From Devosia sp. A16 (GTDB lineage: Bacteria > Pseudomonadota > Alphaproteobacteria > Rhizobiales > Devosiaceae), in the NCBI RefSeq assembly GCF_001402915.1, contig NZ_CP012945.1, positions 3,263,501 through 3,327,500 on the forward strand: a stretch of 64,000 nucleotides of DNA, given 5' to 3'. The position numbers and the translations under genes are program-made. Positions 1 through 64,000 of this stretch are shown piece after piece; position 1 is the stretch's first letter; each line of letters opens with the position of its first letter. The notes under the pieces are model-generated. The model saw only the letters and a list, made by a program, of their open reading frames with translations, was not told the DNA's origin and did not search any database.

Positions 1-1
1 A

Positions 2-1315
2 AAGGCGCCGGACTGGGGCATTATCGGCGCCTCGCTCCGCCGCCCCGATACCCGCGACGCGCTGGCGCCGCAGGATTTCCTCTACACCCTCGCCATTCGG
101 GATGCGTCGGGCACCACGCCGCGCATCATCGGCTCGATTGTCGATGTGCTCGACGCCAATACCCAGCGGGCCCAACTGATCGAGACCATGGCCGATCCGG
201 CGATCCGCATCGTGTCGTTGACTGTCACCGAGAAGGGGTACTGCCACGATCCCTCGACCGGCGAGCTCGACGAGGAACACCCCGATATCGTCCACGATCT
301 CGCGCACCCCGACACACCGATCAGCGCGCCCGGCATCATCGTTGCGGCTCTCGAACTGCGGCAGCAGCGCGGCCTTGGCCCGTTCACCGTGATGAGCTGC
401 GATAATCTGCCCTCGAACGGCAAGACCGCCGGCCGCATCGTGCGCCGGCTCGCCGAGTTGCGCGGCCTTGGCGAGGCCTTCACCCGCTACGTCGAGACTG
501 TGCGTTTCCCCTCGACCATGATCGATCGGATCGTGCCGGCCACCACCGACGCCGACCGCGCCATCGTCGCCGAGCTCACGGGCTTCGACGATGCCTGGCC
601 GATCATGACCGAACCCTTCACCCAATGGGTGATCGAGGACGATTTCCCTGCGGGACGACCGCCGTTCGAAACCGTCGGCGCAGAGCTCGTGGAGGACGTC
701 GAGCCGTTCGAACTGATGAAGCTCCGCATGCTCAACGGCAGCCACTCGACCATGGCCTATCTCGGCTATCTCGCGGGCTATCAATACGTCAACGAAGCCA
801 TCGCCGATCCCGGCATTCTGAAGCTGGTGCATGGGCTGATGACCGAGGAGGCGATGCCGACCCTGCCGATGTCGCGCTCGACCCTCGAAGCCTATCGCGA
901 CCAGTTGCTGGCCCGCTTCGCCAACCCGGCGCTCAAGCACCGCACCTGGCAGATTGCCATGGACGGCACGCAGAAGCTGCCGCAGCGCCTGCTCGGCACC
1001 ATCCGCGACCGGCTCAAGGCGGCGCAACCGTTCCCGCGCCTCGCTCTCGGCGTCGCCGCCTGGATGCGCTACGTCACCGGCATCGACGAAGCCGGGCAGC
1101 CCATCGAGGTGAAGGACCCGCTGGCAACGCGGTTACGCGAGATCGCCGACCGGGCAGGTCGGGACCCGGCGAAGCTGGCGGACGGCTTGCTTGCGGTGAC
1201 CGAAGTCTTCGGCACTGACCTCGCGCAGGTCGCGGTGTTCCGCGATACCGTCACCAACCACCTGAAATCGCTGCTGGATAACGGCGTCAAGGAAACGGTG
1301 CGGCGGCTGGGCTGA
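2..1315 (+). CDS. Mannitol dehydrogenase family oxidoreductase (5' partial)
   Basis: NAD-dependent polyol/uronate dehydrogenase of the mannitol 2-dehydrogenase / fructuronate reductase family, which interconverts a ketose or keto-uronate and its sugar alcohol. The frame is open from base 2, so the first 50-60 residues, which carry the Rossmann GxGxxG, lie outside the window; 437 codons remain of a usual 480-500. Visible family motifs are VTEKGYCHD, the SCDNLPSNG segment, and KLRMLNGSH, which matches the catalytic K-x4-N-x2-H pattern. Which substrate it uses (mannitol, arabinitol, fructuronate) cannot be decided from the sequence. The next gene is on the same strand 115 bp downstream. Confidence 0.9.
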   Translation, partial: KAPDWGIIGASLRRPDTRDALAPQDFLYTLAIRDASGTTPRIIGSIVDVLDANTQRAQLIETMADPAIRIVSLTVTEKGYCHDPSTGELDEEHPDIVHDLAHPDTPISAPGIIVAALELRQQRGLGPFTVMSCDNLPSNGKTAGRIVRRLAELRGLGEAFTRYVETVRFPSTMIDRIVPATTDADRAIVAELTGFDDAWPIMTEPFTQWVIEDDFPAGRPPFETVGAELVEDVEPFELMKLRMLNGSHSTMAYLGYLAGYQYVNEAIADPGILKLVHGLMTEEAMPTLPMSRSTLEAYRDQLLARFANPALKHRTWQIAMDGTQKLPQRLLGTIRDRLKAAQPFPRLALGVAAWMRYVTGIDEAGQPIEVKDPLATRLREIADRAGRDPAKLADGLLAVTEVFGTDLAQVAVFRDTVTNHLKSLLDNGVKETVRRLG

Positions 1316-1430
1316 CCTGCCACGCATCGCACCAGGTGGTGCCTGCCCTCGGCGCCATCACTCCATTGCAGCCGTTGACGCGCGGCGGGTTTTGAGGCCC
1401 TCTGCACAAGTGCTTTGGGGGGACACGGGC

Positions 1431-1769
1431 ATGCACAAGCTATTGATCGGTATCGCTATCGCCGTGCTCTGGTGCGGAACGGCCAATGCGGCAGGCGTGT
1501 CGAGGGGGCCCTGCGAGACCCCTGAGATCATCGACTACATAAAGACCAGCCTCAAGAACATGAAGTCCGAGAACGGCGAGTCCTTCGCCAGGTACCTCGG
1601 TGACAACTCCAGGCTTGCCGCCAGCACCATGTCGGCGGACGCCAGGGGCTTCGTCTGCAAGGTCAACGTCAGCGTGGTATTCGGTGGCAACACCCAGAAG
1701 ATCAGGGGGCGGTTCGTTTACCGTGAGTTCTCCGGCAAGCGTGCCAGCGTGACCTTCATCCCGTTTTAG
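1431..1769 (+). CDS. Small secreted protein of unknown function
   Basis: A 112-residue protein. The chosen ATG is preceded by a G-rich ribosome binding site; an in-frame ATG at 1392 would put 13 polar residues before the signal peptide and is less likely. Residues 1-20 (LLIGIAIAVLWCG core, ending TANAA) look like a Sec signal peptide, so the mature protein of about 90 residues should be periplasmic. It has two cysteines (in GPCETP and GFVCKV) that could form a disulphide. I do not recognise the family. It stands alone between the dehydrogenase and a repeat-rich gap. Confidence 0.65.
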   Translation: MHKLLIGIAIAVLWCGTANAAGVSRGPCETPEIIDYIKTSLKNMKSENGESFARYLGDNSRLAASTMSADARGFVCKVNVSVVFGGNTQKIRGRFVYREFSGKRASVTFIPF

Positions 1770-2017
1770 AGCGTTTCACGGCCAGGTTGATCGGCTGGGG
1801 AGATTGAGGGACCTCAGCACCACCTTATGGGGTCTATCACCGGGTCATCCCCGCGAAAGCGGGGACCTCCGTTTGCGATGGCGCGTGGGGGCAAGAAAAC
1901 AGAGGTTCCCGCTTTCGCGGGAATGACCCGGCGGTTAGGCACGGGCGGGCCAGCCCCTAGGGTCAGTGCCTTCGCAGCTACGACGGACGATGAATCAGTC
2001 CAGCGGTGAAATGCTCT
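1768..2017. repeat. Composite palindromic intergenic element
   Basis: The gap between two genes is framed by near-complementary arms, AGAGCGTTTCAC at 1768-1779 and GTGAAATGCTCT at 2006-2017 (11 of 12 pair). A second palindrome is nested inside. It looks like one repeat inserted in another, or a mosaic extragenic element; the first arm overlaps the end of the upstream gene and may also terminate it. Confidence 0.5.
1840..1931. repeat. Palindromic repeat, GTCATyCCCGCGAAAGCGGG type, copy 1
   Basis: Inverted repeat with arms of about 35 bp and few mismatches, built on CCGCGAAAGCGG, starting CCGGGTCAT and ending ATGACCCGG. A second copy with the same arms is at 3217-3304 and a related variant is at 17542-17621. 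This is a dispersed extragenic palindrome able to form a long hairpin; no coding content. Confidence 0.85.
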
Positions 2018-2028
2018 AGACGGGCGGC

Positions 2029-3186
2029 CTAGAGCCGCCCCTCCATCGCCCGGTCGAAAATCTCGAGCGCCAGTTTTTTGGTCAGTTCCACCGGGTTGCC
2101 GCCTGCCGTCGGGTCGACGATCGCCATTTCGCCGATCAGTTCGCGTTTCTCGCCGCTCACCTTGAAGTCCTTCAAGGTGTTGGGAACGCTGAGCTTGGCG
2201 CGCAACGCGTTGATGGCGCGCAGGAACGCATCGAAATTCGGCGACAACCCGCAATAGGCGGCGAGCCTGGCGATTTTGGCTTCAATGGCGTCGCGGTTGG
2301 CCACCAGCACATAGGGCATGAACACCGCATTGGTCATGCCGTGATGCGTGTCGTAAAGCGCCCCCACCGGATGGCTCAGCGAGTGGATGGCGCCCAGCCC
2401 CTTTTGGAAGGCGGTCGCGCCCATCGCCGCCGCGCTCATCAGGTGGCCGCGCGCCTCGATATCATTGGGGTTCTCCACCACCTTGGGCAGGTTCTCGAGC
2501 GCCAGCCGCACGCCCTCCACCGCAATACCGTCGGCCAACGGATGGTAGCCTTTGGCGCAATAAGCCTCGAGGCAATGCGCCAGGGCGTCGAAGCCGGTGC
2601 CGACGGTAATGAAGGTCGGCATCCCCACTGTCAGTTCGGGGTCGGCGATCACCACCTTGGGCATCATCAAGGGATGGAAGATCACCTTCTTGGTGTGGGT
2701 CGTCTCGTCGGTGATCACCCCGGCGCGGCCGACTTCCGAGCCGGTACCCGCAGTGGTCGGCACCGCGACGATCGGAAAGATCCCCTTGGGGTCGGCGCGG
2801 GTCCACCAGTCGCCGATATCCTCGAAATCCCACATCGGTCGGGTCTGCCCCGCCATGAAGGCGATGACCTTGCCGGTATCCAGCCCCGATCCGCCACCGA
2901 AGGCGATCACCCCGTCATGCCCGCCCTTGCGCAACACCTCGATGCCGGCATTGACGTTGGCCGAGATCGGGTTGGGTTTGACGTCGGCGAACACCCCGAC
3001 CTCGAACCCGGCATCGCGCAGCAGCTTCAGCGTGTTCTGCGTCACCGGCAGGTTGACCAGTCCGGCATCGGTCACCAGCAGCGGCCGCGCGATGCCGGTC
3101 GTCTTCAGCGCCTCCGGCAGTTCGGCAATGCGGCCCGCGCCGAACTTTACCGCGGTGGGATAGTTCCAGTTGGCCTTGGTCGTCAT
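2029..3186 (-). CDS. Iron-containing (group III) alcohol dehydrogenase
   Basis: A 385-residue NAD(P)-dependent alcohol dehydrogenase of the Fe-ADH family. Visible are the nucleotide-binding GGGSGLDTGK, the PTTAGTGSE segment, and the metal-ligand region with FDALAHCLEAY and HSLSHPVGALYDTHHG. The start at 3186 was chosen because the longer frame to 3225 runs into a palindromic repeat and would add low-quality residues. It is the last gene of a minus-strand group with an aldehyde dehydrogenase, a glutamine-synthetase-like ligase, a permease and an amidohydrolase. In that setting it may oxidise the hydroxyl of a gamma-glutamylated amino alcohol (inference). The 158 bp before it hold repeat copy 2, so co-transcription is not certain. 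Confidence 0.9.
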   Translation of the reverse strand: MTTKANWNYPTAVKFGAGRIAELPEALKTTGIARPLLVTDAGLVNLPVTQNTLKLLRDAGFEVGVFADVKPNPISANVNAGIEVLRKGGHDGVIAFGGGSGLDTGKVIAFMAGQTRPMWDFEDIGDWWTRADPKGIFPIVAVPTTAGTGSEVGRAGVITDETTHTKKVIFHPLMMPKVVIADPELTVGMPTFITVGTGFDALAHCLEAYCAKGYHPLADGIAVEGVRLALENLPKVVENPNDIEARGHLMSAAAMGATAFQKGLGAIHSLSHPVGALYDTHHGMTNAVFMPYVLVANRDAIEAKIARLAAYCGLSPNFDAFLRAINALRAKLSVPNTLKDFKVSGEKRELIGEMAIVDPTAGGNPVELTKKLALEIFDRAMEGRL

Positions 3187-3216
3187 GTTCCCGGTCTCCC
3201 GATTCCCAGTTACCCA

Positions 3217-3304
3217 CCGGGTCATTCCCGCGAAAGCGGGAACCTCTGTTTACGTCCCACCATCCCCAAAACGGAGTTTCCCGCTTTCGCGGGGAAAGAC
3301 CCCC
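3217..3304. repeat. Palindromic repeat, same family, copy 2
   Basis: Starts CCGGGTCATTCCCGCG and has the same CGCGAAAGCG palindromic core as the element at 1840-1931, with a different loop. It sits between the aldehyde and alcohol dehydrogenase genes, where the hairpin could affect mRNA processing or stability. Confidence 0.85.
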
Positions 3305-3344
3305 GAGGGTGGCACCAGTTGCGCCCCAACGACGAGGCGGCGCT

Positions 3345-4727
3345 TCACACCTTCCTCAGGTGATAGCTCTTTGGCTGCGTCAGGTTGGCGTAGCCGATCT
3401 CGCTCAGCGCGCCGCCCTTGCCGGTTTCCTTGACCCCGGTCCACACCAGCGCCGGATCGAGATAGTCGCAGCGGTTGGCGAACACCGTACCGGTTTCGAC
3501 CTTGCTGCCGATCTTGGCCGCAGCCTCCAGATCCTCGGTCCAGATCGAGGCGGTGAGTCCATATGGGCTGTCGTTCATCAGTTCGATCGCTTCGGCGTCG
3601 TCACGCACCTTCATGATGCCGACCACTGGCCCGAAGCTCTCTTCCCGCATCACCGCCATCTGGTGGTTGACGCCGGTCAGCACTTCCGGGGCGAGATAGG
3701 GCGAGCTCTCCTCATCGAGCTCGTGCCTGGTATTGAGATGCGCCTTGGCGCCCTTGCGCAGCGCCTCGAGCGTCTGCCCCCGCACCAGGTCGGCGAAGCG
3801 CGGCGTCGCCATCGGCCCGACCATGGTGTCGGCGTCGAGCGGGTTGCCCAGCGTCCAGCCTCTGGCATTCTCGACGAAATCCTTGACGAAGCGGTCATAG
3901 ACCGACGCGTGCACATAGATGCGCTCCACCCCGCAGCAGCTTTGCCCGGAGTTGAAGAACGAGCCGTCGACCAGGTTCTCTACCGCGTGGCTGAGGTTGG
4001 CATCCTCGCGCACATAGGCCGGGTCCTTGCCACCGAGCTCCAGCCCCAGCGTCGCGAAGGTCCCCGCCGCCGCGCGCTCGATCCGCCGCCCGCCTTCCAC
4101 CGAACCGGTGAAATTGATGTGGTCGATCTTGCCCGAGCCGATCAGCTTTTCAGTGTCGGCATGGTTCAGCACCAGGTTCTGGAACAGTCCGTCCGGCATC
4201 CCCGCCGCCTGGAACGCCTCGGCGAAGCGCTCGCCCACCAGCAGCGTTTGCGAGGCGTGCTTCAAGATCACCGCGTTGCCCGCCATCAGCGCCGGCACGA
4301 TGGTGTTGATCGCCGTCAGGTAGGGGTAGTTCCACGGCGCGATCACCATCACCGTGCCCAGCGGTTCGCGCGCGATCCAGCGCTCGAAGCCCGGCTTATC
4401 CGGCCGCAGCGACGGCTTGAGACTCTCCTCGGCAATGCCGATCATGTAGCGCGAGCGCTCCTCGACGCCGCGCTTCTCGCCGCCGAAACGCACTGGCCGG
4501 CCCATCTGCCAGGCCAGTTCCGGCACGATCTCGTCGTTCTTGGCGAGGAGCGCGTCGAGGAAGTGCTCGAGGAACTTCACCCGCTCCTTGACGGTGACTT
4601 CACCCCAGACCTCGCGGGCCCGCCGGGTCCTGGCCACCGCGGCGTCGATTTCGGCGCCCGTCGCGACCTTGCGCTCGGCATATACGCGCCCATCGATGGG
4701 CGAGACGATCTGGACCCTGTCGGTCAT
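3345..4727 (-). CDS. NAD(P)-dependent aldehyde dehydrogenase
   Basis: A 460-residue aldehyde dehydrogenase superfamily enzyme oxidising an aldehyde to the acid. The PWNYP segment, the general-base Glu in LELGGKDPAY, and the catalytic Cys in GQSCCGVER are all present; length is near the family norm (about 450-500). It starts 28 bp after the glutamine-synthetase-like gene on the same strand, so the two are almost certainly co-transcribed. By analogy with puu-type gamma-glutamyl pathways it would act on a gamma-glutamylated aldehyde intermediate (inference); a general betaine- or succinate-semialdehyde-type enzyme is the alternative. Confidence 0.92.
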   Translation of the reverse strand: MTDRVQIVSPIDGRVYAERKVATGAEIDAAVARTRRAREVWGEVTVKERVKFLEHFLDALLAKNDEIVPELAWQMGRPVRFGGEKRGVEERSRYMIGIAEESLKPSLRPDKPGFERWIAREPLGTVMVIAPWNYPYLTAINTIVPALMAGNAVILKHASQTLLVGERFAEAFQAAGMPDGLFQNLVLNHADTEKLIGSGKIDHINFTGSVEGGRRIERAAAGTFATLGLELGGKDPAYVREDANLSHAVENLVDGSFFNSGQSCCGVERIYVHASVYDRFVKDFVENARGWTLGNPLDADTMVGPMATPRFADLVRGQTLEALRKGAKAHLNTRHELDEESSPYLAPEVLTGVNHQMAVMREESFGPVVGIMKVRDDAEAIELMNDSPYGLTASIWTEDLEAAAKIGSKVETGTVFANRCDYLDPALVWTGVKETGKGGALSEIGYANLTQPKSYHLRKV

Positions 4728-4755
4728 CTGTCACCTATATGGTTGTGCCGGAGTT

Positions 4756-6117
4756 CTAGCTGCGCTCGAACCCGCGCTTCAACTCCCAATCGGTGACGCG
4801 TCGGTCATACTCGAACTGCTCCCAGTTGCCGGTGTGCACATAGTGGCCGATCACCGGCTCGCCGAAGGCTTCGCGCAGCATGGTTGAATTCTGCATGGCG
4901 GCCAGTGCGTCGCGCAGCGTCTTGTGCACTTCGCGCAGTTTTTCGCCGACATAGGCGTCGCCGGTGAAGGCCGGCTCCAGCGGCAGCTTGTCCTCGACGC
5001 CCTTGAGGCCCGCTGCGATCAGCGCCGCATAGGCGAGATAGGGGTTGAGGTCGGCCCCGCCGATCCGACATTCGACCCGCACCCCCTTGGTGTTCTCGCC
5101 GCAGAGCCGGAAGCCGGCCGTGCGGTTGTCCGACGACCAGATCGCCTTGGTCGGCGCGAAAGTGCCGGCCTGGAAGCGCTTGTAGGAGTTGATGAACGGC
5201 GCGAGGAAATAGGTGATGTCGCCGGCATAGGTCAGCAGCCCCTGCATGAAGTGCTTCATCAGGTCGGACATACCGAGCTGGTCCTTGCTGTCGACGAAGG
5301 CGTTCTTGCCGCCCTTGGCGAGGCTCATGTGGATGTGGCTCGACGAGCCGGCGAGCCCGAAATCCCACTTGGCCATGAAGGTAATGGCTTTGCCGTGGGC
5401 GTGCGCGATCTCCTTCATGGCGTTCTTCATCACCACATGCCGGTCCGCCATGGTCAGCGCGTCGGCATAACGCACGTTGAGCTCTTCCTGCCCCGGGCCC
5501 CATTCGCCCTTCGAATTCTCCACCGGAATGCCGGAAGCCTGCAGTTGCCGCCGCATGGCGCGCAGCACCCCTTCCTCCTTGGTGGTCTGGAAGATGTGGT
5601 AATCCTGGATGTAGTAGCCGGCGGTGGTGAGGTTCTTGTAGCCCTTGTCCCAGGCCGAGCGGAAACTCTCGTCGAACAGGTAGAATTCCAGCTCCGAGGC
5701 GAAGTTCGCCGTCAGCCCGAGCTTTTCCAGCCGCTTCAGCTGCGCCTTGAGGATGGCACGGGGGCTGTGCGGGATCGGCTCGTGATGATGATGGTCGACG
5801 AGGTCGGCGAGGATGATGGCCGTGCCCTCGAGCCAGGCCGCCTTCATCAGCGTCGTGAGGTCCGGCTTCATGACGAAATCGCCATAGCCCTTGGCCCAGT
5901 TCGCCGCCTCGTAGCCCGGCACCGGTTCCATGTCGATGTCGTTGGCGAGCAAGTAGTCGCACCCATGCGTCTCGTCGATCGCTCCATCGAGGAAGAACTC
6001 GGCCTGGAAGCGCTTGCCGATCAGCCGGCCCTGCATGTCGGGGAATGCCACCAGCACGGTGTCGATGGTGCCGGCTTTCACGTCGGCCTTCAGTTGATCG
6101 AGCGTATAGGCGGCCAT
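4756..6117 (-). CDS. Glutamine synthetase family gamma-glutamyl-amine ligase
   Basis: A 453-residue protein of the glutamine synthetase fold, closer in visible segments to gamma-glutamylpolyamine synthetases (PuuA type) than to housekeeping GlnA: GGADLNPYLAYAALIAAGL, SSDNRTAGFRLCG and GSSSHIHMSL. These enzymes use ATP to join glutamate to an amine. The ATG at 6117 follows AGGGAG; the longer open frame to 6345 encodes Arg-rich nonsense. Flanking genes (ethanolamine-type permease upstream, aldehyde and alcohol dehydrogenases downstream, amidohydrolase first) suggest an amino alcohol such as ethanolamine as the amine (inference). A polyamine substrate is the alternative. Confidence 0.88.
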   Translation of the reverse strand: MAAYTLDQLKADVKAGTIDTVLVAFPDMQGRLIGKRFQAEFFLDGAIDETHGCDYLLANDIDMEPVPGYEAANWAKGYGDFVMKPDLTTLMKAAWLEGTAIILADLVDHHHHEPIPHSPRAILKAQLKRLEKLGLTANFASELEFYLFDESFRSAWDKGYKNLTTAGYYIQDYHIFQTTKEEGVLRAMRRQLQASGIPVENSKGEWGPGQEELNVRYADALTMADRHVVMKNAMKEIAHAHGKAITFMAKWDFGLAGSSSHIHMSLAKGGKNAFVDSKDQLGMSDLMKHFMQGLLTYAGDITYFLAPFINSYKRFQAGTFAPTKAIWSSDNRTAGFRLCGENTKGVRVECRIGGADLNPYLAYAALIAAGLKGVEDKLPLEPAFTGDAYVGEKLREVHKTLRDALAAMQNSTMLREAFGEPVIGHYVHTGNWEQFEYDRRVTDWELKRGFERS

Positions 6118-6148
6118 GGCGCACTCCCTGAACTCAGCGTTCTTGGTC

Positions 6149-6190
6149 GCGCTTCGAAGCGGAAAAGTCTGCAACTCTTCCCGAAAGCGC
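6149..6190. repeat. Imperfect palindrome in the permease-GS gap
   Basis: Arms GCGCTTCGAAGCGGAAAAGT and ACTCTTCCCGAAAGCGC are partly complementary. It lies in the 131 bp between the permease stop and the glutamine-synthetase-like start. It may lower read-through or adjust relative mRNA levels; no obvious T tract follows on the minus strand. Confidence 0.4.
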
Positions 6191-6248
6191 TCAGGTGGAC
6201 TTGTTATCGTTGGAAAAGGGGCCGCGAGCGATCGCGGCCCCGATGTCG

Positions 6249-7772
6249 CTATTTCTTGGCGTGCTCGAGCGCGAACTCTTCCTCCGGCGAGAGGATGAGC
6301 TTGTGACGGCCGACCAGCCCGAAATAGACGATGCCGACGGCGCACCAGACCACCACCCAGATCACGCCCTTGAAGAAGTTCGGATCCTGGATCTGGTAGC
6401 CGAGCGTCACCGCCGCGATGATGATCGTCAGCACCGCTCCGGGGACGCCCACCGGGCTCTTGAACGGCCGCTCGATGTTCGGCAGCTTGCGGCGGAGGAT
6501 GATGAAGCTCACCGCCTGCGCGATGTAGCTCAGCATCGCGCCGAACACGGCCATGTTGAGCAGCACAGAGCCGATGATGTCGTCACCCAGTTGCGTCTCG
6601 CCGCTGCCGCCGCCGCCATTGGCAAACCAGATCACCAGCATGACGCCGAGCCCCAGCAGCGAACCCGCGATCATCGCGAGGTGTGGGGTCTTGTAGGTGG
6701 CATGGGTTTCAGACAGCGCCGACGGGAAGTAGCCGGCGCGGCTCAGCGAATAGACCTGTCGTCCCTGCGCATACAAGATGGTGTGGAACGAGGCGACGAG
6801 GCCGATCAGCGCCACCACGCCGAAGGCGGAAGCGGCCCAGCCGACATCGGGGAACATGGCGCGGATACCGTCGAGCGCCGGCTCCAGCGAAGTGCCCAGC
6901 GCGAATGAGCCGACCCCTGCGATCGAGGGATTGAGCAGCACCACGAGAAAAGCCGAGAGCGCCAGCGTGGCAAAGCCCAGCATGATGCCGCGCGGCATGT
7001 CGCGCTTCGGATCGACCGACTCCTCGGCTGCCAGCGGCACTTGCTCGATGGCGAGGAACAGCCAGACCGCAAAGGGCAGGGTGGCGAGCACGCCGCCAAA
7101 GCCCTTGGGGAACCACTCGCCGCCGCCTTCCGGCAGCTCCGAGCCATCCGGCGCGATGTTAAGCGCCCAGCGCGAGAAGTCGATGTGCCCGAAGGCGCTG
7201 ATGTAGAAGAAGGCGAGGCCCGCCAGCGAGATCAGCGTTACCGCCAGCGTCACCTTGTAGCTCAGGGCTACGCCGAAAATGTTGAGCGCCAGGAAGATCG
7301 CGTAGAAGACGACCCATAACACCGGGTAGAGCGAGGTATCGAGCCCGGTGATCGAGCCGAAATACGCCGAAATGAACGTACAGATCACTGCCGGGGTCAG
7401 CACGTATTCGACGTTCTCGAACAGCCCCGTGACGAAGCCGCCCCATGGCCCCATCGAACTGCGCGCGAACGAGTAGGCGGCGCCGGTATGCGGCAGCGCC
7501 GGGCTCATCTCGGCGATCGAGAAGGTCAGCCCCAGATACATGATGGCAATGATGATGCCGGCGACCAGCATGCCGCCCCAGCCGCCGGTGGCAAAGCCCA
7601 AATTCCAGCCCGAGAAGTGCCCCGAGATCACCGCGCCGACGCCAAGCGCCCACAGCGACCAAATGCCGGCATAGCGCTGCAGGCCGCGTTTCTCGAAGTA
7701 GCTCTTGTCGCGGGTGGCGTATTTCACACCACCCGCCTGCGTGCCCGTGGCACTAGACGGAATGTCAGCCAT
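6249..7772 (-). CDS. APC-family amino acid/amine permease, ethanolamine permease-like
   Basis: A 507-residue integral membrane transporter with about 12 predicted helices. The N-terminal region (GVWS/GIWSLWALGVGAVISG type, FSIAEMSPALPHTGAAY, SMGPWGGFVTGLFENVEYVLTP) matches what I recall of ethanolamine permeases (Eat) within the amino acid-polyamine-organocation superfamily. The ATG at 7772 follows an excellent AGGAGGG; a TTG one codon earlier is ignored. It overlaps the end of the upstream amidohydrolase gene by 8 bp, so translation is probably coupled. It would import the amine used by the downstream gamma-glutamyl ligase. Confidence 0.88.
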   Translation of the reverse strand: MADIPSSATGTQAGGVKYATRDKSYFEKRGLQRYAGIWSLWALGVGAVISGHFSGWNLGFATGGWGGMLVAGIIIAIMYLGLTFSIAEMSPALPHTGAAYSFARSSMGPWGGFVTGLFENVEYVLTPAVICTFISAYFGSITGLDTSLYPVLWVVFYAIFLALNIFGVALSYKVTLAVTLISLAGLAFFYISAFGHIDFSRWALNIAPDGSELPEGGGEWFPKGFGGVLATLPFAVWLFLAIEQVPLAAEESVDPKRDMPRGIMLGFATLALSAFLVVLLNPSIAGVGSFALGTSLEPALDGIRAMFPDVGWAASAFGVVALIGLVASFHTILYAQGRQVYSLSRAGYFPSALSETHATYKTPHLAMIAGSLLGLGVMLVIWFANGGGGSGETQLGDDIIGSVLLNMAVFGAMLSYIAQAVSFIILRRKLPNIERPFKSPVGVPGAVLTIIIAAVTLGYQIQDPNFFKGVIWVVVWCAVGIVYFGLVGRHKLILSPEEEFALEHAKK

Positions 7773-8604
7773 CAAACCCTCCTGTGAACTGACCTGTTCT
7801 AGTCGGTGATGTAGCCGCTGCCGTGCCGCGCGACCCGAGCGCGGCGGTGAGGCAGCGGGCCAGTCGGGCGGCCCACAGGCTCACCCCTTCTGGTTCGAGG
7901 ATTTCATCGTGCCGGATTTCGATCATGGTCGCCTCGAGGCCGCGCCCGTCGCCGTGGTGCTCCAGCGTGTAGGTGACGCCGTTAAGCGCCGAATAGGGCT
8001 GATTCCAGCCGATGTTGAGCGTCGCCTCGTCGGCGGCAAGCGCATCGCGCAGCGCTGCCGTGAAGCGGTCGTCGCGCGCATGGATCAGTCCGATCGGCCA
8101 GGGCCGCGGCACGTCCTTGTAGACCGGAGTGAACGAGTGGACCGTGACCAGCAGCGTTTCGATGCCGGCAGCCCGGCGCGTCTCGAGCACGCCTTCCAGG
8201 GCGGCGTGAAACGGCGCGTGATAGGCGCCGATCCGCTCCGCCCGCTCGTTGTCGCCGATGCCGCGGTTGCCCGGAATCTCGGTGCGCTCGGAGATGACGG
8301 GGATCAGATCCGGCGCGTCATGGTCGCGGTTGCAGTCGATCACCAGCCGGCTGACCGTCGAGGCAACCAGCGGCGCGTCGAGCAACTCGCTCAGTTGCAG
8401 CGCCACCGCCATCGCGCCGGGGTCCCAGGCGACATGCATCAGCCGCTGGTGCGGCGTCAGGCCAAGGTCGCCATAGCGGTAGGGAAAGCGGTTCGAGGCG
8501 TGATCGCAGGCCAGCACGAAAGGCGAGCGCCCCTCGGCGTTGCACACCAGCACTGGCGGAATGACGCTCGCCTCTTGGCTCGCGCCGGCCTCGTGGCCCA
8601 CCAT
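7765..8604 (-). CDS. N-formylglutamate amidohydrolase family hydrolase
   Basis: A 279-residue member of the N-formylglutamate amidohydrolase (HutG-like) metal hydrolase family, with CDHASNRFP, VIDCNRD and VTVHSFTP as likely metal and catalytic segments. The start at 8604 has an AGGGG site; a TTG at 8637 is a weaker option. Family members remove acyl groups from N-acyl amino acids. Being first in this gene group, it could hydrolyse the final gamma-glutamyl-acid intermediate to glutamate plus an amino acid (inference). No other histidine-degradation genes are near, which argues against an ordinary hutG. A palindromic operator-like site lies about 120 bp upstream. Confidence 0.85.
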   Translation of the reverse strand: MVGHEAGASQEASVIPPVLVCNAEGRSPFVLACDHASNRFPYRYGDLGLTPHQRLMHVAWDPGAMAVALQLSELLDAPLVASTVSRLVIDCNRDHDAPDLIPVISERTEIPGNRGIGDNERAERIGAYHAPFHAALEGVLETRRAAGIETLLVTVHSFTPVYKDVPRPWPIGLIHARDDRFTAALRDALAADEATLNIGWNQPYSALNGVTYTLEHHGDGRGLEATMIEIRHDEILEPEGVSLWAARLARCLTAALGSRGTAAATSPTRTGQFTGGFDG

Positions 8605-8721
8605 ATACTGACCCCTGCGGAACGCGCGGCCCCACAAGCCATTGTGTCTCGGCCGCGGACCCTGCTGTTCGATCGCGCGAGGCCCTCCCGCGCCGATCGT
8701 TAACAGGCAGTTGACGGGTTT

Positions 8722-8737
8722 TTGACCGTCTGGTCAA
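8722..8737. promoter_or_regulatory. RutR/TetR-like palindromic operator
   Basis: TTGACCGTCTGGTCAA is a perfect inverted repeat (TTGACC, 4-bp spacer, GGTCAA). It closely resembles the RutR consensus TTGACC-N4-GGTCAA known from E. coli. It lies upstream of the amidohydrolase-permease-ligase group and past the 3' end of ppk2, so it most likely controls the former. No TetR-family gene is in the window. Confidence 0.6.
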
Positions 8738-8745
8738 TCCACCCG

Positions 8746-9603
8746 CTACAACTCGCTGTGGGACTTCATGAACACTTGCGGTGTGACGACGATCTTGCCG
8801 TCGATCGGGCCGATCAGTTTCTCGTCCTTGCCTTCGTAGTCGAGCGCGTGCAGCACGGAGCGGATGATGCCGAGCCGGCCGCGTTTCTTGTCGTTGTTGA
8901 ACACGATCCGCCAGGGCGCATGTGCGGTGTGGCTGGCCTCCAGCATACGGTTGCGCGCCTTGGTATAGTCGTCGAAGCGCTTCAGCGCCTCGAGGTCGAT
9001 CGGCGACAGCTTCCACACCTTCAACGGATCGTGCCGGCGGTCGTGGAAGCGCTTGAGCTGCATCTCGCGCCCGATGGTCAGCCAGAACTTGAACAGGTGG
9101 ACGCCGTCATCCACCAGCATCTTCTCAAAATGCGGCACCGCCTCGAGGAAGTGCTCGGTTTCCTCGGGCGTGCAGAAGCCCATGACCGGTTCGACCCCGG
9201 CCCGGTTGTACCACGAGCGGTCGAACAGCACCTGCTCGCCGGCCGCCGGCAGCCAGTCGACATAGCGCTGGAAATACCACTGCGTGCGCTCGCGGTCCGA
9301 TGGCTTGGGCAGCGCCACCGCCATGTTGAAGCGTGGGTTGAGGTTCTCGAGATAGGCGGCGATCGAGCCGCCTTTGCCCGCCGCGTCGCGACCCTCGAAC
9401 ACGATGACGATGCGCTTGCCGGTCTTGGCCTGGTCGTGCTGCAGCAGCGCCAGTTGCCGCTGTGCCTGCAGCATCTCGGCTTCGTAGGCATCACTGTCCA
9501 TCTTCTCGTCATAGGGGAAGCCCCCCGACTCGAGCGCCTTCTTCTTGATTGCGCGGGGCAGCACCGGGTCTTCGAGGTCGAAGCCTTCCAATGCGTCGGA
9601 CAT
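8746..9603 (-). CDS. ppk2: Polyphosphate kinase 2 family protein
   Basis: A 285-residue PPK2-type kinase, which transfers phosphate between polyphosphate and nucleotides. The Walker A motif is GRDAAGKGG near residue 70, the Walker B / lid region is FDRSWYNRAG followed by EPVMGF, and KFWLTIGREMQ and DDYTKARNRML are typical of the family. ATG at 9603 is preceded by GGAG. It is divergent from phoR with a Pho box between them, linking it to phosphate starvation. Whether it favours polyphosphate use or synthesis, and ADP or GDP, is not evident. Confidence 0.93.
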   Translation of the reverse strand: MSDALEGFDLEDPVLPRAIKKKALESGGFPYDEKMDSDAYEAEMLQAQRQLALLQHDQAKTGKRIVIVFEGRDAAGKGGSIAAYLENLNPRFNMAVALPKPSDRERTQWYFQRYVDWLPAAGEQVLFDRSWYNRAGVEPVMGFCTPEETEHFLEAVPHFEKMLVDDGVHLFKFWLTIGREMQLKRFHDRRHDPLKVWKLSPIDLEALKRFDDYTKARNRMLEASHTAHAPWRIVFNNDKKRGRLGIIRSVLHALDYEGKDEKLIGPIDGKIVVTPQVFMKSHSEL

Positions 9604-9619
9604 GAATGAACTCCAGCAC

Positions 9620-9637
9620 CTGTCATGACGGCGTCAC
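9620..9637. promoter_or_regulatory. Pho box between ppk2 and phoR
   Basis: CTGTCATGACGGCGTCAC has two 7-bp half sites (CTGTCAT and GCGTCAC) spaced 11 bp apart, matching the PhoB direct-repeat consensus. A possible -10 (TATGAA, 9646-9651) follows in the phoR direction, with the phoR ATG at 9703. The site is only 16 bp from the ppk2 start codon, so a direct effect on ppk2 would be by overlap. Confidence 0.65.
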
Positions 9638-9702
9638 AACCGTGCTATGAACACCCGCGTCTGACAAGCGGGACGAATCGTCCGGCGCTGAAGGAATTGC
9701 CG

Positions 9703-10983
9703 ATGGCCGATGAGGCGCAGCGTGGAGTGAGCCGATCCGGCTGGCTCGATACCGTCAAGACGCGTCTGTATGGGCGGCTGCTGATGCTGCTCGCCATGGG
9801 GCTGGTGTTCCTGACGCTGGCCGGTCTTGCCGTGCTCGACCCCTGGATCGACCTGCTGGCCTATGCCGTCATCGTCGCCGTCGCCGCGATGGTGCCCGAG
9901 ACCAGCGAGTCGGCAAGCGGTGTGGCGACGGGCGCGAGCAGCGGCGAGCTGGCATTCGCCGATGCGGTCAGGCATTTCGCCGATGCGCTGCCCGACCCCT
10001 CGATCGTCATCGATCGGCGCAGCGTCATCGTACACCTCAACCCGCAGGCAGCGCGGCATTTCCCCGGCGTGGCGGCCGGCAGCCCGATCGCCTTCACCAT
10101 GCGCTTCCCGCAGCTGCTGGCGGCGATCGAGGCGGCCCGGCTCGGCGCTTCGCAGACCATCGAACTGCACCAGACCGTCCCCACCGAGACCTGGTACAAA
10201 GCCACCGTGGCGCCGCTCGCTGCCGGCGATCCGGTCAATGACGGCGTCCTCGTCATTACCCTGCAAAGCCAGACCGAGGAGAAGCGCCTCGAGATGCTGC
10301 GCACCGACTTCATCGCCAATGCCAGCCACGAGCTGCGGACCCCGCTGACCTCGCTGGTCGGCTTTATCGATACGTTGCTGGGACCGGCCGCCAACGACAA
10401 GGAAGCCCGTGAGCGCTTCCTCGGCCTGATGCGCGGCCAGGCCGCCCGCATGGCCAAGCTGATCGAGGACCTCTTGTCGCTGAGCCGTATCGAGATGCGC
10501 CAGCATATGCGGCCCACCGCGCCGGTCGAACTGGGTGCGTTGCTGCGCGAAGTCGCCGAAGGCCTGCAAAAGCTGGCCGAGGATACCGACACCAAACTCC
10601 GGGTCGAGGCGCCGGACGAGCCGGTCACGGTCAGCGGCGATCGCGACGAGCTCTACGAGGTGTTCGAGAACCTGATCGACAACGCCATCAAGTACGGCGC
10701 CGATGGCGACACCATCGATATCACCCTCACCGCCGATGCCGGCCGGCGCGGCTTCGACGCCATGGTCTCGGTGGTCGATCACGGGGTCGGCGTTGCCGCC
10801 GAACACGTGCCGCGCCTCACCGAGCGCTTCTATCGAGTCGATGCCGATAGCAGCCGCAAGAAGAAGGGCACCGGCCTCGGGCTGGCCATCGTCAAGCACA
10901 TCGTCACCCGTCATCACGGCGTGCTGTCGATCAAGAGCCAGCCGGGGCAGGGCACCCGGGTGGACGTGCTGCTGAGAAAATGA
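9703..10983 (+). CDS. phoR: Phosphate regulon sensor histidine kinase PhoR
   Basis: A 426-residue inner-membrane kinase that controls PhoB. Two hydrophobic segments span about residues 20-65, followed by a PAS-like region (DALPDPSIVID), the DHp box with the phospho-accepting His in NASHELRTPL (about residue 209), and the ATPase with N box ENLIDNAIKYG and G boxes VDHGVGV and GTGLGLAIVKH. The ATG at 9703 has an AAGGA site; an upstream in-frame ATG at 9625 would start inside the Pho box and is rejected. It leads the pstSCAB-phoU-phoB cluster. Confidence 0.95.
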   Translation: MADEAQRGVSRSGWLDTVKTRLYGRLLMLLAMGLVFLTLAGLAVLDPWIDLLAYAVIVAVAAMVPETSESASGVATGASSGELAFADAVRHFADALPDPSIVIDRRSVIVHLNPQAARHFPGVAAGSPIAFTMRFPQLLAAIEAARLGASQTIELHQTVPTETWYKATVAPLAAGDPVNDGVLVITLQSQTEEKRLEMLRTDFIANASHELRTPLTSLVGFIDTLLGPAANDKEARERFLGLMRGQAARMAKLIEDLLSLSRIEMRQHMRPTAPVELGALLREVAEGLQKLAEDTDTKLRVEAPDEPVTVSGDRDELYEVFENLIDNAIKYGADGDTIDITLTADAGRRGFDAMVSVVDHGVGVAAEHVPRLTERFYRVDADSSRKKKGTGLGLAIVKHIVTRHHGVLSIKSQPGQGTRVDVLLRK

Positions 10984-10993
10984 CAGCCGCGGC

Positions 10994-11013
10994 GGTTTCC
11001 ACAGCCGGAAACC
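10994..11013. terminator. Hairpin after phoR
   Basis: GGTTTCC and GGAAACC form a perfect 7-bp stem with a 6-base loop 10 bp after the phoR stop. No T tract follows directly, so it may be a processing or weak termination hairpin between phoR and pstS. Confidence 0.45.
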
Positions 11014-11053
11014 TGAAATGACAAAAATAGTTCTTCTGGATCAATGATCTGGA

Positions 11054-11082
11054 CTGTCACAGAAATGCAATCCCAGTGTCAT
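11054..11082 (+). promoter_or_regulatory. Pho box array upstream of pstS
   Basis: CTGTCAC (11054), the weaker ATGCAAT (11065) and GTGTCAT (11076) recur at exact 11-bp spacing, the helical-repeat spacing of PhoB half sites. A possible -10 (TAGGTT, about 11104) follows. The pstS ATG is 112 bp downstream of the array. Confidence 0.6.
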
Positions 11083-11193
11083 AAAACGTTGTGACAACGC
11101 CCCTAGGTTCCGCCGTGCAGACAGGGCGGCCGGAGGAACCGGAACCGTCGACTGGCCTCTGAGGGGCCGATCCTTCCGAAAGGGAACAACATC

Positions 11194-12216
11194 ATGAAGA
11201 TTGCAGTTTTCGCGAGCGCCGCGGTTATCGCGCTTGCCGCCGGCCTTGGTGCGGCCGCGGCGCGCGACCAGGTTCAGGTCGCCGGTTCGTCCACCGTTCT
11301 CCCCTACGCCAAGATCGTCGCCGAGTCGTTCGGCGAGGCCTTCCCGGACTTCAAGACCCCGGTGGTCGAGTCCGGCGGTTCGGGCGCCGGCATCAAGCAG
11401 TTCTGTGAAGGAGTCGGCGAAGACAAGATCGATATCGCGAACTCTTCGCGCCCGATCAAGAAGGAAGAGCTCGAGACCTGCAAGGCCAATGGCGTCGCCG
11501 ACGTCGAGGAAGTCAAGATCGGCTACGACGGCATCGTGTTCGCCACCGATATCGCCGGCCCGGATTTCGCCATCCAGCCCGCCGACATCTACAAGGCCCT
11601 GGCTGCCCAGGTCGTCGTCGACGGCAAGCTCGTCGACAACCCCTACACCAAGTGGAGCGAAGTGAACCCGGCGTTCCCGGCCTGGGACATCGCCGCCTAC
11701 ATCCCGGGCGAAAAGCACGGCACGCGTGAAGTGTTCGAGACCAAGCTCCTCGACGCCGGCTGCGACAAGGATGCCCTGAAGGCCGCTGGCGTCGCCGGTG
11801 ACGCCGTCGCCAAGACCTGCATCGCGGTCCGCAAGGACGGCAAGGCCGTCGACATCGACGGCGATTACACCGAAACCCTGGCCCGCATCGACAGCAACAA
11901 GACCGGCGTGGGCGTGTTCGGTCTCGCCTTCTACGAGAACAACGCCGACAAGCTGAAGGTCGCGACCGTCGGCGGCGTGGTTCCCTCGACCGACACCATC
12001 TCGTCGGGTGAGTATCCGGTCAGCCGTCCGCTGTTCTTCTACGTCAAGAAGGCGCATATCGGCGTGATCCCGGGCCTCAAGGAATATGTCGACTTCTTCA
12101 TCTCCGACGACATGATCGGGCCGGACTCGCCGCTCGCTCAGTATGGCCTCGTGGCCGCTCCGGACGCCGAGCGCGAAGAGATCCGCGCCAAGTTCGAAGC
12201 CGGCACCACGATGTAA
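11194..12216 (+). CDS. pstS: Phosphate ABC transporter substrate-binding protein PstS
   Basis: A 340-residue periplasmic phosphate-binding protein. Residues 1-23 are a Sec signal peptide (cleavage near AAA-RDQ). The phosphate-binding segments AGSSTVLPYA and ESGGSGAGIKQFC are present, with SSRPIKKEE and the KHGTREVFE loop. It follows a GAAAGGGAAC site and a Pho box array and is first in pstSCAB. Three tandem hairpins after its stop probably raise its level over the membrane subunits. Confidence 0.97.
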   Translation: MKIAVFASAAVIALAAGLGAAAARDQVQVAGSSTVLPYAKIVAESFGEAFPDFKTPVVESGGSGAGIKQFCEGVGEDKIDIANSSRPIKKEELETCKANGVADVEEVKIGYDGIVFATDIAGPDFAIQPADIYKALAAQVVVDGKLVDNPYTKWSEVNPAFPAWDIAAYIPGEKHGTREVFETKLLDAGCDKDALKAAGVAGDAVAKTCIAVRKDGKAVDIDGDYTETLARIDSNKTGVGVFGLAFYENNADKLKVATVGGVVPSTDTISSGEYPVSRPLFFYVKKAHIGVIPGLKEYVDFFISDDMIGPDSPLAQYGLVAAPDAEREEIRAKFEAGTTM

Positions 12217-12225
12217 TGTGACTGT

Positions 12226-12286
12226 GGCGCGGGCTCTGGCCCGCGCCATCTGCCCCGCCTGGCGGGGCCTCCGCCGTTGCGGCGGC
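12226..12286 (+). other. Tandem hairpins in the pstS-pstC gap
   Basis: GGCGCGGGC/GCCCGCGCC (12226-12247, perfect 9-bp stem, 4-base loop) is followed by GCCCCG/CGGGGC (12252-12268) and CCGCC/GGCGG (12271-12285). Without T tracts they are more likely mRNA stabilising or processing elements than full terminators, a known way to give more binding protein than permease. Confidence 0.6.
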
Positions 12287-12311
12287 AAAAACTGGGGCAA
12301 GTGAGGCGTCG

Positions 12312-13781
12312 ATGTCAGCAGGCTGGGTAGTCGCAATCGTTCTGGCCATAGGTGCCATCGCATATTTCTTCGCCGCGCAGCGCGCCCGCGTGCAGCGCGA
12401 TGCCAGCGACCGCGCCAAGGAAGTCCCGCATTCGCTGCCGACCTACCACGGCTGGCTCGCCTTCATCTTTGCGACCGTCCCGGCGCTCCTGGTGTTCCTC
12501 GCCGTCAGCGCGACGTCGACCGCGATGCTCGAAAACCGGGTTCGCACCGAGGTCAGCGCGCACCTCTCCGATACGTCGGCGGCGAGCCTCTCGATCGGCA
12601 TCGTCCACAACGTCGCCTCGGCGCTGAACCGCCTCGATCTTTCGGGCGCCAACGTGCCCACTTCCTATGCCGCGCTGCGCGACATGGCCAAGTCGTCGGG
12701 CATCGTCCTCGCCGACAGCGGTGAAGACTACATGCTGCCGCTGGCGGCCAGCGTGAATGCCGACGCCGCCGTGCACAAGCTGATCGGCCAGGGGTTGACC
12801 CTGCTGCTGTCGGTAGCCGGCGCCGCCTTCGCCTATTCCCGCATCCGCCTGCGGCTCCGGGCCCGCAATGAGGTCGAGCGCGTGGTGCTGTGGTCGCTGC
12901 TCGGCGCGTCCACGGTCGCCATCCTCACCACCGTCGGCATCGTGCTCTCGATGCTGAGCGAGACGGTGCACTTCTTCTCCGAGGTGAACCCGCTCAACTT
13001 CTTCTTCGGTACCGTATGGGACCCGCGCTTCGCCGCGGCCGGCTCGGGCGGCACCGAAGGGCAGTTCGGCCTGATCCCGTTGCTGGCCGGCACGCTCTAC
13101 ATCGCCTTCGTCTCGATGCTGTTCGCCGTGCCGGTCGGCTTGATGGCTGCCGTCTACATGGGCGAGTATGCCTCGAGCAGGGTGCGCTCCACCGTCAAGC
13201 CGCTGCTCGAACTGCTCGCCGGCATCCCCACCATCGTCTATGGCATCTTTGCCGTCGTGACGCTGGGGCCGTTCTTCCGCGACCTGTCGGCAGCGCTCAG
13301 TGGCGGCTTCGCCTTCATCCAGGCGCAGTCGGTGCTGACAGCCGGCATCGTCATGGGGGTGATGCTGATCCCGGTGGTGTCCTCGCTCTCGGACGACGTC
13401 ATCACCGCCGTGCCCCGTGCCATGCGTGACGGCTCGCTCGCCCTCGGCGCCACTCGGTCGGAAACCATCCGCAAGGTGATCCTTCCCGCCGCGTTGCCGG
13501 GGATTGTCGGGGCGCTGCTGCTCACCGCCTCGCGCGCCATCGGCGAAACCATGATCGTGGTGCTGGCGGCAGGCGTCGCGGCCCGCATCAACTTCAATCC
13601 GTTCGAGGCGATGACCACCATCACCGTCAAGATCGTCAACCAGCTGACCGGCGACCTCGAGTTCAATTCGCCGCAGACGCTGGTGGCCTTTGCCCTCGGC
13701 CTCACCCTGTTCGCCCTGACGCTCGCCATGAACGTCTACGCGCTCTACATCGTCCGCAAGTACCGGGAGCAGTACGAATGA
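12312..13781 (+). CDS. pstC: Phosphate ABC transporter permease PstC
   Basis: A 489-residue inner-membrane permease. The N-terminal 200 residues hold an extra helix (about residues 1-20), a second one near 45-65 and a periplasmic region. The canonical permease domain follows with ELLAGIPTIVYGIFAV and the EAA-type loop ALGATRSETIRKVILPAALPG that contacts PstB. The start has an aGTGAGGCGTCG context. Its stop overlaps the pstA start by 4 bp (ATGA), so the two are translationally coupled. Confidence 0.95.
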   Translation: MSAGWVVAIVLAIGAIAYFFAAQRARVQRDASDRAKEVPHSLPTYHGWLAFIFATVPALLVFLAVSATSTAMLENRVRTEVSAHLSDTSAASLSIGIVHNVASALNRLDLSGANVPTSYAALRDMAKSSGIVLADSGEDYMLPLAASVNADAAVHKLIGQGLTLLLSVAGAAFAYSRIRLRLRARNEVERVVLWSLLGASTVAILTTVGIVLSMLSETVHFFSEVNPLNFFFGTVWDPRFAAAGSGGTEGQFGLIPLLAGTLYIAFVSMLFAVPVGLMAAVYMGEYASSRVRSTVKPLLELLAGIPTIVYGIFAVVTLGPFFRDLSAALSGGFAFIQAQSVLTAGIVMGVMLIPVVSSLSDDVITAVPRAMRDGSLALGATRSETIRKVILPAALPGIVGALLLTASRAIGETMIVVLAAGVAARINFNPFEAMTTITVKIVNQLTGDLEFNSPQTLVAFALGLTLFALTLAMNVYALYIVRKYREQYE

Positions 13782-15097
13782 CCGACGCAGCCTTGCCCCA
13801 CGCTGCCGTGGCCGCCGCCGCTCCGGCCAGGCGCGATTTCGGCCTCAAGCGCCGTCACGCCGCCGAGTTCCGCTTCCGCCTCTTCGGCATCATGGCCATC
13901 GTCATCGGCCTTGGCTTCCTCGCCATCCTGCTCGGCTCGATCGTCTCCAAGGGCTATACTGCCTTCGTGCAGACCTCGATCACCGTGCCGGTCGAGTTCT
14001 CGGCCTCGATCATCGACAAGGACAACGAGCGCGCCGCCAATCCGCGCGTGCTGGTGTCGGCCAATTACCCGATCATCGCCCGCAACGCCGTCGCCAAGGC
14101 GCTCGGCGTCTCGCTCGACGACAAGGCGGCGATGCGCGATATCGCCAAGTTCGTCTCCGACGGATCGCGCGCCACGCTGCGCGAGATCGTCCTCGCCGAC
14201 CCCGCGGTGATCGGCACCACGCGCAACGTCACGCTCTTGGCCGCCGCCGATATCGACAGCGCCAACAAGGGCCAGATCGACCTCGGCGTGCCCGAGAGCA
14301 AGCGCAAGGTTTCCGACCGGCAGGTCGCCTGGCTCGACCAGCTGAAGCAACAGGGCGCCATCTCGACGCCGTTCAACTGGGGCCTCTTGACCTTCGGCGC
14401 CTCCAGCCGTCCCGAAACCGCCGGGCTCGGCGTGGCGCTGGTCGGTTCGCTCTACATGATGGCGATCGTGCTGCTGTGCGCGCTCCCCATCGGTGTCGCG
14501 GCCTCGATCTATCTCGAGGAGTTCGCCAAGAAGAACCGCTTCACCGACTTCATCGAGGTGAACATCAACAACCTCGCCGCGGTGCCGTCGATCGTCTACG
14601 GCCTGCTCGGGCTGGCGGTGTTCATCAACTTCTTCGGCCTGCCGCGCTCGGCCCCGATCGTCGGCGGCCTGGTCCTCACCCTGATGACGCTGCCCACCAT
14701 CATCATCGCTACCCGCGCCGCGCTCCGCGCCGTGCCGCCCTCGATCCGCTCGGCCGCCCTCGGCATCGGCGCCTCGCGCATGCAGATGGTGTTCGACCAT
14801 GTGCTGCCGCTGGCCACCCCGGGCATCCTGACCGGCACCATTATCGGGCTGGCCCGTGCCCTGGGCGAGACCGCGCCGCTGCTGCTGATCGGCATGGTGG
14901 CCTTCGTCGCCGACCGCCCAACCACGCCGCTCGATCCGGCCACCGCGCTGCCCGTGCAGATCTACATGTGGGCCAATGAGGCGGAGCGCGCTTTCGTCGA
15001 GCGCACGCAGGGCGCCGTGCTGGTGCTGCTGATCTTCCTCGCCCTGATGAACATTGCCGCAATTCTCCTCCGCCGCCGCTTCGAGCGCCGCTGGTAA
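13778..15097 (+). CDS. pstA: Phosphate ABC transporter permease PstA
   Basis: A 439-residue inner-membrane partner of PstC. After a cytoplasmic N-terminus there is one helix near residues 30-50, a long periplasmic stretch, then the permease domain with NNLAAVPSIVYGLLGL and the EAA loop ALGIGASRMQMVFDHVLPLATPG. The N-terminal extension with the periplasmic domain makes it longer than the enterobacterial protein (about 296 residues), which is common in alphaproteobacteria. Start overlaps pstC by 4 bp. Confidence 0.95.
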   Translation: MTDAALPHAAVAAAAPARRDFGLKRRHAAEFRFRLFGIMAIVIGLGFLAILLGSIVSKGYTAFVQTSITVPVEFSASIIDKDNERAANPRVLVSANYPIIARNAVAKALGVSLDDKAAMRDIAKFVSDGSRATLREIVLADPAVIGTTRNVTLLAAADIDSANKGQIDLGVPESKRKVSDRQVAWLDQLKQQGAISTPFNWGLLTFGASSRPETAGLGVALVGSLYMMAIVLLCALPIGVAASIYLEEFAKKNRFTDFIEVNINNLAAVPSIVYGLLGLAVFINFFGLPRSAPIVGGLVLTLMTLPTIIIATRAALRAVPPSIRSAALGIGASRMQMVFDHVLPLATPGILTGTIIGLARALGETAPLLLIGMVAFVADRPTTPLDPATALPVQIYMWANEAERAFVERTQGAVLVLLIFLALMNIAAILLRRRFERRW

Positions 15098-15109
15098 CCC
15101 CCGACCTGG

Positions 15110-15928
15110 ATGACCGACATGTCCCTCGAATCCGCCGCGACCACTGCCGCTCCCGTCTCCCGTCCCAATGCCCCGCCCAAGATGCAGGGCGAAAAGGTCG
15201 GCGTCTTCTACGGCGAGAAGCAGGCCCTGTTCGACGTCGATCTGAAGATCGAGCAGTTCAACGTCACTTCGTTGATTGGCCCGTCGGGCTGCGGCAAGTC
15301 GACGTTCCTGCGCTCGCTGAACCGCATGAACGACACCATCGACGGCTGCCGCGTGGTAGGCAAAATCACCCTCGACCAGGACGATATCTACGATCCCGCC
15401 ATCGACGTGGTGGAGTTGCGCGCCCGCGTCGGCATGGTGTTCCAAAAGCCCAATCCGTTTCCCAAGTCGATCTACGAGAATGTCGCCTACGGTCCCAAGA
15501 TCCACGGCATAGCCCGCAACAAGGCCGATCTCGACGAGATCGTGCACTCTTCGCTGCGCCGCGCCGGCCTGTGGAACGAGGTGAAGGATCGTCTGAACGA
15601 GCCCGGCACCGGCCTTTCGGGTGGCCAGCAGCAGCGCCTGTGCATCGCCCGCGCCATCGCCACCAAGCCCGAAGTGCTGCTGATGGACGAGCCGTGCTCG
15701 GCGCTCGATCCGATCGCCACCGCGGTGATCGAGGAACTGATTGACGAGCTGCGTGAGAACTTCACCATCGTCATCGTCACCCACTCGATGCAACAGGCTG
15801 CGCGCGTCAGCCAGAAGACCGCGTTCTTCCACCTCGGCAAGCTGATCGAGGAAGGCAAGACCGAGGACATCTTCACCAATCCCAAGAACAAGCAGACGCA
15901 GGATTACATCACCGGCCGTATCGGTTGA
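15110..15928 (+). CDS. pstB: Phosphate ABC transporter ATPase PstB
   Basis: A 272-residue ABC ATPase energising PstCA. Walker [11 protein letters not shown]-loop region [20 protein letters not shown], signature [14 protein letters not shown] and Walker [13 protein letters not shown] are all intact. The start is uncertain between ATG 15110 and ATG 15119; neither has a strong ribosome site, and the 12-bp gap to pstA supports coupling. The residues before MQGEKVG are a poorly conserved Ala/Pro-rich tail. Confidence 0.96.
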
Positions 15929-15957
15929 TCCCAGCGGAATTCGAGAGGAATTCGAGA

Positions 15958-16653
15958 ATGGCATCGCTCAACGAGCACATCGTTTCCTCCTATGAGGACG
16001 AACTCACCAACCTCAACAAGGCCATCTCCGAGATGGGCGGCATGGTCGAGCAGGCCATCACCGAGTCTGCGGTCGCGCTGCTGAAGCTCGACCACAAGCA
16101 GGCCCAGGACGTGCGGCTGTTCGACAAGAAGATCGACGACATGCAGCAGCGCATCAACGACGCTGCCGTCTCGATCATTGCCCGTCGCCAGCCGATGGCG
16201 GCGGACCTGCGCATGGTGGTGACCTCGATCCAGGTCGCCAACGATCTCGAGCGCACCGGCGACATGGCCAAGCAGCTCGCCAAGCGCGCCATGCAGATCG
16301 AGACGCTCGGCCTCGCTCCGAAATTCTACAATGGCGTCAAGCACATGAAGGAGCTGGTGGCGCGGCAGCTGAAGAGCGCCATCGACGCCTATCTCAGCCG
16401 CGATGCCGCAGCGGCGGTCGAGGTGTGCAGCCGCGACGACGAAGTCGATGCGATGTACAATTCGTTGTTCCGCGAATTGCTCACCTACATGATGGAAGAT
16501 CCGCGCAACATCACGCAGTGCACGCATCTGCTGTTCTGCACCAAGAGCCTCGAGCGGGTCGGCGACCATGCGACCAACATCGCCGAAGCTGCGTACTACC
16601 TGGAAACCGGCCGCCATCTCGGCGCCGACGAACAGCAGCGCCAGCCGCGCTGA
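15958..16653 (+). CDS. phoU: Phosphate transport system regulator PhoU
   Basis: A 231-residue helical protein that links the Pst transporter to PhoR and keeps the Pho regulon off when phosphate is ample. Both three-helix repeats are present, with metal-site motifs of the E/DxxxD type (for example ANDLERTGDMAKQ and LERVGDHATNIAEA). The ATG at 15958 follows GAGAGGAATTC; an upstream TTG in frame is ignored. Between pstB and phoB as usual. Confidence 0.96.
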   Translation: MASLNEHIVSSYEDELTNLNKAISEMGGMVEQAITESAVALLKLDHKQAQDVRLFDKKIDDMQQRINDAAVSIIARRQPMAADLRMVVTSIQVANDLERTGDMAKQLAKRAMQIETLGLAPKFYNGVKHMKELVARQLKSAIDAYLSRDAAAAVEVCSRDDEVDAMYNSLFRELLTYMMEDPRNITQCTHLLFCTKSLERVGDHATNIAEAAYYLETGRHLGADEQQRQPR

Positions 16654-16701
16654 TGCACGGCGCCGGAAGCGGCGCTGTGCTCCAAGCCTTTGATGTCCAG
16701 A

Positions 16702-16740
16702 GCTTTCAGGCCGGAGAAGTCCCGCGACTTGCCTGAAAGC
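16702..16740 (+). promoter_or_regulatory. Strong hairpin in the phoB leader
   Basis: GCTTTCAGGC and GCCTGAAAGC pair perfectly over 10 bp, with an inner AAGT/ACTT pair, ending 17 bp before the phoB ATG. The ribosome site (AGGAG) lies just outside the hairpin, so it may protect or limit phoB translation, or mark an mRNA end between phoU and phoB. Confidence 0.5.
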
Positions 16741-16757
16741 GCTCCAGGAGTGACCCG

Positions 16758-17459
16758 ATGTCAGCCACCATCCTGATCGTTGAGGACGAAGCCGATCTGG
16801 CCGTCCTGCTGCGCTACAACCTCGAAGCCGAAGGCTTTCGGGTTGCCACGGCCGCCTCGGGCGATGAGGCGGTGGAACGTATCCGGGACGGCGTGCCCGA
16901 CCTGATCCTGCTCGACTGGATGCTGCCCGGCCTCAGTGGCATCGAACTCTGCCGCCGCTGGCGCTCACGCGAGGAGACCGCCCGCACCCCGATCATCATG
17001 ATCACGGCGCGCGGCGAAGAAGAGGAACGCGTCCGCGGCCTTGCGACCGGCGCCGACGATTATGTGGTGAAGCCGTTCTCGATCCCCGAGCTGCTGGCCC
17101 GCATCAACGCGCTGTTGCGCCGCTCGAGCCCGCAACTGGTCACCGCCGTGCTGAAGGCCGGGGACCTCGAGCTCGATCGCACCAGCCATCGGGTGCGCCG
17201 CGGCGGCCGCGAAGTGCATCTGGGCCCCACCGAGTATCGCCTGCTCGAATACCTGATGCGCCATCCCGGCCGCGTCTATTCGCGCGAGCAGCTGCTCGAC
17301 GGCGTCTGGGGCAACGACGTCTATGTCGACGAGCGCACGGTCGACGTGCATGTCGGGCGCCTGCGCAAGGCGATCAACCGCCACCGCGACGCCGACCCGA
17401 TCCGCACCGTCCGCGGCGCCGGTTATGCCTTCGACGAGCGTTTCGCGGCGGTGAGCTGA
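16758..17459 (+). CDS. phoB: Phosphate regulon response regulator PhoB
   Basis: A 233-residue OmpR-family response regulator. The receiver domain has the acidic pair VEDEADL, phospho-accepting Asp in LILLDWMLPG, and K in DDYVVKPFS; the winged-helix C-terminus has GPTEYRLLEYLMRHPGR and VDVHVGRLRKAI. It binds Pho boxes such as those before phoR and pstS. An AGGAG site is 9 bp before the ATG. Last gene of the cluster, with a palindromic repeat after it. Confidence 0.97.
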   Translation: MSATILIVEDEADLAVLLRYNLEAEGFRVATAASGDEAVERIRDGVPDLILLDWMLPGLSGIELCRRWRSREETARTPIIMITARGEEEERVRGLATGADDYVVKPFSIPELLARINALLRRSSPQLVTAVLKAGDLELDRTSHRVRRGGREVHLGPTEYRLLEYLMRHPGRVYSREQLLDGVWGNDVYVDERTVDVHVGRLRKAINRHRDADPIRTVRGAGYAFDERFAAVS

Positions 17460-17541
17460 GGCATCGATCTCTCCCTCGCGCTGCCGCGCACCTCGACGCC
17501 GACGAGGGCCAAGCAGCGTCGATCTGGTCGCCCCCACCGGC

Positions 17542-17621
17542 TGTCATCCCAGCGAAAGCTGGGACCCATCTCACCGCCTGCACCAGCCGATAGTTGGGTC
17601 CCAGCTTTCGCTGGGATGACA
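17542..17621. repeat. 27-bp perfect palindromic repeat (GTCATCCCAGCGAAAGCTGGG type)
   Basis: Perfectly complementary 27-bp arms at 17542-17568 and 17595-17621, starting TGTCATCCCAGC and separated by 26 bp. It is a variant of the repeats at 1840 and 3217 (GCGAAAGC core). Located in the phoB-amidase gap, where genes converge, it may act as a bidirectional terminator. Confidence 0.85.
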
Positions 17622-17676
17622 CCGAGTGGGTTGAGATATCGGGGCCTCGCCGTACCCAAGCTGCAGGGGAGCAGCG

Positions 17677-19158
17677 CTAAATCACCCGCTCCGCGCAGAT
17701 CCGATAGCTCTCCGCCCATGGCCGCAGCCGCTCGAACGCCGCACTCGCGGCGAGCACGTCCGTGTCGGCATAGCGTCGTCCGATGATCTGCATGCCGACC
17801 GGCAGACCGTCGACCAGACCTGCGGGGATCGAGGCCGCCGGATGTCCGGTGAAGTTGAGCGGGTAGGTGAGGCACCAGCCGATCCCCTGGTCGACAGCCT
17901 CGCCGTTGACCTCGCGCGGTCCGTGCGTGTTGCCGCCGGTTTCGTTCTTCACCGGAAGGGCGGCGACCGTCGGGGTGATCACCAGGTCGTAAGTGGCGAA
18001 CGCGGCCTGGAACGCATCGTAGATTTCGGTGCGCATCGCCTGGTCGCGGCGGAGGTCCGCCGCCGTCATCGTCTGCCCATAGCTTTCGATCCAGTGCAGA
18101 TATTCGGGCGGAAAGTCGGCGCGATGGTCGGCCAGCAGGTCGAGCCCACCCGCCTTCACCGCCTCGAGTGTTCCGAGGTTCAGCGGCATCATCAGCCGCA
18201 GCCACAGATCGCTGAGCTCGCGCTGCGAGTGGCGAATGCCGAGCTTTATCTCCTCGACTTGCGCGCCGGCCTCGCGAAACGCACCGACTGCCCGCTGCAC
18301 CGTCTCCGCCACCCGCGGGTCCACCGGGAACACGTCGAGGTTGGGGCTGTAGCCGATGCGGAACCCCTTGATCGACGTGTTGAGGGCGCCGAGATAGTCG
18401 ACCGTCTCGTCGAGACTCAGCGGATCGCGCGGATCGTAGCCGCCGAGCACGCTCATCGCCAATGCCGCGTCCTCGACCGTTCGGGTGATCGGCCCTTCGA
18501 ACACATAGGGCAGGTCGCCGGCGAAGGCGTTGGGGCGCATCACCACCGGCACCCGTCCGAAGGCCGGCTTGTAGCCATAGACGCCGCACCAGGCCGCCGG
18601 AATGCGGATCGAGCCACCGGCATCGGTGCCCTCGGCGATCGACACCAGTCCGTCGGCGACGATCGCCGCGCTGCCGCCCGACGAGCCACCGGGGTTGCGT
18701 GTGGTGTCGAAAGGGTTGCCGGTCGGCCCGAACAGGTAGTTGTCGGTCACCCCGCGTAACCCCATCACCGGGGCGTTGGTCTTGCCCACGAGAATGGCGC
18801 CGCCCTTTTCGATCCGCTCGGCGAATGGGCAGTGGAACTGCGCGATATTGTCTTTGAGCGCCCGCACCCCGCCGAACGTGGTCGGCCAGCCCGGCTTGAA
18901 GTCGAACAGGTCCTTGATCGCCGCCGGCACGCCATGCAGCGGCGGCAACGCCTCGCCGCGCATCACCGCCGCCTCGGCGGCCTTGGCCTCGCGGCGGGCG
19001 TCGTCGAAGCCGAGATAGATCAGCGCATTGAGGCTCGGATTGCGGGCCTCGATGCGCGCGATGGTCGCCTCCATGACTTCGACCGGCGAGACCTCGCGCC
19101 TGCGGATGCGTCGCGCTACCTCGGTCGCGCTCAGGTAGGAAAACTCGTTCGTCGCCAT
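17677..19158 (-). CDS. Amidase (amidase-signature family)
   Basis: A 493-residue hydrolase of the amidase-signature family, cutting C-N amide bonds. The catalytic Ser-cisSer-Lys triad is visible: Lys in AAIKDLF, Ser in GGSSGGSAA and the nucleophile Ser in DAGGSIRIPA. Length is typical for the stand-alone enzymes. The substrate cannot be told from sequence; it has no GatB/GatC neighbour, so it is unlikely to be GatA. It diverges from the ThuA-aldo/keto reductase pair, with 163 bp between, and may share regulation with them. Confidence 0.9.
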   Translation of the reverse strand: MATNEFSYLSATEVARRIRRREVSPVEVMEATIARIEARNPSLNALIYLGFDDARREAKAAEAAVMRGEALPPLHGVPAAIKDLFDFKPGWPTTFGGVRALKDNIAQFHCPFAERIEKGGAILVGKTNAPVMGLRGVTDNYLFGPTGNPFDTTRNPGGSSGGSAAIVADGLVSIAEGTDAGGSIRIPAAWCGVYGYKPAFGRVPVVMRPNAFAGDLPYVFEGPITRTVEDAALAMSVLGGYDPRDPLSLDETVDYLGALNTSIKGFRIGYSPNLDVFPVDPRVAETVQRAVGAFREAGAQVEEIKLGIRHSQRELSDLWLRLMMPLNLGTLEAVKAGGLDLLADHRADFPPEYLHWIESYGQTMTAADLRRDQAMRTEIYDAFQAAFATYDLVITPTVAALPVKNETGGNTHGPREVNGEAVDQGIGWCLTYPLNFTGHPAASIPAGLVDGLPVGMQIIGRRYADTDVLAASAAFERLRPWAESYRICAERVI

Positions 19159-19321
19159 TCACTGTCCCCCCTCTTGCTATCGGGGGAATACTCGGCAGGA
19201 AGCGCCTCGCGCACAATGCACCCTTCGGCGGGGAACCTTGCGCTACCATACCAATTCCTGCTTGCCTTAACCCGCTGCTTTTGTTCAGGTCCACGGCCGG
19301 TTGCGGCGAGGGAAGAGGATC

Positions 19322-19963
19322 ATGAAGACAGCATTGGTCGTTTGGGGCGGGCTCGAACTGCACGAGCCGGAAAAAGGCGCGCATATCGTGCGCGAGATCC
19401 TCGAGGGCGAGGGTTTTTCGGTCGACGTCACCAGCGACTACACCGCGCTCGGGGCTGACAATGTCGGCTCCTACGACCTGGTCGTGCCGCAGATCACCGG
19501 CGGCGAACTCGACCGCGAGAACTCCATTCGCTTCTGTGCCGCCATCGAAGCGGGCACCGGGCTGGCCGGCTTCCACCACGCGCTCGCCACCAGCTTTCCC
19601 GGCAATGCGCGGATGCGCTTTCTGGGCGGCTGCACCTTTGCCACCCACCCGGGCGATATCATCAGCTACCGGGTGGATTCGAAGGTGACCGACGACCCGA
19701 TCATGGCCGGCATCAAGAGCTTCGAGCACACTTCGGAGCAGTACTACTTGCATGTCGACCCCACCGTTGAGGTGCTGGCGACCACCACTTTCTCGGGCGA
19801 GCACGCCTTCTGGAAAAAGGGCGCCGAGATGCCGGTGGTCTATAAATCGGCTTACGGCAACGGCCGCGTCTTCTACACCGCGCTCGGCCACAAGCCGGCC
19901 GAACTCGACAAGCCCGAGATCAAGACCATCCTGCATCGGGGGCTGCTGTGGGCGGCGCGTTGA
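19322..19963 (+). CDS. ThuA-like family protein
   Basis: A 213-residue member of the ThuA-like (trehalose utilisation) family, which has a class I glutamine amidotransferase-like fold. Recognisable segments are VVPQITGGEL, GLAGFHHAL and GNGRVFYTALGHKP. The biochemical role of the family is not well settled; members sit among sugar oxidoreductase genes. ATG at 19322 has an AGAGGA site. The next gene starts 16 bp before its stop. Confidence 0.85.
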   Translation: MKTALVVWGGLELHEPEKGAHIVREILEGEGFSVDVTSDYTALGADNVGSYDLVVPQITGGELDRENSIRFCAAIEAGTGLAGFHHALATSFPGNARMRFLGGCTFATHPGDIISYRVDSKVTDDPIMAGIKSFEHTSEQYYLHVDPTVEVLATTTFSGEHAFWKKGAEMPVVYKSAYGNGRVFYTALGHKPAELDKPEIKTILHRGLLWAAR

Positions 19964-20988
19964 TCCCCTCCCGTCCGGTCGGCGCTACCGGCCTCGACAT
20001 CAGCCGCATTGGCTTTGGCGGCGCTCCTCTGGGTGATCTGAAGCGCGCCCCAACCGATGCCGGGGCCCGCGAGGTGCTGCAGGCCGCGTGGGATGCCGGC
20101 ATCCGTTACTTCGACACCGCCCCATTCTACGGCGCGGGCCTGTCAGAGCGCCGGATCGGCGACTTCCTGCGTGACAAGCCCAAGGACAGCTACGTGCTGT
20201 CGACCAAGGTCGGCCGCCTGCTGATCCCTGATCGCGCCTTCGCCATGGAACGCTATGGCGACCCGCGCGCCATGCCGTTCCGGCCGAAGTTCGACTTCAC
20301 CTATGACGGGGTGATGCGAAGCTACGACAATTCGCTGCAGCGGCTCGGGCTCGAAAGCATCGATATCCTGTTTCTCCACGACATCGGCGCCTTCAGCCAG
20401 AAAGAACGGCACGCCGAGGCCATGGCGCAGGTGCTCGACGGCGGCGGCATCCGCGCGCTCGAGGAACTGCGGGCTGCCGGCGCAGTGAAAGCCATCGGGG
20501 CAGGGGTGAACGAGTGGCAGATCATCGACGAGCTGATGAACCATGCCCGCTTCGACATTTTCCTCCTCGCCAATCGCTACACCCTGCTCGACCAGCAGGT
20601 GATCGACACTCTGCTGCCGCGCGTCGAACGCGAGGGCGTGGCGATCGTCGACGGTGCGCCGCTCAACAGCGGCATCCTTGCCACCGGGCCAATCCCCAAC
20701 GCCGTCTATGACTATGCGCAGGCGAGCCCCGAGATGATCGAGAAGACCAGGCGCATCGAGGAGCTGTGCCGCAAGCATGGCACCACGCTGATCCGCGCGG
20801 CGCTCAACTTCCCGCTCGGACATCCGGCGATCACCTCGATCATCCCCGGCTTCTCCAATGTCGCGGAGTTCAACGACAACCTCGTCGGCTATCGCAAACC
20901 CATTCCCGATGCGCTCTGGGCCGAGCTCAGGGCGGCGGGCCTGCTGCATCCGAACGCGCCTGGTCCCGTTACCCCGATATTGGCGTAA
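19948..20988 (+). CDS. Aldo/keto reductase
   Basis: A 346-residue aldo/keto reductase, probably a sugar dehydrogenase of the L-fucose / D-threo-aldose 1-dehydrogenase type. Catalytic residues are seen as Asp and Tyr in YFDTAPFYG, Lys in LSTKVGR and His in LFLHDIG; IPGFSN in the C-terminal cofactor region replaces the usual IPG motif. The start is GTG, inside the thuA-like gene, so the two are coupled. With ThuA this suggests keto-sugar metabolism (inference). Confidence 0.88.
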   Translation: MGGALIPSRPVGATGLDISRIGFGGAPLGDLKRAPTDAGAREVLQAAWDAGIRYFDTAPFYGAGLSERRIGDFLRDKPKDSYVLSTKVGRLLIPDRAFAMERYGDPRAMPFRPKFDFTYDGVMRSYDNSLQRLGLESIDILFLHDIGAFSQKERHAEAMAQVLDGGGIRALEELRAAGAVKAIGAGVNEWQIIDELMNHARFDIFLLANRYTLLDQQVIDTLLPRVEREGVAIVDGAPLNSGILATGPIPNAVYDYAQASPEMIEKTRRIEELCRKHGTTLIRAALNFPLGHPAITSIIPGFSNVAEFNDNLVGYRKPIPDALWAELRAAGLLHPNAPGPVTPILA

Positions 20989-21025
20989 GCTTACGTCTCA
21001 GCTCCAACTCACCCGGGAGGCCCCC

Positions 21026-21700
21026 ATGGGCGAACGTATCAAACTCACTGCGTCCGATGGTTTCGTCCTCAATGCCTATCGGGCCGCTCCGGATGGCAAG
21101 CCGCGTGGCGGCGTGGTGCTGATCCAGGAGGTATGGGGGCTCAACAACTGGGTGCGCAGCGTCGCCGATCGCTGGGCCCGTCACGGCTACCTGACCATCG
21201 CCCCCGCCATGTTCGATCGGGCCGAGTATGGCTTCGAGAGCGAGAACTATGCCCCGGATCACTTTGCGGTGGTCGGGGAGTTGATGAAGAAGTTCTCGAT
21301 GGATACGGCCATGACGGACGTCGAAGCTGCCATCGGGGCTGCCTCCGCGGCCGGCAAGGTCGGCATCACCGGCTATTGCTTCGGTGGCCGCGTGAGCTGG
21401 GTCGCGGCCAGCAAACTGGCCGGCCTCAGCGCCGCCTCGGGCTACTATGGCGGCGGTGTGCCGAACTACATCGAGCTGACCCCAAAGGTGCCGATCGAGA
21501 TGCATTTCGGTGACAGGGACCAGGGCATTCCGCTCGAGCAGATCGAGCAGCTGAAGGCGCGGCATCCCGAAGCCGACATCTACGTCTACAACGGCGACCA
21601 CGGCTTCTGTAACAGCGACCGGCCCGACAAGTTCGACGAGGCCTCCTGCACCAAGGCCTCGGTGCGCTCGCTGGAGTTCTTCCATAAGCACCTCGGCTGA
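21026..21700 (+). CDS. Dienelactone hydrolase family protein
   Basis: A 224-residue alpha/beta hydrolase of the dienelactone hydrolase family. The Cys nucleophile is in GYCFGGRVSW, the Asp in FGDRDQGIP and the His in NGDHGFCN, the usual Cys-Asp-His triad. ATG at 21026 follows GGGAGG, 37 bp after the aldo/keto reductase, so it is probably in that operon. Actual substrate unknown; few genomic members act on dienelactone itself. Confidence 0.9.
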   Translation: MGERIKLTASDGFVLNAYRAAPDGKPRGGVVLIQEVWGLNNWVRSVADRWARHGYLTIAPAMFDRAEYGFESENYAPDHFAVVGELMKKFSMDTAMTDVEAAIGAASAAGKVGITGYCFGGRVSWVAASKLAGLSAASGYYGGGVPNYIELTPKVPIEMHFGDRDQGIPLEQIEQLKARHPEADIYVYNGDHGFCNSDRPDKFDEASCTKASVRSLEFFHKHLG

Positions 21701-21734
21701 GCTCGCTCATCACCTCGCCTATCTCGAGGCGGCG

Positions 21735-22106
21735 GTGGCCGATGCACGGGCCGCCATGCTGTCGCGCAAAAAGGCGATGCTTGCAGCATACCTGGTCGAT
21801 GCCTATGCCGACCGGCTGTTTGCGGCGCGAGCCGAGCCGGCCGCCGACGTGCTGGAGTTTCGCCAGGGGCTGGCCCGCGCCAGCGCGGCGCTGGCTGCGA
21901 TCTTCGATCTTGTCGCCGGCCGCACCGAACTCCTCACCGAGCCCGTCGAGGTGCCGCTTGCCGACTACGGCAAGCTCGGCGTCGAGGACTTCATGGTCAG
22001 CCTTTACAACGGCCACGCCGTGCAGCGGCTGCGCATTGTGGGCCCCGATGGCGGCCGGCAGGATGTGCATGAGGTGCTGGCTGCGGCGGTGGCGGCGCTT
22101 CGGTAG
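21735..22106 (+). CDS. Small helical protein of unknown function
   Basis: A 123-residue, Ala/Leu-rich, predicted mostly helical protein from a GTG start. I do not recognise it. The same frame reads upstream through plausible helix (AELAHHLAYLEAAV) into the last bases of the dienelactone hydrolase gene with no ATG, GTG or TTG. The true start may therefore be non-canonical, or a small indel may have detached it. The GTG has no strong ribosome site, and translational coupling to the gene before is likely. Confidence 0.5.
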   Translation: MADARAAMLSRKKAMLAAYLVDAYADRLFAARAEPAADVLEFRQGLARASAALAAIFDLVAGRTELLTEPVEVPLADYGKLGVEDFMVSLYNGHAVQRLRIVGPDGGRQDVHEVLAAAVAALR

Positions 22107-22238
22107 ACGACGACGCGCCGGATCGTTTCCCGAAAGCTGATTGGGCTCTGATCCACCGACACCGAGTATGGGGTGATCGCAGCGGGAACCGCGGCGCAGC
22201 ACTTTCGATTGGTGGTTCTGCTCCGCGTGAGACCTGAC

Positions 22239-22799
22239 CTACCGTTTCATCGCCTCCAGCAGCTCCAGCAGTTTCTGGGTCGTCTGCCAGCTGCGGATGG
22301 TCATCGATTTGTAGAGCGGCGACTCCATGATCTTGCTGAGCCGGCTCTTCGTTCGCTCGGCGCTGAGCCGCTGCGAGTAGATCATCCCTTCGCCCGGCCA
22401 CACCTTGTCGACGCCGTCACGCGGTTTGAACAGCGCAAACGCCTCGTCGCGGTCGATGTCCATCAGGAAGATCGCATCGCTATGGTAGGTGTCGGCCGCC
22501 TCGCCGAACCCCTTGGGTCGCGTCTCTACGATCGCCTTCAATTGCGCGTGGCTGAGCACCAGCACCTTGACCAGCTCGTCGTCGAGCTTGAACTTTGCCA
22601 TCAGCCCTTCTTCGATCCTGCGCGCAATGGTCGACGCGGCGAGGCCCGAGCGGAAGATGGCGTTGCCCGAGGCGATGTAGGTCGAGACGTCCTCGAGCCC
22701 GATCTCCTCGAGCAGGGTCTTCAGCCCTGCCATCGGCACCTTGTTCTTGCCGCCGACATTGATGCCGCGCAGCAGCGCCAGGTACGTCGTTGTCGCCAT
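22239..22799 (-). CDS. DUF1697 family protein
   Basis: A 186-residue protein of the DUF1697 family, recognised by LALLRGINVGGKNKVPMAGLK near the N-terminus and the TYIASGNAIF and TIRSWQTTQKL segments. Function is not established. ATG at 22799 has GGAGG before it; the longer frame runs back through the gcrA terminator and into gcrA. It follows gcrA on the same strand but after a terminator, so it may have its own promoter. Confidence 0.88.
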   Translation of the reverse strand: MATTTYLALLRGINVGGKNKVPMAGLKTLLEEIGLEDVSTYIASGNAIFRSGLAASTIARRIEEGLMAKFKLDDELVKVLVLSHAQLKAIVETRPKGFGEAADTYHSDAIFLMDIDRDEAFALFKPRDGVDKVWPGEGMIYSQRLSAERTKSRLSKIMESPLYKSMTIRSWQTTQKLLELLEAMKR

Positions 22800-22827
22800 C
22801 CCGTCCTCCCCGTGCTTGAAACGACAA

Positions 22828-22849
22828 AGGCCGGGATCGCTCCCGGCCT
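22828..22849 (-). terminator. Intrinsic terminator of gcrA
   Basis: A perfect 9-bp stem (AGGCCGGGA/TCCCGGCCT) with a 4-base loop, followed on the minus strand by TTGTCGTTTC, about 20 bp after the gcrA stop. Confidence 0.75.
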
Positions 22850-22870
22850 CCGCAAAAATCTCTATCAAGC

Positions 22871-23440
22871 TCAGCGCTTCTTCTTGTCGATCTGGTGGTA
22901 GGCCCGGCGCGAGTGGAACTCGCAATAGGGTTTGCCCTCGTTCGAGTGCTGGCCGCAGAAGTAGAAGTCCGGGGTCAGCGGGTCGCCGATCGGCCACTTG
23001 CAGGTGTGCTCGCTGAGCTGCAGCAGGGTCAGCCGCTGCTCGACCGGGATGAAGAGCTCGGCCGCCTGCGGCGCCATCTCCATCTCGACCGCGAATTCTT
23101 CTTCCATCTTCAGCGCCGTGGCGCCGTGGATGGCGCCGCCGCCACCCCCACCGCTCCCGACATTCATCGAGTTGCGGGTCTTCATCACCGTGCCCAGCCC
23201 GCTCGACCGCGAGGTGCTGGCAGGCGAGGAGACGCGGCGGGCGGCCGGACGCGGTGCACTGCGCACCCGTGGGGTCGACGTCGCCGGCTTGGCACGGCCG
23301 CTGAGCTTCAGCCGATGCACCTTGCCGATCACCGCGTTACGGGTCACACCTTCGCCCAATACGCCCGCGATCTGACTGGCGCTCAGCCCCTCAAGCCAAA
23401 GTTTCTTGAGCAGCTCGACGCGTTCTTCAGTCCAGCCCAT
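22871..23440 (-). CDS. gcrA: GcrA cell cycle regulator
   Basis: A 189-residue GcrA-family protein, the alphaproteobacterial sigma70-linked cell-cycle regulator that acts with CcrM methylation at GANTC. The N-terminal helix-turn-helix starts MGWTEERVELLKKLWLEG and includes RNAVIGKVHRL. A low-complexity linker of about 50 residues (Ser/Arg/Gly, with a run of six Gly) precedes the sigma-binding C-terminus with CKWPIGDP, FYFCGQ and YCEFHSRRAY. ATG at 23440 has TAGGAG. Four GANTC sites lie just upstream. Confidence 0.95.
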   Translation of the reverse strand: MGWTEERVELLKKLWLEGLSASQIAGVLGEGVTRNAVIGKVHRLKLSGRAKPATSTPRVRSAPRPAARRVSSPASTSRSSGLGTVMKTRNSMNVGSGGGGGGAIHGATALKMEEEFAVEMEMAPQAAELFIPVEQRLTLLQLSEHTCKWPIGDPLTPDFYFCGQHSNEGKPYCEFHSRRAYHQIDKKKR

Positions 23441-23469
23441 CAACTATCCGCTCCTAAACCGCCATTCAG

Positions 23470-23613
23470 GACTCTGACAGACTCCTCAGCCGTGCCGTTG
23501 CCTCAGCAACAGCCCGATACGCTACGCATCGTAGGTCTGATGGGTCCGCCACACGAGATATCGTGTCCCAATGCCTTGATACTACACGGGTCGCGGAATC
23601 CGGTGCAAGAGTC
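23470..23613. promoter_or_regulatory. Cluster of GANTC methylation sites upstream of gcrA
   Basis: GACTC at 23470 and 23480, GAATC at 23596 and GAGTC at 23609 all fall in the first 175 bp upstream of gcrA. CcrM-methylated GANTC sites regulate cell-cycle promoters in alphaproteobacteria, so these may couple gcrA transcription to replication. Confidence 0.5.
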
Positions 23614-23708
23614 GCTGCCGTTTTACACGGGGAAAAAGCGTCTGCAATTTGGCGGTGCTCGGAAGCCGGTTCAAATCAGGCACTTGAGGGCCGCGAGCCC
23701 CGTTTCCG

Positions 23709-23785
23709 TTGACTTAACTACTCTACAAAGGCATATGGAGAGCCTGCAACGCGCCGCAATTTCGCAGCGCGTTTTTGGTTTTTGT
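23709..23785 (+). terminator. Promoter-like and terminator sequence in the gcrA-argD gap
   Basis: The 393-bp gap between gcrA and argD has no gene I can support. TTGACT (23709) and CATATG (23732) are 17 bp apart. At 23749-23772 ACGCGC/GCGCGT and GC/GC form a hairpin followed by TTTTGGTTTTT: an intrinsic terminator shape on the plus strand, before argD. A further 6-bp hairpin (ACACGA/TCGTGT) is at 23551-23566. It could end a small RNA from this gap or attenuate argD. Confidence 0.5.
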
Positions 23786-23833
23786 GGGGCTTTTGCAACA
23801 GTCCCGAAACGAGCCCGTGAAAGGGGTGCGAAG

Positions 23834-25030
23834 ATGTCTGCGCTGTACGGTACGTATGCCCGGTCCGACCTCGCTTTTGAGCGGGGCGAGGGCGTGCGAT
23901 TGTTCGCGCAGGACGGCACGCCTTACCTCGATTTCCACGCCGGCGTGGCGGTCAACGCGCTGGGCCACGGCGACCCGCACATGGTCGCAGCGCTGAAGGC
24001 GGCGGCCGAGAAGGTCTGGCACACCGCCAATACCTTCACCATTCCCGAACAGGAACGGCTGGGCCAGCGGCTGGTCGACAACACCTTCGCCGATGCCTGC
24101 TTCTTCACCAACTCGGGCACCGAGGCGGTGGAGTGCGCGGTCAAGACCGCCCGGCACTATTTCTGGGCCAAGGGCGAGACGGACCGCTACGAGATCATCG
24201 CCTTCACCGGCTCGTTCCATGGCCGCACCATGGGGATGATCGCCGCCTCGGGCAACGAGCATTATCTCGAGGGCTTCGGCCCGCCGCTCGCCGGCTTCAA
24301 GCACCTGGCGCCGGGCGACCTCAAGGCCGTCGAAGCCGCCGTCACGCCCAAGACCTGCGCCATCCTGATCGAACCGGTGCAGGGCGAGGGCGGCGTCACC
24401 GCCATGACCCCGGAATACATGCGGGGGCTCCGCGCGCTCTGCGACAAGCACGGCATGCTGCTGATCCTCGACGAAGTGCAGTGCGGCTACGGCCGGACCG
24501 GCAAGTTTTTCGCCTATGAATGGAGCGGCATCGAGCCCGACATCATGGCCGTCGCCAAGGGCATCGGCGCCGGCTTCCCGCTTGGAGCCTGCCTTGCCAA
24601 GGATGAGGTGGCGAAATCGATGATCCCGGGAACGCACGGCTCGACTTATGGCGGCAACCCGCTGGCCTCGGCGATGGGCAATGCGGTGCTCGACCGCATG
24701 CTGGCGCCCGGCTTCTTCGTCCACGTCGAAAAGATGGGGCAGCGGCTCAACTGGCACCTGCAGCAGCTGGCGCAGCGCTTCCCCAACCAGGTGCTGGAGC
24801 TGCGCGGCAAGGGCCTGCTCGCCGGCATTCGCATCGCCTCGCCGGTGCGCGACGTGGCGGCACGGCTGCGCGACGAGCACCACATGCTGGCCATGACTGC
24901 CAACGAGAACGTGCTGCGCCTGTTGCCGCCGTTGGTGGTGACCGAAGCCGATATCGAGGAGGCCATGGGCAAACTCGCGGCCGTCTTCGAGGCCATCGAG
25001 GCTGAGACGCCCGGCAAGGCGACAGCCTGA
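23834..25030 (+). CDS. argD: Acetylornithine aminotransferase
   Basis: A 398-residue class III PLP aminotransferase making N-acetylornithine in arginine synthesis. Seen are [14 protein letters not shown], the PLP-Asp in [14 protein letters not shown] and the Schiff-base Lys in [13 protein letters not shown]. The ATG at 23834 has AAGGGG about 10 bp before it. The frame is open far upstream, but those codons do not read as family protein. It is followed by argF, giving the argDF(-hslO) order common in alphaproteobacteria. Confidence 0.95.
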
Positions 25031-25109
25031 CCCATTCACGGCACGCGATCTGGAGGGCGGGAGACAGCAGCTCCCGCTCGGCGCGTTCCGAAAAGGAGAG
25101 GTCCCAAAA

Positions 25110-26045
25110 ATGACCGCTACCCCACCTAGGCACTTCCTCAACCTCGACGATTTCGATGCCACGACCCTGCGCGGCATGCTCAGCCAGGCCGTCGAGCTCA
25201 AGGACCGACTGAAAAAGGGCGATCGACCGCAGCTCCTCAAGGACAAGGTGCTGGCGATGATCTTCGAGCGCCAGTCCACGCGCACCCGCGTCAGCTTCGA
25301 TGTCGGCATGCGCCAGCTCGGCGGCGAGACCATCTTCCTCACCGGCCAGGAGATGCAGCTGAGCCGTGAAGAGACGCTCGCCGACACCGCCAAGGTGATG
25401 TCGCGCTATGTCGATGCGATCATGATCCGCATCCTCACCCACCAGGATCTGCTCGATCTGGCCGAGGCCGCGACCGTGCCGGTGATCAACGGTCTGACCC
25501 GCCGTGCCCATCCCTGCCAGGTGATGGCCGATGTGATGACATTCGAAGAGCACCGCGGCAACATCAAGGGCGCCAAAGTCGCCTGGGTCGGCGACAGCAA
25601 CAACGTGCTGGCCAGCTGGGTGAACGCCGCCGAACTGTTCGGTGCCGAGCTCACCATCGCGGTGCCTGAGGAATATTCCCCTGAAAAGGACTTGCTTGCC
25701 GATATCAAGAAGGCCGGCTCCGCCGTCAGGCTGATCGAGGATCCCGAGGAAGCGGTGCGCGGCGCCGACCTCGTCATCACCGATACCTGGGTATCGATGG
25801 GCGACACCGACGCGGCCGAGCGTCGCCGGGCCTTGAAACCCTACCAGGTGAATACCCAATTGATGGGCTTGGCCAACAAGGACGCGCTGTTCATGCACTG
25901 CCTTCCGGCCCATCGCGGCGACGAGGTGACCGACGAGGTCATAGACGGGCCGCAATCGGTGGTCTTTGATGAAGCCGAAAACCGGCTTCACGCCCAGAAG
26001 GCGATCCTGTGCTGGGCACTGGGTCAGGACCGGCAGAACATCTAG
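25110..26045 (+). CDS. argF: Ornithine carbamoyltransferase
   Basis: A 311-residue enzyme joining carbamoyl phosphate and ornithine to citrulline. The carbamoyl-phosphate site [13 protein letters not shown] and HPCQVMAD, and the ornithine-site [16 protein letters not shown] with catalytic Cys, are intact; length is standard for a catabolic/anabolic OTCase. AAAGGAGAG precedes the ATG. It lies 79 bp after argD, with a small GGGAG/CTCCC hairpin between. Confidence 0.96.
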
Positions 26046-26080
26046 CGTTCTGCGACACTGTTATGCGCGACACGAACCAG

Positions 26081-26132
26081 CGCGGGACCCCGTTCCGATA
26101 GGACCGGGGTTGTTCCCGCGAGATCGGATTTT
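26081..26132 (+). terminator. Long hairpin between argF and hslO
   Basis: CGCGGGA/TCCCGCG (26081-26087, 26114-26120) and the inner CCCCG/CGGGG form a stem of about 12 bp, then AGATCGGATTTTT follows, just before the hslO ATG at 26136. It may terminate argF transcripts or act in the hslO leader. Confidence 0.5.
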
Positions 26133-26135
26133 TGG

Positions 26136-27149
26136 ATGACTCAGACTGAGCTCAGCACCTATGGCCTCGATCGCCCGGAGTCGGGGGATGATGTCGTGGT
26201 GCCGTTCACCCTTGACGGACTCGACAGCCGCGGCCGCGTGGTCCGCCTCGGGCCGGCGCTCGATGCGATCCTCACCCGCCACAACTACCCCGCACCGGTG
26301 GCGCGCCTGCTCGGCGAAGCGGTGGTGCTGGCGTCCCTCATCGGCTCGTCGCTGAAGTTCGAGGGCCGCTTCATCCTCCAGACCCAGACCGATGGTCCGG
26401 TGAACCTGATCGTCGTCGACCTCGACGCGCCGGATGGCCTGCGCGGCTATGCCCGCTTCGACGCCGATGCGGTGATGACGGCGATCGAGCGGGGCGAGAC
26501 CAAGCCGGCGCAGCTGCTCGGCAAGGGCCACCTCGCGATGACCGTCGACCAGGGGGCGCACATGGAGCGCTACCAGGGGATCGTGGCGCTCGACGGCGGC
26601 ACGCTCGAGGATGTCGCACACGCCTATTTCCAGCAGTCCGAGCAGATCCCGACACTGGTGCGTCTTGCCGTTGCCGAGCATTCGGTGCGCGGTGCCGGGG
26701 GGCCGCAGTGGCGCGCCGGTGGCGCGTTGGTGCAGTTCCTGCCGCCGCACGGCCAGTCGGTGATGCCGGATCTGCCCGGTGACGGCGATTTCGACAACCC
26801 CGAGACCGCCGATCCGGATTTCGTCGAGGACGACAAGTGGACGACCACCCGGGCGTATCTCTCGACGGTCGGCGACGACGAACTCGCCGATCCCGAGCTT
26901 TCTGCCGAGCGCCTGCTGTTCCGGCTGTTCAACGAGCCGGGCGTCCGCATCTTCGAGCCGATCGCGCTCGAGGAGCGCTGCACCTGCTCGGCCGAAAGGA
27001 TCGAGGCCATGCTGCGCGATAACTTCTCGGCCGAAGAACGCCAGGAAATGGTGGTCGACGGCGAGATCGAGGTGGTCTGCGAGTTCTGCTCGGCCGACTA
27101 CCACTTCAAGCCGCACGAGTTCGATGAACACGCCTCGCATCAGCACTGA
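26136..27149 (+). CDS. hslO: Redox-regulated chaperone Hsp33
   Basis: A 337-residue Hsp33, a cytoplasmic holdase switched on when its zinc-bound cysteines are oxidised. The four-Cys zinc site is present near the C-terminus as CTC in EERCTCSAER and CEFC in VVCEFCSADYHF. The central LIGSSLKFEGRFILQTQTDGPV and the C-terminal RLLFRLFNEPGVRIFEP are characteristic. About 40 residues longer than the E. coli protein, from an N-terminal extension and an acidic insert. The ATG shortly follows a hairpin. Confidence 0.94.
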   Translation: MTQTELSTYGLDRPESGDDVVVPFTLDGLDSRGRVVRLGPALDAILTRHNYPAPVARLLGEAVVLASLIGSSLKFEGRFILQTQTDGPVNLIVVDLDAPDGLRGYARFDADAVMTAIERGETKPAQLLGKGHLAMTVDQGAHMERYQGIVALDGGTLEDVAHAYFQQSEQIPTLVRLAVAEHSVRGAGGPQWRAGGALVQFLPPHGQSVMPDLPGDGDFDNPETADPDFVEDDKWTTTRAYLSTVGDDELADPELSAERLLFRLFNEPGVRIFEPIALEERCTCSAERIEAMLRDNFSAEERQEMVVDGEIEVVCEFCSADYHFKPHEFDEHASHQH

Positions 27150-27154
27150 CAGTG

Positions 27155-27682
27155 ATGCCGCCGATTGATCAGAGCCCTGCAATGGTCATCGGCACCATCG
27201 TCTATGACGCCAGCGACCTGAAACGGCTGCAGACGGCTTTCCGGCAGGCCGGGCAGTTGCCGCCATGGGCTGCTGCGCTCGTCATCTGCGCGGTCGGCGC
27301 CGTGATCGGTCTCGGCGCGACGACCTTGGTTGAGCGGCTGGCGGGCATTTCTGCACCGCCGCTCGGCGGTGCCGCCCCCTGGGGCGCGCTGCTCGGCGTC
27401 GTGCTGGCCGTCACCGCCGGTGCGTGGCGGATCGGCCGGCCGGCCGGCCCGATTGCCGCCAAGCCCCAGACGGTCGGGATCGGTGAGGAGGGGATCCGCC
27501 TCACCACCCCCAAAGGCGAGAGTCTGATGCGCTGGCCGATCTTTGCGAACAAGGTCGTGCAGCCCGGCTACGTCGCCTTGCGGACCGAGGACAACAGCTG
27601 GGTACTGCTCCGCCCCGAATTCTTCGTCAGCACCGACGACTACGCCGCCGCCGTCCGGCTGATCAACGCCAACCTGCCCTGA
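27155..27682 (+). CDS. YcxB-like membrane protein
   Basis: A 175-residue protein with an N-terminal beta segment, two predicted membrane helices (about residues 35-60 and 75-95) and a C-terminal domain (GIGEEGIRLTTPKGESLMRWP ... LLRPEFF) that resembles YcxB-like, PH-type domains. No function can be assigned. Starts five bases after the hslO stop; a GTG one codon earlier or an ATG at 27182 are other possible starts. Probably in the hslO transcript. Confidence 0.65.
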   Translation: MPPIDQSPAMVIGTIVYDASDLKRLQTAFRQAGQLPPWAAALVICAVGAVIGLGATTLVERLAGISAPPLGGAAPWGALLGVVLAVTAGAWRIGRPAGPIAAKPQTVGIGEEGIRLTTPKGESLMRWPIFANKVVQPGYVALRTEDNSWVLLRPEFFVSTDDYAAAVRLINANLP

Positions 27683-27735
27683 GGGTTCACCTCGCCACGG
27701 CATTGGTGCTAGTCTGCGCAGCCGCGGAGGTTGAG

Positions 27736-28434
27736 ATGGCAGATGCGCGGCAGGACTTTGTCCCTGACCTCTATCGGTCACTCGGATCGCTTGCCGTCAC
27801 CCTGCTCATCATGGCCGTCCTGCTGTTCGGTGCAGCCGGCACCCTGGGTTGGACGGCGGCATGGTGGTACCTGGCGCTGTTCGTGGTCGTCATCGCCGTC
27901 GCCATCGTCTACCTCTGGCGTGTCGATCCGGAACTGTTCTCGGTACGACGGCGACCACAGGCCGGCAGCAAGTCCTGGGATCTCGCCTATGTGGTCGTCA
28001 CCGTCGTGTCCTTCGCGGCCATCCTGCCGATTGCCGGTTTTGATTTCCGCTTCAACTGGCAGCAGCTCCCTGCGCCCCTGATCTGGCTCGGCTACCTGCT
28101 GTTCATCGCCGGCTTCTGGCTCACCAGCTGGGCCCAGGGCGTCAACCGCCATTTCGAAGTGACGGTGCGGATTCAGACCGATCGCGGCCACAAGGTCATC
28201 GACACCGGCCCTTACGCCGTCATCCGCCACCCCGGCTATGCCGGTGGGCTCGCACTCGGGCTCGGCACGGCACTGGCGCTCGGCTCGCTGGTCGCAATCC
28301 TTCCCGTGCTGATCTGCCTGGGGGCCCTGGTGCTTCGCACCCTCGCCGAAGAGGCGACTCTGGCGGCCGACCTGCCGGGATACGCCGAGTACATGCGCAA
28401 GGTCCGCTTCCGCTGGGTGCCCGGCATCTGGTGA
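27736..28434 (+). CDS. Isoprenylcysteine carboxyl methyltransferase-like membrane protein
   Basis: A 232-residue integral membrane protein with five or six helices. The C-terminal half has the cofactor-binding pattern of the ICMT/phospholipid methyltransferase group: VIDTGPYAVIRHPGYAGG and EEATLAADLPGYAEYMRKVRFRWVPGIW. Bacterial members methylate unknown lipophilic targets using S-adenosylmethionine. ATG at 27736 follows GGAGG. Convergent with macB. Confidence 0.82.
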   Translation: MADARQDFVPDLYRSLGSLAVTLLIMAVLLFGAAGTLGWTAAWWYLALFVVVIAVAIVYLWRVDPELFSVRRRPQAGSKSWDLAYVVVTVVSFAAILPIAGFDFRFNWQQLPAPLIWLGYLLFIAGFWLTSWAQGVNRHFEVTVRIQTDRGHKVIDTGPYAVIRHPGYAGGLALGLGTALALGSLVAILPVLICLGALVLRTLAEEATLAADLPGYAEYMRKVRFRWVPGIW

Positions 28435-28448
28435 GGCGATGCCACGCC

Positions 28449-30401
28449 TCACTCGCTCGCCAGCGCCACCACCGGATCGAGCCGAGCCGCCGATCGCGCC
28501 GGCATGAAGCCGAAGAGTACGCCGATCAGGCTCGAAGACACGAACGCCGCGATAATCGTCGCCGGCGAGTAGATGAAGCTGAGCCCGCTCACCAGCCTCT
28601 CGACGCCGAAACCGATCGCCAGCGACAGCAGCACGCCCACCGCGCCACCGATCAGGCACACCAGCACCGCTTCGATGAGAAACTGCTGCAGGATGTCGCC
28701 CTGTCGCGCGCCGACCGCCATGCGGACGCCGATCTCGCGGGTGCGTTCACGCACCGACACCAGCATGATGTTCATCACCCCGATGCCGCCGACGATCAGC
28801 GAGATCACCGCGATGGCCGAGATCAAGAGCGTCAGCGTCTGCGAGGTCGACTGGATGGTCTCGCGAATGGTGTCGGTGTTCTGCAGGCTGAAATCCACCG
28901 TGCCGTGCCGCTGCTCGAGCAGCGCCTGGATCTCGGCCTGCGCCTCGGTGACATCGGCGCTGTCGGCGATGCGCACCGTGATGGTCGAAAGCCAGCTCTG
29001 CCCCAGGATCCGCGACATCGCCGTGGTGTAGGGCATCCAGATGCTGATCGCGTTCGATTGCGGACCGAAATTATTGGTGCTCGCGGCCACCACGCCGATG
29101 ATCCTCAGTGGCACATTGCCGACCAGCACCACCTGGCCCACGGCGTCTTCGCCATTGGTGAACAGCGTGTCGCGGGCAGTGGTATCGATCACCGCGACCT
29201 GCGCCAGGGAACTGGTACTGGCCGCGTCGAACGCCGCGCCCTCGACGAAGCTGCGATTGTTCACCCGGAAGTAGTCCGGCCCGACACCCTGCACCTGTGC
29301 GGCGGCGCTGACATTGCGATAACGGGCCTGGCCGTTGCTCGAGACCTGCGGCGTCACGCTGTCGGCATAGCTTTCCGCCGCGATCGCCGCCGCGTCCGCC
29401 GGCACCAGGGTGCGGATCGCGTCGCGCCGCCGGTCGGCGGCGTTGGTGCCGGGCAAGACGTTGATGGTGTTGGTGCCGATCGAACTGATCCGCTCGAGCA
29501 CCGCCTGCTGGCTGCCTTGTCCGAGCGCCACCACCGACACCACCGAGGCGATGCCGATGATGATGCCGAGCATGGTGAGAAAGGTGCGCAGCCGGTGGCT
29601 CGACAGCGCCCTGAGCGCCATCTGGAACGCCTCCCCAACCCGGTCGAGCGCCTCGCGCCAGCGCGGGATCCGCCTGATCGTTTCGGCTGCCTTCCGCTCT
29701 GGCGCCGCGGCGTCGTCCTTGCGGCGGTCGGCGACGATCATCCCGTCGCTCAATTCCACGGTCCGGTCGGCCTGCGACGCGACGGTGGGATCGTGCGTCA
29801 CGATGATGATGGTGTGGCCTTCGGCGTTCAGCTCCTTGAGCAACGCCATCAGCTCCTTGCCGCTGTGCGAGTCGAGCGCACCGGTCGGCTCGTCCGCGAG
29901 GATGATGTCGCCGCCATTGATCAGGGCCCGGGCCACGCTGACCCGCTGCTGCTGCCCGCCGGACAGCGCGTTCGGCCGGTGCGTCAGGCGTTCGCCCAGA
30001 CCCAGCCGCTCCAGCAACTGATGGGCCCGCTCGCGCCGCGCCTGCTTGCGGGCGCCGGCATAGATCGCCGGCACTTCCACGTTTTCGAGCGCATCGAGAT
30101 CGGCCAGCAGCTGGTAGCGCTGGAAGATGAAGCCGAAATGCTCACGCCTCAGTTCGGCAAGTTCGTCCGGTGCGAGCCGCGCCACATCGCGCCCGGCCAA
30201 CCGGTATTCGCCGCTCCAGCCGTTATCGAGGCAGCCCAGCACGTTCATCAGCGTGGACTTGCCGGAGCCGGATTGCCCGATGATCGCCACCATCTCGCCG
30301 GCGGCGATGTCGAGGTCGATATCCTTGAGCACGGTGATGCTCTCCGCGCCGATCGGATACTCCCGGCGCAGCTTCCGGATGGAGATCAGCGGTTCGGCCA
30401 T
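28449..30401 (-). CDS. macB: MacB-type ABC transporter, fused ATPase-permease
   Basis: A 650-residue inner-membrane ABC protein. The N-terminal ATPase (about 1-235) has Walker A GQSGSGKST, signature LSGGQQQRV and Walker B IILADEPTGALD. Then a first helix near residue 275, a large periplasmic MacB core domain, and three C-terminal FtsX-type helices (GGIGVMNIMLVSVRERTREIG motif). MacB pumps macrolides, toxins or peptides by mechanotransmission with MacA and an outer-membrane channel, which is not seen here. It starts four bases after macA. Being close to a peptide-modification cluster it might export that product (inference, opposite strand). Confidence 0.93.
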   Translation of the reverse strand: MAEPLISIRKLRREYPIGAESITVLKDIDLDIAAGEMVAIIGQSGSGKSTLMNVLGCLDNGWSGEYRLAGRDVARLAPDELAELRREHFGFIFQRYQLLADLDALENVEVPAIYAGARKQARRERAHQLLERLGLGERLTHRPNALSGGQQQRVSVARALINGGDIILADEPTGALDSHSGKELMALLKELNAEGHTIIIVTHDPTVASQADRTVELSDGMIVADRRKDDAAAPERKAAETIRRIPRWREALDRVGEAFQMALRALSSHRLRTFLTMLGIIIGIASVVSVVALGQGSQQAVLERISSIGTNTINVLPGTNAADRRRDAIRTLVPADAAAIAAESYADSVTPQVSSNGQARYRNVSAAAQVQGVGPDYFRVNNRSFVEGAAFDAASTSSLAQVAVIDTTARDTLFTNGEDAVGQVVLVGNVPLRIIGVVAASTNNFGPQSNAISIWMPYTTAMSRILGQSWLSTITVRIADSADVTEAQAEIQALLEQRHGTVDFSLQNTDTIRETIQSTSQTLTLLISAIAVISLIVGGIGVMNIMLVSVRERTREIGVRMAVGARQGDILQQFLIEAVLVCLIGGAVGVLLSLAIGFGVERLVSGLSFIYSPATIIAAFVSSSLIGVLFGFMPARSAARLDPVVALASE

Positions 30402-30405
30402 CGCA

Positions 30406-31626
30406 TCAGCCTCCCCGCCCGAACCCGCCGACCGGCGGGCCGCCGGTGAGGATATTCCGGGCGCCGCCGCCCTGTCCGTTGCCAGTGCGGGCCGTCGGCG
30501 CGGCTGCCGTGGCGTTGACCACCAGATCGCCCTCGCTGAGGCCGTCCAGCACCTCTGCCGTCACGTTGTTGTTGAGCCCGACGGTGACCTTCTTCGGCTC
30601 GGGCGCCTGCTTGTGCTGGTCCCAGACCTGCACCGTGTAGCTGCCGTCGCGGCCCTTGCGCCCCAGCACCGAGGCGGGCACGGTCAGCACGTCGTCGGCC
30701 GATTTGAGCACGATGGTGACCTGCGCGGTCATCGAGATGCGCAGCTTGTGGTCGGGATTGTCCACGTCGAACAGGCCATTGTAGTAGACGGCGGTGCTCG
30801 ACGAACTCGATGACGTGTCGTCCGAGGCGATCGAATCCGGCGCCGGCTCGACCGCGCGCAGCGTCGCGCTGATCCGGGTGTCGGGGTCGCCGAGGATGGT
30901 GAAGTAGACCTGCTGCCCCGGCTCCACCCGCGGCACGTCGGCCTCCGAGATTTCCGCCTTCACCACCATCTTGTCGAGGTTGGCGAGCTTGACGATGGTC
31001 GGCGACGAATTATTGGCATTGACCGACTGGCCGACTTCGACCGACACCGCGACGACCGTGCCGTCCGACGGCGCCACGATCTTGGTGCGATCGAGGTTCA
31101 ACTGCGCGGCCTCGACGTTGATCTGTCCCTGCTGGATCTGCGCTTCGATGGCCTGCAACTGTCCCTCGGCGGTCTGTACCGCCAGTTGCGCCGTCTGCAG
31201 GTCGGCGTCGGAAATCAGCTTCTGCGGGCTGAGCTTTTCCGCCCGCTCCAGCGCCGTCTTCGCCTGGCCGAGATTGGCGGTCTGGATGGTCTTTTGCGCC
31301 TCGGTATTGGCCAGCGCCGCTTGCGCCGCCTTGACCGCGTTCTCCTGGTTCAGCGAGTCGATCTCGGCGATCACGTCGCCGGCCTTGACCTCGTCGCCCA
31401 GCGCGACATTGAGCGTCTTGATCCGGCCCGAGACCTCCGCGCCGACACTGACCAGCGAACTCGCCTGAATGACGCCCGAGGCGAGCACGGTCTCCTGCAC
31501 GTTGCCGCGCGCCACGGCCGTCGTCCGCGGCACCTCGTCCTTGGCCGGGGCGCTGAACACCAGCCAGCCGGCGCCGGCCGCACCGAGCAGAACCACCAGG
31601 CCAATCCACTTCCACCACCGCTTCAT
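30406..31626 (-). CDS. macA: MacA-type periplasmic adaptor (membrane fusion protein)
   Basis: A 406-residue adaptor of the HlyD/RND membrane-fusion family working with MacB. Start at 31626 is chosen for AGGTG before the ATG and for placing KRWWKWIGLVVLLGAAGAGW as the N-terminal anchor; upstream ATGs are possible. The barrel/lipoyl part (SGRIKTLNVALGDEVKAGDVIAEID), a Gln/Ala-rich coiled-coil hairpin (about 100-190), and KIVAPSDGTVV follow. An unusual run of six Ser with flanking Asp/Thr and a Gly/Pro-rich tail are present. Confidence 0.92.
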   Translation of the reverse strand: MKRWWKWIGLVVLLGAAGAGWLVFSAPAKDEVPRTTAVARGNVQETVLASGVIQASSLVSVGAEVSGRIKTLNVALGDEVKAGDVIAEIDSLNQENAVKAAQAALANTEAQKTIQTANLGQAKTALERAEKLSPQKLISDADLQTAQLAVQTAEGQLQAIEAQIQQGQINVEAAQLNLDRTKIVAPSDGTVVAVSVEVGQSVNANNSSPTIVKLANLDKMVVKAEISEADVPRVEPGQQVYFTILGDPDTRISATLRAVEPAPDSIASDDTSSSSSSTAVYYNGLFDVDNPDHKLRISMTAQVTIVLKSADDVLTVPASVLGRKGRDGSYTVQVWDQHKQAPEPKKVTVGLNNNVTAEVLDGLSEGDLVVNATAAAPTARTGNGQGGGARNILTGGPPVGGFGRGG

Positions 31627-31805
31627 CGCCGCACCTGCAGAGCCCATTTTCCCATCGGACATAAAGTAGACTGCCGGCATCAAGAAGTCGCATGAGGGCT
31701 TGGTAAGGTGGATGAATTCTTCGCAAGGTCGCTCAGTCGGTCAGCCAACTGTCAGCCGGCTCGACCTATTATGTCGGGACCGCGGTTCAGGCGCCCGAAG
31801 CACCG

Positions 31806-32031
31806 ATGCCCCGTTACACCGTCACGCTCTATGACTACCGGACCAGACCGCCCACTGTCCGCCTGCCGCAGACTGTCGAGGCAACGGAGCCGATGGCGGC
31901 CGCACGTCAGTTGACCCGACGAGCCTCTGGAATTGAACGGGCGCATGGCCAATCTGGCTGCCGAAGTCAAGCGCTTCGAAGGCAGTCAGCTCAGGCAACG
32001 CGTGATGCTTTATCGCAGGGGCCGGGCTTAA
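31806..32031 (+). pseudogene. Small gene broken by a one-base frameshift
   Basis: The frame from ATG 31806 reads sensible protein for 37 codons (MPRYTVTLYDYRTRPP ... AAARQLT). After the CCC at 31915-31917, the +1 frame continues equally sensibly (DEPLELNGRMANLAAEVKRF ... MLYRRGRA) to a stop at 32029-32031. Removing one C gives a coherent 74-residue protein that I cannot name. It may be a real pseudogene, a sequencing error, or rarely a programmed shift. It lies directly before the peptide cluster, same strand. Confidence 0.6.
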
Positions 32032-32110
32032 GCAGGTTGCGCCACACTCAGACTCTGCTAGCTTGCAGCTACCCTGCTGTTTGAGCAGCGGAATTTTTTT
32101 GAGGCATACT

Positions 32111-32203
32111 ATGAAGAAGACCTACTCCAAGCCGCTGCTGGTCAAGCAGCAGAAGCTCATCGCCATCACTGCCGAGCCGATCTCGAGCAAGCCGGTAACC
32201 TGA
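32111..32203 (+). CDS. RiPP precursor peptide 1 (lasso-like leader)
   Basis: A 30-residue peptide with GAGG seven bases before ATG. Residues Y5, P8, L10, L16 and T20 match the spacing of lasso-peptide leaders (Y-x2-P-x-L-x5-L-x3-T). The threonine at the penultimate leader position predicts a cut after residue 21, giving the 9-residue core EPISSKPVT. No Asp/Glu at core positions 7-9, so no lasso ring is possible. It is one of three near-identical leaders in a row with different cores, followed by an RRE protein and a B2-type leader peptidase gene. Confidence 0.8.
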   Translation: MKKTYSKPLLVKQQKLIAITAEPISSKPVT

Positions 32204-32313
32204 CCCGGAGTCGCCGGGGCATCGCTCCGGCCGCTTCTGGTAGCAGCAGTCCCGGAGTTTCGGGGCCTGTCGGTTGACGTCGTGGCGCCTTGGGGGCGCC
32301 TATGGGGAAGACA

Positions 32314-32415
32314 ATGAAGAAGACCTACACCAAGCCTGCTCTCGTCAAGGAGCAGAAGCTTACCACGATCACTGCGGCTCCCATTTCCAGCAAGGGGAAT
32401 CCGCCTCCCCCGTGA
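32314..32415 (+). CDS. RiPP precursor peptide 2 (lasso-like leader)
   Basis: A 33-residue peptide after GGGGAAG. Leader residues Y5, P8, L10, L16 and T20 are the same as in precursor 1. The predicted core after residue 21 is the 12-residue APISSKGNPPPP, sharing PISSK with precursor 1 but ending in four prolines and with no acidic residue at all. The 110-bp gap before it holds GC-rich hairpins, including GGCGCC/GGCGCC shortly upstream, which may set the relative level of each peptide. Confidence 0.8.
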   Translation: MKKTYTKPALVKEQKLTTITAAPISSKGNPPPP

Positions 32416-32540
32416 TCGAACCCGACGAGAGGGCAGGTGCCTGATAGCAGGAAGCAGATGCCGACTGTCCAGGGTTTCTTGCCCGAGCAGGGCTTGCTAT
32501 TCTGTGTCGGTTCAACACGGACAGACATGGGAGAGCGATT

Positions 32541-32630
32541 GTGAAGAAAGCCTACACCAAGCCCACTCTCGTCAAAGAGCAGAAGCTCGCCGCGATTTCC
32601 GCGGCCTCAAGTAACGTCAAGCCTGTGTGA
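32541..32630 (+). CDS. RiPP precursor peptide 3 (lasso-like leader)
   Basis: A 29-residue peptide from a GTG start with GGGAGAG six bases before. Leader residues Y5, P8, L10 and L16 are kept; position 20 is Ser in place of Thr. The predicted core is the 8-residue ASSNVKPV. Together with the other two it shows a constant leader and a variable short core that keeps two adjacent Ser and one Lys, the pattern expected if Ser and Lys are the modified residues (inference). Confidence 0.78.
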   Translation: MKKAYTKPTLVKEQKLAAISAASSNVKPV

Positions 32631-32688
32631 CTATGCGGGGCCGGATGCCGGCCCCGCACATCCTGCTGACTACGATTCTGGTGTGTAA

Positions 32689-32958
32689 ATGGACGCAGTG
32701 TACCGCCTCGGCGACGAAGTCTCGTTCGAACCGGTGGGGGAGGGCGCCGTCATTTTGCTGCTCGGCAGCGGGCAGCTCTATTCGTGCAACGACACCTCGC
32801 TGGCTTTCCTTCGGCACCTCGATGGTGTCCGGGATGTCGAGGCAGTGGCGCACCGCATGGCCGACGAGTTCGAGGTCGACGTCGCCACACTTGCCGACGA
32901 TTTGCCTGAACTGATCGCCGGGTTGGTCGCGGAAGGCATCATCGTGCATGCCGCATGA
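32689..32958 (+). CDS. PqqD-family RiPP recognition element protein (lasso B1-like)
   Basis: An 89-residue PqqD-like protein, the winged-helix RiPP recognition element that binds the leader peptide and presents it to the modifying enzymes. Typical segments are GEGAVILLLGSGQLYSCNDTS and a C-terminal helical part with ELIAGLVAEGIIV. In lasso systems this is the separate B1 protein. Starts 58 bp after precursor 3 and overlaps the next gene by 11 bp. Confidence 0.85.
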   Translation: MDAVYRLGDEVSFEPVGEGAVILLLGSGQLYSCNDTSLAFLRHLDGVRDVEAVAHRMADEFEVDVATLADDLPELIAGLVAEGIIVHAA

Positions 32959-33412
32959 ATCAACAGGCGGCGGATCGCCAGACCGACTGACGTTCCGGCT
33001 ACGCCTCTGGATCGCTGCGCGAACGCTGCCCGCGCGCATCGCCGGGCGAGAGTTTTCGCAGATCCTTGCCGATGTCTCATCGGTGCCCCCGAACAGCTGG
33101 CCGCATTTTTCCGTGCCTTACATTGCCCGGGTCGTCCGGCGTGTGACCCGCTGGCCCATCCTGATGCGCAACAACCGGTGCCTGCGCTCCGGGCTGCTGG
33201 GTTTCGCCGCCTTGCGGCGCTGTGGCTACGAGCCGCGCCTGCATTTTTCCGTCGATCGCAAGTCGATCGGTCGCTCCAGCCTCTCGGCGCATTGCTGGGT
33301 GACGCTCGACGGGATCGAGGTCATCAATGCACGTATTCCCGGTCAGGTGCAGATTCATGTGCACGCCGCTCCGGTATCCGGACCGGCGGAACCAGGCGGA
33401 GCCAGGGTTTGA
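32948..33412 (+). CDS. Lasso-type B2 leader peptidase (transglutaminase-like)
   Basis: A 154-residue member of the transglutaminase-like family of lasso B2 proteins, a cysteine protease that removes the leader. The Cys is in NNRCLRSGLL (near residue 77), the His in SAHCWVTLDG (near 113) and the Asp is probably that of LDG; the intervening RRCGYEPRLHFSV matches the usual B2 stretch. Length fits stand-alone B2. It overlaps both neighbours, consistent with one translationally coupled operon. Confidence 0.82.
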   Translation: MPHESTGGGSPDRLTFRLRLWIAARTLPARIAGREFSQILADVSSVPPNSWPHFSVPYIARVVRRVTRWPILMRNNRCLRSGLLGFAALRRCGYEPRLHFSVDRKSIGRSSLSAHCWVTLDGIEVINARIPGQVQIHVHAAPVSGPAEPGGARV

Positions 33413-34404
33413 TCCAGAAGTTCTTCGATCTGCAGGGCGCGTCGTTGCGTGTTACGGCGATCACGCCGGTGCTGGTGGATTTCTTCGGCCGCATCTTCGC
33501 CGGCCGCTCGCGGCCACTGCCGACGGCCCCGTTGGCCTACGGCCTCACGATCAGCTCCGGCGAGCCGCTCACGATGCCGGCTGGAACCGAACCGCTCTAT
33601 CAGGGGCCGATCCTCGACGAAGGCGAAGCCTGCTTCTGGCAGGCAACTGAAGGACGCGTCCTCAGCTTTCCCGACGTCATCTCGCTCACCCTCTCGGACA
33701 CCGCGCGCGAGGCCACGATCATCGTCGCTCCCGGGGCCGAGGAACGCATCGTCATGACCTGCGGGCAACTCGCCCTGCAGGCGGCGCTGTCGGCGGCCAA
33801 CCAGTTCCTGGTGCATGCCGCCGGGCTGACCTTGCCCGATGGACGCGTGGCGCTGATCTTCGGCCGCAGTGGCGCGGGCAAGACCACTTCTACCCTGGCG
33901 CTGGCGGCGGGCGGCCTCGGTCTTTGTTCCGATGATGCCATGGCTTGCAGTGTTGCGGGCGAGCGTCCTACGGCCTGGGGCATGCCCAGAAGCCTGAAGG
34001 TGCATCGCCACACGGCTCAGATGTTGCCTTGGGTAGAGCCGCTGCTGGTTGGCGACTGGAGCGCCGAGGACGAGCGACAGGTCACCCTGGCATCGCTGCG
34101 AAATACCGTCACCGTCGAGCCGATCGCGCCACGCGAGATCGCGGCTGTCTTCCTGCTCGATCGCAGCGACGCAGCGACCAGCCGGTGCGAGCCCGTGGCC
34201 AAGGCCGAGGTGCTGGCGCTGGCCGCCGCCGATAACGTACGTTCCACCCGGGTGGGTGTGCCGGCAGGCGAGCGGGAGCTGTTCAGACGGCTGGGCGAGT
34301 TGGTCCGGGCCGTACCCGCCTATCGGTTGTCTGCCGGATCGCGCCCCACCGATCTTGCCACGGTCATGCTGGCAGCCCTCAATATCGAGAAGATCGTCGC
34401 ATGA
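33409..34404 (+). CDS. HPr kinase-like P-loop kinase (RiPP tailoring)
   Basis: A 331-residue protein with an HprK-like kinase domain: Walker A FGRSGAGKTT near residue 152 and the catalytic-acid region LCSDDAMACSV. Homologues in lasso clusters phosphorylate a Ser of the peptide. A TTG at 33409 overlapping the previous stop, with GGCGGAG upstream, is the best start; no ATG fits. The N-terminal 130 residues are not recognised. The cores' conserved Ser pair are candidate targets (inference). Confidence 0.78.
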   Translation: MIQKFFDLQGASLRVTAITPVLVDFFGRIFAGRSRPLPTAPLAYGLTISSGEPLTMPAGTEPLYQGPILDEGEACFWQATEGRVLSFPDVISLTLSDTAREATIIVAPGAEERIVMTCGQLALQAALSAANQFLVHAAGLTLPDGRVALIFGRSGAGKTTSTLALAAGGLGLCSDDAMACSVAGERPTAWGMPRSLKVHRHTAQMLPWVEPLLVGDWSAEDERQVTLASLRNTVTVEPIAPREIAAVFLLDRSDAATSRCEPVAKAEVLALAAADNVRSTRVGVPAGERELFRRLGELVRAVPAYRLSAGSRPTDLATVMLAALNIEKIVA

Positions 34405-35372
34405 GCGCTGCCGAGCGCGATGCATTGCTGTGCCGCCTCGCCGACCCGGAGGCGCCCGCCGTCGCCGTCGATCTGGAGACCGTCGATCCGCTGCTCAAGC
34501 TGGCGCGGGACCACAATGTGCTGCCTGTGGTGACGCGAAAACTGGCAGCGCAGCGCAGCACTGCCGATCTGCGCGCCGCGCAGGATGAACTCACCCTGCT
34601 CGTGGGCCTCTCGATGCACCTGCGCGGCATCGCCGCCAAGGTCGATCGGCATATCGCCGAAAGGCAGTTGCACGCGGTGATCGTCAAGGGGCCGGTCTTC
34701 GCCCGGCAGATCTACCCGACGCCGTCGGACCGTCCGTTCACCGATATCGACATCATGGTTGCCCCATCTGCCCGCGGGCCGATCGGCGAACTCCTGACCG
34801 GACTGGGTTACCAGCTCTTCCGCAAACCGCTGCTCGACCACACCGAGCAGAACCAGGAGGAGAAGTGGATCCAGCCCGACATGGATGCGCTGCTCATCGA
34901 GGTGCATGGCAACCTGGTGCATTACCAGGGACTGCGCCGACGCATCAGCTTCGGCTACGACGAGCTCATGCTGAGCGGCAAGGGCGACCCGAGCGGGGCG
35001 CTGCCGCAATTTTTCGTGACCGTGGTGCACGCGGCGCTGGGCCACAAGTTTCACCAGTTGCGCCTCTTGGTCGATGTGCTGCAGGCTTGGCGCCGCCTCA
35101 CGCCTGATGACGCGGCGGCATTGCCGGAAATGGCGCGGCGCCTGGGACTCGCGCTCGAGGCACGCCTCTGCCTCGAGCTGATCGCCGAGCTGTTCGCGCT
35201 TCCGGCCGCCGCGGCCGCGGCCCGCCGCATTGTCGGCGGCACGCCCAGCGCCCTGGCGACCCGGCTGGTCGATGGAGCTGCGGTGCTCGCCGCACCCACT
35301 GCGTTCCTCTCCAAGGTTCGTCGCCACGCCTTCCGCGGGTTGCAGCGGATCGTGCCGCGAGGCGCCGGATGA
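34401..35372 (+). CDS. Nucleotidyltransferase family protein (RiPP tailoring)
   Basis: A 323-residue protein of the NTP_transf_5-type nucleotidyltransferase group often found beside lasso kinases. The active-site region has VIVKGPVFARQIYP and RPFTDIDIMV, with two metal-binding Asp in DID. In pseudomycoidin-type lasso clusters a homologue acts after the kinase on the phosphorylated Ser (known from memory, not checked). It overlaps the kinase by 4 bp (ATGA). The Ala-rich C-terminal third is helical. Confidence 0.78.
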   Translation: MSAAERDALLCRLADPEAPAVAVDLETVDPLLKLARDHNVLPVVTRKLAAQRSTADLRAAQDELTLLVGLSMHLRGIAAKVDRHIAERQLHAVIVKGPVFARQIYPTPSDRPFTDIDIMVAPSARGPIGELLTGLGYQLFRKPLLDHTEQNQEEKWIQPDMDALLIEVHGNLVHYQGLRRRISFGYDELMLSGKGDPSGALPQFFVTVVHAALGHKFHQLRLLVDVLQAWRRLTPDDAAALPEMARRLGLALEARLCLELIAELFALPAAAAAARRIVGGTPSALATRLVDGAAVLAAPTAFLSKVRRHAFRGLQRIVPRGAG

Positions 35373-36766
35373 TTTCGAACCTCTCGTTCACCGCCATGTT
35401 GCCCAGCAGCGCCGCCTTGGTCGACGTTCGGGCCGGCACGGCGCTGGACGCGGAAGGCATCGTTCGGCGGGTGGGCGCACGCGCGGCGGAGCTCGTGCGC
35501 CATGGCGTGACGCCGGGCGCCCGTGCGGTGGTGGCCGAAGTCAATCCGGTAGACTACCTGGTCGCCATCTTCGCCTGCTGGGAGGTCGGCCTCGTTGCGG
35601 TCGCAGTCAACCCCGGCCTCAGGCCGGAGGAATGCGAGACCGTGCTGCAGGCCACCGGCGCGTCGCTCTGGCTGGGGCCGCACCGGCCGGCCGTGGTCGC
35701 TGCGCAGTCGAGCGAGCCTCGCTCGCTGCGGCTTGATGACCCGGCGCTCATCCTGATGACCTCCGGCACCACCGGTCGCCCCAAGGGCATCGTGCACTCG
35801 GTGCGGAGCCTCTTCGCCCGCGCCAGCCTGAACATTGCCGAGATCGGTGCGGACGTGCTGCGCGACACGCTCTGCGTGCTGCCGGTATTCTTCGGCCACG
35901 GCCTCATTGGTAACGTGCTGACGCCGTTGCTGGCCGGTGGACGCGTGCATCTGTGGCCCAGCCCGGCGCTCGGCGAGCTCGCCGGCCTCGGTGGTTATGT
36001 CACCGGCCAAAACATCGGCTTCATGAGTTCGGTCCCCTCGTTCTGGAAGCTGGCGTTGCGTGTCTCCGCTCGCCCCGAGCCGGTGTTGCAGCGCGTGCAT
36101 GTCGGTTCGGCGCCACTATCGATCGAGCATTGGCGCGCCATCGCCGAGTGGTGCGGCACGCGCCGGGTGTTCAACATGTTCGGCATGACCGAGACCGCCA
36201 ACTGGATCGCCGGCGGCAGCCTCGACCAGGCCGAGGCCTGCGACGGTTTTGTCGGCCGGCCCTGGGGCGGCAGCGTCGCCATCGCCGATACGGCCGGCGG
36301 ACGGGGCGAGGTGCTGGTGCAGAGCCCCTCGATGATGCTGGGTTACTGGCAGCGCCCCGACCTAGACGCGGCCGCCTTTGTCAACGGCTGGTTCCGCACC
36401 GGCGACATCGGCGAGCTGGATGCCAAAGGCCACCTCATCCTGGTCGGCCGCAGCAAATCCGAGATCAATCGCGGGGGCATCAAGATCCAGGCCGAGGAAA
36501 TCGACATGCTGCTCGAGCGGCACGAGGCGATCGTCGAGGCCTGCGCCTTTGGCATCCCGGACGCCATCGCTGGGGAAGCGGTAGCCGCCGCCATCGTTCT
36601 CGCCGACGGCGCGGTGTTCGATCCTGAAGCGCTCAAGGCCTGGTGCCGCGCCCGCGTCCGCGATGAAGCCGTCCCCTCGAGGCTGTTCGCAGTGGCGGCC
36701 ATCCCGCGCAACGATCGCGGCAAGATCGTCCGCGCCGACGTTCGGGCGATGGTCGAAGCCCGATGA
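35369..36766 (+). CDS. AMP-forming acyl-CoA synthetase-like ligase
   Basis: A 465-residue adenylate-forming enzyme activating a carboxylic acid. The P-loop LMTSGTTGRPKG is near residue 129, with FNMFGMTETANW (A5), WFRTGDIGEL (A7), the hinge LVGRSKSEINRGG (A8) and the C-terminal catalytic Lys in PRNDRGKIVR (A10), so it looks active. It overlaps its neighbours by 4 bp on each side. Such a ligase is not part of ordinary lasso clusters; beside a GNAT it suggests acyl activation for peptide acylation (inference). Confidence 0.88.
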   Translation: MISNLSFTAMLPSSAALVDVRAGTALDAEGIVRRVGARAAELVRHGVTPGARAVVAEVNPVDYLVAIFACWEVGLVAVAVNPGLRPEECETVLQATGASLWLGPHRPAVVAAQSSEPRSLRLDDPALILMTSGTTGRPKGIVHSVRSLFARASLNIAEIGADVLRDTLCVLPVFFGHGLIGNVLTPLLAGGRVHLWPSPALGELAGLGGYVTGQNIGFMSSVPSFWKLALRVSARPEPVLQRVHVGSAPLSIEHWRAIAEWCGTRRVFNMFGMTETANWIAGGSLDQAEACDGFVGRPWGGSVAIADTAGGRGEVLVQSPSMMLGYWQRPDLDAAAFVNGWFRTGDIGELDAKGHLILVGRSKSEINRGGIKIQAEEIDMLLERHEAIVEACAFGIPDAIAGEAVAAAIVLADGAVFDPEALKAWCRARVRDEAVPSRLFAVAAIPRNDRGKIVRADVRAMVEAR

Positions 36767-37341
36767 GCAAATTGCGCGTCGGTCCGCTCGAAACCGAGCG
36801 CTTCATCCTGAAGCCGATGGGGATGATCGAGGCGCTGCGGGTGACCCATTCCTGGCGGCATGACCCCGATATCCTCAATGGCCTGCTGCAGACGTCCAAG
36901 CCCTGCTCGCTGGCATACTGGGTGCTGCGCGGGCCAATGCCGCGGAGCAGCAACCGCTTTGCCTTTGCCATCATTCCCAAAGGCGAGCACGTGGCGATCG
37001 GGGCGCATATGGTGCGGCTGCATGGCTATCGCTCCGCCTTCGGCACCGTCGCGGTGCATGATCGCGACTGGTGGGGCAAGAATGTCGTGGTCGAGGTGCG
37101 AGCCCGCCTGCTGAACTATTTCTTTGCTCACTGCGGCATCGAGCGCTTCTATGGCGTCGTCGACTCCCGCAACGTTGCCTCGATCTTCAGCTATCGCCGG
37201 CTGGGATTCGACCATGTCGGCACCTGGCATCGCCAGAAGCAGAACCCGGTGACCGGCGAGGTGATCGACTTCGTCAACTTCGAGTTGTTTCGCGACCAGT
37301 GGATGCGCGGCCCGTTCTGGCAGGCGCCTGATGGGCAGTAG
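36763..37341 (+). CDS. GNAT family N-acyltransferase (RimJ/RimL-like)
   Basis: A 192-residue GNAT acyltransferase starting with the RimJ/RimL-like LETERFILKP; acetyl-CoA-binding region WWGKNVVVEVRARLLNYFF, then RFYGVVDSRNVASIFSYRRLGF. GNAT enzymes transfer an acyl group to an amine. As the last well-supported gene of the overlapping operon and directly after an acyl ligase, it may acylate the peptide N-terminus or the conserved core Lys (inference). Confidence 0.85.
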   Translation: MSKLRVGPLETERFILKPMGMIEALRVTHSWRHDPDILNGLLQTSKPCSLAYWVLRGPMPRSSNRFAFAIIPKGEHVAIGAHMVRLHGYRSAFGTVAVHDRDWWGKNVVVEVRARLLNYFFAHCGIERFYGVVDSRNVASIFSYRRLGFDHVGTWHRQKQNPVTGEVIDFVNFELFRDQWMRGPFWQAPDGQ

Positions 37342-37438
37342 CGAGAAGGCCTGCGCGATCGTCGGCGACGCACTCAACTGCCCGAGCACGATCAGCATCG
37401 GCGCCATCCGGCGGGCGGCTGAGCTGCTGGGTGGTTAG
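37331..37438 (+). CDS. Possible micro-ORF at the end of the peptide operon
   Basis: A 35-codon frame starting 11 bp inside the GNAT gene (ATGGGCAGTAG). The product (SSEKACAIVGDALNCPS ... RRAAELLGG) vaguely resembles the first helix of an acyl carrier protein, but it lacks a DSL phosphopantetheine site. It could be a remnant, a small coupled peptide, or chance. Confidence 0.3.
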   Translation: MGSSEKACAIVGDALNCPSTISIGAIRRAAELLGG

Positions 37439-37490
37439 AGTGTGGGTTGACCCCACCGGCGCCGGTGCGGGCTGACCCCACCCCTGTCCC

Positions 37491-37566
37491 CTCTCCCTAA
37501 ACATGGGGAGGGAGACCAAAACACTGACATCGCGGTGGGCGTCTCCCTCCCCATGTTTAGGGGGAG
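37491..37566. repeat. Palindromic repeat, CTCCCTAAACATGGGGAGGG type
   Basis: Arms at 37491-37516 and 37541-37566 pair at 25 of 26 positions, with a 24-base loop; flanking ACCCCACCC and GGGTGGGGT also pair. A rhizobial-style extragenic palindrome in the convergent gap (37439-37643) after the peptide operon and metZ, where it may terminate both. Confidence 0.8.
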
Positions 37567-37643
37567 GGATCAAGGGTGGGGTCGCCAACCACCGGGTAGG
37601 AGGACCAGGCGCCTTGAAGGTGGCTTTGAAATGCGCGGCAACC

Positions 37644-38855
37644 CTAGACCTGGCTCAGTCCGTACTCGAGATCCTTGATCAGGTCATCAGCATCCTCGAG
37701 CCCCACCGAGAGCCGCAACAGGCCTGGGGTGATGCCGGATTCCAGCCGAACCTCCTCGGTGAAGCGCGCGTGCGTGGTGGTGCCCGGGTGGGTGATCAGC
37801 GATTTGGCATCGCCCAGGTTGTTGGAGATCAGGATCACCGCCAGCGAGTCCGACAGGGTGAACGCCGCTTCGCGCCCGCCCTTGACCTCGAACGCCACCA
37901 AAGTCGAGCCGCTCTTCATCTGCCGCCTCGCCAGTTCATATTGCGGGTGCGAAGGGTGGAACGGATAGGAGACGCGCTCGATCTTGGGATGGCCGGCGAG
38001 GAAATCCGCCACCTTGGTGGCGCTTTCCGTCATCTGCTTGACCCGGATCGGCAGCGTCTCGACACCCTTCAGCAAGACCCATGCATTGAACGGCGACAGC
38101 GACGGGCCGGTTTGCCGCAACAATGTATGCACGTCGCCCTCGATCAGCTCCTTCGAGCCCAGCACGATGCCGCCAAGCGCCCGGCCCTGGCCGTCGATGT
38201 GCTTGGTCGCCGAGTAGGTGACGAGATCGGCGCCCAGCTGCAATGGCTTCTGGAACAGCGCGGTGGCGAACACATTGTCGACGATCAGCTTGGCGCCATG
38301 CGCCTTGGCGATCTTCGCCACGGCGGCGATATCCACCAGCTCCAATGTCGGATTGGTCGGCGTCTCGATGAAGATCACCTTGGTGTTCTTCTGCATCGCC
38401 CGGGCGAAATTCTCGGGGTCGCGTCCGTCGACCAGCGTCGAGGGAACGCCGAAGCGCGGCATCAGGTCCTCGACGACGTAGCGGCAGCCGCCGAACAGCG
38501 CCCGCGCCGCCACGATGTGATCGCCGGCCCGCACCTGGCTCATCACCGCATTGGTCACCGCCGACATGCCGGTGGCAAAAGCGCGCGCCGCTTCAGCGCC
38601 CTCCAGCAGCGCCATCCGGTCCTGGAACATGTCCATGGTCGGGTTGGCGAAGCGCGAGTAGTTGTGAGCCGGCTTGCTGATCTTGTTGAGGAACAGGTCT
38701 TCGGCATATTGCGAGCTCGGGTAGGAGTAGCCCGAGTTCATGAAGATCGCTTCCGAGGTCTCTTTGAACTGGCTTCGCTGCGTGCCGCCATGCACGACCT
38801 GGGTGGCGGGAGAGCGGTTCTTCTCGTCGTTCAGCGGGTTCTTCGACTTCGACAT
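37644..38855 (-). CDS. metZ: O-succinylhomoserine sulfhydrylase
   Basis: A 403-residue Cys/Met-metabolism PLP enzyme joining sulfide and O-succinylhomoserine to homocysteine. The Schiff-base Lys is in TYSATKHIDGQGR; FVNSGYSYPSS-like MNSGYSYPSSQYAED and NPTMDMFQDRMALLEGA are family segments. ATG at 38855 has GAGG upstream; a longer frame would enter the riboswitch terminator. It is preceded by a SAM-II riboswitch, which supports a methionine-pathway role over cystathionine enzymes. Confidence 0.93.
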   Translation of the reverse strand: MSKSKNPLNDEKNRSPATQVVHGGTQRSQFKETSEAIFMNSGYSYPSSQYAEDLFLNKISKPAHNYSRFANPTMDMFQDRMALLEGAEAARAFATGMSAVTNAVMSQVRAGDHIVAARALFGGCRYVVEDLMPRFGVPSTLVDGRDPENFARAMQKNTKVIFIETPTNPTLELVDIAAVAKIAKAHGAKLIVDNVFATALFQKPLQLGADLVTYSATKHIDGQGRALGGIVLGSKELIEGDVHTLLRQTGPSLSPFNAWVLLKGVETLPIRVKQMTESATKVADFLAGHPKIERVSYPFHPSHPQYELARRQMKSGSTLVAFEVKGGREAAFTLSDSLAVILISNNLGDAKSLITHPGTTTHARFTEEVRLESGITPGLLRLSVGLEDADDLIKDLEYGLSQV

Positions 38856-38865
38856 TTCTAGCCTC

Positions 38866-38903
38866 GAAAACAACAAAGCCGGCACGCGTTCTGGCGGCCG
38901 GCT
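38866..38903 (-). terminator. Riboswitch-linked intrinsic terminator of metZ
   Basis: On the minus strand AGCCGGC and GCCGGCT pair (38897-38903 with 38877-38883), followed by TTGTTGTTTT and then the metZ ribosome site. It lies seven bases past the SAM-II aptamer, so ligand binding could decide termination. Confidence 0.65.
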
Positions 38904-38909
38904 CGACGG

Positions 38910-38964
38910 GTCTCTTTAGCGACTTGTTTTAGGTGGCTGCAATCAGACCGGCCAAATCACCACC
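38910..38964 (-). ncRNA. SAM-II riboswitch upstream of metZ
   Basis: Read on the minus strand, the leader has GGTGGTGATTTG, then CCGG, TTGCAGCCACC, TAAAACAAG and TCGCTAAA. This is the conserved SAM-II pseudoknot, with P1 formed by GGTGG and CCACC. SAM-II aptamers bind S-adenosylmethionine and repress methionine genes in alphaproteobacteria. The start codon is 55 bases beyond the aptamer. Confidence 0.92.
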
Positions 38965-39002
38965 ATGCACCCCGAGGCGTTACCGCAAAGGCGCATAGCG
39001 TG

Positions 39003-39032
39003 GATATACGACCCATGCCGTCTTGGCGTCAA
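39003..39032 (-). promoter_or_regulatory. Sigma70-type promoter of metZ
   Basis: On the minus strand TTGACG (39027-39032) and TATATC (39003-39008) are spaced 18 bp, placing the start of transcription near 38996, about 30 bases before the SAM-II aptamer. Confidence 0.6.
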
Positions 39033-39077
39033 CGCCTCAGGTTGCTAGGGGAGGGGTCCAGGGTGCGGGGTTGATCA

Positions 39078-40187
39078 TTGGATAGCGAGCTTTGGGCCAA
39101 GGGCGTGTTTCCCGCCCGCTTCATCGAACGACTGGCGGCGCGCGGCAACATTGCCAGCGATCGTCCGTTCGATGTCGACCAGGTGCAGCCGGCCAGCCTC
39201 GACCTGCGCCTGGGCAAGGTGGCCTATCGCATCCGATCGAGCTTCCTGCCGGGTCCCGAACATACCGTCGCCGAGCGCATCGAGACGCTCAAGCTGCATG
39301 AGCTCGACCTCACCGACAGCGCCGTGCTGGAGCGTGGCTGCGTCTATCTGGTGCCGCTGCAGGAAAGCCTGAACCTGCCCGACATGGTGGCCGCCGGCGC
39401 TAACCCCAAGAGTTCGACCGGCCGGCTCGATGTCTTCACCCGCGTCATCGGCGACCATGCGCGCGGCTTCGACACCCTGCCTGCGGGCTACAAGGGTCCG
39501 CTCTACCTCGAAATCAGCCCGCGCACCTTCCCGGTACGCGTTCGCACCGGTTCGCGCCTCAGCCAGATGCGCTTCCGCGTCGGCGACAGCCGCCTGAGCC
39601 TGTTCGAGCACAAGTCGCTGCACAATGTCGAAACCCTGGTGTTCGACGCCAACGCCGAGGTCGGCGATGGCGTCTTGCTGTCGATCGATCTGAAGGGCGC
39701 CGACCGCAACGGCCTGATCGGCTTCCGCTCGAAGCGGCACACCCCGGTCATCGACATGGACATCAAGGACAATCTCGATGTGCTCGACTACTGGGAGCCG
39801 CTGATCAATCGCGGCGCCGACGAGTTCATCCTCGATCCGGACGAGTTCTACATCCTCGTCAGCCGCGAGAGCGTGCACGTTCCGCCGGCCTATGCCGCCG
39901 AGATGGTGCCGTTCGATCCGCTGGTCGGCGAGTTCCGCGTCCACTATGCCGGCTTTTTCGATCCCGGCTTCGGCCACTCTGCCGCCGGCGGCACGGGCAG
40001 CCGTGCCGTGCTCGAAGTCCGCAGCCGCGAAGTGCCGTTCCTGCTCGGTCACGGTCAGACCATCGGCCGGCTGATCTACGAGCGGCTGGCCGAGTCTCCC
40101 GATCGGCTCTACGGCACGGGCCTCGGCTCCAACTACCAGGCCCAGACGCTGAAGCTGAGCAAGCACTTCAAGCCGTTCGCACTCTGA
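39078..40187 (+). CDS. dcd: dCTP deaminase, long alphaproteobacterial form
   Basis: A 369-residue 2'-deoxycytidine 5'-triphosphate deaminase, making dUTP for dTMP synthesis. It is about twice the length of E. coli Dcd and appears to hold two related domains. Recognisable are QPASLDLRLGKVAYRI, NPKSSTGRLDVFTRV, LEISPRTFPVRVRTG and GLGSNYQAQTLKLSKHF. The start is TTG (no ATG fits), after GCGGGG. Divergent from metZ, sharing a 222-bp gap that holds the riboswitch. Confidence 0.9.
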   Translation: MDSELWAKGVFPARFIERLAARGNIASDRPFDVDQVQPASLDLRLGKVAYRIRSSFLPGPEHTVAERIETLKLHELDLTDSAVLERGCVYLVPLQESLNLPDMVAAGANPKSSTGRLDVFTRVIGDHARGFDTLPAGYKGPLYLEISPRTFPVRVRTGSRLSQMRFRVGDSRLSLFEHKSLHNVETLVFDANAEVGDGVLLSIDLKGADRNGLIGFRSKRHTPVIDMDIKDNLDVLDYWEPLINRGADEFILDPDEFYILVSRESVHVPPAYAAEMVPFDPLVGEFRVHYAGFFDPGFGHSAAGGTGSRAVLEVRSREVPFLLGHGQTIGRLIYERLAESPDRLYGTGLGSNYQAQTLKLSKHFKPFAL

Positions 40188-40264
40188 TGTGCTGAGTCTA
40201 CTGGCTTGACGCTGCCACCGCCCGCGACATCTACAATGGATGTGCCGGCAGGGGGGCGGCGAGC

Positions 40265-40735
40265 ATGGACAAGCCGGAGTATCGCATCGAGAGCCTGACT
40301 GGTTCCTACGAAGCGTTCGGCATGGTGTTCGACCTGCTGTCGCGCCACCCGCCGTTCGCCGACTCACCCTTGGCCCAGTTGGCGCAGCCCATCCGCCGGC
40401 AGTTGCGTACCGGACGGCAGGTAGCAGCCGTCTCAGCCGATAACGAACTGCTCGCCTATGCCGGGTGGGTCCCCACCACGCGTGCCAACGCCGAGCTCTG
40501 GGTCGCTGATATCGGGCCGCTCTTGATCGTCGATGACGGGCAGGACGCGATGGCAATGACCATCGTTGTCAGCACTCACCCGGGGGTCACCGCGGCGCTG
40601 ATCCGTCGCGCTAGAGACTTGAATCCAGATGTGAAGTGGTACTTCAAGCGCAGCTACGGCGCCCAACTGCGGCCATCACGTAAACAGAGCTTGCAGGACA
40701 AGTCGTTGCGCCGCGACGACTCCAGGTCGGGTTGA
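40265..40735 (+). CDS. HlyC-like lysine acyltransferase family protein (tentative)
   Basis: A 156-residue protein with distant resemblance to RTX toxin-activating lysine acyltransferases (HlyC/ApxC, GNAT fold). Compare GMVFDLLSRHPPFADSPL with the HlyC N-terminal helix carrying the catalytic His, and QPIRRQLRTGRQVAAVSADNE followed by LLAYAGW with the HlyC P-AI-x-QY ... VAYCSW stretch. HlyC enzymes use acyl-ACP to acylate toxin lysines. The second catalytic Asp is not obvious. No RTX nonapeptide protein or type I secretion gene is in the window; the next gene is an outer-membrane barrel. Confidence 0.5.
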   Translation: MDKPEYRIESLTGSYEAFGMVFDLLSRHPPFADSPLAQLAQPIRRQLRTGRQVAAVSADNELLAYAGWVPTTRANAELWVADIGPLLIVDDGQDAMAMTIVVSTHPGVTAALIRRARDLNPDVKWYFKRSYGAQLRPSRKQSLQDKSLRRDDSRSG

Positions 40736-40873
40736 TCCCTCTGCCGACGTTTGTGACATTTTTTCCTCTCTCTGCGGAATAACTGCATATCGCGCACGTA
40801 ATGCTGCGTCTCGGACTCGCTCGGCGTACGATTACAGTTTATCGTCCGGGTTACTGGAGCTTGGGAGACGCAC

Positions 40874-42091
40874 GTGAAGAACAAGGCCATTCTTCTACGA
40901 GGGGTTTCGGCAATCGCGACGGCGGCTGCATCGACCGCAGGTGGTATGCAGCACGCGACGGCGCAGTCGCTCGCGCCGGGGGCGCAGGGCTACTACTACA
41001 GCGTCAGCGGTGGGCTGATGTTCAGCTCTTCGGAGCGCTACCTGTCGGCGATCGAGGACAAGGTCGGCTATGCCGCCGGCGTCAACAGTTCCGGCAGCTC
41101 CTTCTACAACAGCGGCAACTACTCGAGTGGCGGCTGGTGGTCCGGTTACGGCGGCACCTATTCGAGCGGCGACCTCGACGATTTCGCGGGCTTTTTCGGC
41201 TCTGTATCGTTCGGGAAGCAGCTCGATCCCAACTGGGACGTTCGGGGCACCGTATCGGTGGTCAATGGCGGCTCTGTCAGCGGCTTTGCTGAAGCCTGGG
41301 CAGGGTACAGCAGCTTCAACTACTGGAGTGGCGGTTCGGGCAACACAAGTTACAGTGGCTCTTCCTGGACCAGCAGCTATAATGACGCCTGGGCGGACGG
41401 CACCTACAAGTTCGGCTACGCCTCCGCCGATTTCGAGGTCGGCTACACCCCGGTACTCGGCGATAACCTGAACGTTCGGTTGTTCGCAGGCTTGCGGGCC
41501 CTCAGCTTCAAGAGCTCGTTTGAAGGCCAGGCCGGCGGCTCCGGCTTCTATGAAAGCAGCTACTCGCAGGATGGCCCGGGCACCGGCTACTATTCGAGCT
41601 TCACCTCCAGCTATTACGAATACTATTTCGACGGCAAGGTGAAGGCAGACTTCACCGGTATCGGACCGCGCATCGGAGCTCAGGCATCGACTCGGTTCGA
41701 GGGCACGAACTTCGGCGTGTCCGGGTCGGTGGCCGGCTCGGTATTGTTCGGCAAGCAGAAGGTCACCAGTTCGGGATATTTCTCCAGCTACAATCAGTAT
41801 TATTCGTCCTTCAGCTCCCTTGCGAGCGGCAGCAGCTTCAGCTCCGGCAGTTCCTACAACCCGGGGACGACGTCGTCCTATTCAGCGGAACGGTCCAAGA
41901 CCGTGCTGGATCTGCAGGCATCGGTCGGTCTCGACTACTACCTGAATGACAACACGGCGCTGACGGTGGGTTACCAGGCCGAGAAGCTGTTCGAAGTGGG
42001 CAGCGACAACGGCTTCAACAGCACGCACCCGGGCGCCGAGATCGATACGCTGACGCATGGCGCGTTCATCAAGCTCAGCGGCACGTTCTGA
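40874..42091 (+). CDS. Ser/Tyr/Gly-rich outer-membrane beta-barrel protein
   Basis: A 405-residue protein from a GTG start. A signal peptide ends near ATAQS (about residue 32) and the last residue is Phe after alternating hydrophobics (AFIKLSGTF), the signal for barrel insertion. Alternating strands with GGLMFSSSERYL, GPRIGAQAST and VAGSVLFGKQKVT resemble Lpg1974-type pore-forming outer-membrane proteins. Several predicted surface loops are made almost only of Ser, Tyr and Gly (for example near residues 70-100, 155-180, 290-340). It has its own terminator; the gene before it may or may not be co-transcribed (138-bp gap). Confidence 0.75.
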   Translation: MKNKAILLRGVSAIATAAASTAGGMQHATAQSLAPGAQGYYYSVSGGLMFSSSERYLSAIEDKVGYAAGVNSSGSSFYNSGNYSSGGWWSGYGGTYSSGDLDDFAGFFGSVSFGKQLDPNWDVRGTVSVVNGGSVSGFAEAWAGYSSFNYWSGGSGNTSYSGSSWTSSYNDAWADGTYKFGYASADFEVGYTPVLGDNLNVRLFAGLRALSFKSSFEGQAGGSGFYESSYSQDGPGTGYYSSFTSSYYEYYFDGKVKADFTGIGPRIGAQASTRFEGTNFGVSGSVAGSVLFGKQKVTSSGYFSSYNQYYSSFSSLASGSSFSSGSSYNPGTTSSYSAERSKTVLDLQASVGLDYYLNDNTALTVGYQAEKLFEVGSDNGFNSTHPGAEIDTLTHGAFIKLSGTF

Positions 42092-42113
42092 TCTGCCGCT
42101 CTGCCATCGTTTG

Positions 42114-42145
42114 ACCGGTCGAGGCACTGTCTCGGCCGGTTTTTT
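42114..42145 (+). terminator. Intrinsic terminator after the barrel gene
   Basis: ACCGG/CCGGT and GAG/CTC pair around a 7-base loop, followed directly by TTTTTTG. It is 23 bp after the stop of the outer-membrane barrel gene. Confidence 0.85.
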
Positions 42146-42245
42146 GTTCGCGCGCCGGGGATTGGCGCACTGATGCTGGAAGGCCGCACGCTCAGCAGCT
42201 AGCATGCAACCGCGGCCGTCCATTACCTCAGCGGGAAGTCTTGCC

Positions 42246-43451
42246 GTGAAGCTGTTGTTCAGTGCCATCAACTGCACCCTCGACACCAGCAATGGTGCCG
42301 CCATCAGCATCAGGACATTTCTGAACTTTCTCAGCCGCTATGGCGTCGAGTGTCGCTCGCTGAGCGCCAATGTCTACGACCGTCCGGGGCAGGGCAGCAC
42401 ACTGCAGAACCTGATGTCGACCGGAGCGCTGCCGGTCCAGGAGCCCGGCCTGCCGCAGACCTTGTGGCTGGGTATCGATGGCGAGGTGCAGCACTACATC
42501 GAATATACCCAGCACATGACGCAACGCGACTTCACGGTGGAAGAAGAGCAGACGCTCTACAACCGTGCGCTGCGCATGCTCGACACTTACCAGCCGGACA
42601 TCCTGCTGCTCTACGGCTCCCGTCGCTACGAACGCTCCCTGCTGCGCAAGGCGCGGGAGCGGGGAATCGCCACGGTGTTCTACCTGGTCCACCCCGGCTA
42701 CCGGAAGCTCGAAGCTTTCACCCATGTCGATCACATCTTCACCGACACCGAGGCGACGCGGCAGCTGTTCGCCGATCGCTTCGGCTTCAACTGCGAAGTC
42801 ATCGGCAAATTCATCGACAAGCCGGTCGCGCCGGCCAATGCCCGCCCGCCCGAATACGTGACCTTCATCAATCCCTCGTCGGAAAAGGGCGTAACGCTGT
42901 TCCTGCGCATCGTCGAACTGGCGGCCGCAACCCTGCCGGAGGCGAAGTTTCTCGTGGTCGAGAGCCGCAGCAAGCTGTCCGACGCCGAGCAGCGGACCGG
43001 CATCGACCTCTCGCGCTATCCCAATCTGACGAGGGTCGGGCTGCAGAAGGACATGGGCGCCGTCTTCGCGGCGACAAAGGTGCTGCTGGCGTTGTCGCTC
43101 TGGCATGACAGCGGACCGCGCGTATCGGTCGAAGCCCTGTCGATGGGCATCCCAGCTGTGGTCACCAACAGGGGTGGTTTGCCGGAGCTGGTGGGCAATG
43201 CTGGCATCGTCATCGATCCGCCGGCGCCACTGGTGAAGGATCACTGGCTGGTGCCGCCGCGCACCGACGCCATTCCCTGGGTCGAGGTGCTGCGCAGCCT
43301 GCTCACCGACAATGAGGTCTACCAGCAGTACCGGCAGGCATCGTTCGAGCGCTGGCGCGAGCATGATCCGGCGCTGCGGCTCCCGCGGATCGTCGCCGGA
43401 CTGGAGGAGCTCGTCAGGGACGTGAAGGCCCGCGCGACCGTCAAAGCATGA
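42246..43451 (+). CDS. Glycosyltransferase, GT4 type
   Basis: A 401-residue GT-B glycosyltransferase. The GTG at 42246 is chosen because the product then begins VKLLFSAINCTLDTSNGAA, the usual first beta strand and donor loop, with GGGAAG upstream; an ATG at 42204 adds 14 residues with no ribosome site. The C-terminal domain has FINPSSEKG, and SGPRVSVEALSMGIPAVVTNRGGLPELVG, the E-x7-type nucleotide-sugar motif of GT4 retaining enzymes. The acceptor is unknown. It overlaps the next gene by 4 bp. Confidence 0.83.
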   Translation: MKLLFSAINCTLDTSNGAAISIRTFLNFLSRYGVECRSLSANVYDRPGQGSTLQNLMSTGALPVQEPGLPQTLWLGIDGEVQHYIEYTQHMTQRDFTVEEEQTLYNRALRMLDTYQPDILLLYGSRRYERSLLRKARERGIATVFYLVHPGYRKLEAFTHVDHIFTDTEATRQLFADRFGFNCEVIGKFIDKPVAPANARPPEYVTFINPSSEKGVTLFLRIVELAAATLPEAKFLVVESRSKLSDAEQRTGIDLSRYPNLTRVGLQKDMGAVFAATKVLLALSLWHDSGPRVSVEALSMGIPAVVTNRGGLPELVGNAGIVIDPPAPLVKDHWLVPPRTDAIPWVEVLRSLLTDNEVYQQYRQASFERWREHDPALRLPRIVAGLEELVRDVKARATVKA

Positions 43452-44326
43452 GCCGGCAGGCAGGACTGCGAGCCGAGCGAAAGCACCTCGCGGTGCAGCT
43501 GCCGAGCGGCTTTGCCGAACTCTCCTACATCGTCTACGAACCGCCGAGGTCACGCCGGACGGTATTGTGCCTGCATGATTTTCTCGGCAACGCCACCGAT
43601 TTCAGCCGGCTTGCCACCATGCTTGTCGGGCACGGCTTCCGGGTCATCTGCCCCGATCTGCCCGGGCGCGGCGAGAGCGCCTATCTCGACCCGGCCGACT
43701 ACAACCCGCACACCTACATGGTCTCGCTGGTGTCGCTCGTCCAATCGACCGGCGAGCATCGGATCGCCGCCATCGGCAAGGGCTGGGGCGCCTTGCTTGC
43801 CCTAGGGCTGTTGCAGACGCAGGAAGCCTCCATCACCAAGCTGATCCTTGCCGACCTTGGCATGCCTTGGCGGCTCACGGTGGACGACGCGATTGCTGCC
43901 GCCGCCGCCGGCCCGGGCTTCACCAGCCTTGAGGAGGCCCGCCGGATGCTGGCGGAGTCGATCGAGTTCAAGGGCCTGCCGCCGCGGCAAGCGCTGTCGC
44001 TGATCGATGGCAGGCTGCGGCAAGTGAGCGCCGGCTATGGCCTCGATTTCGATCCGGCAATCCTTACCTCGGAAGCGACCACGCGATTTTCCAAGGTCAG
44101 TACGGCAGGCCTGCTCGCAGGCCTCAAAGCCAGGACGCTCTATCTGTCGGCCGGTCCGATTACCCCGCGCGACAGGGCAAAGCTGCGCGAGATTGCGTCA
44201 CAGGCTCCGCAGCGCACGTTCCATTTCGCCGGCGATCTGTCACGCGCCGCTCGAATCCATTTTTCCAGTGCACATGAGCAACTGCTGACCTTCGGTTTCC
44301 TGATGCATCGTTTCCTGCCCGAGTGA
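43448..44326 (+). CDS. Alpha/beta-hydrolase-fold protein without the nucleophile
   Basis: A 292-residue alpha/beta-hydrolase fold: LCLHDFLGNATDF (oxyanion-hole loop) and VICPDLPGRGES are clear. The nucleophile elbow, normally G-x-S-x-G, reads GKGWG, so the catalytic Ser is replaced by Gly. The C-terminal His/Asp are also not obvious. It may be a non-hydrolytic binding or accessory protein to the glycosyltransferase, with which it overlaps by 4 bp (ATGA). Confidence 0.75.
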   Translation: MSRQAGLRAERKHLAVQLPSGFAELSYIVYEPPRSRRTVLCLHDFLGNATDFSRLATMLVGHGFRVICPDLPGRGESAYLDPADYNPHTYMVSLVSLVQSTGEHRIAAIGKGWGALLALGLLQTQEASITKLILADLGMPWRLTVDDAIAAAAAGPGFTSLEEARRMLAESIEFKGLPPRQALSLIDGRLRQVSAGYGLDFDPAILTSEATTRFSKVSTAGLLAGLKARTLYLSAGPITPRDRAKLREIASQAPQRTFHFAGDLSRAARIHFSSAHEQLLTFGFLMHRFLPE

Positions 44327-44340
44327 GTCTTGGCCAGCAG

Positions 44341-45204
44341 TTAACCGGCGGCAGCGGCACTGCGCGTCAGGTCATCGAACTCATCGAGCCAGTAGCCGAA
44401 GCGCTTCATCAGCTCGCGGTTTGCGCTTACCACCTTGGCAACCTGCGCCTCGGAAAGCCGCTCCCGCCACTCCCCCGATCGTCCCGACCGGAAGAAGGCT
44501 TTGGCCTGCGGCGGCCGCTCGGCAAAGCCGGCCCTGGCCTCCACCGCCCTCAGGTTCTCGAACGAACTTTCTTCGATCGCCGCGGCGAGCTGCGCCTCGG
44601 TCACGTCCATCTTCAGGAAGCGGACGATCTTGCCGAAATGCTGCGGGGGATCGTCCAGCAGGTCCTCATAGCGGGTGACGATGATGCGGTCGTGCGGTTT
44701 GGTCCATGAGCCGACATTCTCGCTCCATGACCCGACCATCTCGTAGGCTCCTAGTCGCGGCCGATCGAGCTCGCGGCCACTCTGGTTCATCAGCGCAATC
44801 GTCTTGTCGACGTCCCGTTCGCGGAAGTCGCTGTAGGAGACTGCAATATCGAGCGGGTTGCGCAGCAGATAGACCGCGCCGGCCGTGACGTCGGGCGTGA
44901 TGGTCGCGGTGCCGTGATGGACGGCCACCATCGAGTGGGTCTTGAGCAAGAGGAAGTTCGGCGTCTGCTTGGCCATGGCCCGGTGCGCCAGTGGCCGGAC
45001 CTGGGCCAGCTCGGCGTTGCTCGCCTCATGGATCGGTTTGCGGAGGTAGGGCGCATAGAAGCTGCCCGAGTTCTCATCGGGGATGATTTCGCTTAGGCTG
45101 TCGAGCTGTCCCTTCAGCCCGCCCGTGATCAGCGAGGTCAGGACCGCCCGGGTCCAGGTATTTCCGGATTTCGGGTAAGACGCGATCCAGTAGATGAAGC
45201 CCAT
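44341..45204 (-). CDS. PAPS-dependent sulfotransferase
   Basis: A 287-residue sulfotransferase. The 5'-phosphosulfate loop YPKSGNTWTR is near residue 10, the 3'-phosphate site is RNPLDIAVSY, and the C-terminal FFRSGRSGEWRE matches the RxGxxGDW-type PAPS motif. It moves sulfate from PAPS to a hydroxyl or amine of an unknown acceptor, perhaps a glycan or the product of the convergent glycosyltransferase gene (inference). The gene follows the zinc-finger gene 67 bp downstream on the same strand. Confidence 0.9.
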   Translation of the reverse strand: MGFIYWIASYPKSGNTWTRAVLTSLITGGLKGQLDSLSEIIPDENSGSFYAPYLRKPIHEASNAELAQVRPLAHRAMAKQTPNFLLLKTHSMVAVHHGTATITPDVTAGAVYLLRNPLDIAVSYSDFRERDVDKTIALMNQSGRELDRPRLGAYEMVGSWSENVGSWTKPHDRIIVTRYEDLLDDPPQHFGKIVRFLKMDVTEAQLAAAIEESSFENLRAVEARAGFAERPPQAKAFFRSGRSGEWRERLSEAQVAKVVSANRELMKRFGYWLDEFDDLTRSAAAAG

Positions 45205-45271
45205 CGTGCGATCAGTCCTCGTGACTCACGGAGCTTATGACTGGTGCCGCCAAAACGAAAGTCGGTCGCCG

Positions 45272-45586
45272 TCAATGTTCGATGCCTGACAGCGGCCGGA
45301 ATGCCTGGCCGTCGGGCAGAACGACATCGTCGATGAAGCAGTAGCGCCAGGTTTCGCCGATCTCGTAGGACTGGATCACCGGGTGCCCGGTCGTGTGAAA
45401 GTGCCGGCGGGCATGGCGGTTGGGCGACTCGTCACAGCAGCCGACATGGCCACAGACCAGGCACACCCTCAGATGCACCCAGCCATCTCCCCGCGCCACG
45501 CATTCGGAACAGGTTTCCGCCGAACTCGGTGTGACGTCGCGTATCAGTGCGCCGTGAGCGCACGGGCAGACTTCATCGCTTGCCAT
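45272..45586 (-). CDS. UBP-type zinc finger protein
   Basis: A 104-residue protein that is nearly all a UBP (ZnF) domain: CPCAHG, ETCSEC, LRVCLVCGHVGCCD and paired His in NRHARRHFHTTGHP are the metal ligands. In eukaryotes the domain binds the ubiquitin C-terminus; in bacteria its partner is unknown. The ATG at 45586 lies 14 bp inside the histidine kinase gene, so they are coupled. Bacterial UBP proteins often sit with flavin reductase and sensor genes, as here. Confidence 0.85.
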   Translation of the reverse strand: MASDEVCPCAHGALIRDVTPSSAETCSECVARGDGWVHLRVCLVCGHVGCCDESPNRHARRHFHTTGHPVIQSYEIGETWRYCFIDDVVLPDGQAFRPLSGIEH

Positions 45587-47012
45587 TGGTCTTCTCCGGC
45601 GTGGTCGGGCGGCTGAGCCGCAGCGGCAGCACGATGCGGAACTCAGTTCGCCCGGGCCGCGAGGTGAAGCTGATCCGCCCGCGGTGCCGGTTGACCACGA
45701 TATTGTGCGCGATGTGCAGCCCGAGGCCGGTGCCGACACCCTGTGCCTTGGTGGTGAAGAACGGCTCGAAAATGCGCCGTCCGACCTCGTCGGGGATGCC
45801 CGGCCCGCTATCGGCGATCAGCACCTCGACCTCTTCGCCCAGCCGCCTCGCTCCCACCTCGAGCTTGCCCTCGCCATCCATCGCCTGCACCGCGTTGTCG
45901 ATCAGGTTGGTCCATACCTGGTTGAGCTCGCCGGCATAGGCCTCGATCCGGGGCAGTGCCGGCTCGTACATTCTGGTGACCGCCACCCCGTGCTTCAGCT
46001 TGTGGTTGAGGATCATCAGCGTGTCGTCGAGGCTCATGGCGATGTCGACATCCTGCACCGGCGCCTGGTCGAGATAGGCGTAGGATTTCACTGACTTGAC
46101 GATGCTCGAGATGACCTTGGAGGCCACTTCGATCTCTTCCAGAAGCTGCTGCGCCGCCAGCCCGCGTCCCAGCCACTGCAGCACTGGGGCGACATGATCG
46201 GCGGCAAAGCCGGCCAATACCGACTCGAGTCGCTCGACCGACCAGCCGTAGGCGGCAAGGGCAGGAGCGATTTCCCAGGGCTCGGCGAGCCCCAGTGCTT
46301 CCAGCCGCTGGCTCAGCCGGGACTCGATCCGGCGGGCCTCGGCGTCCGAGCAACGGGTGGCACGGCAATCGGCAATGCTGCGCTCGAGCTCGGCGAGCGC
46401 CCGCCGCTCCCCGGGCGTCATCGCCAGCATGCTGAGCTCGACGGTGCGGCGTCGCCACTCCTCGAACGCCTCGCTGAGGTAGCCGGTCGAGCGCTGGATC
46501 GCCGCCGCCGGGTTGTTGAGCTCATGCGCGAGGCCTGCCGCCAGCGTGCCCAGTGCCGCGAGCTTGTCCGACTGCACCAGCGACGCTTCGGTGCTCCTCA
46601 GTCGCGAGGTCACCGTGCGCAGCAGCGTCGCCGCCGCTTCCGGCCGTCGCGCCAGCAACTGCCGGAACGCTTCCGGGCCGATCGCCAGCAGTTCGCTTGG
46701 CTCGGTGGCCCGCACCGAAGCAGTGCGCGCCGCCTGCTCGAGAAGCGACATTTCGCCCAGCACCTCGCCCGGCCCGCGCGTCGCCAGCGTCACTTCGCGT
46801 GCCCCGTCCGCCTTGGTCACTTCCACCGCGCCCGTGAGGATAAGGTAGAGCGAGCCGCCTTGCTCGCCCTCGCGGATGAACACCTCGCCGGGTGCGACGT
46901 TGATCCGCTGGCCGGCATTCCACAGTTCGCCCGCTTCCGCGTCGCTCAGCTCGGCGAAGATCGGCACCCGACGGATCAGGGCGGTGGTCTCGATGCTGGC
47001 GGCGGCGGACAT
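45573..47012 (-). CDS. Cyclic-nucleotide-binding sensor histidine kinase
   Basis: A 479-residue soluble kinase. Residues 10-130 form a cyclic-nucleotide-binding domain (PGEVFIREGEQGGSLYLILTGAVEV, with GEVLGEMSLLEQAARTASVRA as the phosphate-binding cassette region). The His box is GLAHELNNPAAA and the ATPase has NLIDNAVQAMDG, DSGPGIP and GTGLGLHIAHNIV. No membrane segment. It starts three bases after the response-regulator gene's stop. It may sense cAMP/cGMP made by the cyclase encoded at the start of the same operon (inference). Confidence 0.88.
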   Translation of the reverse strand: MSAAASIETTALIRRVPIFAELSDAEAGELWNAGQRINVAPGEVFIREGEQGGSLYLILTGAVEVTKADGAREVTLATRGPGEVLGEMSLLEQAARTASVRATEPSELLAIGPEAFRQLLARRPEAAATLLRTVTSRLRSTEASLVQSDKLAALGTLAAGLAHELNNPAAAIQRSTGYLSEAFEEWRRRTVELSMLAMTPGERRALAELERSIADCRATRCSDAEARRIESRLSQRLEALGLAEPWEIAPALAAYGWSVERLESVLAGFAADHVAPVLQWLGRGLAAQQLLEEIEVASKVISSIVKSVKSYAYLDQAPVQDVDIAMSLDDTLMILNHKLKHGVAVTRMYEPALPRIEAYAGELNQVWTNLIDNAVQAMDGEGKLEVGARRLGEEVEVLIADSGPGIPDEVGRRIFEPFFTTKAQGVGTGLGLHIAHNIVVNRHRGRISFTSRPGRTEFRIVLPLRLSRPTTPEKTNGKR

Positions 47013-47015
47013 GGC

Positions 47016-48713
47016 TCAGCTACCGGCAGCCGCCGGCCGCTGCGCGGGCGCCGGACCACGCAGATGCTGGTGCACGAACGTTACCGCCATTGCCCCCTCG
47101 CCGACCGCCGAGGCGATGCGCTTGGTCGATTGTCGCCGCACATCGCCGGCGACGAAAATCCCCGGCACGCTGGTTTCCAGCCAGAACGGCTCGCGCTCGG
47201 CGAGCCAGCCCTCGGGCTTGCGAGAAGCCTCACGCACCAGCTCCGGCCCCGACAGGATGAAGCCCTGCGCGTCGAGTTGCAGTTTGCCCTTCAGCCAGTC
47301 GGTGCGCGGCGAAGCGCCGATGAACACGAACACCGCCCGCGCCGGCACTTCGGTCACCGCGCCCGTGGCGCTGTCGAGCACCGCCACCTTCTCGAGACTC
47401 TCTTCGCCAATCAGCGCGCTGATCGCGGCGCCGGTCTGCACCGAGACGTTCGCCGTCTCCTCGATCCGCTCGATCAGGTAGTGCGACATGCTGTCGGCGA
47501 GCGATTTGCCGCGCACCAGCAGCGTCACCGATCGGGCGAAGCGGGCGAGGTGCAGGGCCGCCTGTCCGGCGGAGTTGCCCGCTCCGACGACGAACACATC
47601 CTGACCGGTGGTGCCCATCGCCTCGGTCATCGCCGCGCCATAGTAGAGCCCGGCCCCCGACAGACGCTCGGCGCCGGGCACGTCGAGCAACCGGTACGAC
47701 ACGCCGGTCGCGACGATCAGCGCCTGTGCCGCGACCTTGCTGCCGTTGCTCAGCGTCAGGATGTGATAGCCGTCCTGCGTTTCGAGCTGCAGCGCCTCGA
47801 CCGGCGTCAGGATTTCGGCGCCGAAGCGCCGTGCCTGCTGCACGCCGCGGCGCGTCAGGTCGGCACCGCTGAGCCCCACCGGAAAGCCGAGATAGTTCTC
47901 GATCCGTGAACTGGTGCCGGCCTGTCCGCCCGGTGCCTCGCGCTCGACCAGCAAGGTCTTGAGGCCCTCCGACGCGCCATAGACGGCGGCGGCGAGGCCG
48001 GCCGGACCGGTGCCGACCACCACCAGGTCATAGGTCTGGGCTACCGCATGGGTATGCAGCCCGATCTTTTCGGCGAGCGCCGCGATGGTCGGACGTGACA
48101 GCGCCGTGCCGTCGGCCAGGATGACCAGCGGCAGCGGCTCGGCCGCGGCGCCCGCCAGCTCGCGCAAGGTCGTCGCCTCGGCATCCGTCTCGATATCGAG
48201 CCAGCGATAGGGGACGAGATTGCGGGCGAGGAAGTCGCGCACCCGGTGTCCGTCCGCCAGCCAGCGATGGCCGACCACCCGCACCCCCTCGAAGACCGGC
48301 TGGTAGTTGGCGCGCCAGTCGTCAAGCAGATCGTCCAGCACCGGATAGAGCTGCTCTTCCGGCGGATGCCACGGCTTCATCAGATAGTGGTCGAGCTTCA
48401 CTTCGTTGATCGCCCGGATCGCCGCATCGGTATCGGCATAGGCGGTGAGCAGCACGCGCCGCGCCTCGGGATAGAGCTCCATCGCCCTAGCGAGGAACTC
48501 GACGCCGCTCATCGCCGGCATGCGCTGGTCGACGATGAACAGCGCGACGACGCGGCCGGCGAGCTTGAGCTCACCCAGCACCTCCAGCGCCTCTGACCCC
48601 GACCCGGCGCGCTCGACATCGTAGTCGGCGCCATAGTGGCGCCTAAGGTCGCGCGCCACCGCGGCGAGCACCGAAGGCTCGTCGTCGACCGCAAGGATCA
48701 CCGGCTTTTCCAT
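47016..48713 (-). CDS. Response regulator fused to a thioredoxin-reductase-like flavoprotein
   Basis: A 565-residue fusion. Residues 1-125 are a receiver domain with VDDEPS, phospho-accepting Asp in FIVDQRMPAMSG and the LMKPWHPPEEQL end. A thioredoxin-like linker domain follows (about 140-230), then an FAD/NADPH reductase (VVVGTGPAGLAAAVYGAS; FVVGAGNSAGQAALHLA; GIFVAGDVR). The CxxC redox pair of thioredoxin reductases is missing: its place reads GLYYGAAMTEA. It is therefore unlikely to reduce thioredoxin. Known as a fused response-regulator/reductase family of unclear role. Confidence 0.88.
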   Translation of the reverse strand: MEKPVILAVDDEPSVLAAVARDLRRHYGADYDVERAGSGSEALEVLGELKLAGRVVALFIVDQRMPAMSGVEFLARAMELYPEARRVLLTAYADTDAAIRAINEVKLDHYLMKPWHPPEEQLYPVLDDLLDDWRANYQPVFEGVRVVGHRWLADGHRVRDFLARNLVPYRWLDIETDAEATTLRELAGAAAEPLPLVILADGTALSRPTIAALAEKIGLHTHAVAQTYDLVVVGTGPAGLAAAVYGASEGLKTLLVEREAPGGQAGTSSRIENYLGFPVGLSGADLTRRGVQQARRFGAEILTPVEALQLETQDGYHILTLSNGSKVAAQALIVATGVSYRLLDVPGAERLSGAGLYYGAAMTEAMGTTGQDVFVVGAGNSAGQAALHLARFARSVTLLVRGKSLADSMSHYLIERIEETANVSVQTGAAISALIGEESLEKVAVLDSATGAVTEVPARAVFVFIGASPRTDWLKGKLQLDAQGFILSGPELVREASRKPEGWLAEREPFWLETSVPGIFVAGDVRRQSTKRIASAVGEGAMAVTFVHQHLRGPAPAQRPAAAGS

Positions 48714-48716
48714 CGG

Positions 48717-51700
48717 CTAGGCCTGAAGCATGTGGGGCGGGGTAGCCGTCGCCGGCGGCAGCTTGATCTCGTCTCGGAGGCTCGCGGCTTCGAGGCGGGC
48801 GTTCGCGGCGAGCTCGCCTTCGCCCTGGACGTCGGCGACATCGCCCAAGACGCTCAGCGCATTGGCGAGATAAGGCTTCAGATTCATGCGACGGAAATAG
48901 CCGATCGCCGAGCTGATGGCGTCGCGTGCCTCGCTCGCACGTTCGAGCCTCAGCAGCGCGCGGGCGAACGGCATGGCCAGCGCTGCGACGACGAAATCAT
49001 CATCGGTCGAGCGGGCGCTGTCGATGGCGCTGCGCAACTGCTCGACCGAACCGGTCGAGCCCTTTTCGAACTCGGCTTCGGCCACGCCGGCGCGGATCAG
49101 GTTGATGTAATAGTCCATGCCGACCGCATCGGCGAGCTTCAGCGAACGCCGGAACTGCGCCAGCGCATCGTCGAGGTTACGCCGGTCGAGCTCGCCGCGG
49201 CCGACGCCGAAATAGCCGGCGCAGGCGCATTCGAGGCCGTTGGCGGACATGGCGAGATCGGCGCCGATATGGGCGTGCTCGAGGCCCTTCTCGATATCAC
49301 CCATGTCATAGTACGCCATACCGGCGCCGATATGCACGTCGGCCCGTTTCACCGGCGAACTGATGCTGGAAACCATCGCCAGCGCCTCGTCGACCAGCGC
49401 GCTGGCTTCGTCGAACTGGCCGAGCCGCGCGAGGGCGATCGCCCGGTAGGTCAGGGCATGGCCGAGAATATCCGGCGCATCCTGCTTGCGCGCCATGTCG
49501 ATCACCTGGGCGAGCTTCTCTTCGCCCGAGCGGGCATCGCGCTCGACCAGCGACCAGGTGGCGATGAACAGCGGCAGCAGCAGCACTTGGTCGTCGCCAG
49601 TCTCGGCGGCGAGCGCCTGCGCCTCCTCGAGATAGCGAAAGCCGCGCGAGGGAAAGCCCGTGACCATGTGGACATTGCCCACCCACGACAGCGCCAGGCC
49701 CAGCCGCCGCTTGTCGCCCAGCTCCCGGGCGATCTGCACGGCCTGCTCGAGCCTTTCCAGCAGGCCGTCATACTGCGCCCGACGGTTGCGCACCCAGGCC
49801 CATTCGAGAATGGCGTCAATGAGCTCGGCGGGCATGGCGCCCGGAAGTTTTTCAAGCGTCGAGAGGATTCGCTCGCGGTGCTCCAGTTCCTCGCTCACCG
49901 CATAGACCCGCCGCGCATTGTCGGCGGCGATCCGCGCATATTGCAGCGTCCGCTCGAGCTCACCGGCCTGCTCGAAATGGTGCGCCAGCATCGCCGCGAA
50001 CTCGTCGCGCCGCTCGGCGAACAGCGCTTCCAGCGCCGCGCCGCAACGCGCGTGCAGGTCCCGCCGGCGCGAGCGCAGTAGCAGGTCATAGGCCGCCTCG
50101 CAGGTCAGGGCATGCTTGAAGATGTATTCGCGCTCGGGGTCGCGCGCCTTCTCGCGCACCAGTTGCTCATAGCTCAGCGTCGCCAGATGCGGCTCGACAT
50201 GCTCGATCCGTTCCGGCGCCGGCCCGCTATGCAGCACCGATTCCAGCACCCGGTGCTGGAACACCCGGCCGATCACCGCCGCCGTCTGGGCCACCCGCTT
50301 GGTGGCGTCGGGCAGCCGGTCGATGCGCGAACTGAGCACTCCCGCCAGCGTGTCGGGAATGCTCGCTTCGAGGATGGCGCGGGTCGCTCGCCAATGCTCG
50401 CCTTCGCGCACCACCTGGCCGCCGTCGATCAGCGAGCGCAGCACCTCCTCGAGATAGAATGGGTTGCCCTCGGAGCGCTCGAGGATCTGCGCCCGGATGC
50501 TCTCGGGCAGCTCTTCGATATGCAGCAGGTTGCCCAGCAGCTCACTCGACCCCGCGGCATTGAGCGGCTCGAGATCGATGCGAGAGAAACTGCTGCCCAG
50601 GCTTCCCTGCAGCCGGTCCAGCAATTGCCAGCTCGCCGCTTTCCGATCCGGCCTGAGGATCGTCACCAGCATGATCGGCTCGAACGCCGCGAGGGTCGCG
50701 ACTTGGGCGATCAGCTCCAGCGTCGCGGAGTCCGACCAGTGCAGGTCATCCATCACCATCACATAGGGCGTCATCCGGCCGTCGGCATGCATCACCGTCT
50801 TGATGGCGTTGACGATCGCCGCCGCGACGCCGTTGACCACCGACTCGCCGGACATGCTGCGCAGCGTCGCTCGGCTGGCCTCGCCTTCCACCGCGATCAT
50901 CGTCTCGTAGAACGGGATGTCGGCGGGGTTGAGCCCCAGCCGCTCGACCCAGGCTGCGATCTTCTCACGCACCGCGGGGGCCGCATCCATGTCGTCGGCG
51001 CCGACGATCGACCGGCCCAGCTGTCGCCACGGATAATAGGGGATCGCCTGGCCGTAGGAGATCGCCCGGGTTTCCCGCCAGATCGGCCGCGGCTCGGGCA
51101 GGGCGTCGCGCAGGTGCTTCAACTCGGCGATCAACCGCGATTTGCCAAGCCCGGCTTCGCCGATCACCGCCACCACCGAGCCGATGCCCTTGGTCAGCTC
51201 GCCGAGCCGGTCACCCAGCAGCCCGAGCTCGTGTGCGCGTCCCACCAGCGGCGAGCTCAGCCCCGCCAGTCCCCGCGTCGCCTCGGGGATCGCCTTGATG
51301 CCTGCGACCTCGTAGGAGTCGACCGCCTCGCTCTTGCCCTTCATCTCGATCCGGCCGCGCGGCCGGAAGTCGAATAGCGCATGCACCAGCTTGTGCGTGT
51401 CGGCGCTGATCAGCACCGTACCCGGCTCGGCCGCCGACTGCAGCCGGGCGGCGACATTAGCCGCATCGCCGAGCGCCGTATACTCGGTCTTGATCGCATC
51501 GCCGACAAAGGCCAAGACGGCCGTGCCGGTATTGATCCCGACCCGAAGGTCGAAATCGACGCCATGCCGCTGTTTGATCCCAGCGGCATATCGCATCGCC
51601 GCCTCCTGCATCTCGAGCCCCGCCCGCACGGCCCGCTCGGCATCGTCCTCATGCGCGATGGGGGCGCCGAACAGCGCCAGCACAGCGTCGCCCATCAGCC

Positions 51701-51956
51701 GCGACACCGTGCCGCCATAATGCGAGACGGCCGCATTCATGAACGCGAAGGCGCCGTTCATGATGCCGGCCCAATCTTCCGGGTCCATCTGCTCGGCGAT
51801 TGCGGTGGAGCGGGCGACGTCTGCAAACAGCACGGTCGCGAAGCGGCGCTCGCCTTCGACCGGGCGGGCTGGCTCGAGCGCGTTGCCGCAATTGGCGCAG
51901 AATCTTGCCGAGTCCGGATTGCTGAAGCCGCACTTGGAACACGTCTGCATCGCCAT
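48717..51956 (-). CDS. Class III nucleotide cyclase with AAA-type ATPase and TPR domains
   Basis: A 1079-residue multidomain protein. It starts with a zinc ribbon (CSKCGF, FCANCG; residues 6-25). The cyclase domain (about 35-215) has both metal Asp (TVLFADVARST and SRLMGDAVLALFG) and GDAANVAARL with the transition-state Asn/Arg, so it should be active. An ATPase follows (Walker A VIGEAGLGKSRL near 265; YVMVMDDLHWSD), and the C-terminal 400 residues are TPR-like helices. Similar proteins are called adenylate/guanylate cyclases with ATPase and TPR. It heads the operon leading to the cyclic-nucleotide-binding kinase. Confidence 0.9.
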   Translation of the reverse strand: MAMQTCSKCGFSNPDSARFCANCGNALEPARPVEGERRFATVLFADVARSTAIAEQMDPEDWAGIMNGAFAFMNAAVSHYGGTVSRLMGDAVLALFGAPIAHEDDAERAVRAGLEMQEAAMRYAAGIKQRHGVDFDLRVGINTGTAVLAFVGDAIKTEYTALGDAANVAARLQSAAEPGTVLISADTHKLVHALFDFRPRGRIEMKGKSEAVDSYEVAGIKAIPEATRGLAGLSSPLVGRAHELGLLGDRLGELTKGIGSVVAVIGEAGLGKSRLIAELKHLRDALPEPRPIWRETRAISYGQAIPYYPWRQLGRSIVGADDMDAAPAVREKIAAWVERLGLNPADIPFYETMIAVEGEASRATLRSMSGESVVNGVAAAIVNAIKTVMHADGRMTPYVMVMDDLHWSDSATLELIAQVATLAAFEPIMLVTILRPDRKAASWQLLDRLQGSLGSSFSRIDLEPLNAAGSSELLGNLLHIEELPESIRAQILERSEGNPFYLEEVLRSLIDGGQVVREGEHWRATRAILEASIPDTLAGVLSSRIDRLPDATKRVAQTAAVIGRVFQHRVLESVLHSGPAPERIEHVEPHLATLSYEQLVREKARDPEREYIFKHALTCEAAYDLLLRSRRRDLHARCGAALEALFAERRDEFAAMLAHHFEQAGELERTLQYARIAADNARRVYAVSEELEHRERILSTLEKLPGAMPAELIDAILEWAWVRNRRAQYDGLLERLEQAVQIARELGDKRRLGLALSWVGNVHMVTGFPSRGFRYLEEAQALAAETGDDQVLLLPLFIATWSLVERDARSGEEKLAQVIDMARKQDAPDILGHALTYRAIALARLGQFDEASALVDEALAMVSSISSPVKRADVHIGAGMAYYDMGDIEKGLEHAHIGADLAMSANGLECACAGYFGVGRGELDRRNLDDALAQFRRSLKLADAVGMDYYINLIRAGVAEAEFEKGSTGSVEQLRSAIDSARSTDDDFVVAALAMPFARALLRLERASEARDAISSAIGYFRRMNLKPYLANALSVLGDVADVQGEGELAANARLEAASLRDEIKLPPATATPPHMLQA

Positions 51957-52329
51957 CTCTCGATGGACCTGCCGGTCGGGCGTTAGCCAACCGGCCGCAA
52001 GTCCTCCGCGAGCTTACCGTCCAGCCGCACTCCAAACAAGCGTCGCTCGCGCGAACGTTGTCGGTCAGATGTCATGGCGACGTGCGAGAATTGGTCACAA
52101 TTGACAAGCCTGTGCGTCGATGTGATTATCAAGTCGTAAGTGCCGGTGCCTAAAGCAAATATGGCTCCGATTCTACTTGGCCTGCGGTCACCCGGGTCAT
52201 GTTTGCTCTGTAGCGATGCGCCACGCATGGCCGAAGACGAGCAGAACTCCCTGCTGCGCCCGACGTCTGTTTTGCGCCGCGCCAGGCGCCGACTGCCTCA
52301 GCGTCTGCCCCCTCTGGAGGAGGAGCGGG
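51957..52329. promoter_or_regulatory. Divergent gap between cyclase and coxB, with a promoter
   Basis: This 373-bp gap has no gene I can support. TTGACA (52101) and GATTAT (52124) with 17-bp spacing form a plausible plus-strand promoter, giving a leader of about 190 bases to coxB. AATTG-GTCA-CAATT (52089-52102) is a small palindrome overlapping the -35 and may be an operator. Confidence 0.5.
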
Positions 52330-53151
52330 ATGGTCGTAGCAGTCGTTCTCGTGCTGATCGTCGTCGGCTCGGTGGTGTTCCACTTCCTGAGCCCCTGGTG
52401 GTGGACTCCGATCGCCTCCAACTGGGGCTATATCGACAACACCATCATCATCACCTTCTGGATCACCGGCGCGGTCTTCGCTGCAGTGGTGCTGTTCGTC
52501 GCCTACTGCGTCTGGCGCTTCCGGCACAAGGACGGGCAGAAGGCCGACTACCAGCCCGAGAACCGGCGGCTCGAGACTTGGCTGATGGGGCTGACCGCCG
52601 TCGGCGTCGCCGCCATGTTGATTCCCGGCCTGTTCGTCTGGAGCCAGTTCATCAACGTGCCGGCCGGGGCGAGCGAGGCCGAGGTCATGGGCGCGCAATG
52701 GCAATGGGCCTATCGGTTGCCGGGCGCTGACGGCAAGCTCGGCCTCACCGATACCCGGCTCGTCGCCACCGACAATCCCTACGGCATCAAGCCTGACGAT
52801 CCCAACGGTCGCGACGACGTGCTGATCGAGGCCGACTACCTGCACCTGCCGGTCGGCAAGCCGGTGAAGCTGCTGTTGCGCTCGGTCGATACGCTGCACG
52901 ATTTCTACGTCGCCGAGTTCCGCTCCAAGATGGACATGATCCCCGGCGCCGTCACCTATTTCTGGTTCACGCCCACCCGCACCGGTCAGTTCGAAGTGCT
53001 CTGCGCAGAGCTGTGCGGCACCGGCCATCCCTACATGCGCGGCGGCGTGGTGATCGACACGCAGGAAGATTACGACGCCTGGCTCGCCGGCCAGCAGACT
53101 TATGCCCAGCTCTACGCCCCGGAGGTGCTCAAGACGGCCACGCTCGATTGA
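52330..53151 (+). CDS. coxB: Cytochrome c oxidase subunit II
   Basis: A 273-residue subunit II. Two N-terminal membrane helices (about 2-20 and 38-62) anchor a periplasmic cupredoxin domain. The CuA ligands are His in TLHDFYVAEF and Cys/Glu/Cys/His/Met in CAELCGTGHPYM, so it accepts electrons from cytochrome c. ATG at 52330 follows GGAGGAG; the longer frame upstream encodes Cys/Arg-rich non-protein. No Cox heme c domain is attached. Confidence 0.95.
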   Translation: MVVAVVLVLIVVGSVVFHFLSPWWWTPIASNWGYIDNTIIITFWITGAVFAAVVLFVAYCVWRFRHKDGQKADYQPENRRLETWLMGLTAVGVAAMLIPGLFVWSQFINVPAGASEAEVMGAQWQWAYRLPGADGKLGLTDTRLVATDNPYGIKPDDPNGRDDVLIEADYLHLPVGKPVKLLLRSVDTLHDFYVAEFRSKMDMIPGAVTYFWFTPTRTGQFEVLCAELCGTGHPYMRGGVVIDTQEDYDAWLAGQQTYAQLYAPEVLKTATLD

Positions 53152-53212
53152 GGCGGCCGGACTGACTTCCGGACGGGACTGCGGATCAGACGACGTGCGA
53201 GGAGGCACTCCG

Positions 53213-54997
53213 ATGGTCGACGCCACTCACGAGCCAACTGCCCACGCCGAGTTTGCGGATGCCGAACTCTACCATCCCAAAAGCTGGTGGACGCGCTACG
53301 TCTTCTCGCAGGATGCCAAGGTCATCGCCATTCAGTATGCCAGCACGGCGCTCGCCATCGGCATGCTGGCGCTGGTGCTCAGCTGGCTGATGCGCATGCA
53401 GCTGGCCTTCCCCGGTTTCCTCAGCTTCATCGACGCCGCCGCCTACTACCAGTTCATCACCATGCACGGCATGATCATGGTGATCTACCTGATCACCGCG
53501 CTGTTCCTCGGCGGCTTCGGCAACTACCTGATCCCGCTGATGCTGGGGGCGCGGGACATGGTGTTCCCCTACGTCAACATGCTCAGCTACTGGACCTACC
53601 TGCTTGCCGTGCTGGTGCTGGTCGCCAGCTGGTTCGTGCCCGGCGGCCCGACCGGCGCCGGCTGGACCCTCTATCCGCCGCAGGCCATCCTCTCCAACAC
53701 CCCGGGGCAGGAGGGTGGCATCGTGCTCATGCTGGTGTCGCTGATCCTGTTCGTCATCGGCTTCACCATGGGCGGGCTCAACTATGTCGTTACCGTGCTG
53801 CAGGGGCGGACCCGCGGCATGACGCTGATGCGGATGCCGCTCACCGTCTGGGGCATCTTCATCGCCACGATCATGGCCATGCTCGCCTTCCCGGCGCTGT
53901 TCGTCGCCTGCGTCATGATGCTGTTCGACAAGCTGCTCGGCACCAGCTTCTTCATGCCGGCGGTGGTCGAGATGGGCAACCTGCTGCCGCACCAGGGCGG
54001 CAGCCCGATCCTGTTCCAGCACCTGTTCTGGTTCTTCGGCCACCCCGAGGTCTACATCGTGGCGCTGCCGGCCTTCGGCATCGTCTCCGACCTGATCAGC
54101 ACGCACGCCAGAAAGAACATCTTCGGCTACCGCATGATGGTCTGGGCCATCGTGATCATCGGCGCGCTCAGCTTCGTGGTCTGGGCCCACCACATGTATG
54201 TGAGCGGCATGAACCCCTATTTCGGGTTCTTCTTCGCCATCACCACGCTGATCATCGCGGTGCCGACGGCGATCAAGGTCTACAACTGGGTGCTGACGCT
54301 GTGGCGCGGCGACATCCACCTCAACCCGCCCATGCTGTTCGCGCTCGCCTTCATCGTCACCTTCGTCAATGGCGGGCTCACCGGGCTGTTCCTCGGCAAT
54401 GTGGTGGTCGATGTGCCGCTGTCCGATACCATGTTCGTGGTGGCGCATTTCCACATGGTGATGGGGGTCGCGCCGATCCTCGTCATCTTCGGCGCCATCT
54501 ATCACTGGTACCCCAAGATCACCGGCCGCATGCTCGACAACAGGTTGGCCCAGCTGCATTTCTGGGTCACCTTCCTCGGCGCCTACCTGATCTTTTTCCC
54601 CATGCACTATCTGGGCATCTTGGGGGTGCCGCGGCGCTATTTCGAATCCGGCGACATCTCGTTCCAGCCGCCTTCGGCGCACGATCTCAACATCTTCATC
54701 ACCGTGATGGCGCTGACCGTCGGCGCCGCGCAACTGGTCTTCGTCTTCAACCTCCTGTGGTCGATCCGGCACGGCAACCCGGCGGGCGGCAACCCCTGGC
54801 GGGCCACCACGCTCGAGTGGCAGACGCCGCAGACACCGCCCGCGCACGGCAATTTCGGCCCCCAGCTGCCGGTGGTCTATCGCTGGGCTTATGACTACAG
54901 CGTCCCCGGTGCCGCCGAGGACTTCATCCCGCAGAACCAGCCGGGCCCGAACCCGCCGCACGACGCGCCGCGCAAGCGCCGGAGCGCCAGGCGATGA
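53213..54997 (+). CDS. coxA: Cytochrome c oxidase subunit I
   Basis: A 594-residue heme-copper oxidase core with 12-14 helices. Ligands visible are the low-spin heme His in ITMHGMIMV, CuB/high-spin region GHPEVYIVALP, WAHHMYVSGM, and the final His pair in VVAHFHMVMG. The GHPEVY Glu marks an A-type (A1) oxidase. GAGGAGG precedes the ATG at 53213. A hydrophilic C-terminal tail rich in Pro and Arg follows. It overlaps the next gene by 4 bp. Confidence 0.96.
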   Translation: MVDATHEPTAHAEFADAELYHPKSWWTRYVFSQDAKVIAIQYASTALAIGMLALVLSWLMRMQLAFPGFLSFIDAAAYYQFITMHGMIMVIYLITALFLGGFGNYLIPLMLGARDMVFPYVNMLSYWTYLLAVLVLVASWFVPGGPTGAGWTLYPPQAILSNTPGQEGGIVLMLVSLILFVIGFTMGGLNYVVTVLQGRTRGMTLMRMPLTVWGIFIATIMAMLAFPALFVACVMMLFDKLLGTSFFMPAVVEMGNLLPHQGGSPILFQHLFWFFGHPEVYIVALPAFGIVSDLISTHARKNIFGYRMMVWAIVIIGALSFVVWAHHMYVSGMNPYFGFFFAITTLIIAVPTAIKVYNWVLTLWRGDIHLNPPMLFALAFIVTFVNGGLTGLFLGNVVVDVPLSDTMFVVAHFHMVMGVAPILVIFGAIYHWYPKITGRMLDNRLAQLHFWVTFLGAYLIFFPMHYLGILGVPRRYFESGDISFQPPSAHDLNIFITVMALTVGAAQLVFVFNLLWSIRHGNPAGGNPWRATTLEWQTPQTPPAHGNFGPQLPVVYRWAYDYSVPGAAEDFIPQNQPGPNPPHDAPRKRRSARR

Positions 54998-55698
54998 GCG
55001 TCGTGGTGATGTTCTTTGCCATCCTCGCCGCCCTGGCCGGCTGGTGGCTGGCCCGCCAGCGGCTCACCGTCAAGCCGTGGCTGGAGCAGGGGGTGATCGA
55101 GGGCGTGCCGGATTTCGGCGCGTCCCGCGATCCCGCCAAGCGGGTCGGCCTCGGTTTTCTGCTGGCCGTGGTCGGCTCGCTGTTCGCCCTGCTAACCGGC
55201 GCCTATTTCATGCGCCGCGAACTCGGTGACTGGCAGCCGCTGCCGGTACCGCCGATCCTGTGGTTCAACACGGCCATGCTGGTGGCCTCGAGTCTCGCAC
55301 TCGAATGGGCGCAGCGGGCCGTGCATCGGCGCAGCCAGGTGCAGCTCCGGCTCGGGCTCGCCGCGGCGGGCGTCTTCGCAGTCACCTTCCTCGTCGGTCA
55401 GTTGATCGCCTGGAGTGAGCTGGCGGCATCGGGTTATCTCGTCGACGGCAACCCGGCCAACAGCTTCTTCTACCTCGTCACCGGGCTGCATGGTCTGCAC
55501 ATTCTCGGCGGTCTCGCGGCGCTGGGTTGGGCCGGCGTCAAGGCCTGGGGCAGGGGTGGCGTGGAGAGCGCCCGGCTCAATGTCGAGCTCTGCGCCACCT
55601 ATTGGCTGTTCATGCTGTTCGTCTGGATGGTGCTGTTCAGCCTGCTGGCCGGCTGGGCCAGCGAGTTCGTCGCATTCTGCCAAGAGTTGCTGAGCTGA
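54994..55698 (+). CDS. Heme-copper oxidase subunit III-like protein (first copy)
   Basis: A 234-residue membrane protein with six or seven helices, of the subunit III family: FYLVTGLHGLHILGG carries the GLHGxHV-like motif, and ELCATYWLFMLFVWMVLFSL is the usual last helix. It begins inside coxA (ATGA). A second subunit III-like gene follows 11 bp later, and the two share only the general family pattern. Possibly one is a divergent partner rather than a redundant copy. Confidence 0.82.
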   Translation: MSVVVMFFAILAALAGWWLARQRLTVKPWLEQGVIEGVPDFGASRDPAKRVGLGFLLAVVGSLFALLTGAYFMRRELGDWQPLPVPPILWFNTAMLVASSLALEWAQRAVHRRSQVQLRLGLAAAGVFAVTFLVGQLIAWSELAASGYLVDGNPANSFFYLVTGLHGLHILGGLAALGWAGVKAWGRGGVESARLNVELCATYWLFMLFVWMVLFSLLAGWASEFVAFCQELLS

Positions 55699-55709
55699 GG
55701 GAGCCCGTG

Positions 55710-56420
55710 ATGTCCGATCCGGCCGTGACCAACACCGATCCGCAACCAGGCCTTGGCGGCTTCGTCTCCGACTGGTCGTCCGACCGGACCGCCTTCAAGA
55801 CCGCCTCCTGGGGCAAGGCGATGATCTGGATCTTCCTGCTCTCGGACACCTTCATCTTCAGCTGCTTCCTCATCGCCTACATGACGGCCCGCATGTCGAC
55901 GTCCGAAGCCTGGCCGAACCCGTCCGAGGTGTTTGCGCTCGAAATCGGTGGCGTGCACATACCGCTGATCCTCATCGCCATCATGACCTTCGTCCTGATC
56001 TCCTCGAGCGGCACCATGGCGATGGCGGTGAACTTCGGCTATCGCCGCGACCGGGTGAAGACCACTGTGCTGATGCTGCTGACGGCGGCGCTGGGCGCCA
56101 CCTTTGTCGGCATGCAGGCGTTCGAGTGGACCAAGCTCATCTCCGAGGGCGTCCGTCCCTGGGAGAACCCCTGGGGCGCGCCGCAGTTCGGCTCGGTGTT
56201 CTTCATGATCACCGGCTTCCACGGCACCCACGTCACCATCGGGGTGATCTTCCTCATCCTGATGGCCCGCAAGGTTTGGCGCGGCGACTTCGACACTGGT
56301 CGGAAGGGCTTTTTCACCTCACGCAGGGGGCGCTGGGAGATCGTCGAGATCACCGGCCTTTACTGGCACTTCGTCGACCTGGTGTGGGTCTTCATCTTCG
56401 CGCTGTTCTACCTGTGGTGA
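55710..56420 (+). CDS. coxC: Heme-copper oxidase subunit III (second copy)
   Basis: A 236-residue subunit III with five to seven helices. FFMITGFHGTHVTIG is the typical GxHGxHV segment, and EITGLYWHFVDLVWVFIFALFYLW is the standard C-terminal helix, closer to the family than the preceding gene. AGGGAG precedes the ATG. With the tandem first copy it makes a two-subunit-III operon. Confidence 0.88.
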   Translation: MSDPAVTNTDPQPGLGGFVSDWSSDRTAFKTASWGKAMIWIFLLSDTFIFSCFLIAYMTARMSTSEAWPNPSEVFALEIGGVHIPLILIAIMTFVLISSSGTMAMAVNFGYRRDRVKTTVLMLLTAALGATFVGMQAFEWTKLISEGVRPWENPWGAPQFGSVFFMITGFHGTHVTIGVIFLILMARKVWRGDFDTGRKGFFTSRRGRWEIVEITGLYWHFVDLVWVFIFALFYLW

Positions 56421-56430
56421 GGAGACAATC

Positions 56431-56820
56431 ATGGCTGAAGCACATATGAGCTCCGAAGCCCTCGCGGCGCCCGACGCCCATGCCGAGGGACAGCAGCATC
56501 CCATCCGGCTCTACCTGATCGTCTGGTTCTGGCTGTTCGTGCTCAGCGCCTGCTCCTACCTGGTCGATCTGCTGCAGTTCCAGGGCTACCTGCGCTGGGG
56601 CCTGATTCTCATGCTGATGCTGGGCAAAGCCGGGCTGATCATCGCGGTGTTCATGCACATGGCCTGGGAGCGGCTGGCGCTCAGCTACGCCATCCTGGTG
56701 CCGCCGATCCTGGTGCTGATCTTCGTGGTGATCATGGCGTTCGAAGCGGACTACACCTTCTTCACGCGCCTGGAGTTCTTCGGCGCGAGCCCCGCGGTGC
56801 CCGCGCCGGTCGTTCACTGA
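56431..56820 (+). CDS. Cytochrome c oxidase subunit IV, bacterial type
   Basis: A 129-residue protein with three predicted helices (about 27-48, 56-78, 84-106), matching prokaryotic subunit IV: IRLYLIVWFWLFVLSACSYLVD, GLIIAVFMHM and LVPPILVLIFVVIMAFEADY. It helps assemble or stabilise the oxidase. Last gene of the cox operon, with GGAGAC before the ATG. Ends 9 bp from the convergent cytochrome c gene. Confidence 0.88.
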   Translation: MAEAHMSSEALAAPDAHAEGQQHPIRLYLIVWFWLFVLSACSYLVDLLQFQGYLRWGLILMLMLGKAGLIIAVFMHMAWERLALSYAILVPPILVLIFVVIMAFEADYTFFTRLEFFGASPAVPAPVVH

Positions 56821-56829
56821 TGCGGGCGG

Positions 56830-57237
56830 CTATTGCGGTGCCGCCGGCTTGAAATCCGGCGAGAAGGTCGCGAGGTAGGCGATGACGTTCGCGACGTCCT
56901 CGGGTTTGCCCAGCCCCGGGAAGCTCATCTTCGTGCCTTTGACGAAAGCGCCAGGCTTGGGGAGGAATTGCGCCAGTGTTTCGGGCGTCCAGACCAGCCC
57001 GCCGGCGCCCGCATCCTTCATCGCCTGCGAATAGTTGAAGCCTTCATAGGTACCGGCCGTTCGTCCCAGCACTCCGGTCAGCACTGGACCGACGCGGTTC
57101 GTGGCGCCGTCGCCAATGGCATGGCAGGCCATGCATTTCTTGAACACCGTCGCGCCCTGCGTGGCATCGCCACCCTGGGCCAGCGCCGTTCCGCCGCTCA
57201 ATACGAGAACGGCAAGTGCAATCGCAGTCCGAACCAT
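56830..57237 (-). CDS. Periplasmic monoheme cytochrome c
   Basis: A 135-residue class I cytochrome c. A signal peptide (cleavage near ALAQG, residue 21) precedes the heme site FKKCMACHAIG; GPVLTGVLGRTAG and the axial Met in KGTKMSFPGL match the cytochrome c2/c550 group. It is a likely electron donor to the adjacent CuA oxidase. ATG at 57237 follows GGGAGG. Convergent with the cox operon. Confidence 0.93.
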   Translation of the reverse strand: MVRTAIALAVLVLSGGTALAQGGDATQGATVFKKCMACHAIGDGATNRVGPVLTGVLGRTAGTYEGFNYSQAMKDAGAGGLVWTPETLAQFLPKPGAFVKGTKMSFPGLGKPEDVANVIAYLATFSPDFKPAAPQ

Positions 57238-57291
57238 CTCACGACCTCCCTGACCTCGCGAAACCAAGACCAGTCCCGGATCGTCGGGTCA

Positions 57292-57324
57292 CGTCTCGAC
57301 TATAGCGCAAAGCGCATCGAGACG
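57292..57324. repeat. Palindrome between cytochrome c and lacI genes
   Basis: CGTCTCGA (57292) and TCGAGACG (57317) are perfectly complementary, with GCGC-AAA-GCGC nested inside. It may terminate the lacI transcript or bind a regulator of the cytochrome gene; the 159-bp gap shows nothing else. Confidence 0.5.
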
Positions 57325-57396
57325 CCAAAGCACGATGGCGACACCGCTGAGCCGTCTGGCACAGACGAAGGAGGGACCGTCGCTGCAACCGACGCG

Positions 57397-58404
57397 CTAC
57401 ACCCGCCTGCAGGAGTTCCCCGGCACGAATTTCGGCGCCAGCACGAAGTCTTGCGCCGGCTCGGCGGCCGCCTCGGTGGCGGTGATGCGATGGAGGAGCT
57501 GCCGGGCAATGATGCCACCCAGCTTGAGCGTATCCTGCACGACCATGGTGATGCGCGGCGTGATGACATTGCTCCATTGTGCGTGGTCGATCATGCACAG
57601 CGAGATATCCCCCGGACAATCGAAGCCCAACTCCTGCATCGCCTGCAGCGCCGCCAGCGCCACCGCGTTGTTGGCGCCCAGGATCGCGGTGGGGCGTTCG
57701 GGCTGGATCAGCAGGCGCATCGCTGCCTCGTAGCCGGCCGTACGGGTGAACTGGCCGTCGACCACGTAGTTGGGGTTCACCTCGACCCCGGCGCTTGCCA
57801 TGGTCTCGACGAAGCCCCGATACCGCTCGGCAGCGGTATGCATGTACTTCGGACCGGCGATGAAGGCGATCCGCCGATGCCCTAACTGCAACAGGTGCTC
57901 GGTCAGCATGGCGCCGGCCAGATAATTGTCCGAACCCACGAAATCGCGTTCGACGCCGGCCAATTTCTGGTCGAAGCAGACCACAGGCACCTTGAGGCTC
58001 TGCAGGAAGCCGATGTAGTCCGAGCCGAAGCTCGACGGCGCCAGCGCCAGGCCGGCGCATTTGAGCCCGATCAGGTGCTCGACCAGCGCGCGCTCACGCT
58101 CGGGTTTGCCTGACGAGTCGGCAATGAGCACGAAATGCTCGTGCTCGAGCGCATAGTTCTCCAGTTCGCGCCGAATGTCGCCGAAGAACGGGTTGCCGAC
58201 ATTGCCGACCACCAGCCCGATCATCTTGGAACGGCCACGCGCCAGGCTCTGTGCCAGGGGGTCGGCGACATAGCCCACGGCCGCCACGGCGCTGCGGATC
58301 CGTTCCAGGGTTTTCTGGCTCACCCGCCCCGGGTTCGACAGCGCCAGCGACACCGTCGAGACCGAGACTTCCGCCAGTTTGGCAACATCACGAATGGTAG
58401 TCAT
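57397..58404 (-). CDS. LacI-family transcriptional regulator
   Basis: A 335-residue LacI/PurR regulator. The N-terminal helix-turn-helix TIRDVAKLAEVSVSTVSLALSN and hinge (YVADPLAQSLARGRS) precede a periplasmic-binding-type sugar domain (IGLVVGNVGNPFF, GHRRIAFIAGP). It diverges from the fucosidase gene. A 16-bp operator is found in front of the fucosidase, and a 13/16 match 10 bp upstream of this gene, so it probably represses both and is relieved by a fucose-type sugar (inference). Confidence 0.92.
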   Translation of the reverse strand: MTTIRDVAKLAEVSVSTVSLALSNPGRVSQKTLERIRSAVAAVGYVADPLAQSLARGRSKMIGLVVGNVGNPFFGDIRRELENYALEHEHFVLIADSSGKPERERALVEHLIGLKCAGLALAPSSFGSDYIGFLQSLKVPVVCFDQKLAGVERDFVGSDNYLAGAMLTEHLLQLGHRRIAFIAGPKYMHTAAERYRGFVETMASAGVEVNPNYVVDGQFTRTAGYEAAMRLLIQPERPTAILGANNAVALAALQAMQELGFDCPGDISLCMIDHAQWSNVITPRITMVVQDTLKLGGIIARQLLHRITATEAAAEPAQDFVLAPKFVPGNSCRRV

Positions 58405-58413
58405 CGATCTGTT

Positions 58414-58429
58414 CTCGAACCGCTTCTAT
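58414..58429 (-). promoter_or_regulatory. LacI-type operator upstream of the regulator gene
   Basis: CTCGAACCGCTTCTAT matches the operator before the fucosidase at 13 of 16 positions, keeping CGAACCG and TTC. It is 10 bp upstream of the regulator's start codon, suggesting autoregulation. Confidence 0.55.
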
Positions 58430-58546
58430 GCAATGGCAGAGTTGTACCTGTTGGGGCGCTCGGCAGGCAAATATGCTGTAATACCTAGCAGTTACGGGGC
58501 TCCGCGCAAGAAAAATCCTCAGGATCTCGGCGTTCCAGAATCTACC

Positions 58547-58595
58547 TTGACTCATGTCGTCGTCGCCATCAGGATGAAAATCGAACCGGTTCGAT
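58547..58595 (+). promoter_or_regulatory. Fucosidase promoter and perfect LacI-type operator
   Basis: TTGACT (58547) and a weak -10, CAGGAT (58570), at 17-bp spacing precede ATCGAACCGGTTCGAT (58580-58595), a perfect 16-bp palindrome with the central CG of LacI-family operators. It covers the expected transcription start; the fucosidase start is 20 bp downstream. Confidence 0.7.
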
Positions 58596-58615
58596 AGTCC
58601 GGATAGGAGGATAGA

Positions 58616-59938
58616 TTGGATAGCGCACTCACCCTTAGCGGTGGTCTCGACTCGTCTGCCGGCAAGGCCTGGTTCAGCAATGACCGCTTCGGCATGTTCA
58701 TTCACTTCGGGCTTTATGCCCTCGCCGCGCGCCACGAATGGGTGCAGCACCGCGAGGAGATTTCGCCTGAGGCCTATCGCAAGTATTTCGAGAACTTCGA
58801 CCCCGACCTCTACGACCCCAAGCAGTGGGCGCGCCGGGCGCGCGAGGCCGGGATGAAATATGTGGTGCTGACCGCCAAGCACCACGAGGGCTTCTGCCTG
58901 TGGGATTCGAAGTTCACCGACTACAAGGCGACCAACACCCCCTACGGCAAGGACCTGCTGAAGCCCTATGTCGAGGCGTTCCGCGCCGAAGGGTTGAAGG
59001 TGGGCTTCTACTATTCGCTGATCGACTGGCACCATCCCGAGTTCCCGATAGACGGCATCCATCCCCTGCGCAACCATCCCGACGCGCTGGAGATGAACAA
59101 GAGCCGCGACGTCACCAAATATGCCGAGTACATGCACAACCAGGTGCGCGAACTGCTCACCGGCTTCGGCGAGATCTCGGTGATCTGGTTCGACTTCAGC
59201 TATCCCAAGCGCGAGTATCGCGGCATGCCCGGCAAGGGCCGCGCCGACTGGCAGTCCGAGGAGCTGATCGGGCTGGTGCGCGTGCTGCAGCCCAACATCA
59301 TCGTCGGCGACCGGCTGGACCTGCCCACCGACGGCAACTTCCCCAAGGATCTGGCGACGCCCGAACAGTATACGCCGCGCGTCGCTCCCACCATCAACGG
59401 CAAGCCGGTGCGCTGGGAGGTCTGCCACACCTTCTCGGGTTCATGGGGCTATCACCGCGACGAGAATACCTGGAAAGACGCCGGCCAGTTGATCAATATC
59501 CTGATCGACACCGTCGCGCTCGGCGGCAACCTGCTGATGAATGTCGGGCCCACCGCCCGCGGCACCTTCGATGCGCGTGCGGTCACCGCGCTCGAGACCT
59601 ATGGCAAGTGGCTCGACGTCAACGGCCGCTCGATCTACGGCGCCGGCCCGTCTGAATACCGGGCGCCTGCCGGCACCCGCTTCACCCAAAGGGGCAACCG
59701 GCTCTACCTGCACCTGCAGACCTGGCCGTTCCGCCACGTCCATATCGAGGGGCTGGGGCGCAAGGTGAAATATGCGCAGTTCCTGCACGATGCGAGCGAG
59801 ATCCACTGGCTCGACCCCGATGCAGAAGTAGATTCCAATATCGGTGTGGCCGTCGGCGACGGCATGCTGACGCTCGAATTGCCGGTGCTGAAGCCTGATG
59901 TGGTGACCCCGGTGGTCGAGCTGATCCTCAAGGACTGA
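58616..59938 (+). CDS. Alpha-L-fucosidase, GH29
   Basis: A 440-residue glycoside hydrolase family 29 enzyme releasing L-fucose from fucosides. Family segments are FGMFIHFGLYALAARHEW, KYVVLTAKHHEGFCLWDS and EISVIWFDFSYP, whose Asp is the likely nucleophile; SWGYHRDENTWK and GGNLLMNVGPTARG follow. There is no signal peptide, so it acts in the cytoplasm on imported oligosaccharides. The start is TTG with AGGAGG five bases before. Followed by a nucleotidyltransferase-fold gene and an ABC importer. Confidence 0.93.
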   Translation: MDSALTLSGGLDSSAGKAWFSNDRFGMFIHFGLYALAARHEWVQHREEISPEAYRKYFENFDPDLYDPKQWARRAREAGMKYVVLTAKHHEGFCLWDSKFTDYKATNTPYGKDLLKPYVEAFRAEGLKVGFYYSLIDWHHPEFPIDGIHPLRNHPDALEMNKSRDVTKYAEYMHNQVRELLTGFGEISVIWFDFSYPKREYRGMPGKGRADWQSEELIGLVRVLQPNIIVGDRLDLPTDGNFPKDLATPEQYTPRVAPTINGKPVRWEVCHTFSGSWGYHRDENTWKDAGQLINILIDTVALGGNLLMNVGPTARGTFDARAVTALETYGKWLDVNGRSIYGAGPSEYRAPAGTRFTQRGNRLYLHLQTWPFRHVHIEGLGRKVKYAQFLHDASEIHWLDPDAEVDSNIGVAVGDGMLTLELPVLKPDVVTPVVELILKD

Positions 59939-59972
59939 GAGGGGGAACGGCAAGCGCAGACTGGGTGACGCC

Positions 59973-60755
59973 ATGGCCGACGAACCCGAACTGATTGCGG
60001 CGATGGCTCCGCTCGTCGCCGACCTCGCCGAGGACGGCGCGGGCGCCGTCGCCCTTGCCGGCTCGCGCGGCAAGGGTCGATCGGACCGGCAGTCGGACTA
60101 CGATTTCCGCGTCTACGCCCATGCCTACCGGCCCGATGTCAAAGCCACGCCGCAATGGCGGCGGTTCGAAGCCGGCATGGCGGAATGGCAGGCCCGGGGC
60201 GCGCGCATGGATGGGGTCTGGATGCGCAGCTATGCCGGCGTCGAGAGCGATCTGGCGGCCTGGCTCAGCGGCACCGCCATCCCCAAGAGCTTCGAGTGGA
60301 CCATCTGGGGCTACCACCTGCCGACCGATCTCGCGACCCAGCACGTCGTCAACGACCCCGAAGGCCGGCTGGCCGACTGGAAGGAACAGCTGGCCCGCTA
60401 TCCCGAGCCGCTGCGCGACGCCGTGCTGCGGCACTATTGCGAGATTCTCAGCTACTGGGCCGCCGACTACCACTACGCGAGCAAGGTCGAGCGCCGCGAC
60501 CTGGTGTTCCTGGTCGGCATTGCCGGCAAGCTGGCGAACGCCATCCTCCAGGTCGTGTTCGCGCTGAACCGTTCCTACTACCCGGGCGATGGCTGGAACC
60601 TGCCAATGGCGGCCGAGCTGGAGCTGCTGCCGCCCGATTTCACCTGCCGCATGGCGGCGATCCTGCAGCCGGGGCGCGACCCCGATGCCTTCCAGCGCCA
60701 GCGCACCGAACTCATCGCCATGATCGCCGATCTGGAGGTGCTGATCGCGGCTTGA
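59973..60755 (+). CDS. Nucleotidyltransferase-fold protein (DUF4037-like)
   Basis: A 260-residue protein with an N-terminal nucleotidyltransferase active site, AGSRGKGRSDRQSDYDF (the GS ... DxD pattern), and a helical C-terminal part (HYCEILSYWAADYHYASKVERRD). It resembles DUF4037/aminoglycoside-nucleotidyltransferase-like proteins. Its role among fucoside genes is unknown; it might nucleotidylate a small molecule or sugar. It is 34 bp after the fucosidase and in the same direction, so probably co-transcribed. Confidence 0.7.
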   Translation: MADEPELIAAMAPLVADLAEDGAGAVALAGSRGKGRSDRQSDYDFRVYAHAYRPDVKATPQWRRFEAGMAEWQARGARMDGVWMRSYAGVESDLAAWLSGTAIPKSFEWTIWGYHLPTDLATQHVVNDPEGRLADWKEQLARYPEPLRDAVLRHYCEILSYWAADYHYASKVERRDLVFLVGIAGKLANAILQVVFALNRSYYPGDGWNLPMAAELELLPPDFTCRMAAILQPGRDPDAFQRQRTELIAMIADLEVLIAA

Positions 60756-60843
60756 CCGGCCGTGGTGACGCCGGAGCCGAGGAACTCCGGAAGACCAAAA
60801 CAAACCCAAGACCAAACGACAACAGTGATTGAGGAGACACGTC

Positions 60844-62058
60844 GTGAAGTTCATGCATACCCTGGCTGCCGTGGCCCTTGCCGGCACCGCCATCCTGTCC
60901 ACCGCCAGCCTTGCCCAGGAGCAGGTCAACCTGACCTGGCAGATGTGGGGTGACGAGAAGGATACCCCGCTGTTCCAGTCGATTGCCGACCTGGTGACGG
61001 CCGAATACCCCAACATCAAGGTGACGCCGCAATTCTCCGGCTGGACCGACTACTGGACCCGCCTGCCGGTGCTGGCCTCATCGGGCCAGATTGCCGACCT
61101 GGTCGCCATGCAGTCGATGCGCATGCCCAGCTTCTACAGCGTGCTCGAGCCGCTCGATCCGTTCATCGCTGCCGACAAATTCGACAAGTCGGTGTTCGAG
61201 TCTTCGATCATCAGCGGCCTGTCGCATGAAGGCGTGCAGTACGCGCTGCCCTATGACGTCGGCCCCTGGCTGGTGTTCTACAATCGCGACAAGTTCGCCG
61301 AGGCCGGGCTCGCCGAGCCCAAGCCTGACTGGAGCTTCGCCGATTTCCAGGCCGCCGCCGAAAAGCTCACCAGCGGCGACAATTATGGCTATGCGGTGCA
61401 GGCCTTCGACTTCATCGCCGAACCGGTGGCGCTGGGCGCCGAATACTTCAATGATGCGAACCAGTTCGATCTGACCAATCCCGGCTATGCCGCCGCCGTG
61501 GGCAAGCTCGTCGACCTCGTGGCCGTCGCCAAGGCCTCGCCGGTCTTCGCTTCGGGCGCCGGCGCCGCCACGGCCTCCGGTCGCTTCGCCTCGGGCAACG
61601 CCGCCATGTACATCGATGGCCCGTGGTCGCTGATCTCCACCCAGGGTGCGGTGAACTTCAAGATGGGCGTGGCGCCGCTGCCGCGCGGCGAGGGGCCGTC
61701 GCGCTTCATCACTGCCGGTTCGGGCTGGGGCATTTCGGCCGCCAGCCAGCACAAGGACGAGGCCTACAAGGCGCTGAAGGTGCTGACCGGTCCGAAGGCC
61801 GCCGAAATCCTCGCATCGGCCGGTCGCGCACTCCCTGGCCGCCTCGCCGAGCAGAAGTTCTGGTACGACGTCGCTGCCAAGGATGTCAGCGGCACGCGCG
61901 AGACGCTGCAATACTCGTTCGAACACTCGACCCCGTTCCGCCTCAACGAGAGCTGGAACGAGTTCGAGAACCTGATCACCCAGTACATCCCGCTGGCGCT
62001 CAACGGCGATAACACCACGGACGCGGTGCTGGCCGATATCCAGAGCCAGCTGCCGTAA
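60844..62058 (+). CDS. Sugar ABC transporter substrate-binding protein
   Basis: A 404-residue family 1 extracellular solute-binding protein. GTG start at 60844 after GAGGAG; signal peptide ends near ASLAQ (residue 22). VNLTWQMWGDEKDTP and the hinge-region YALPYDVGPWLVFYNRDKF are typical of oligosaccharide-binding proteins. It should deliver a fucose-containing sugar to the two permeases that follow (inference from neighbours). A strong hairpin lies directly after its stop. No ATPase gene is seen in the window; it may lie elsewhere. Confidence 0.93.
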   Translation: MKFMHTLAAVALAGTAILSTASLAQEQVNLTWQMWGDEKDTPLFQSIADLVTAEYPNIKVTPQFSGWTDYWTRLPVLASSGQIADLVAMQSMRMPSFYSVLEPLDPFIAADKFDKSVFESSIISGLSHEGVQYALPYDVGPWLVFYNRDKFAEAGLAEPKPDWSFADFQAAAEKLTSGDNYGYAVQAFDFIAEPVALGAEYFNDANQFDLTNPGYAAAVGKLVDLVAVAKASPVFASGAGAATASGRFASGNAAMYIDGPWSLISTQGAVNFKMGVAPLPRGEGPSRFITAGSGWGISAASQHKDEAYKALKVLTGPKAAEILASAGRALPGRLAEQKFWYDVAAKDVSGTRETLQYSFEHSTPFRLNESWNEFENLITQYIPLALNGDNTTDAVLADIQSQLP

Positions 62059-62064
62059 GTCCGG

Positions 62065-62106
62065 GACGCCCGGCCGGCCCCGAATCCGGCCGGGCGTCTT
62101 GTCGTT
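62065..62106 (+). terminator. Strong hairpin after the binding-protein gene
   Basis: GACGCCCGGCCGG and CCGGCCGGGCGTC pair perfectly over 13 bp around an 8-base loop, followed by TTGTCGTTG. Likely partial termination or stabilisation that gives more binding protein than permease. Confidence 0.75.
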
Positions 62107-62144
62107 GCCGGCGCCCGTGGGGCGCCGTGAGGGAGGAGGTGCCC

Positions 62145-63080
62145 ATGACGCTCATCGAGGATTCCGCGGTCGCGACCGGTGCTCCGGCCGTCCTCCCGCG
62201 ACGGCGCAGCGGTCGCCACGACGGCCGCACGGCGTTCTTGTTCCTCCTGCCCAGCCTGCTCGGCGTACTGCTCTTCCTGGTGCTGCCGATCATCGCCTCG
62301 CTGGCGCTGAGCTTCACCAACTGGAAGCTGCTGGGCAAACCTGCCTTTGTCGGCGTCCAGAACTATGTCCGGCTGTTCACCGCCGACCCGCAATTCTGGA
62401 CGGTGCTGCGCAACACGCTGTTCTTCACCGTCGAATATCTGGTGCTGAACATCGTCATCTCGGTGGGGCTCGCGACCTGGATCGCGAGCCTCAAGCGAGG
62501 GCAACGGTGGTTCCGGGTGGTGTTTTTCCTCCCCACATTTACACCCGGAATCGCCGTCGCCATCGTCTGGATGCTGATCTTCGCGCCCGGCGGCTTCTTC
62601 GATTTCATCATGAAGTCGCTGTCGCTGGGCGTACCGAACTTGCTCACCGACCAGACGCTCGCCATGCAGGCGGTGATCATCGTCTCGCTCTGGGCCAATG
62701 TCGGCTATAACACTGTGCTGTTCAACGCCGCGCTCGACATGGTGCCGCCGAGCTACCTCGAAGCCGCAAAGATCGACGGCGCCAGCGCCTGGGATCGCTT
62801 CTGGAAAATCCGCCTGCCGCTGATCTCGCCCACCCTGTTCTTCGGCACGGTGATGACCGCCATCACCTCGCTGCAGGTGTTCGACCAGATCTACGTGATG
62901 ACCCGCGGCGGTCCGGGCAACGCCACGGCCACACTGGGCTATGCCATCTATCAGCGCGGCTTCCAGAATTTCCAGATGGGCTACGCCTCTTCCATCGCCT
63001 GGGTGATGTTCGCGCTGATCATGGCGCTGACCGCCCTCCAGTTCTGGCTGCAGCGCAAGTGGGTGCACTATGACAACTAA
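62145..63080 (+). CDS. Sugar ABC transporter permease 1 (MalF-like)
   Basis: A 311-residue inner-membrane permease with six helices after a charged N-terminus. The cytoplasmic EAA loop is YLEAAKIDGASAWDRFWKIRLPLISP. ATG at 62145 follows GGGAGGAGG. It pairs with the next gene (11-bp overlap) to form the sugar channel. Confidence 0.93.
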   Translation: MTLIEDSAVATGAPAVLPRRRSGRHDGRTAFLFLLPSLLGVLLFLVLPIIASLALSFTNWKLLGKPAFVGVQNYVRLFTADPQFWTVLRNTLFFTVEYLVLNIVISVGLATWIASLKRGQRWFRVVFFLPTFTPGIAVAIVWMLIFAPGGFFDFIMKSLSLGVPNLLTDQTLAMQAVIIVSLWANVGYNTVLFNAALDMVPPSYLEAAKIDGASAWDRFWKIRLPLISPTLFFGTVMTAITSLQVFDQIYVMTRGGPGNATATLGYAIYQRGFQNFQMGYASSIAWVMFALIMALTALQFWLQRKWVHYDN

Positions 63081-63921
63081 GGCCCGTTCCCGGCGCGTCA
63101 CCCTGGCGCTCGACATCCTCAACCACGGCGCGCTGATCCTCGTGGCGCTGCTGTTCCTGTTCCCGTTCTTCTGGATGGTGTCGAACGCGGTGCGCTCCAA
63201 TGCCGAGGTGCTGGCCATCCCGGTGCGCATCCTGCCCAATGAGTTCCAGTGGGACAATTTCCAGAAGACCTGGTCGGAACTGCCCTTCGGGCGCTTCTTC
63301 CTCAACTCGCTGATCGTCGCCGGCAGCGTCACCATCATCACCGTCGTCGTCTCCAGCCTCGCCGGCTATGCCTTCGCCCGGCTGAAGTTCCCCGGTCGCG
63401 ATGCGCTTCTGCTGGGCTATGTCGGCACGCTGATGGTGCCGGCGATCATGCTGATCATCCCGCTGTTCCTGATCGTCAACAGCCTGGGCATGGTCAACAC
63501 CTTCCAGGGCGTCATCCTGCCGGTCGCCTTCGGCACCTTCGGGGCGTTCCTCTTGCGCCAGTTCTTCCTCTCGATCCCAAATTCGCTCGAGGAAGCGGCG
63601 CTGATCGATGGCGCCTCGCGGCTGCGCATCCTCGTCAGCATCATCATCCCGCTGTCGATGCCGGCGATCGGGCTCCTGTCGCTGTTCACCTTCATCGCCC
63701 AGTGGAACAACTTCCTCTGGCCGCTGATCGTCATGACAGGCCAGGAAAACGCCACCCTGCCGGTCGGCCTCACCCACTTCCAGACCCAGCAGGGCACGCA
63801 GTGGAATTACATCATGGCCGGGGCCGCCCTCTCGATGCTGCCCGGCATCGTGCTGGCGATCCTGTTGCAGAAGCTGATCTATAATTCGATCGCGCTGAAC
63901 GCCGGGATGGGGGGACGGTAG
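63070..63921 (+). CDS. Sugar ABC transporter permease 2 (MalG-like)
   Basis: A 283-residue inner-membrane permease with six helices; EAA loop SLEEAALIDGASRLRILVSIIIPLSMP. Its ATG is within the end of the first permease gene, so the two are translationally coupled. Partner of the preceding permease and the fucoside-cluster binding protein. Confidence 0.93.
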   Translation: MTTKARSRRVTLALDILNHGALILVALLFLFPFFWMVSNAVRSNAEVLAIPVRILPNEFQWDNFQKTWSELPFGRFFLNSLIVAGSVTIITVVVSSLAGYAFARLKFPGRDALLLGYVGTLMVPAIMLIIPLFLIVNSLGMVNTFQGVILPVAFGTFGAFLLRQFFLSIPNSLEEAALIDGASRLRILVSIIIPLSMPAIGLLSLFTFIAQWNNFLWPLIVMTGQENATLPVGLTHFQTQQGTQWNYIMAGAALSMLPGIVLAILLQKLIYNSIALNAGMGGR

Positions 63922-63954
63922 GGCAGTCCGGATCGGTATCGCGGTAGGGCAGTA

Positions 63955-63981
63955 AAGGGCCCCGCCTCACGCAGGGCCCTT
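63955..63981 (-). terminator. Hairpin at the end of the window
   Basis: AAGGGCCC and GGGCCCTT form a perfect 8-bp stem. On the minus strand it is followed by TTTACTG, so it may terminate a minus-strand gene that begins beyond the window. Confidence 0.55.
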
Positions 63982-63988
63982 CGACAAA

Positions 63989-64000
63989 TCAGAACTTGTA
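63989..64000 (-). CDS. Possible last codons of a minus-strand outer-membrane protein (partial)
   Basis: On the minus strand the last 12 bases read Tyr-Lys-Phe-stop (TGA at 63989-63991), eight bases before a terminator-like hairpin. A terminal Phe is typical of outer-membrane barrels such as porins. Too short to be sure. Confidence 0.25.
   Translation of the reverse strand, partial: YKF

Follow-up and report, generated by a model that had tools for sequence, protein, structure and literature searches.

True lasso peptide clusters need an asparagine-synthetase-like cyclase and an acidic residue at position 7-9 of the core peptide. The locus described here lies in a window of 64,000 nucleotides, the whole stretch of DNA from the soil bacterium Devosia sp. 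A16 that was analysed, and it raises the question of what would be made by lasso-type precursors and processing genes that are encoded together with a kinase, a nucleotidyltransferase and acylation genes. A preliminary description of this DNA proposed an undescribed peptide class, in which the leader-recognition and leader-removal parts of lasso pathways had been joined to kinase and acylation enzymes to make short linear peptides.

The gene set and its distribution

On one strand, three precursors with lasso-type leaders are followed by genes for a RiPP recognition element (RRE), a B2 peptidase, an HprK-like kinase, a nucleotidyltransferase (NTase), an AMP-forming ligase and a GNAT enzyme, and by the remnant of a carrier-protein gene:

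32111..32203, + strand: precursor peptide 1, predicted core EPISSKPVT
32314..32415, + strand: precursor peptide 2, predicted core APISSKGNPPPP
32541..32630, + strand: precursor peptide 3, GTG start, predicted core ASSNVKPV
32689..32958, + strand: PqqD-type RRE (B1-like), PF05402 48.3 bits
32948..33412, + strand: B2-type leader peptidase, NF033537 49.4 bits (cut-off 33) and alignment
33409..34404, + strand: candidate HprK-like peptide kinase, below-cut-off matches only and solved-structure profile search
34401..35372, + strand: NTP_transf_5 nucleotidyltransferase, PF14907 87.5 bits, alignment and model
35369..36766, + strand: AMP-forming ligase, candidate carrier-protein loader, PF00501 177 bits
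36763..37341, + strand: GNAT acyltransferase, PF13302 (Acetyltransf_3) 36.8 bits, model and fold matches
37331..37438, + strand: carrier-protein gene remnant, both ends kept, 38 codons missing including that of the phosphopantetheine Ser

From the RRE to the GNAT gene the overlaps are 11, 4, 4, 4 and 4 bp, and the GNAT gene overlaps the carrier remnant by 11 bp. Family matches and coordinates thus agree with the preliminary description on the leaders, the six enzyme genes and their overlaps of 4-11 bp; its list of six enzymes, all of them present, overlooked the conserved carrier-protein gene. A divergent MacAB-like pair, named by eye, lies upstream of the cluster.

The same gene order, sought elsewhere, recurs with three to five precursors in three further genomes of the genus and with one precursor in a Notoacmeibacter MAG, so that the set is not a product of chance. 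All six enzymes are under purifying selection, with dN/dS of 0.05-0.18 between the window and both Devosia insulae and Devosia sp. Root413D1. Altogether, seven clusters in three arrangements unite the peptide parts with the ligase-GNAT set. Each of the seven has a leader-type precursor, and no cluster with the six enzymes and no precursor, which would have counted against the preliminary description, was found among them. The RRE, B2, kinase and NTase genes occur by themselves in 14 more genomes, giving 21 loci with this four-gene core, 18 of them with a leader-type precursor. At L061-L063, no precursor was detected by pattern searches, small-ORF conservation in the 3.5 kb upstream of PqqD, or tblastn. 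A class-level survey retrieved two of 385 genomes, namely the window's own and one with a weak partial match.

Short cores and no detectable cyclase

The three window precursors have a common lasso-type leader of about 21 residues, MKKxYxKPxLVKxQKLxxIxA, and purine-rich stretches directly 5' of them are possible ribosome-binding sites (by eye). If the cut falls where we predict, the cores have 9, 12 and 8 residues, and an acidic residue at position 7-9 is found in none of the three, as the preliminary description had stated. The cut was placed by hand in the 21 cores tabulated from all loci; so placed, 20 have 6-12 residues (overall range 6-18), and D or E at position 7-9 is present in a single one (L027, IKPVSGPVDF, with Asp at position 9). 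With the same hand-placed cut, a Ser stands at position 3-6 in 21/21 cores, which is compatible with a phosphate on a core Ser. Cores of 6-12 residues are too short for a threaded lasso. In the relative L065, the leader is carried on a Peptidase_S74 protein.

The complete genome of the window strain, a single contig of 5.03 Mb, has a sole match to PF00733, at 30.3 bits, in an ORF judged by eye to be MnmA-like. Since this ORF is the only asparagine-synthase-family match, the search of the genome gave no lasso cyclase, and the absence claimed for the cluster extends to the rest of the chromosome, where a cyclase would have spoken against the original proposal. A lasso cluster with an unlinked cyclase was accordingly rejected for this genome. 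The fetched stretches around the 21 four-gene loci also contained no cyclase homologue (0/21). Two genomes with complete clusters (G102 and G215) have cyclase-profile matches elsewhere, which remain under the cut-off, at 145 and 275 bits vs 525.

Candidate recognition, cleavage and phosphorylation enzymes

The window RRE passes the cut-off of PF05402 and stays below that of the lasso-specific PqqD model NF033530 (36.7 of 70 bits). The B2 peptidase additionally matches Transglut_core3 (PF13471, 47.1 bits), and its Cys78 and His115 are invariant in the seven sequences aligned.

The kinase is a candidate HprK-like enzyme, named from below-cut-off matches to HprK_rel_A (24.6 bits vs 200) and Hpr_kinase_C (14.6 bits vs 33.3), with AAA_25 and ABC_tran scoring equally high, and from the four matches that a profile search obtained among solved structures, all of them HPr kinases (E 0.008-0.014). 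His136, Ser154, Gly157-Lys158-Thr159 and Asp175-Asp176 are invariant in 7/7 aligned sequences. Compared with the published BsfK motif, His, Gly-Lys and Asp-Asp are present, Thr replaces Ser, and some glycines are absent. Related kinases phosphorylate Ser3 of the LppA and BsfA cores.

Asp115 and Asp117 of the NTase are invariant in the seven aligned sequences. Sequence comparison of the enzyme with solved structures gave nothing useful; the fold search with its model (mean pLDDT 88.9) gave a top match at E 0.013 (MenT1, ANT(2'')-Ia) and none below 0.001, and hints at a minimal nucleotidyltransferase fold. Hexoses on phospho-Ser are known to require PsmN.

The ligase, the GNAT enzyme and a deleted carrier protein

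A small carrier protein is encoded at 13/13 of the other ligase-GNAT loci fetched, including all six of the other six-enzyme clusters. The window gene has lost 38 codons in frame, and because of this internal deletion acylation may not run in the window strain: the acyl step may be dead, or may use CoA or another carrier. Three PF00550 matches are found elsewhere in its genome.

The closest solved relatives of the ligase are CoA ligases (oxalate-CoA, FadD5), which counts against the reading that we favour below, and they give no clear answer on its substrate. For the GNAT enzyme, no sequence match to a solved structure was obtained at E 0.001, and its model has a GNAT fold (mean pLDDT 91.3). 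The SpeG polyamine enzymes rank first among its fold neighbours; a lasso-peptide acetyltransferase stands at rank 20 (9iy3), and N-terminal acetyltransferases of the RimL/RimJ type are also among them.

The ligase-GNAT-carrier set stands without precursors at seven loci and is, for this reason, not bound to the peptide system. These loci were considered as hidden RiPP loci, an idea rejected after a leader was found in 0/7. In the ligase tree, four of the seven stand-alone copies nest beside RiPP-linked ones, so that the linkage between ligase and peptide has changed at least twice.

A proposed pathway and its alternatives

With moderate confidence, we propose that the cluster makes very short linear RiPPs, which would be phosphorylated, altered by the NTase, cut by the B2 peptidase and, in complete clusters, acylated. 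The PqqD-like RRE would bind the YxxPxL leader, and the HprK-like kinase would place a phosphate on the Ser at core position 3-6, to which the NTase may attach a further group (by analogy, hexose or nucleotidyl). The B2 cysteine peptidase is predicted to cleave after a T-A (or S-A) pair and, since there is no cyclase, the peptide would stay linear. In complete clusters, the AMP-ligase would charge the discrete carrier protein with an acid, and the GNAT enzyme would transfer it to a peptide amine, most likely the new N-terminus; Lys is missing from 3/21 tabulated cores, which bears on the acceptor amine and weighs against the scheme. The order of these steps is likewise predicted. A more specific version, which we put forward only tentatively, is that of a Hyphomicrobiales RiPP family in which lasso-type RRE and B2 proteins act on linear phosphopeptides of 6-18 residues. 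The ligase would load a dedicated carrier in an NRPS-like step, and the GNAT enzyme would acylate the same peptides from it; the window strain would then be a natural carrier-deletion mutant.

The four-gene core might instead make linear phosphopeptides, with the ligase, GNAT and carrier genes serving a separate small-molecule acylation and sharing the operon by accident. The three-gene set alone at seven loci, with no NTase match in 6/7 of those genomes, and the core without acylation genes at 14 loci would fit such an arrangement, which we nevertheless regard as unlikely given the union of both sets in seven clusters of three arrangements and the gene overlaps of the window. Co-occurrence points the same way: among 397 genomes, the ligase is present in 6, the kinase in 17 and both in 4 (p=3.3e-5, or p=5e-4 minus the window's own genome, both uncorrected for kinship). 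In one of the four (G417), the two sets lie ~130 kb apart; with linked cases only and the window's genome left out, p=0.014.

That the peptides become a cofactor-like small molecule, as PQQ, or stay within a larger structure without being released, seems more doubtful still. The very short cores, the Peptidase_S74-borne leader of L065 and the lack of any transporter seen in the conserved gene set would suit it, whereas a single cofactor is hard to reconcile with the 3-5 differing cores per cluster of the four Devosia-type genomes. The least probable reading, and one largely refuted, is a decaying lasso cluster that lost its cyclase. Its lasso-type leader, RRE and B2 peptidase are all there, the carrier is deleted and the upstream gene has a one-base insertion relative to its relatives; however, the enzymes are under purifying selection, no cyclase homologue turned up in the stretches fetched around the 21 loci, and 20/21 cores are too short to thread, with 20/21 also lacking D/E at 7-9.

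Relation to known systems

The pathway that we favour, that of linear, phosphorylated and potentially acylated peptides, has close counterparts. Linear Polyphosphorylated Peptides (LPP), cyclase-free phosphorylated lasso analogues of Bacillota published in 2026 (Popov 2026, PMC13381572), share with it a discrete RRE, an HprK-like kinase, an NTP transferase, a YxxP leader, the absence of a cyclase and a linear product, here predicted. They often lie near a phosphorylated-lasso cluster (PMC13381572), as does the kinase core of one genus here. However, in LPP systems the signal peptidase is SpI-like and the exporter MsbA-like (PMC13381572); neither is among the genes of the window cluster, where a B2 peptidase is found instead. 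Their leader motif is longer (YxxPxVLxHQxIxFETxxS, against YxKPxLVKxQKLxxIxA in the window), and the core of the studied case has 45 residues (PMC13381572), compared with a predicted 6-18 here. The ligase-carrier-GNAT set is extra relative to LPP. Judging from its genes, the cluster is a variant beside the LPPs, set apart by its B2 peptidase, its cores of 6-18 residues and its acylation cassette, with a predicted chemistry.

The phosphorylated lasso peptides paeninodin, pseudomycoidin and Bsf also combine RRE, B2 and HprK-like kinase on lasso-type precursors, and the last two add a nucleotidyltransferase; contrary to our locus, where a cyclase was not found, they have a cyclase and ring-forming cores. 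Kinase and nucleotidyltransferase are a known tailoring pair of such peptides (PMC9266682, PMC10368454). The joining of lasso recognition and removal parts to kinase and acylation genes without a cyclase, which would give short linear peptides, is supported, whereas the kinase and NTase are no foreign addition. With this pair known and cyclase-free LPPs already reported, "undescribed class" was too strong a term.

GNAT-type enzymes acylate the RiPPs microvionin, goadvionins, lipoavitides, selidamides and nostolysamides, the role predicted for the GNAT gene here. For goadvionins, condensation of a polyketide moiety with the peptide is reported, and the acyl donor is reportedly carrier-bound. 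All of these belong to lanthipeptide or proteusin pathways, in contrast to the lasso-type leader, phosphorylation system, dedicated ligase and free-standing carrier seen here. Selidamides and the nostolysamide kin have NHLP or Nif11 leaders, for which family searches of the window precursors gave no match. In the open-licence literature searched, we found no precedent for a dedicated ligase and free-standing carrier in RiPP acylation.

If our reading is right, the cyclase-free use of lasso machinery extends beyond Bacillota and can work with an ordinary B2 peptidase instead of a signal peptidase. The seven small clusters would also be a minimal substrate for probing the role of the lasso nucleotidyltransferase, which is still poorly understood.

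Some other kinase loci also have AMP-binding genes nearby, whose membership in the system was considered and not supported. At its N-terminus, the AMP-binding protein of L062 bears a domain of acetyl-CoA synthetases, and identity to the window ligase is 27-29% for the AMP-binding proteins of L065, L066 and L069-L072. The AMP-binding gene of L066 adjoins the L066 precursors.

Cluster organisation

The cluster is carried by a genome consisting of a single contig of 5.03 Mb (window, C1:3263501-3327500), and begins with three precursors, in which the inferred cut (slash) was placed in the style of lasso precursors, one residue past a T or S presumed to be the leader's penultimate residue:

32111-32203, + strand, precursor 1, MKKTYSKPLLVKQQKLIAITA/EPISSKPVT
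32314-32415, + strand, precursor 2, MKKTYTKPALVKEQKLTTITA/APISSKGNPPPP
32541-32630, + strand, precursor 3, MKKAYTKPTLVKEQKLAAISA/ASSNVKPV

Open reading frames and family searches bear out the layout given in the preliminary description: the precursors are followed, on the same strand, by six enzyme genes overlapping by 4-11 bp and belonging to the PqqD, B2 peptidase, HprK-like kinase, NTP_transf_5 nucleotidyltransferase (NTase), AMP-binding (ligase), and GNAT families. The B2 peptidase scores above the NF033537 cut-off, and the kinase matches lie below theirs. The claimed absence of a lasso cyclase is also supported by a search of the single-contig genome, whose sole PF00733 match is in an ORF reading as MnmA. 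A divergent MacAB-like exporter pair (28449-31683, named by eye) adjoins the cluster, and fetched locus L017 appears by eye to hold the start of the same neighbour. Upstream of the precursors, a small gene (31806-32040) has one extra base relative to D. insulae and Devosia sp. Root413D1, which shifts its frame.

Relatives with all six enzymes

When sought in other alphaproteobacteria, the same gene order, again with precursors, turned up in D. insulae and Devosia sp. Root413D1 (5 precursors each), in the same-genus genome G016 (3), and in one Notoacmeibacter MAG (1). Two genomes belonging to other families of the order, G215 and G102, also carry the full set of six enzymes, in two other arrangements and with 5 and 1 precursors, respectively. 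Six-enzyme clusters total seven, window included, in three arrangements; precursors are present in every one, and the set of enzymes without any precursor, named beforehand as evidence against the proposed reading, was not encountered among them. Pairwise comparison of the window with its two closest relatives gives dN/dS of 0.05-0.18 for every one of the six enzymes.

In the order-level samples, a subset of the order, the ligase matches in 6 of 397 genomes (E 1e-100) and the kinase in 17 (E 1e-15), with both in four genomes and linked in three of these. The hypergeometric probability of this co-occurrence is 3.3e-5, or 5e-4 leaving out the window's own genome and 0.014 counting only linked cases outside it, values which presume identical genomes in both samples and ignore kinship. 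At class level the kinase profile matches in 2 of 385 genomes, the second weakly, and at E 1e-60 the ligase is found in 8 of 101 near relatives, every one in the window's genus.

The 21 precursors tabulated from the seven clusters have cores of 6-18 residues, all with Ser at position 3-6 and 18 with Lys. An acidic residue at position 7-9, described as lacking in the window cluster, is absent from 20 of them, and one core has D/E there. These positions depend on cuts placed by hand, the T-A pair missing from some leaders of L017, L018, L019, and L028; two further L027 copies and one incomplete L018 match were left out of the table.

The four-gene core and lasso cyclases

PqqD, B2, kinase, and NTase occur together in all 14 newly fetched kinase loci, none of which has the window-type ligase-GNAT-carrier set. 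Eleven of them (L059, L060, and L064-L072) yielded precursors, with weaker single matches in L060 (pattern only), L064, L065 (leader on a larger protein), and L072, so that, adding the seven ligase-linked clusters, 18 of 21 loci have a precursor. In L065, a gene at 5857-6252 next to the RRE-B2-kinase-NTase cluster encodes the lasso-type leader in fusion with a Peptidase_S74 (endosialidase chaperone) domain. In L068 (5239-7551), a DUF6065 protein bearing a C-terminal PqqD domain is accompanied by three precursors whose cores are of PVSGxP type.

No cyclase homologue was found in any of the 21 stretches. Searching 19 genomes with the lasso cyclase model NF033535 gave matches at E 0.001 in 10, and none in the other nine, including the three Devosia-type ones searched. 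Five matches (G102, G135, G215, G381, and G417) are below cut-off only (best 145-275 bits vs 525) and may be ordinary asparagine synthetases. The five genomes above cut-off all belong to genus g76, where the cyclase lies 10-29 kb from the kinase. Since each of these cyclases (L073-L077) has its own precursor, with a GGGGNTATD-type core and Ser at the end, together with kinase and NTase matches of weak similarity, these loci look, from their sequences, like phosphorylated-lasso clusters separate from the nearby cyclase-free ones. At E 0.002 or below, PqqD was found in four of the five, and B2 was identified in none of them.

Kinase-modified linear lasso analogues without a cyclase have already been published as the Linear Polyphosphorylated Peptides (LPPs) of Bacillota (PMC13381572), and the g76 pairing parallels their LPP and paeninodin neighbourhood. 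The window-type family does not share their SpI peptidase, exporter, or leader motif; it therefore would work like an LPP but falls outside the LPP definition. GNAT-acylated RiPPs are also known, but with other leader types. In the accessible portions of the open-licence literature on acylated, Devosia, and phosphorylated or linear lasso RiPPs, the window combination was not found described among the matches listed.

Proposed modification and the carrier protein

Published HprK-like kinases phosphorylate core Ser3, in BsfA (PMC10368454) and in LppA (PMC13381572). As for the NTase, hexoses on phospho-Ser in pseudomycoidin require PsmN, although a host glycosyltransferase may be involved (PMC9266682), and no effect of LppN was seen in the heterologous host used (PMC13381572). 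Kinase His136, Ser154, Gly157-Lys158-Thr159, and Asp175-Asp176, NTase Asp115 and Asp117, and B2 Cys78 and His115 are invariant in 7/7 aligned sequences. The NTase model (mean pLDDT 88.9) weakly resembles minimal nucleotidyltransferases. For the GNAT model (mean pLDDT 91.3), the top match is SpeG, followed by RimL/RimJ-type enzymes and the lasso-peptide acetyltransferase 9iy3.

A seventh gene, encoding a carrier protein that contains the motif W(D/S)S(L/I/M)xH and is ~73-90 residues long (starts placed by eye), is present in all 13 other ligase-GNAT loci fetched, normally directly 3' of the GNAT gene (between ligase and GNAT in L029, and between GNAT and NTase in L028). Pfam PP-binding was detected in 11 of 13 aligned sequences, an alignment including the window remnant and excluding L015. 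A discrete carrier adjoining an AMP-ligase suggests that the ligase would load it as a thioester, from which the GNAT would transfer the acyl group. The likelier acceptor would be the new N-terminus of the peptide, because three cores lack Lys.

Seven fetched loci (L013-L016 and L029-L031) have ligase, GNAT, and carrier without RRE, B2, kinase, or NTase, and no leader-type precursor was found in them. The NTase match is absent from six of these genomes; in the remaining one, G417, a kinase-NTase cluster lies ~130 kb from the set. In the ligase tree, the four stand-alone Devosia copies nest beside the RiPP-linked Notoacmeibacter copy, which implies that the association changed two or more times. 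The GNAT tree has poor resolution.

In the window, the carrier gene (37331-37438) aligns only over 25 residues at its start and 10 at its end, having lost 38 middle codons in frame, serine included, and the remnant has no Pfam match. The genome has three further PF00550 matches, all outside the cluster. The acylation arm is probably impaired in this strain. Immediately 3' of the remnant (37440-37600) lies a copy of a ~120-bp palindromic repeat with 74 matches in the genome, both strands counted.
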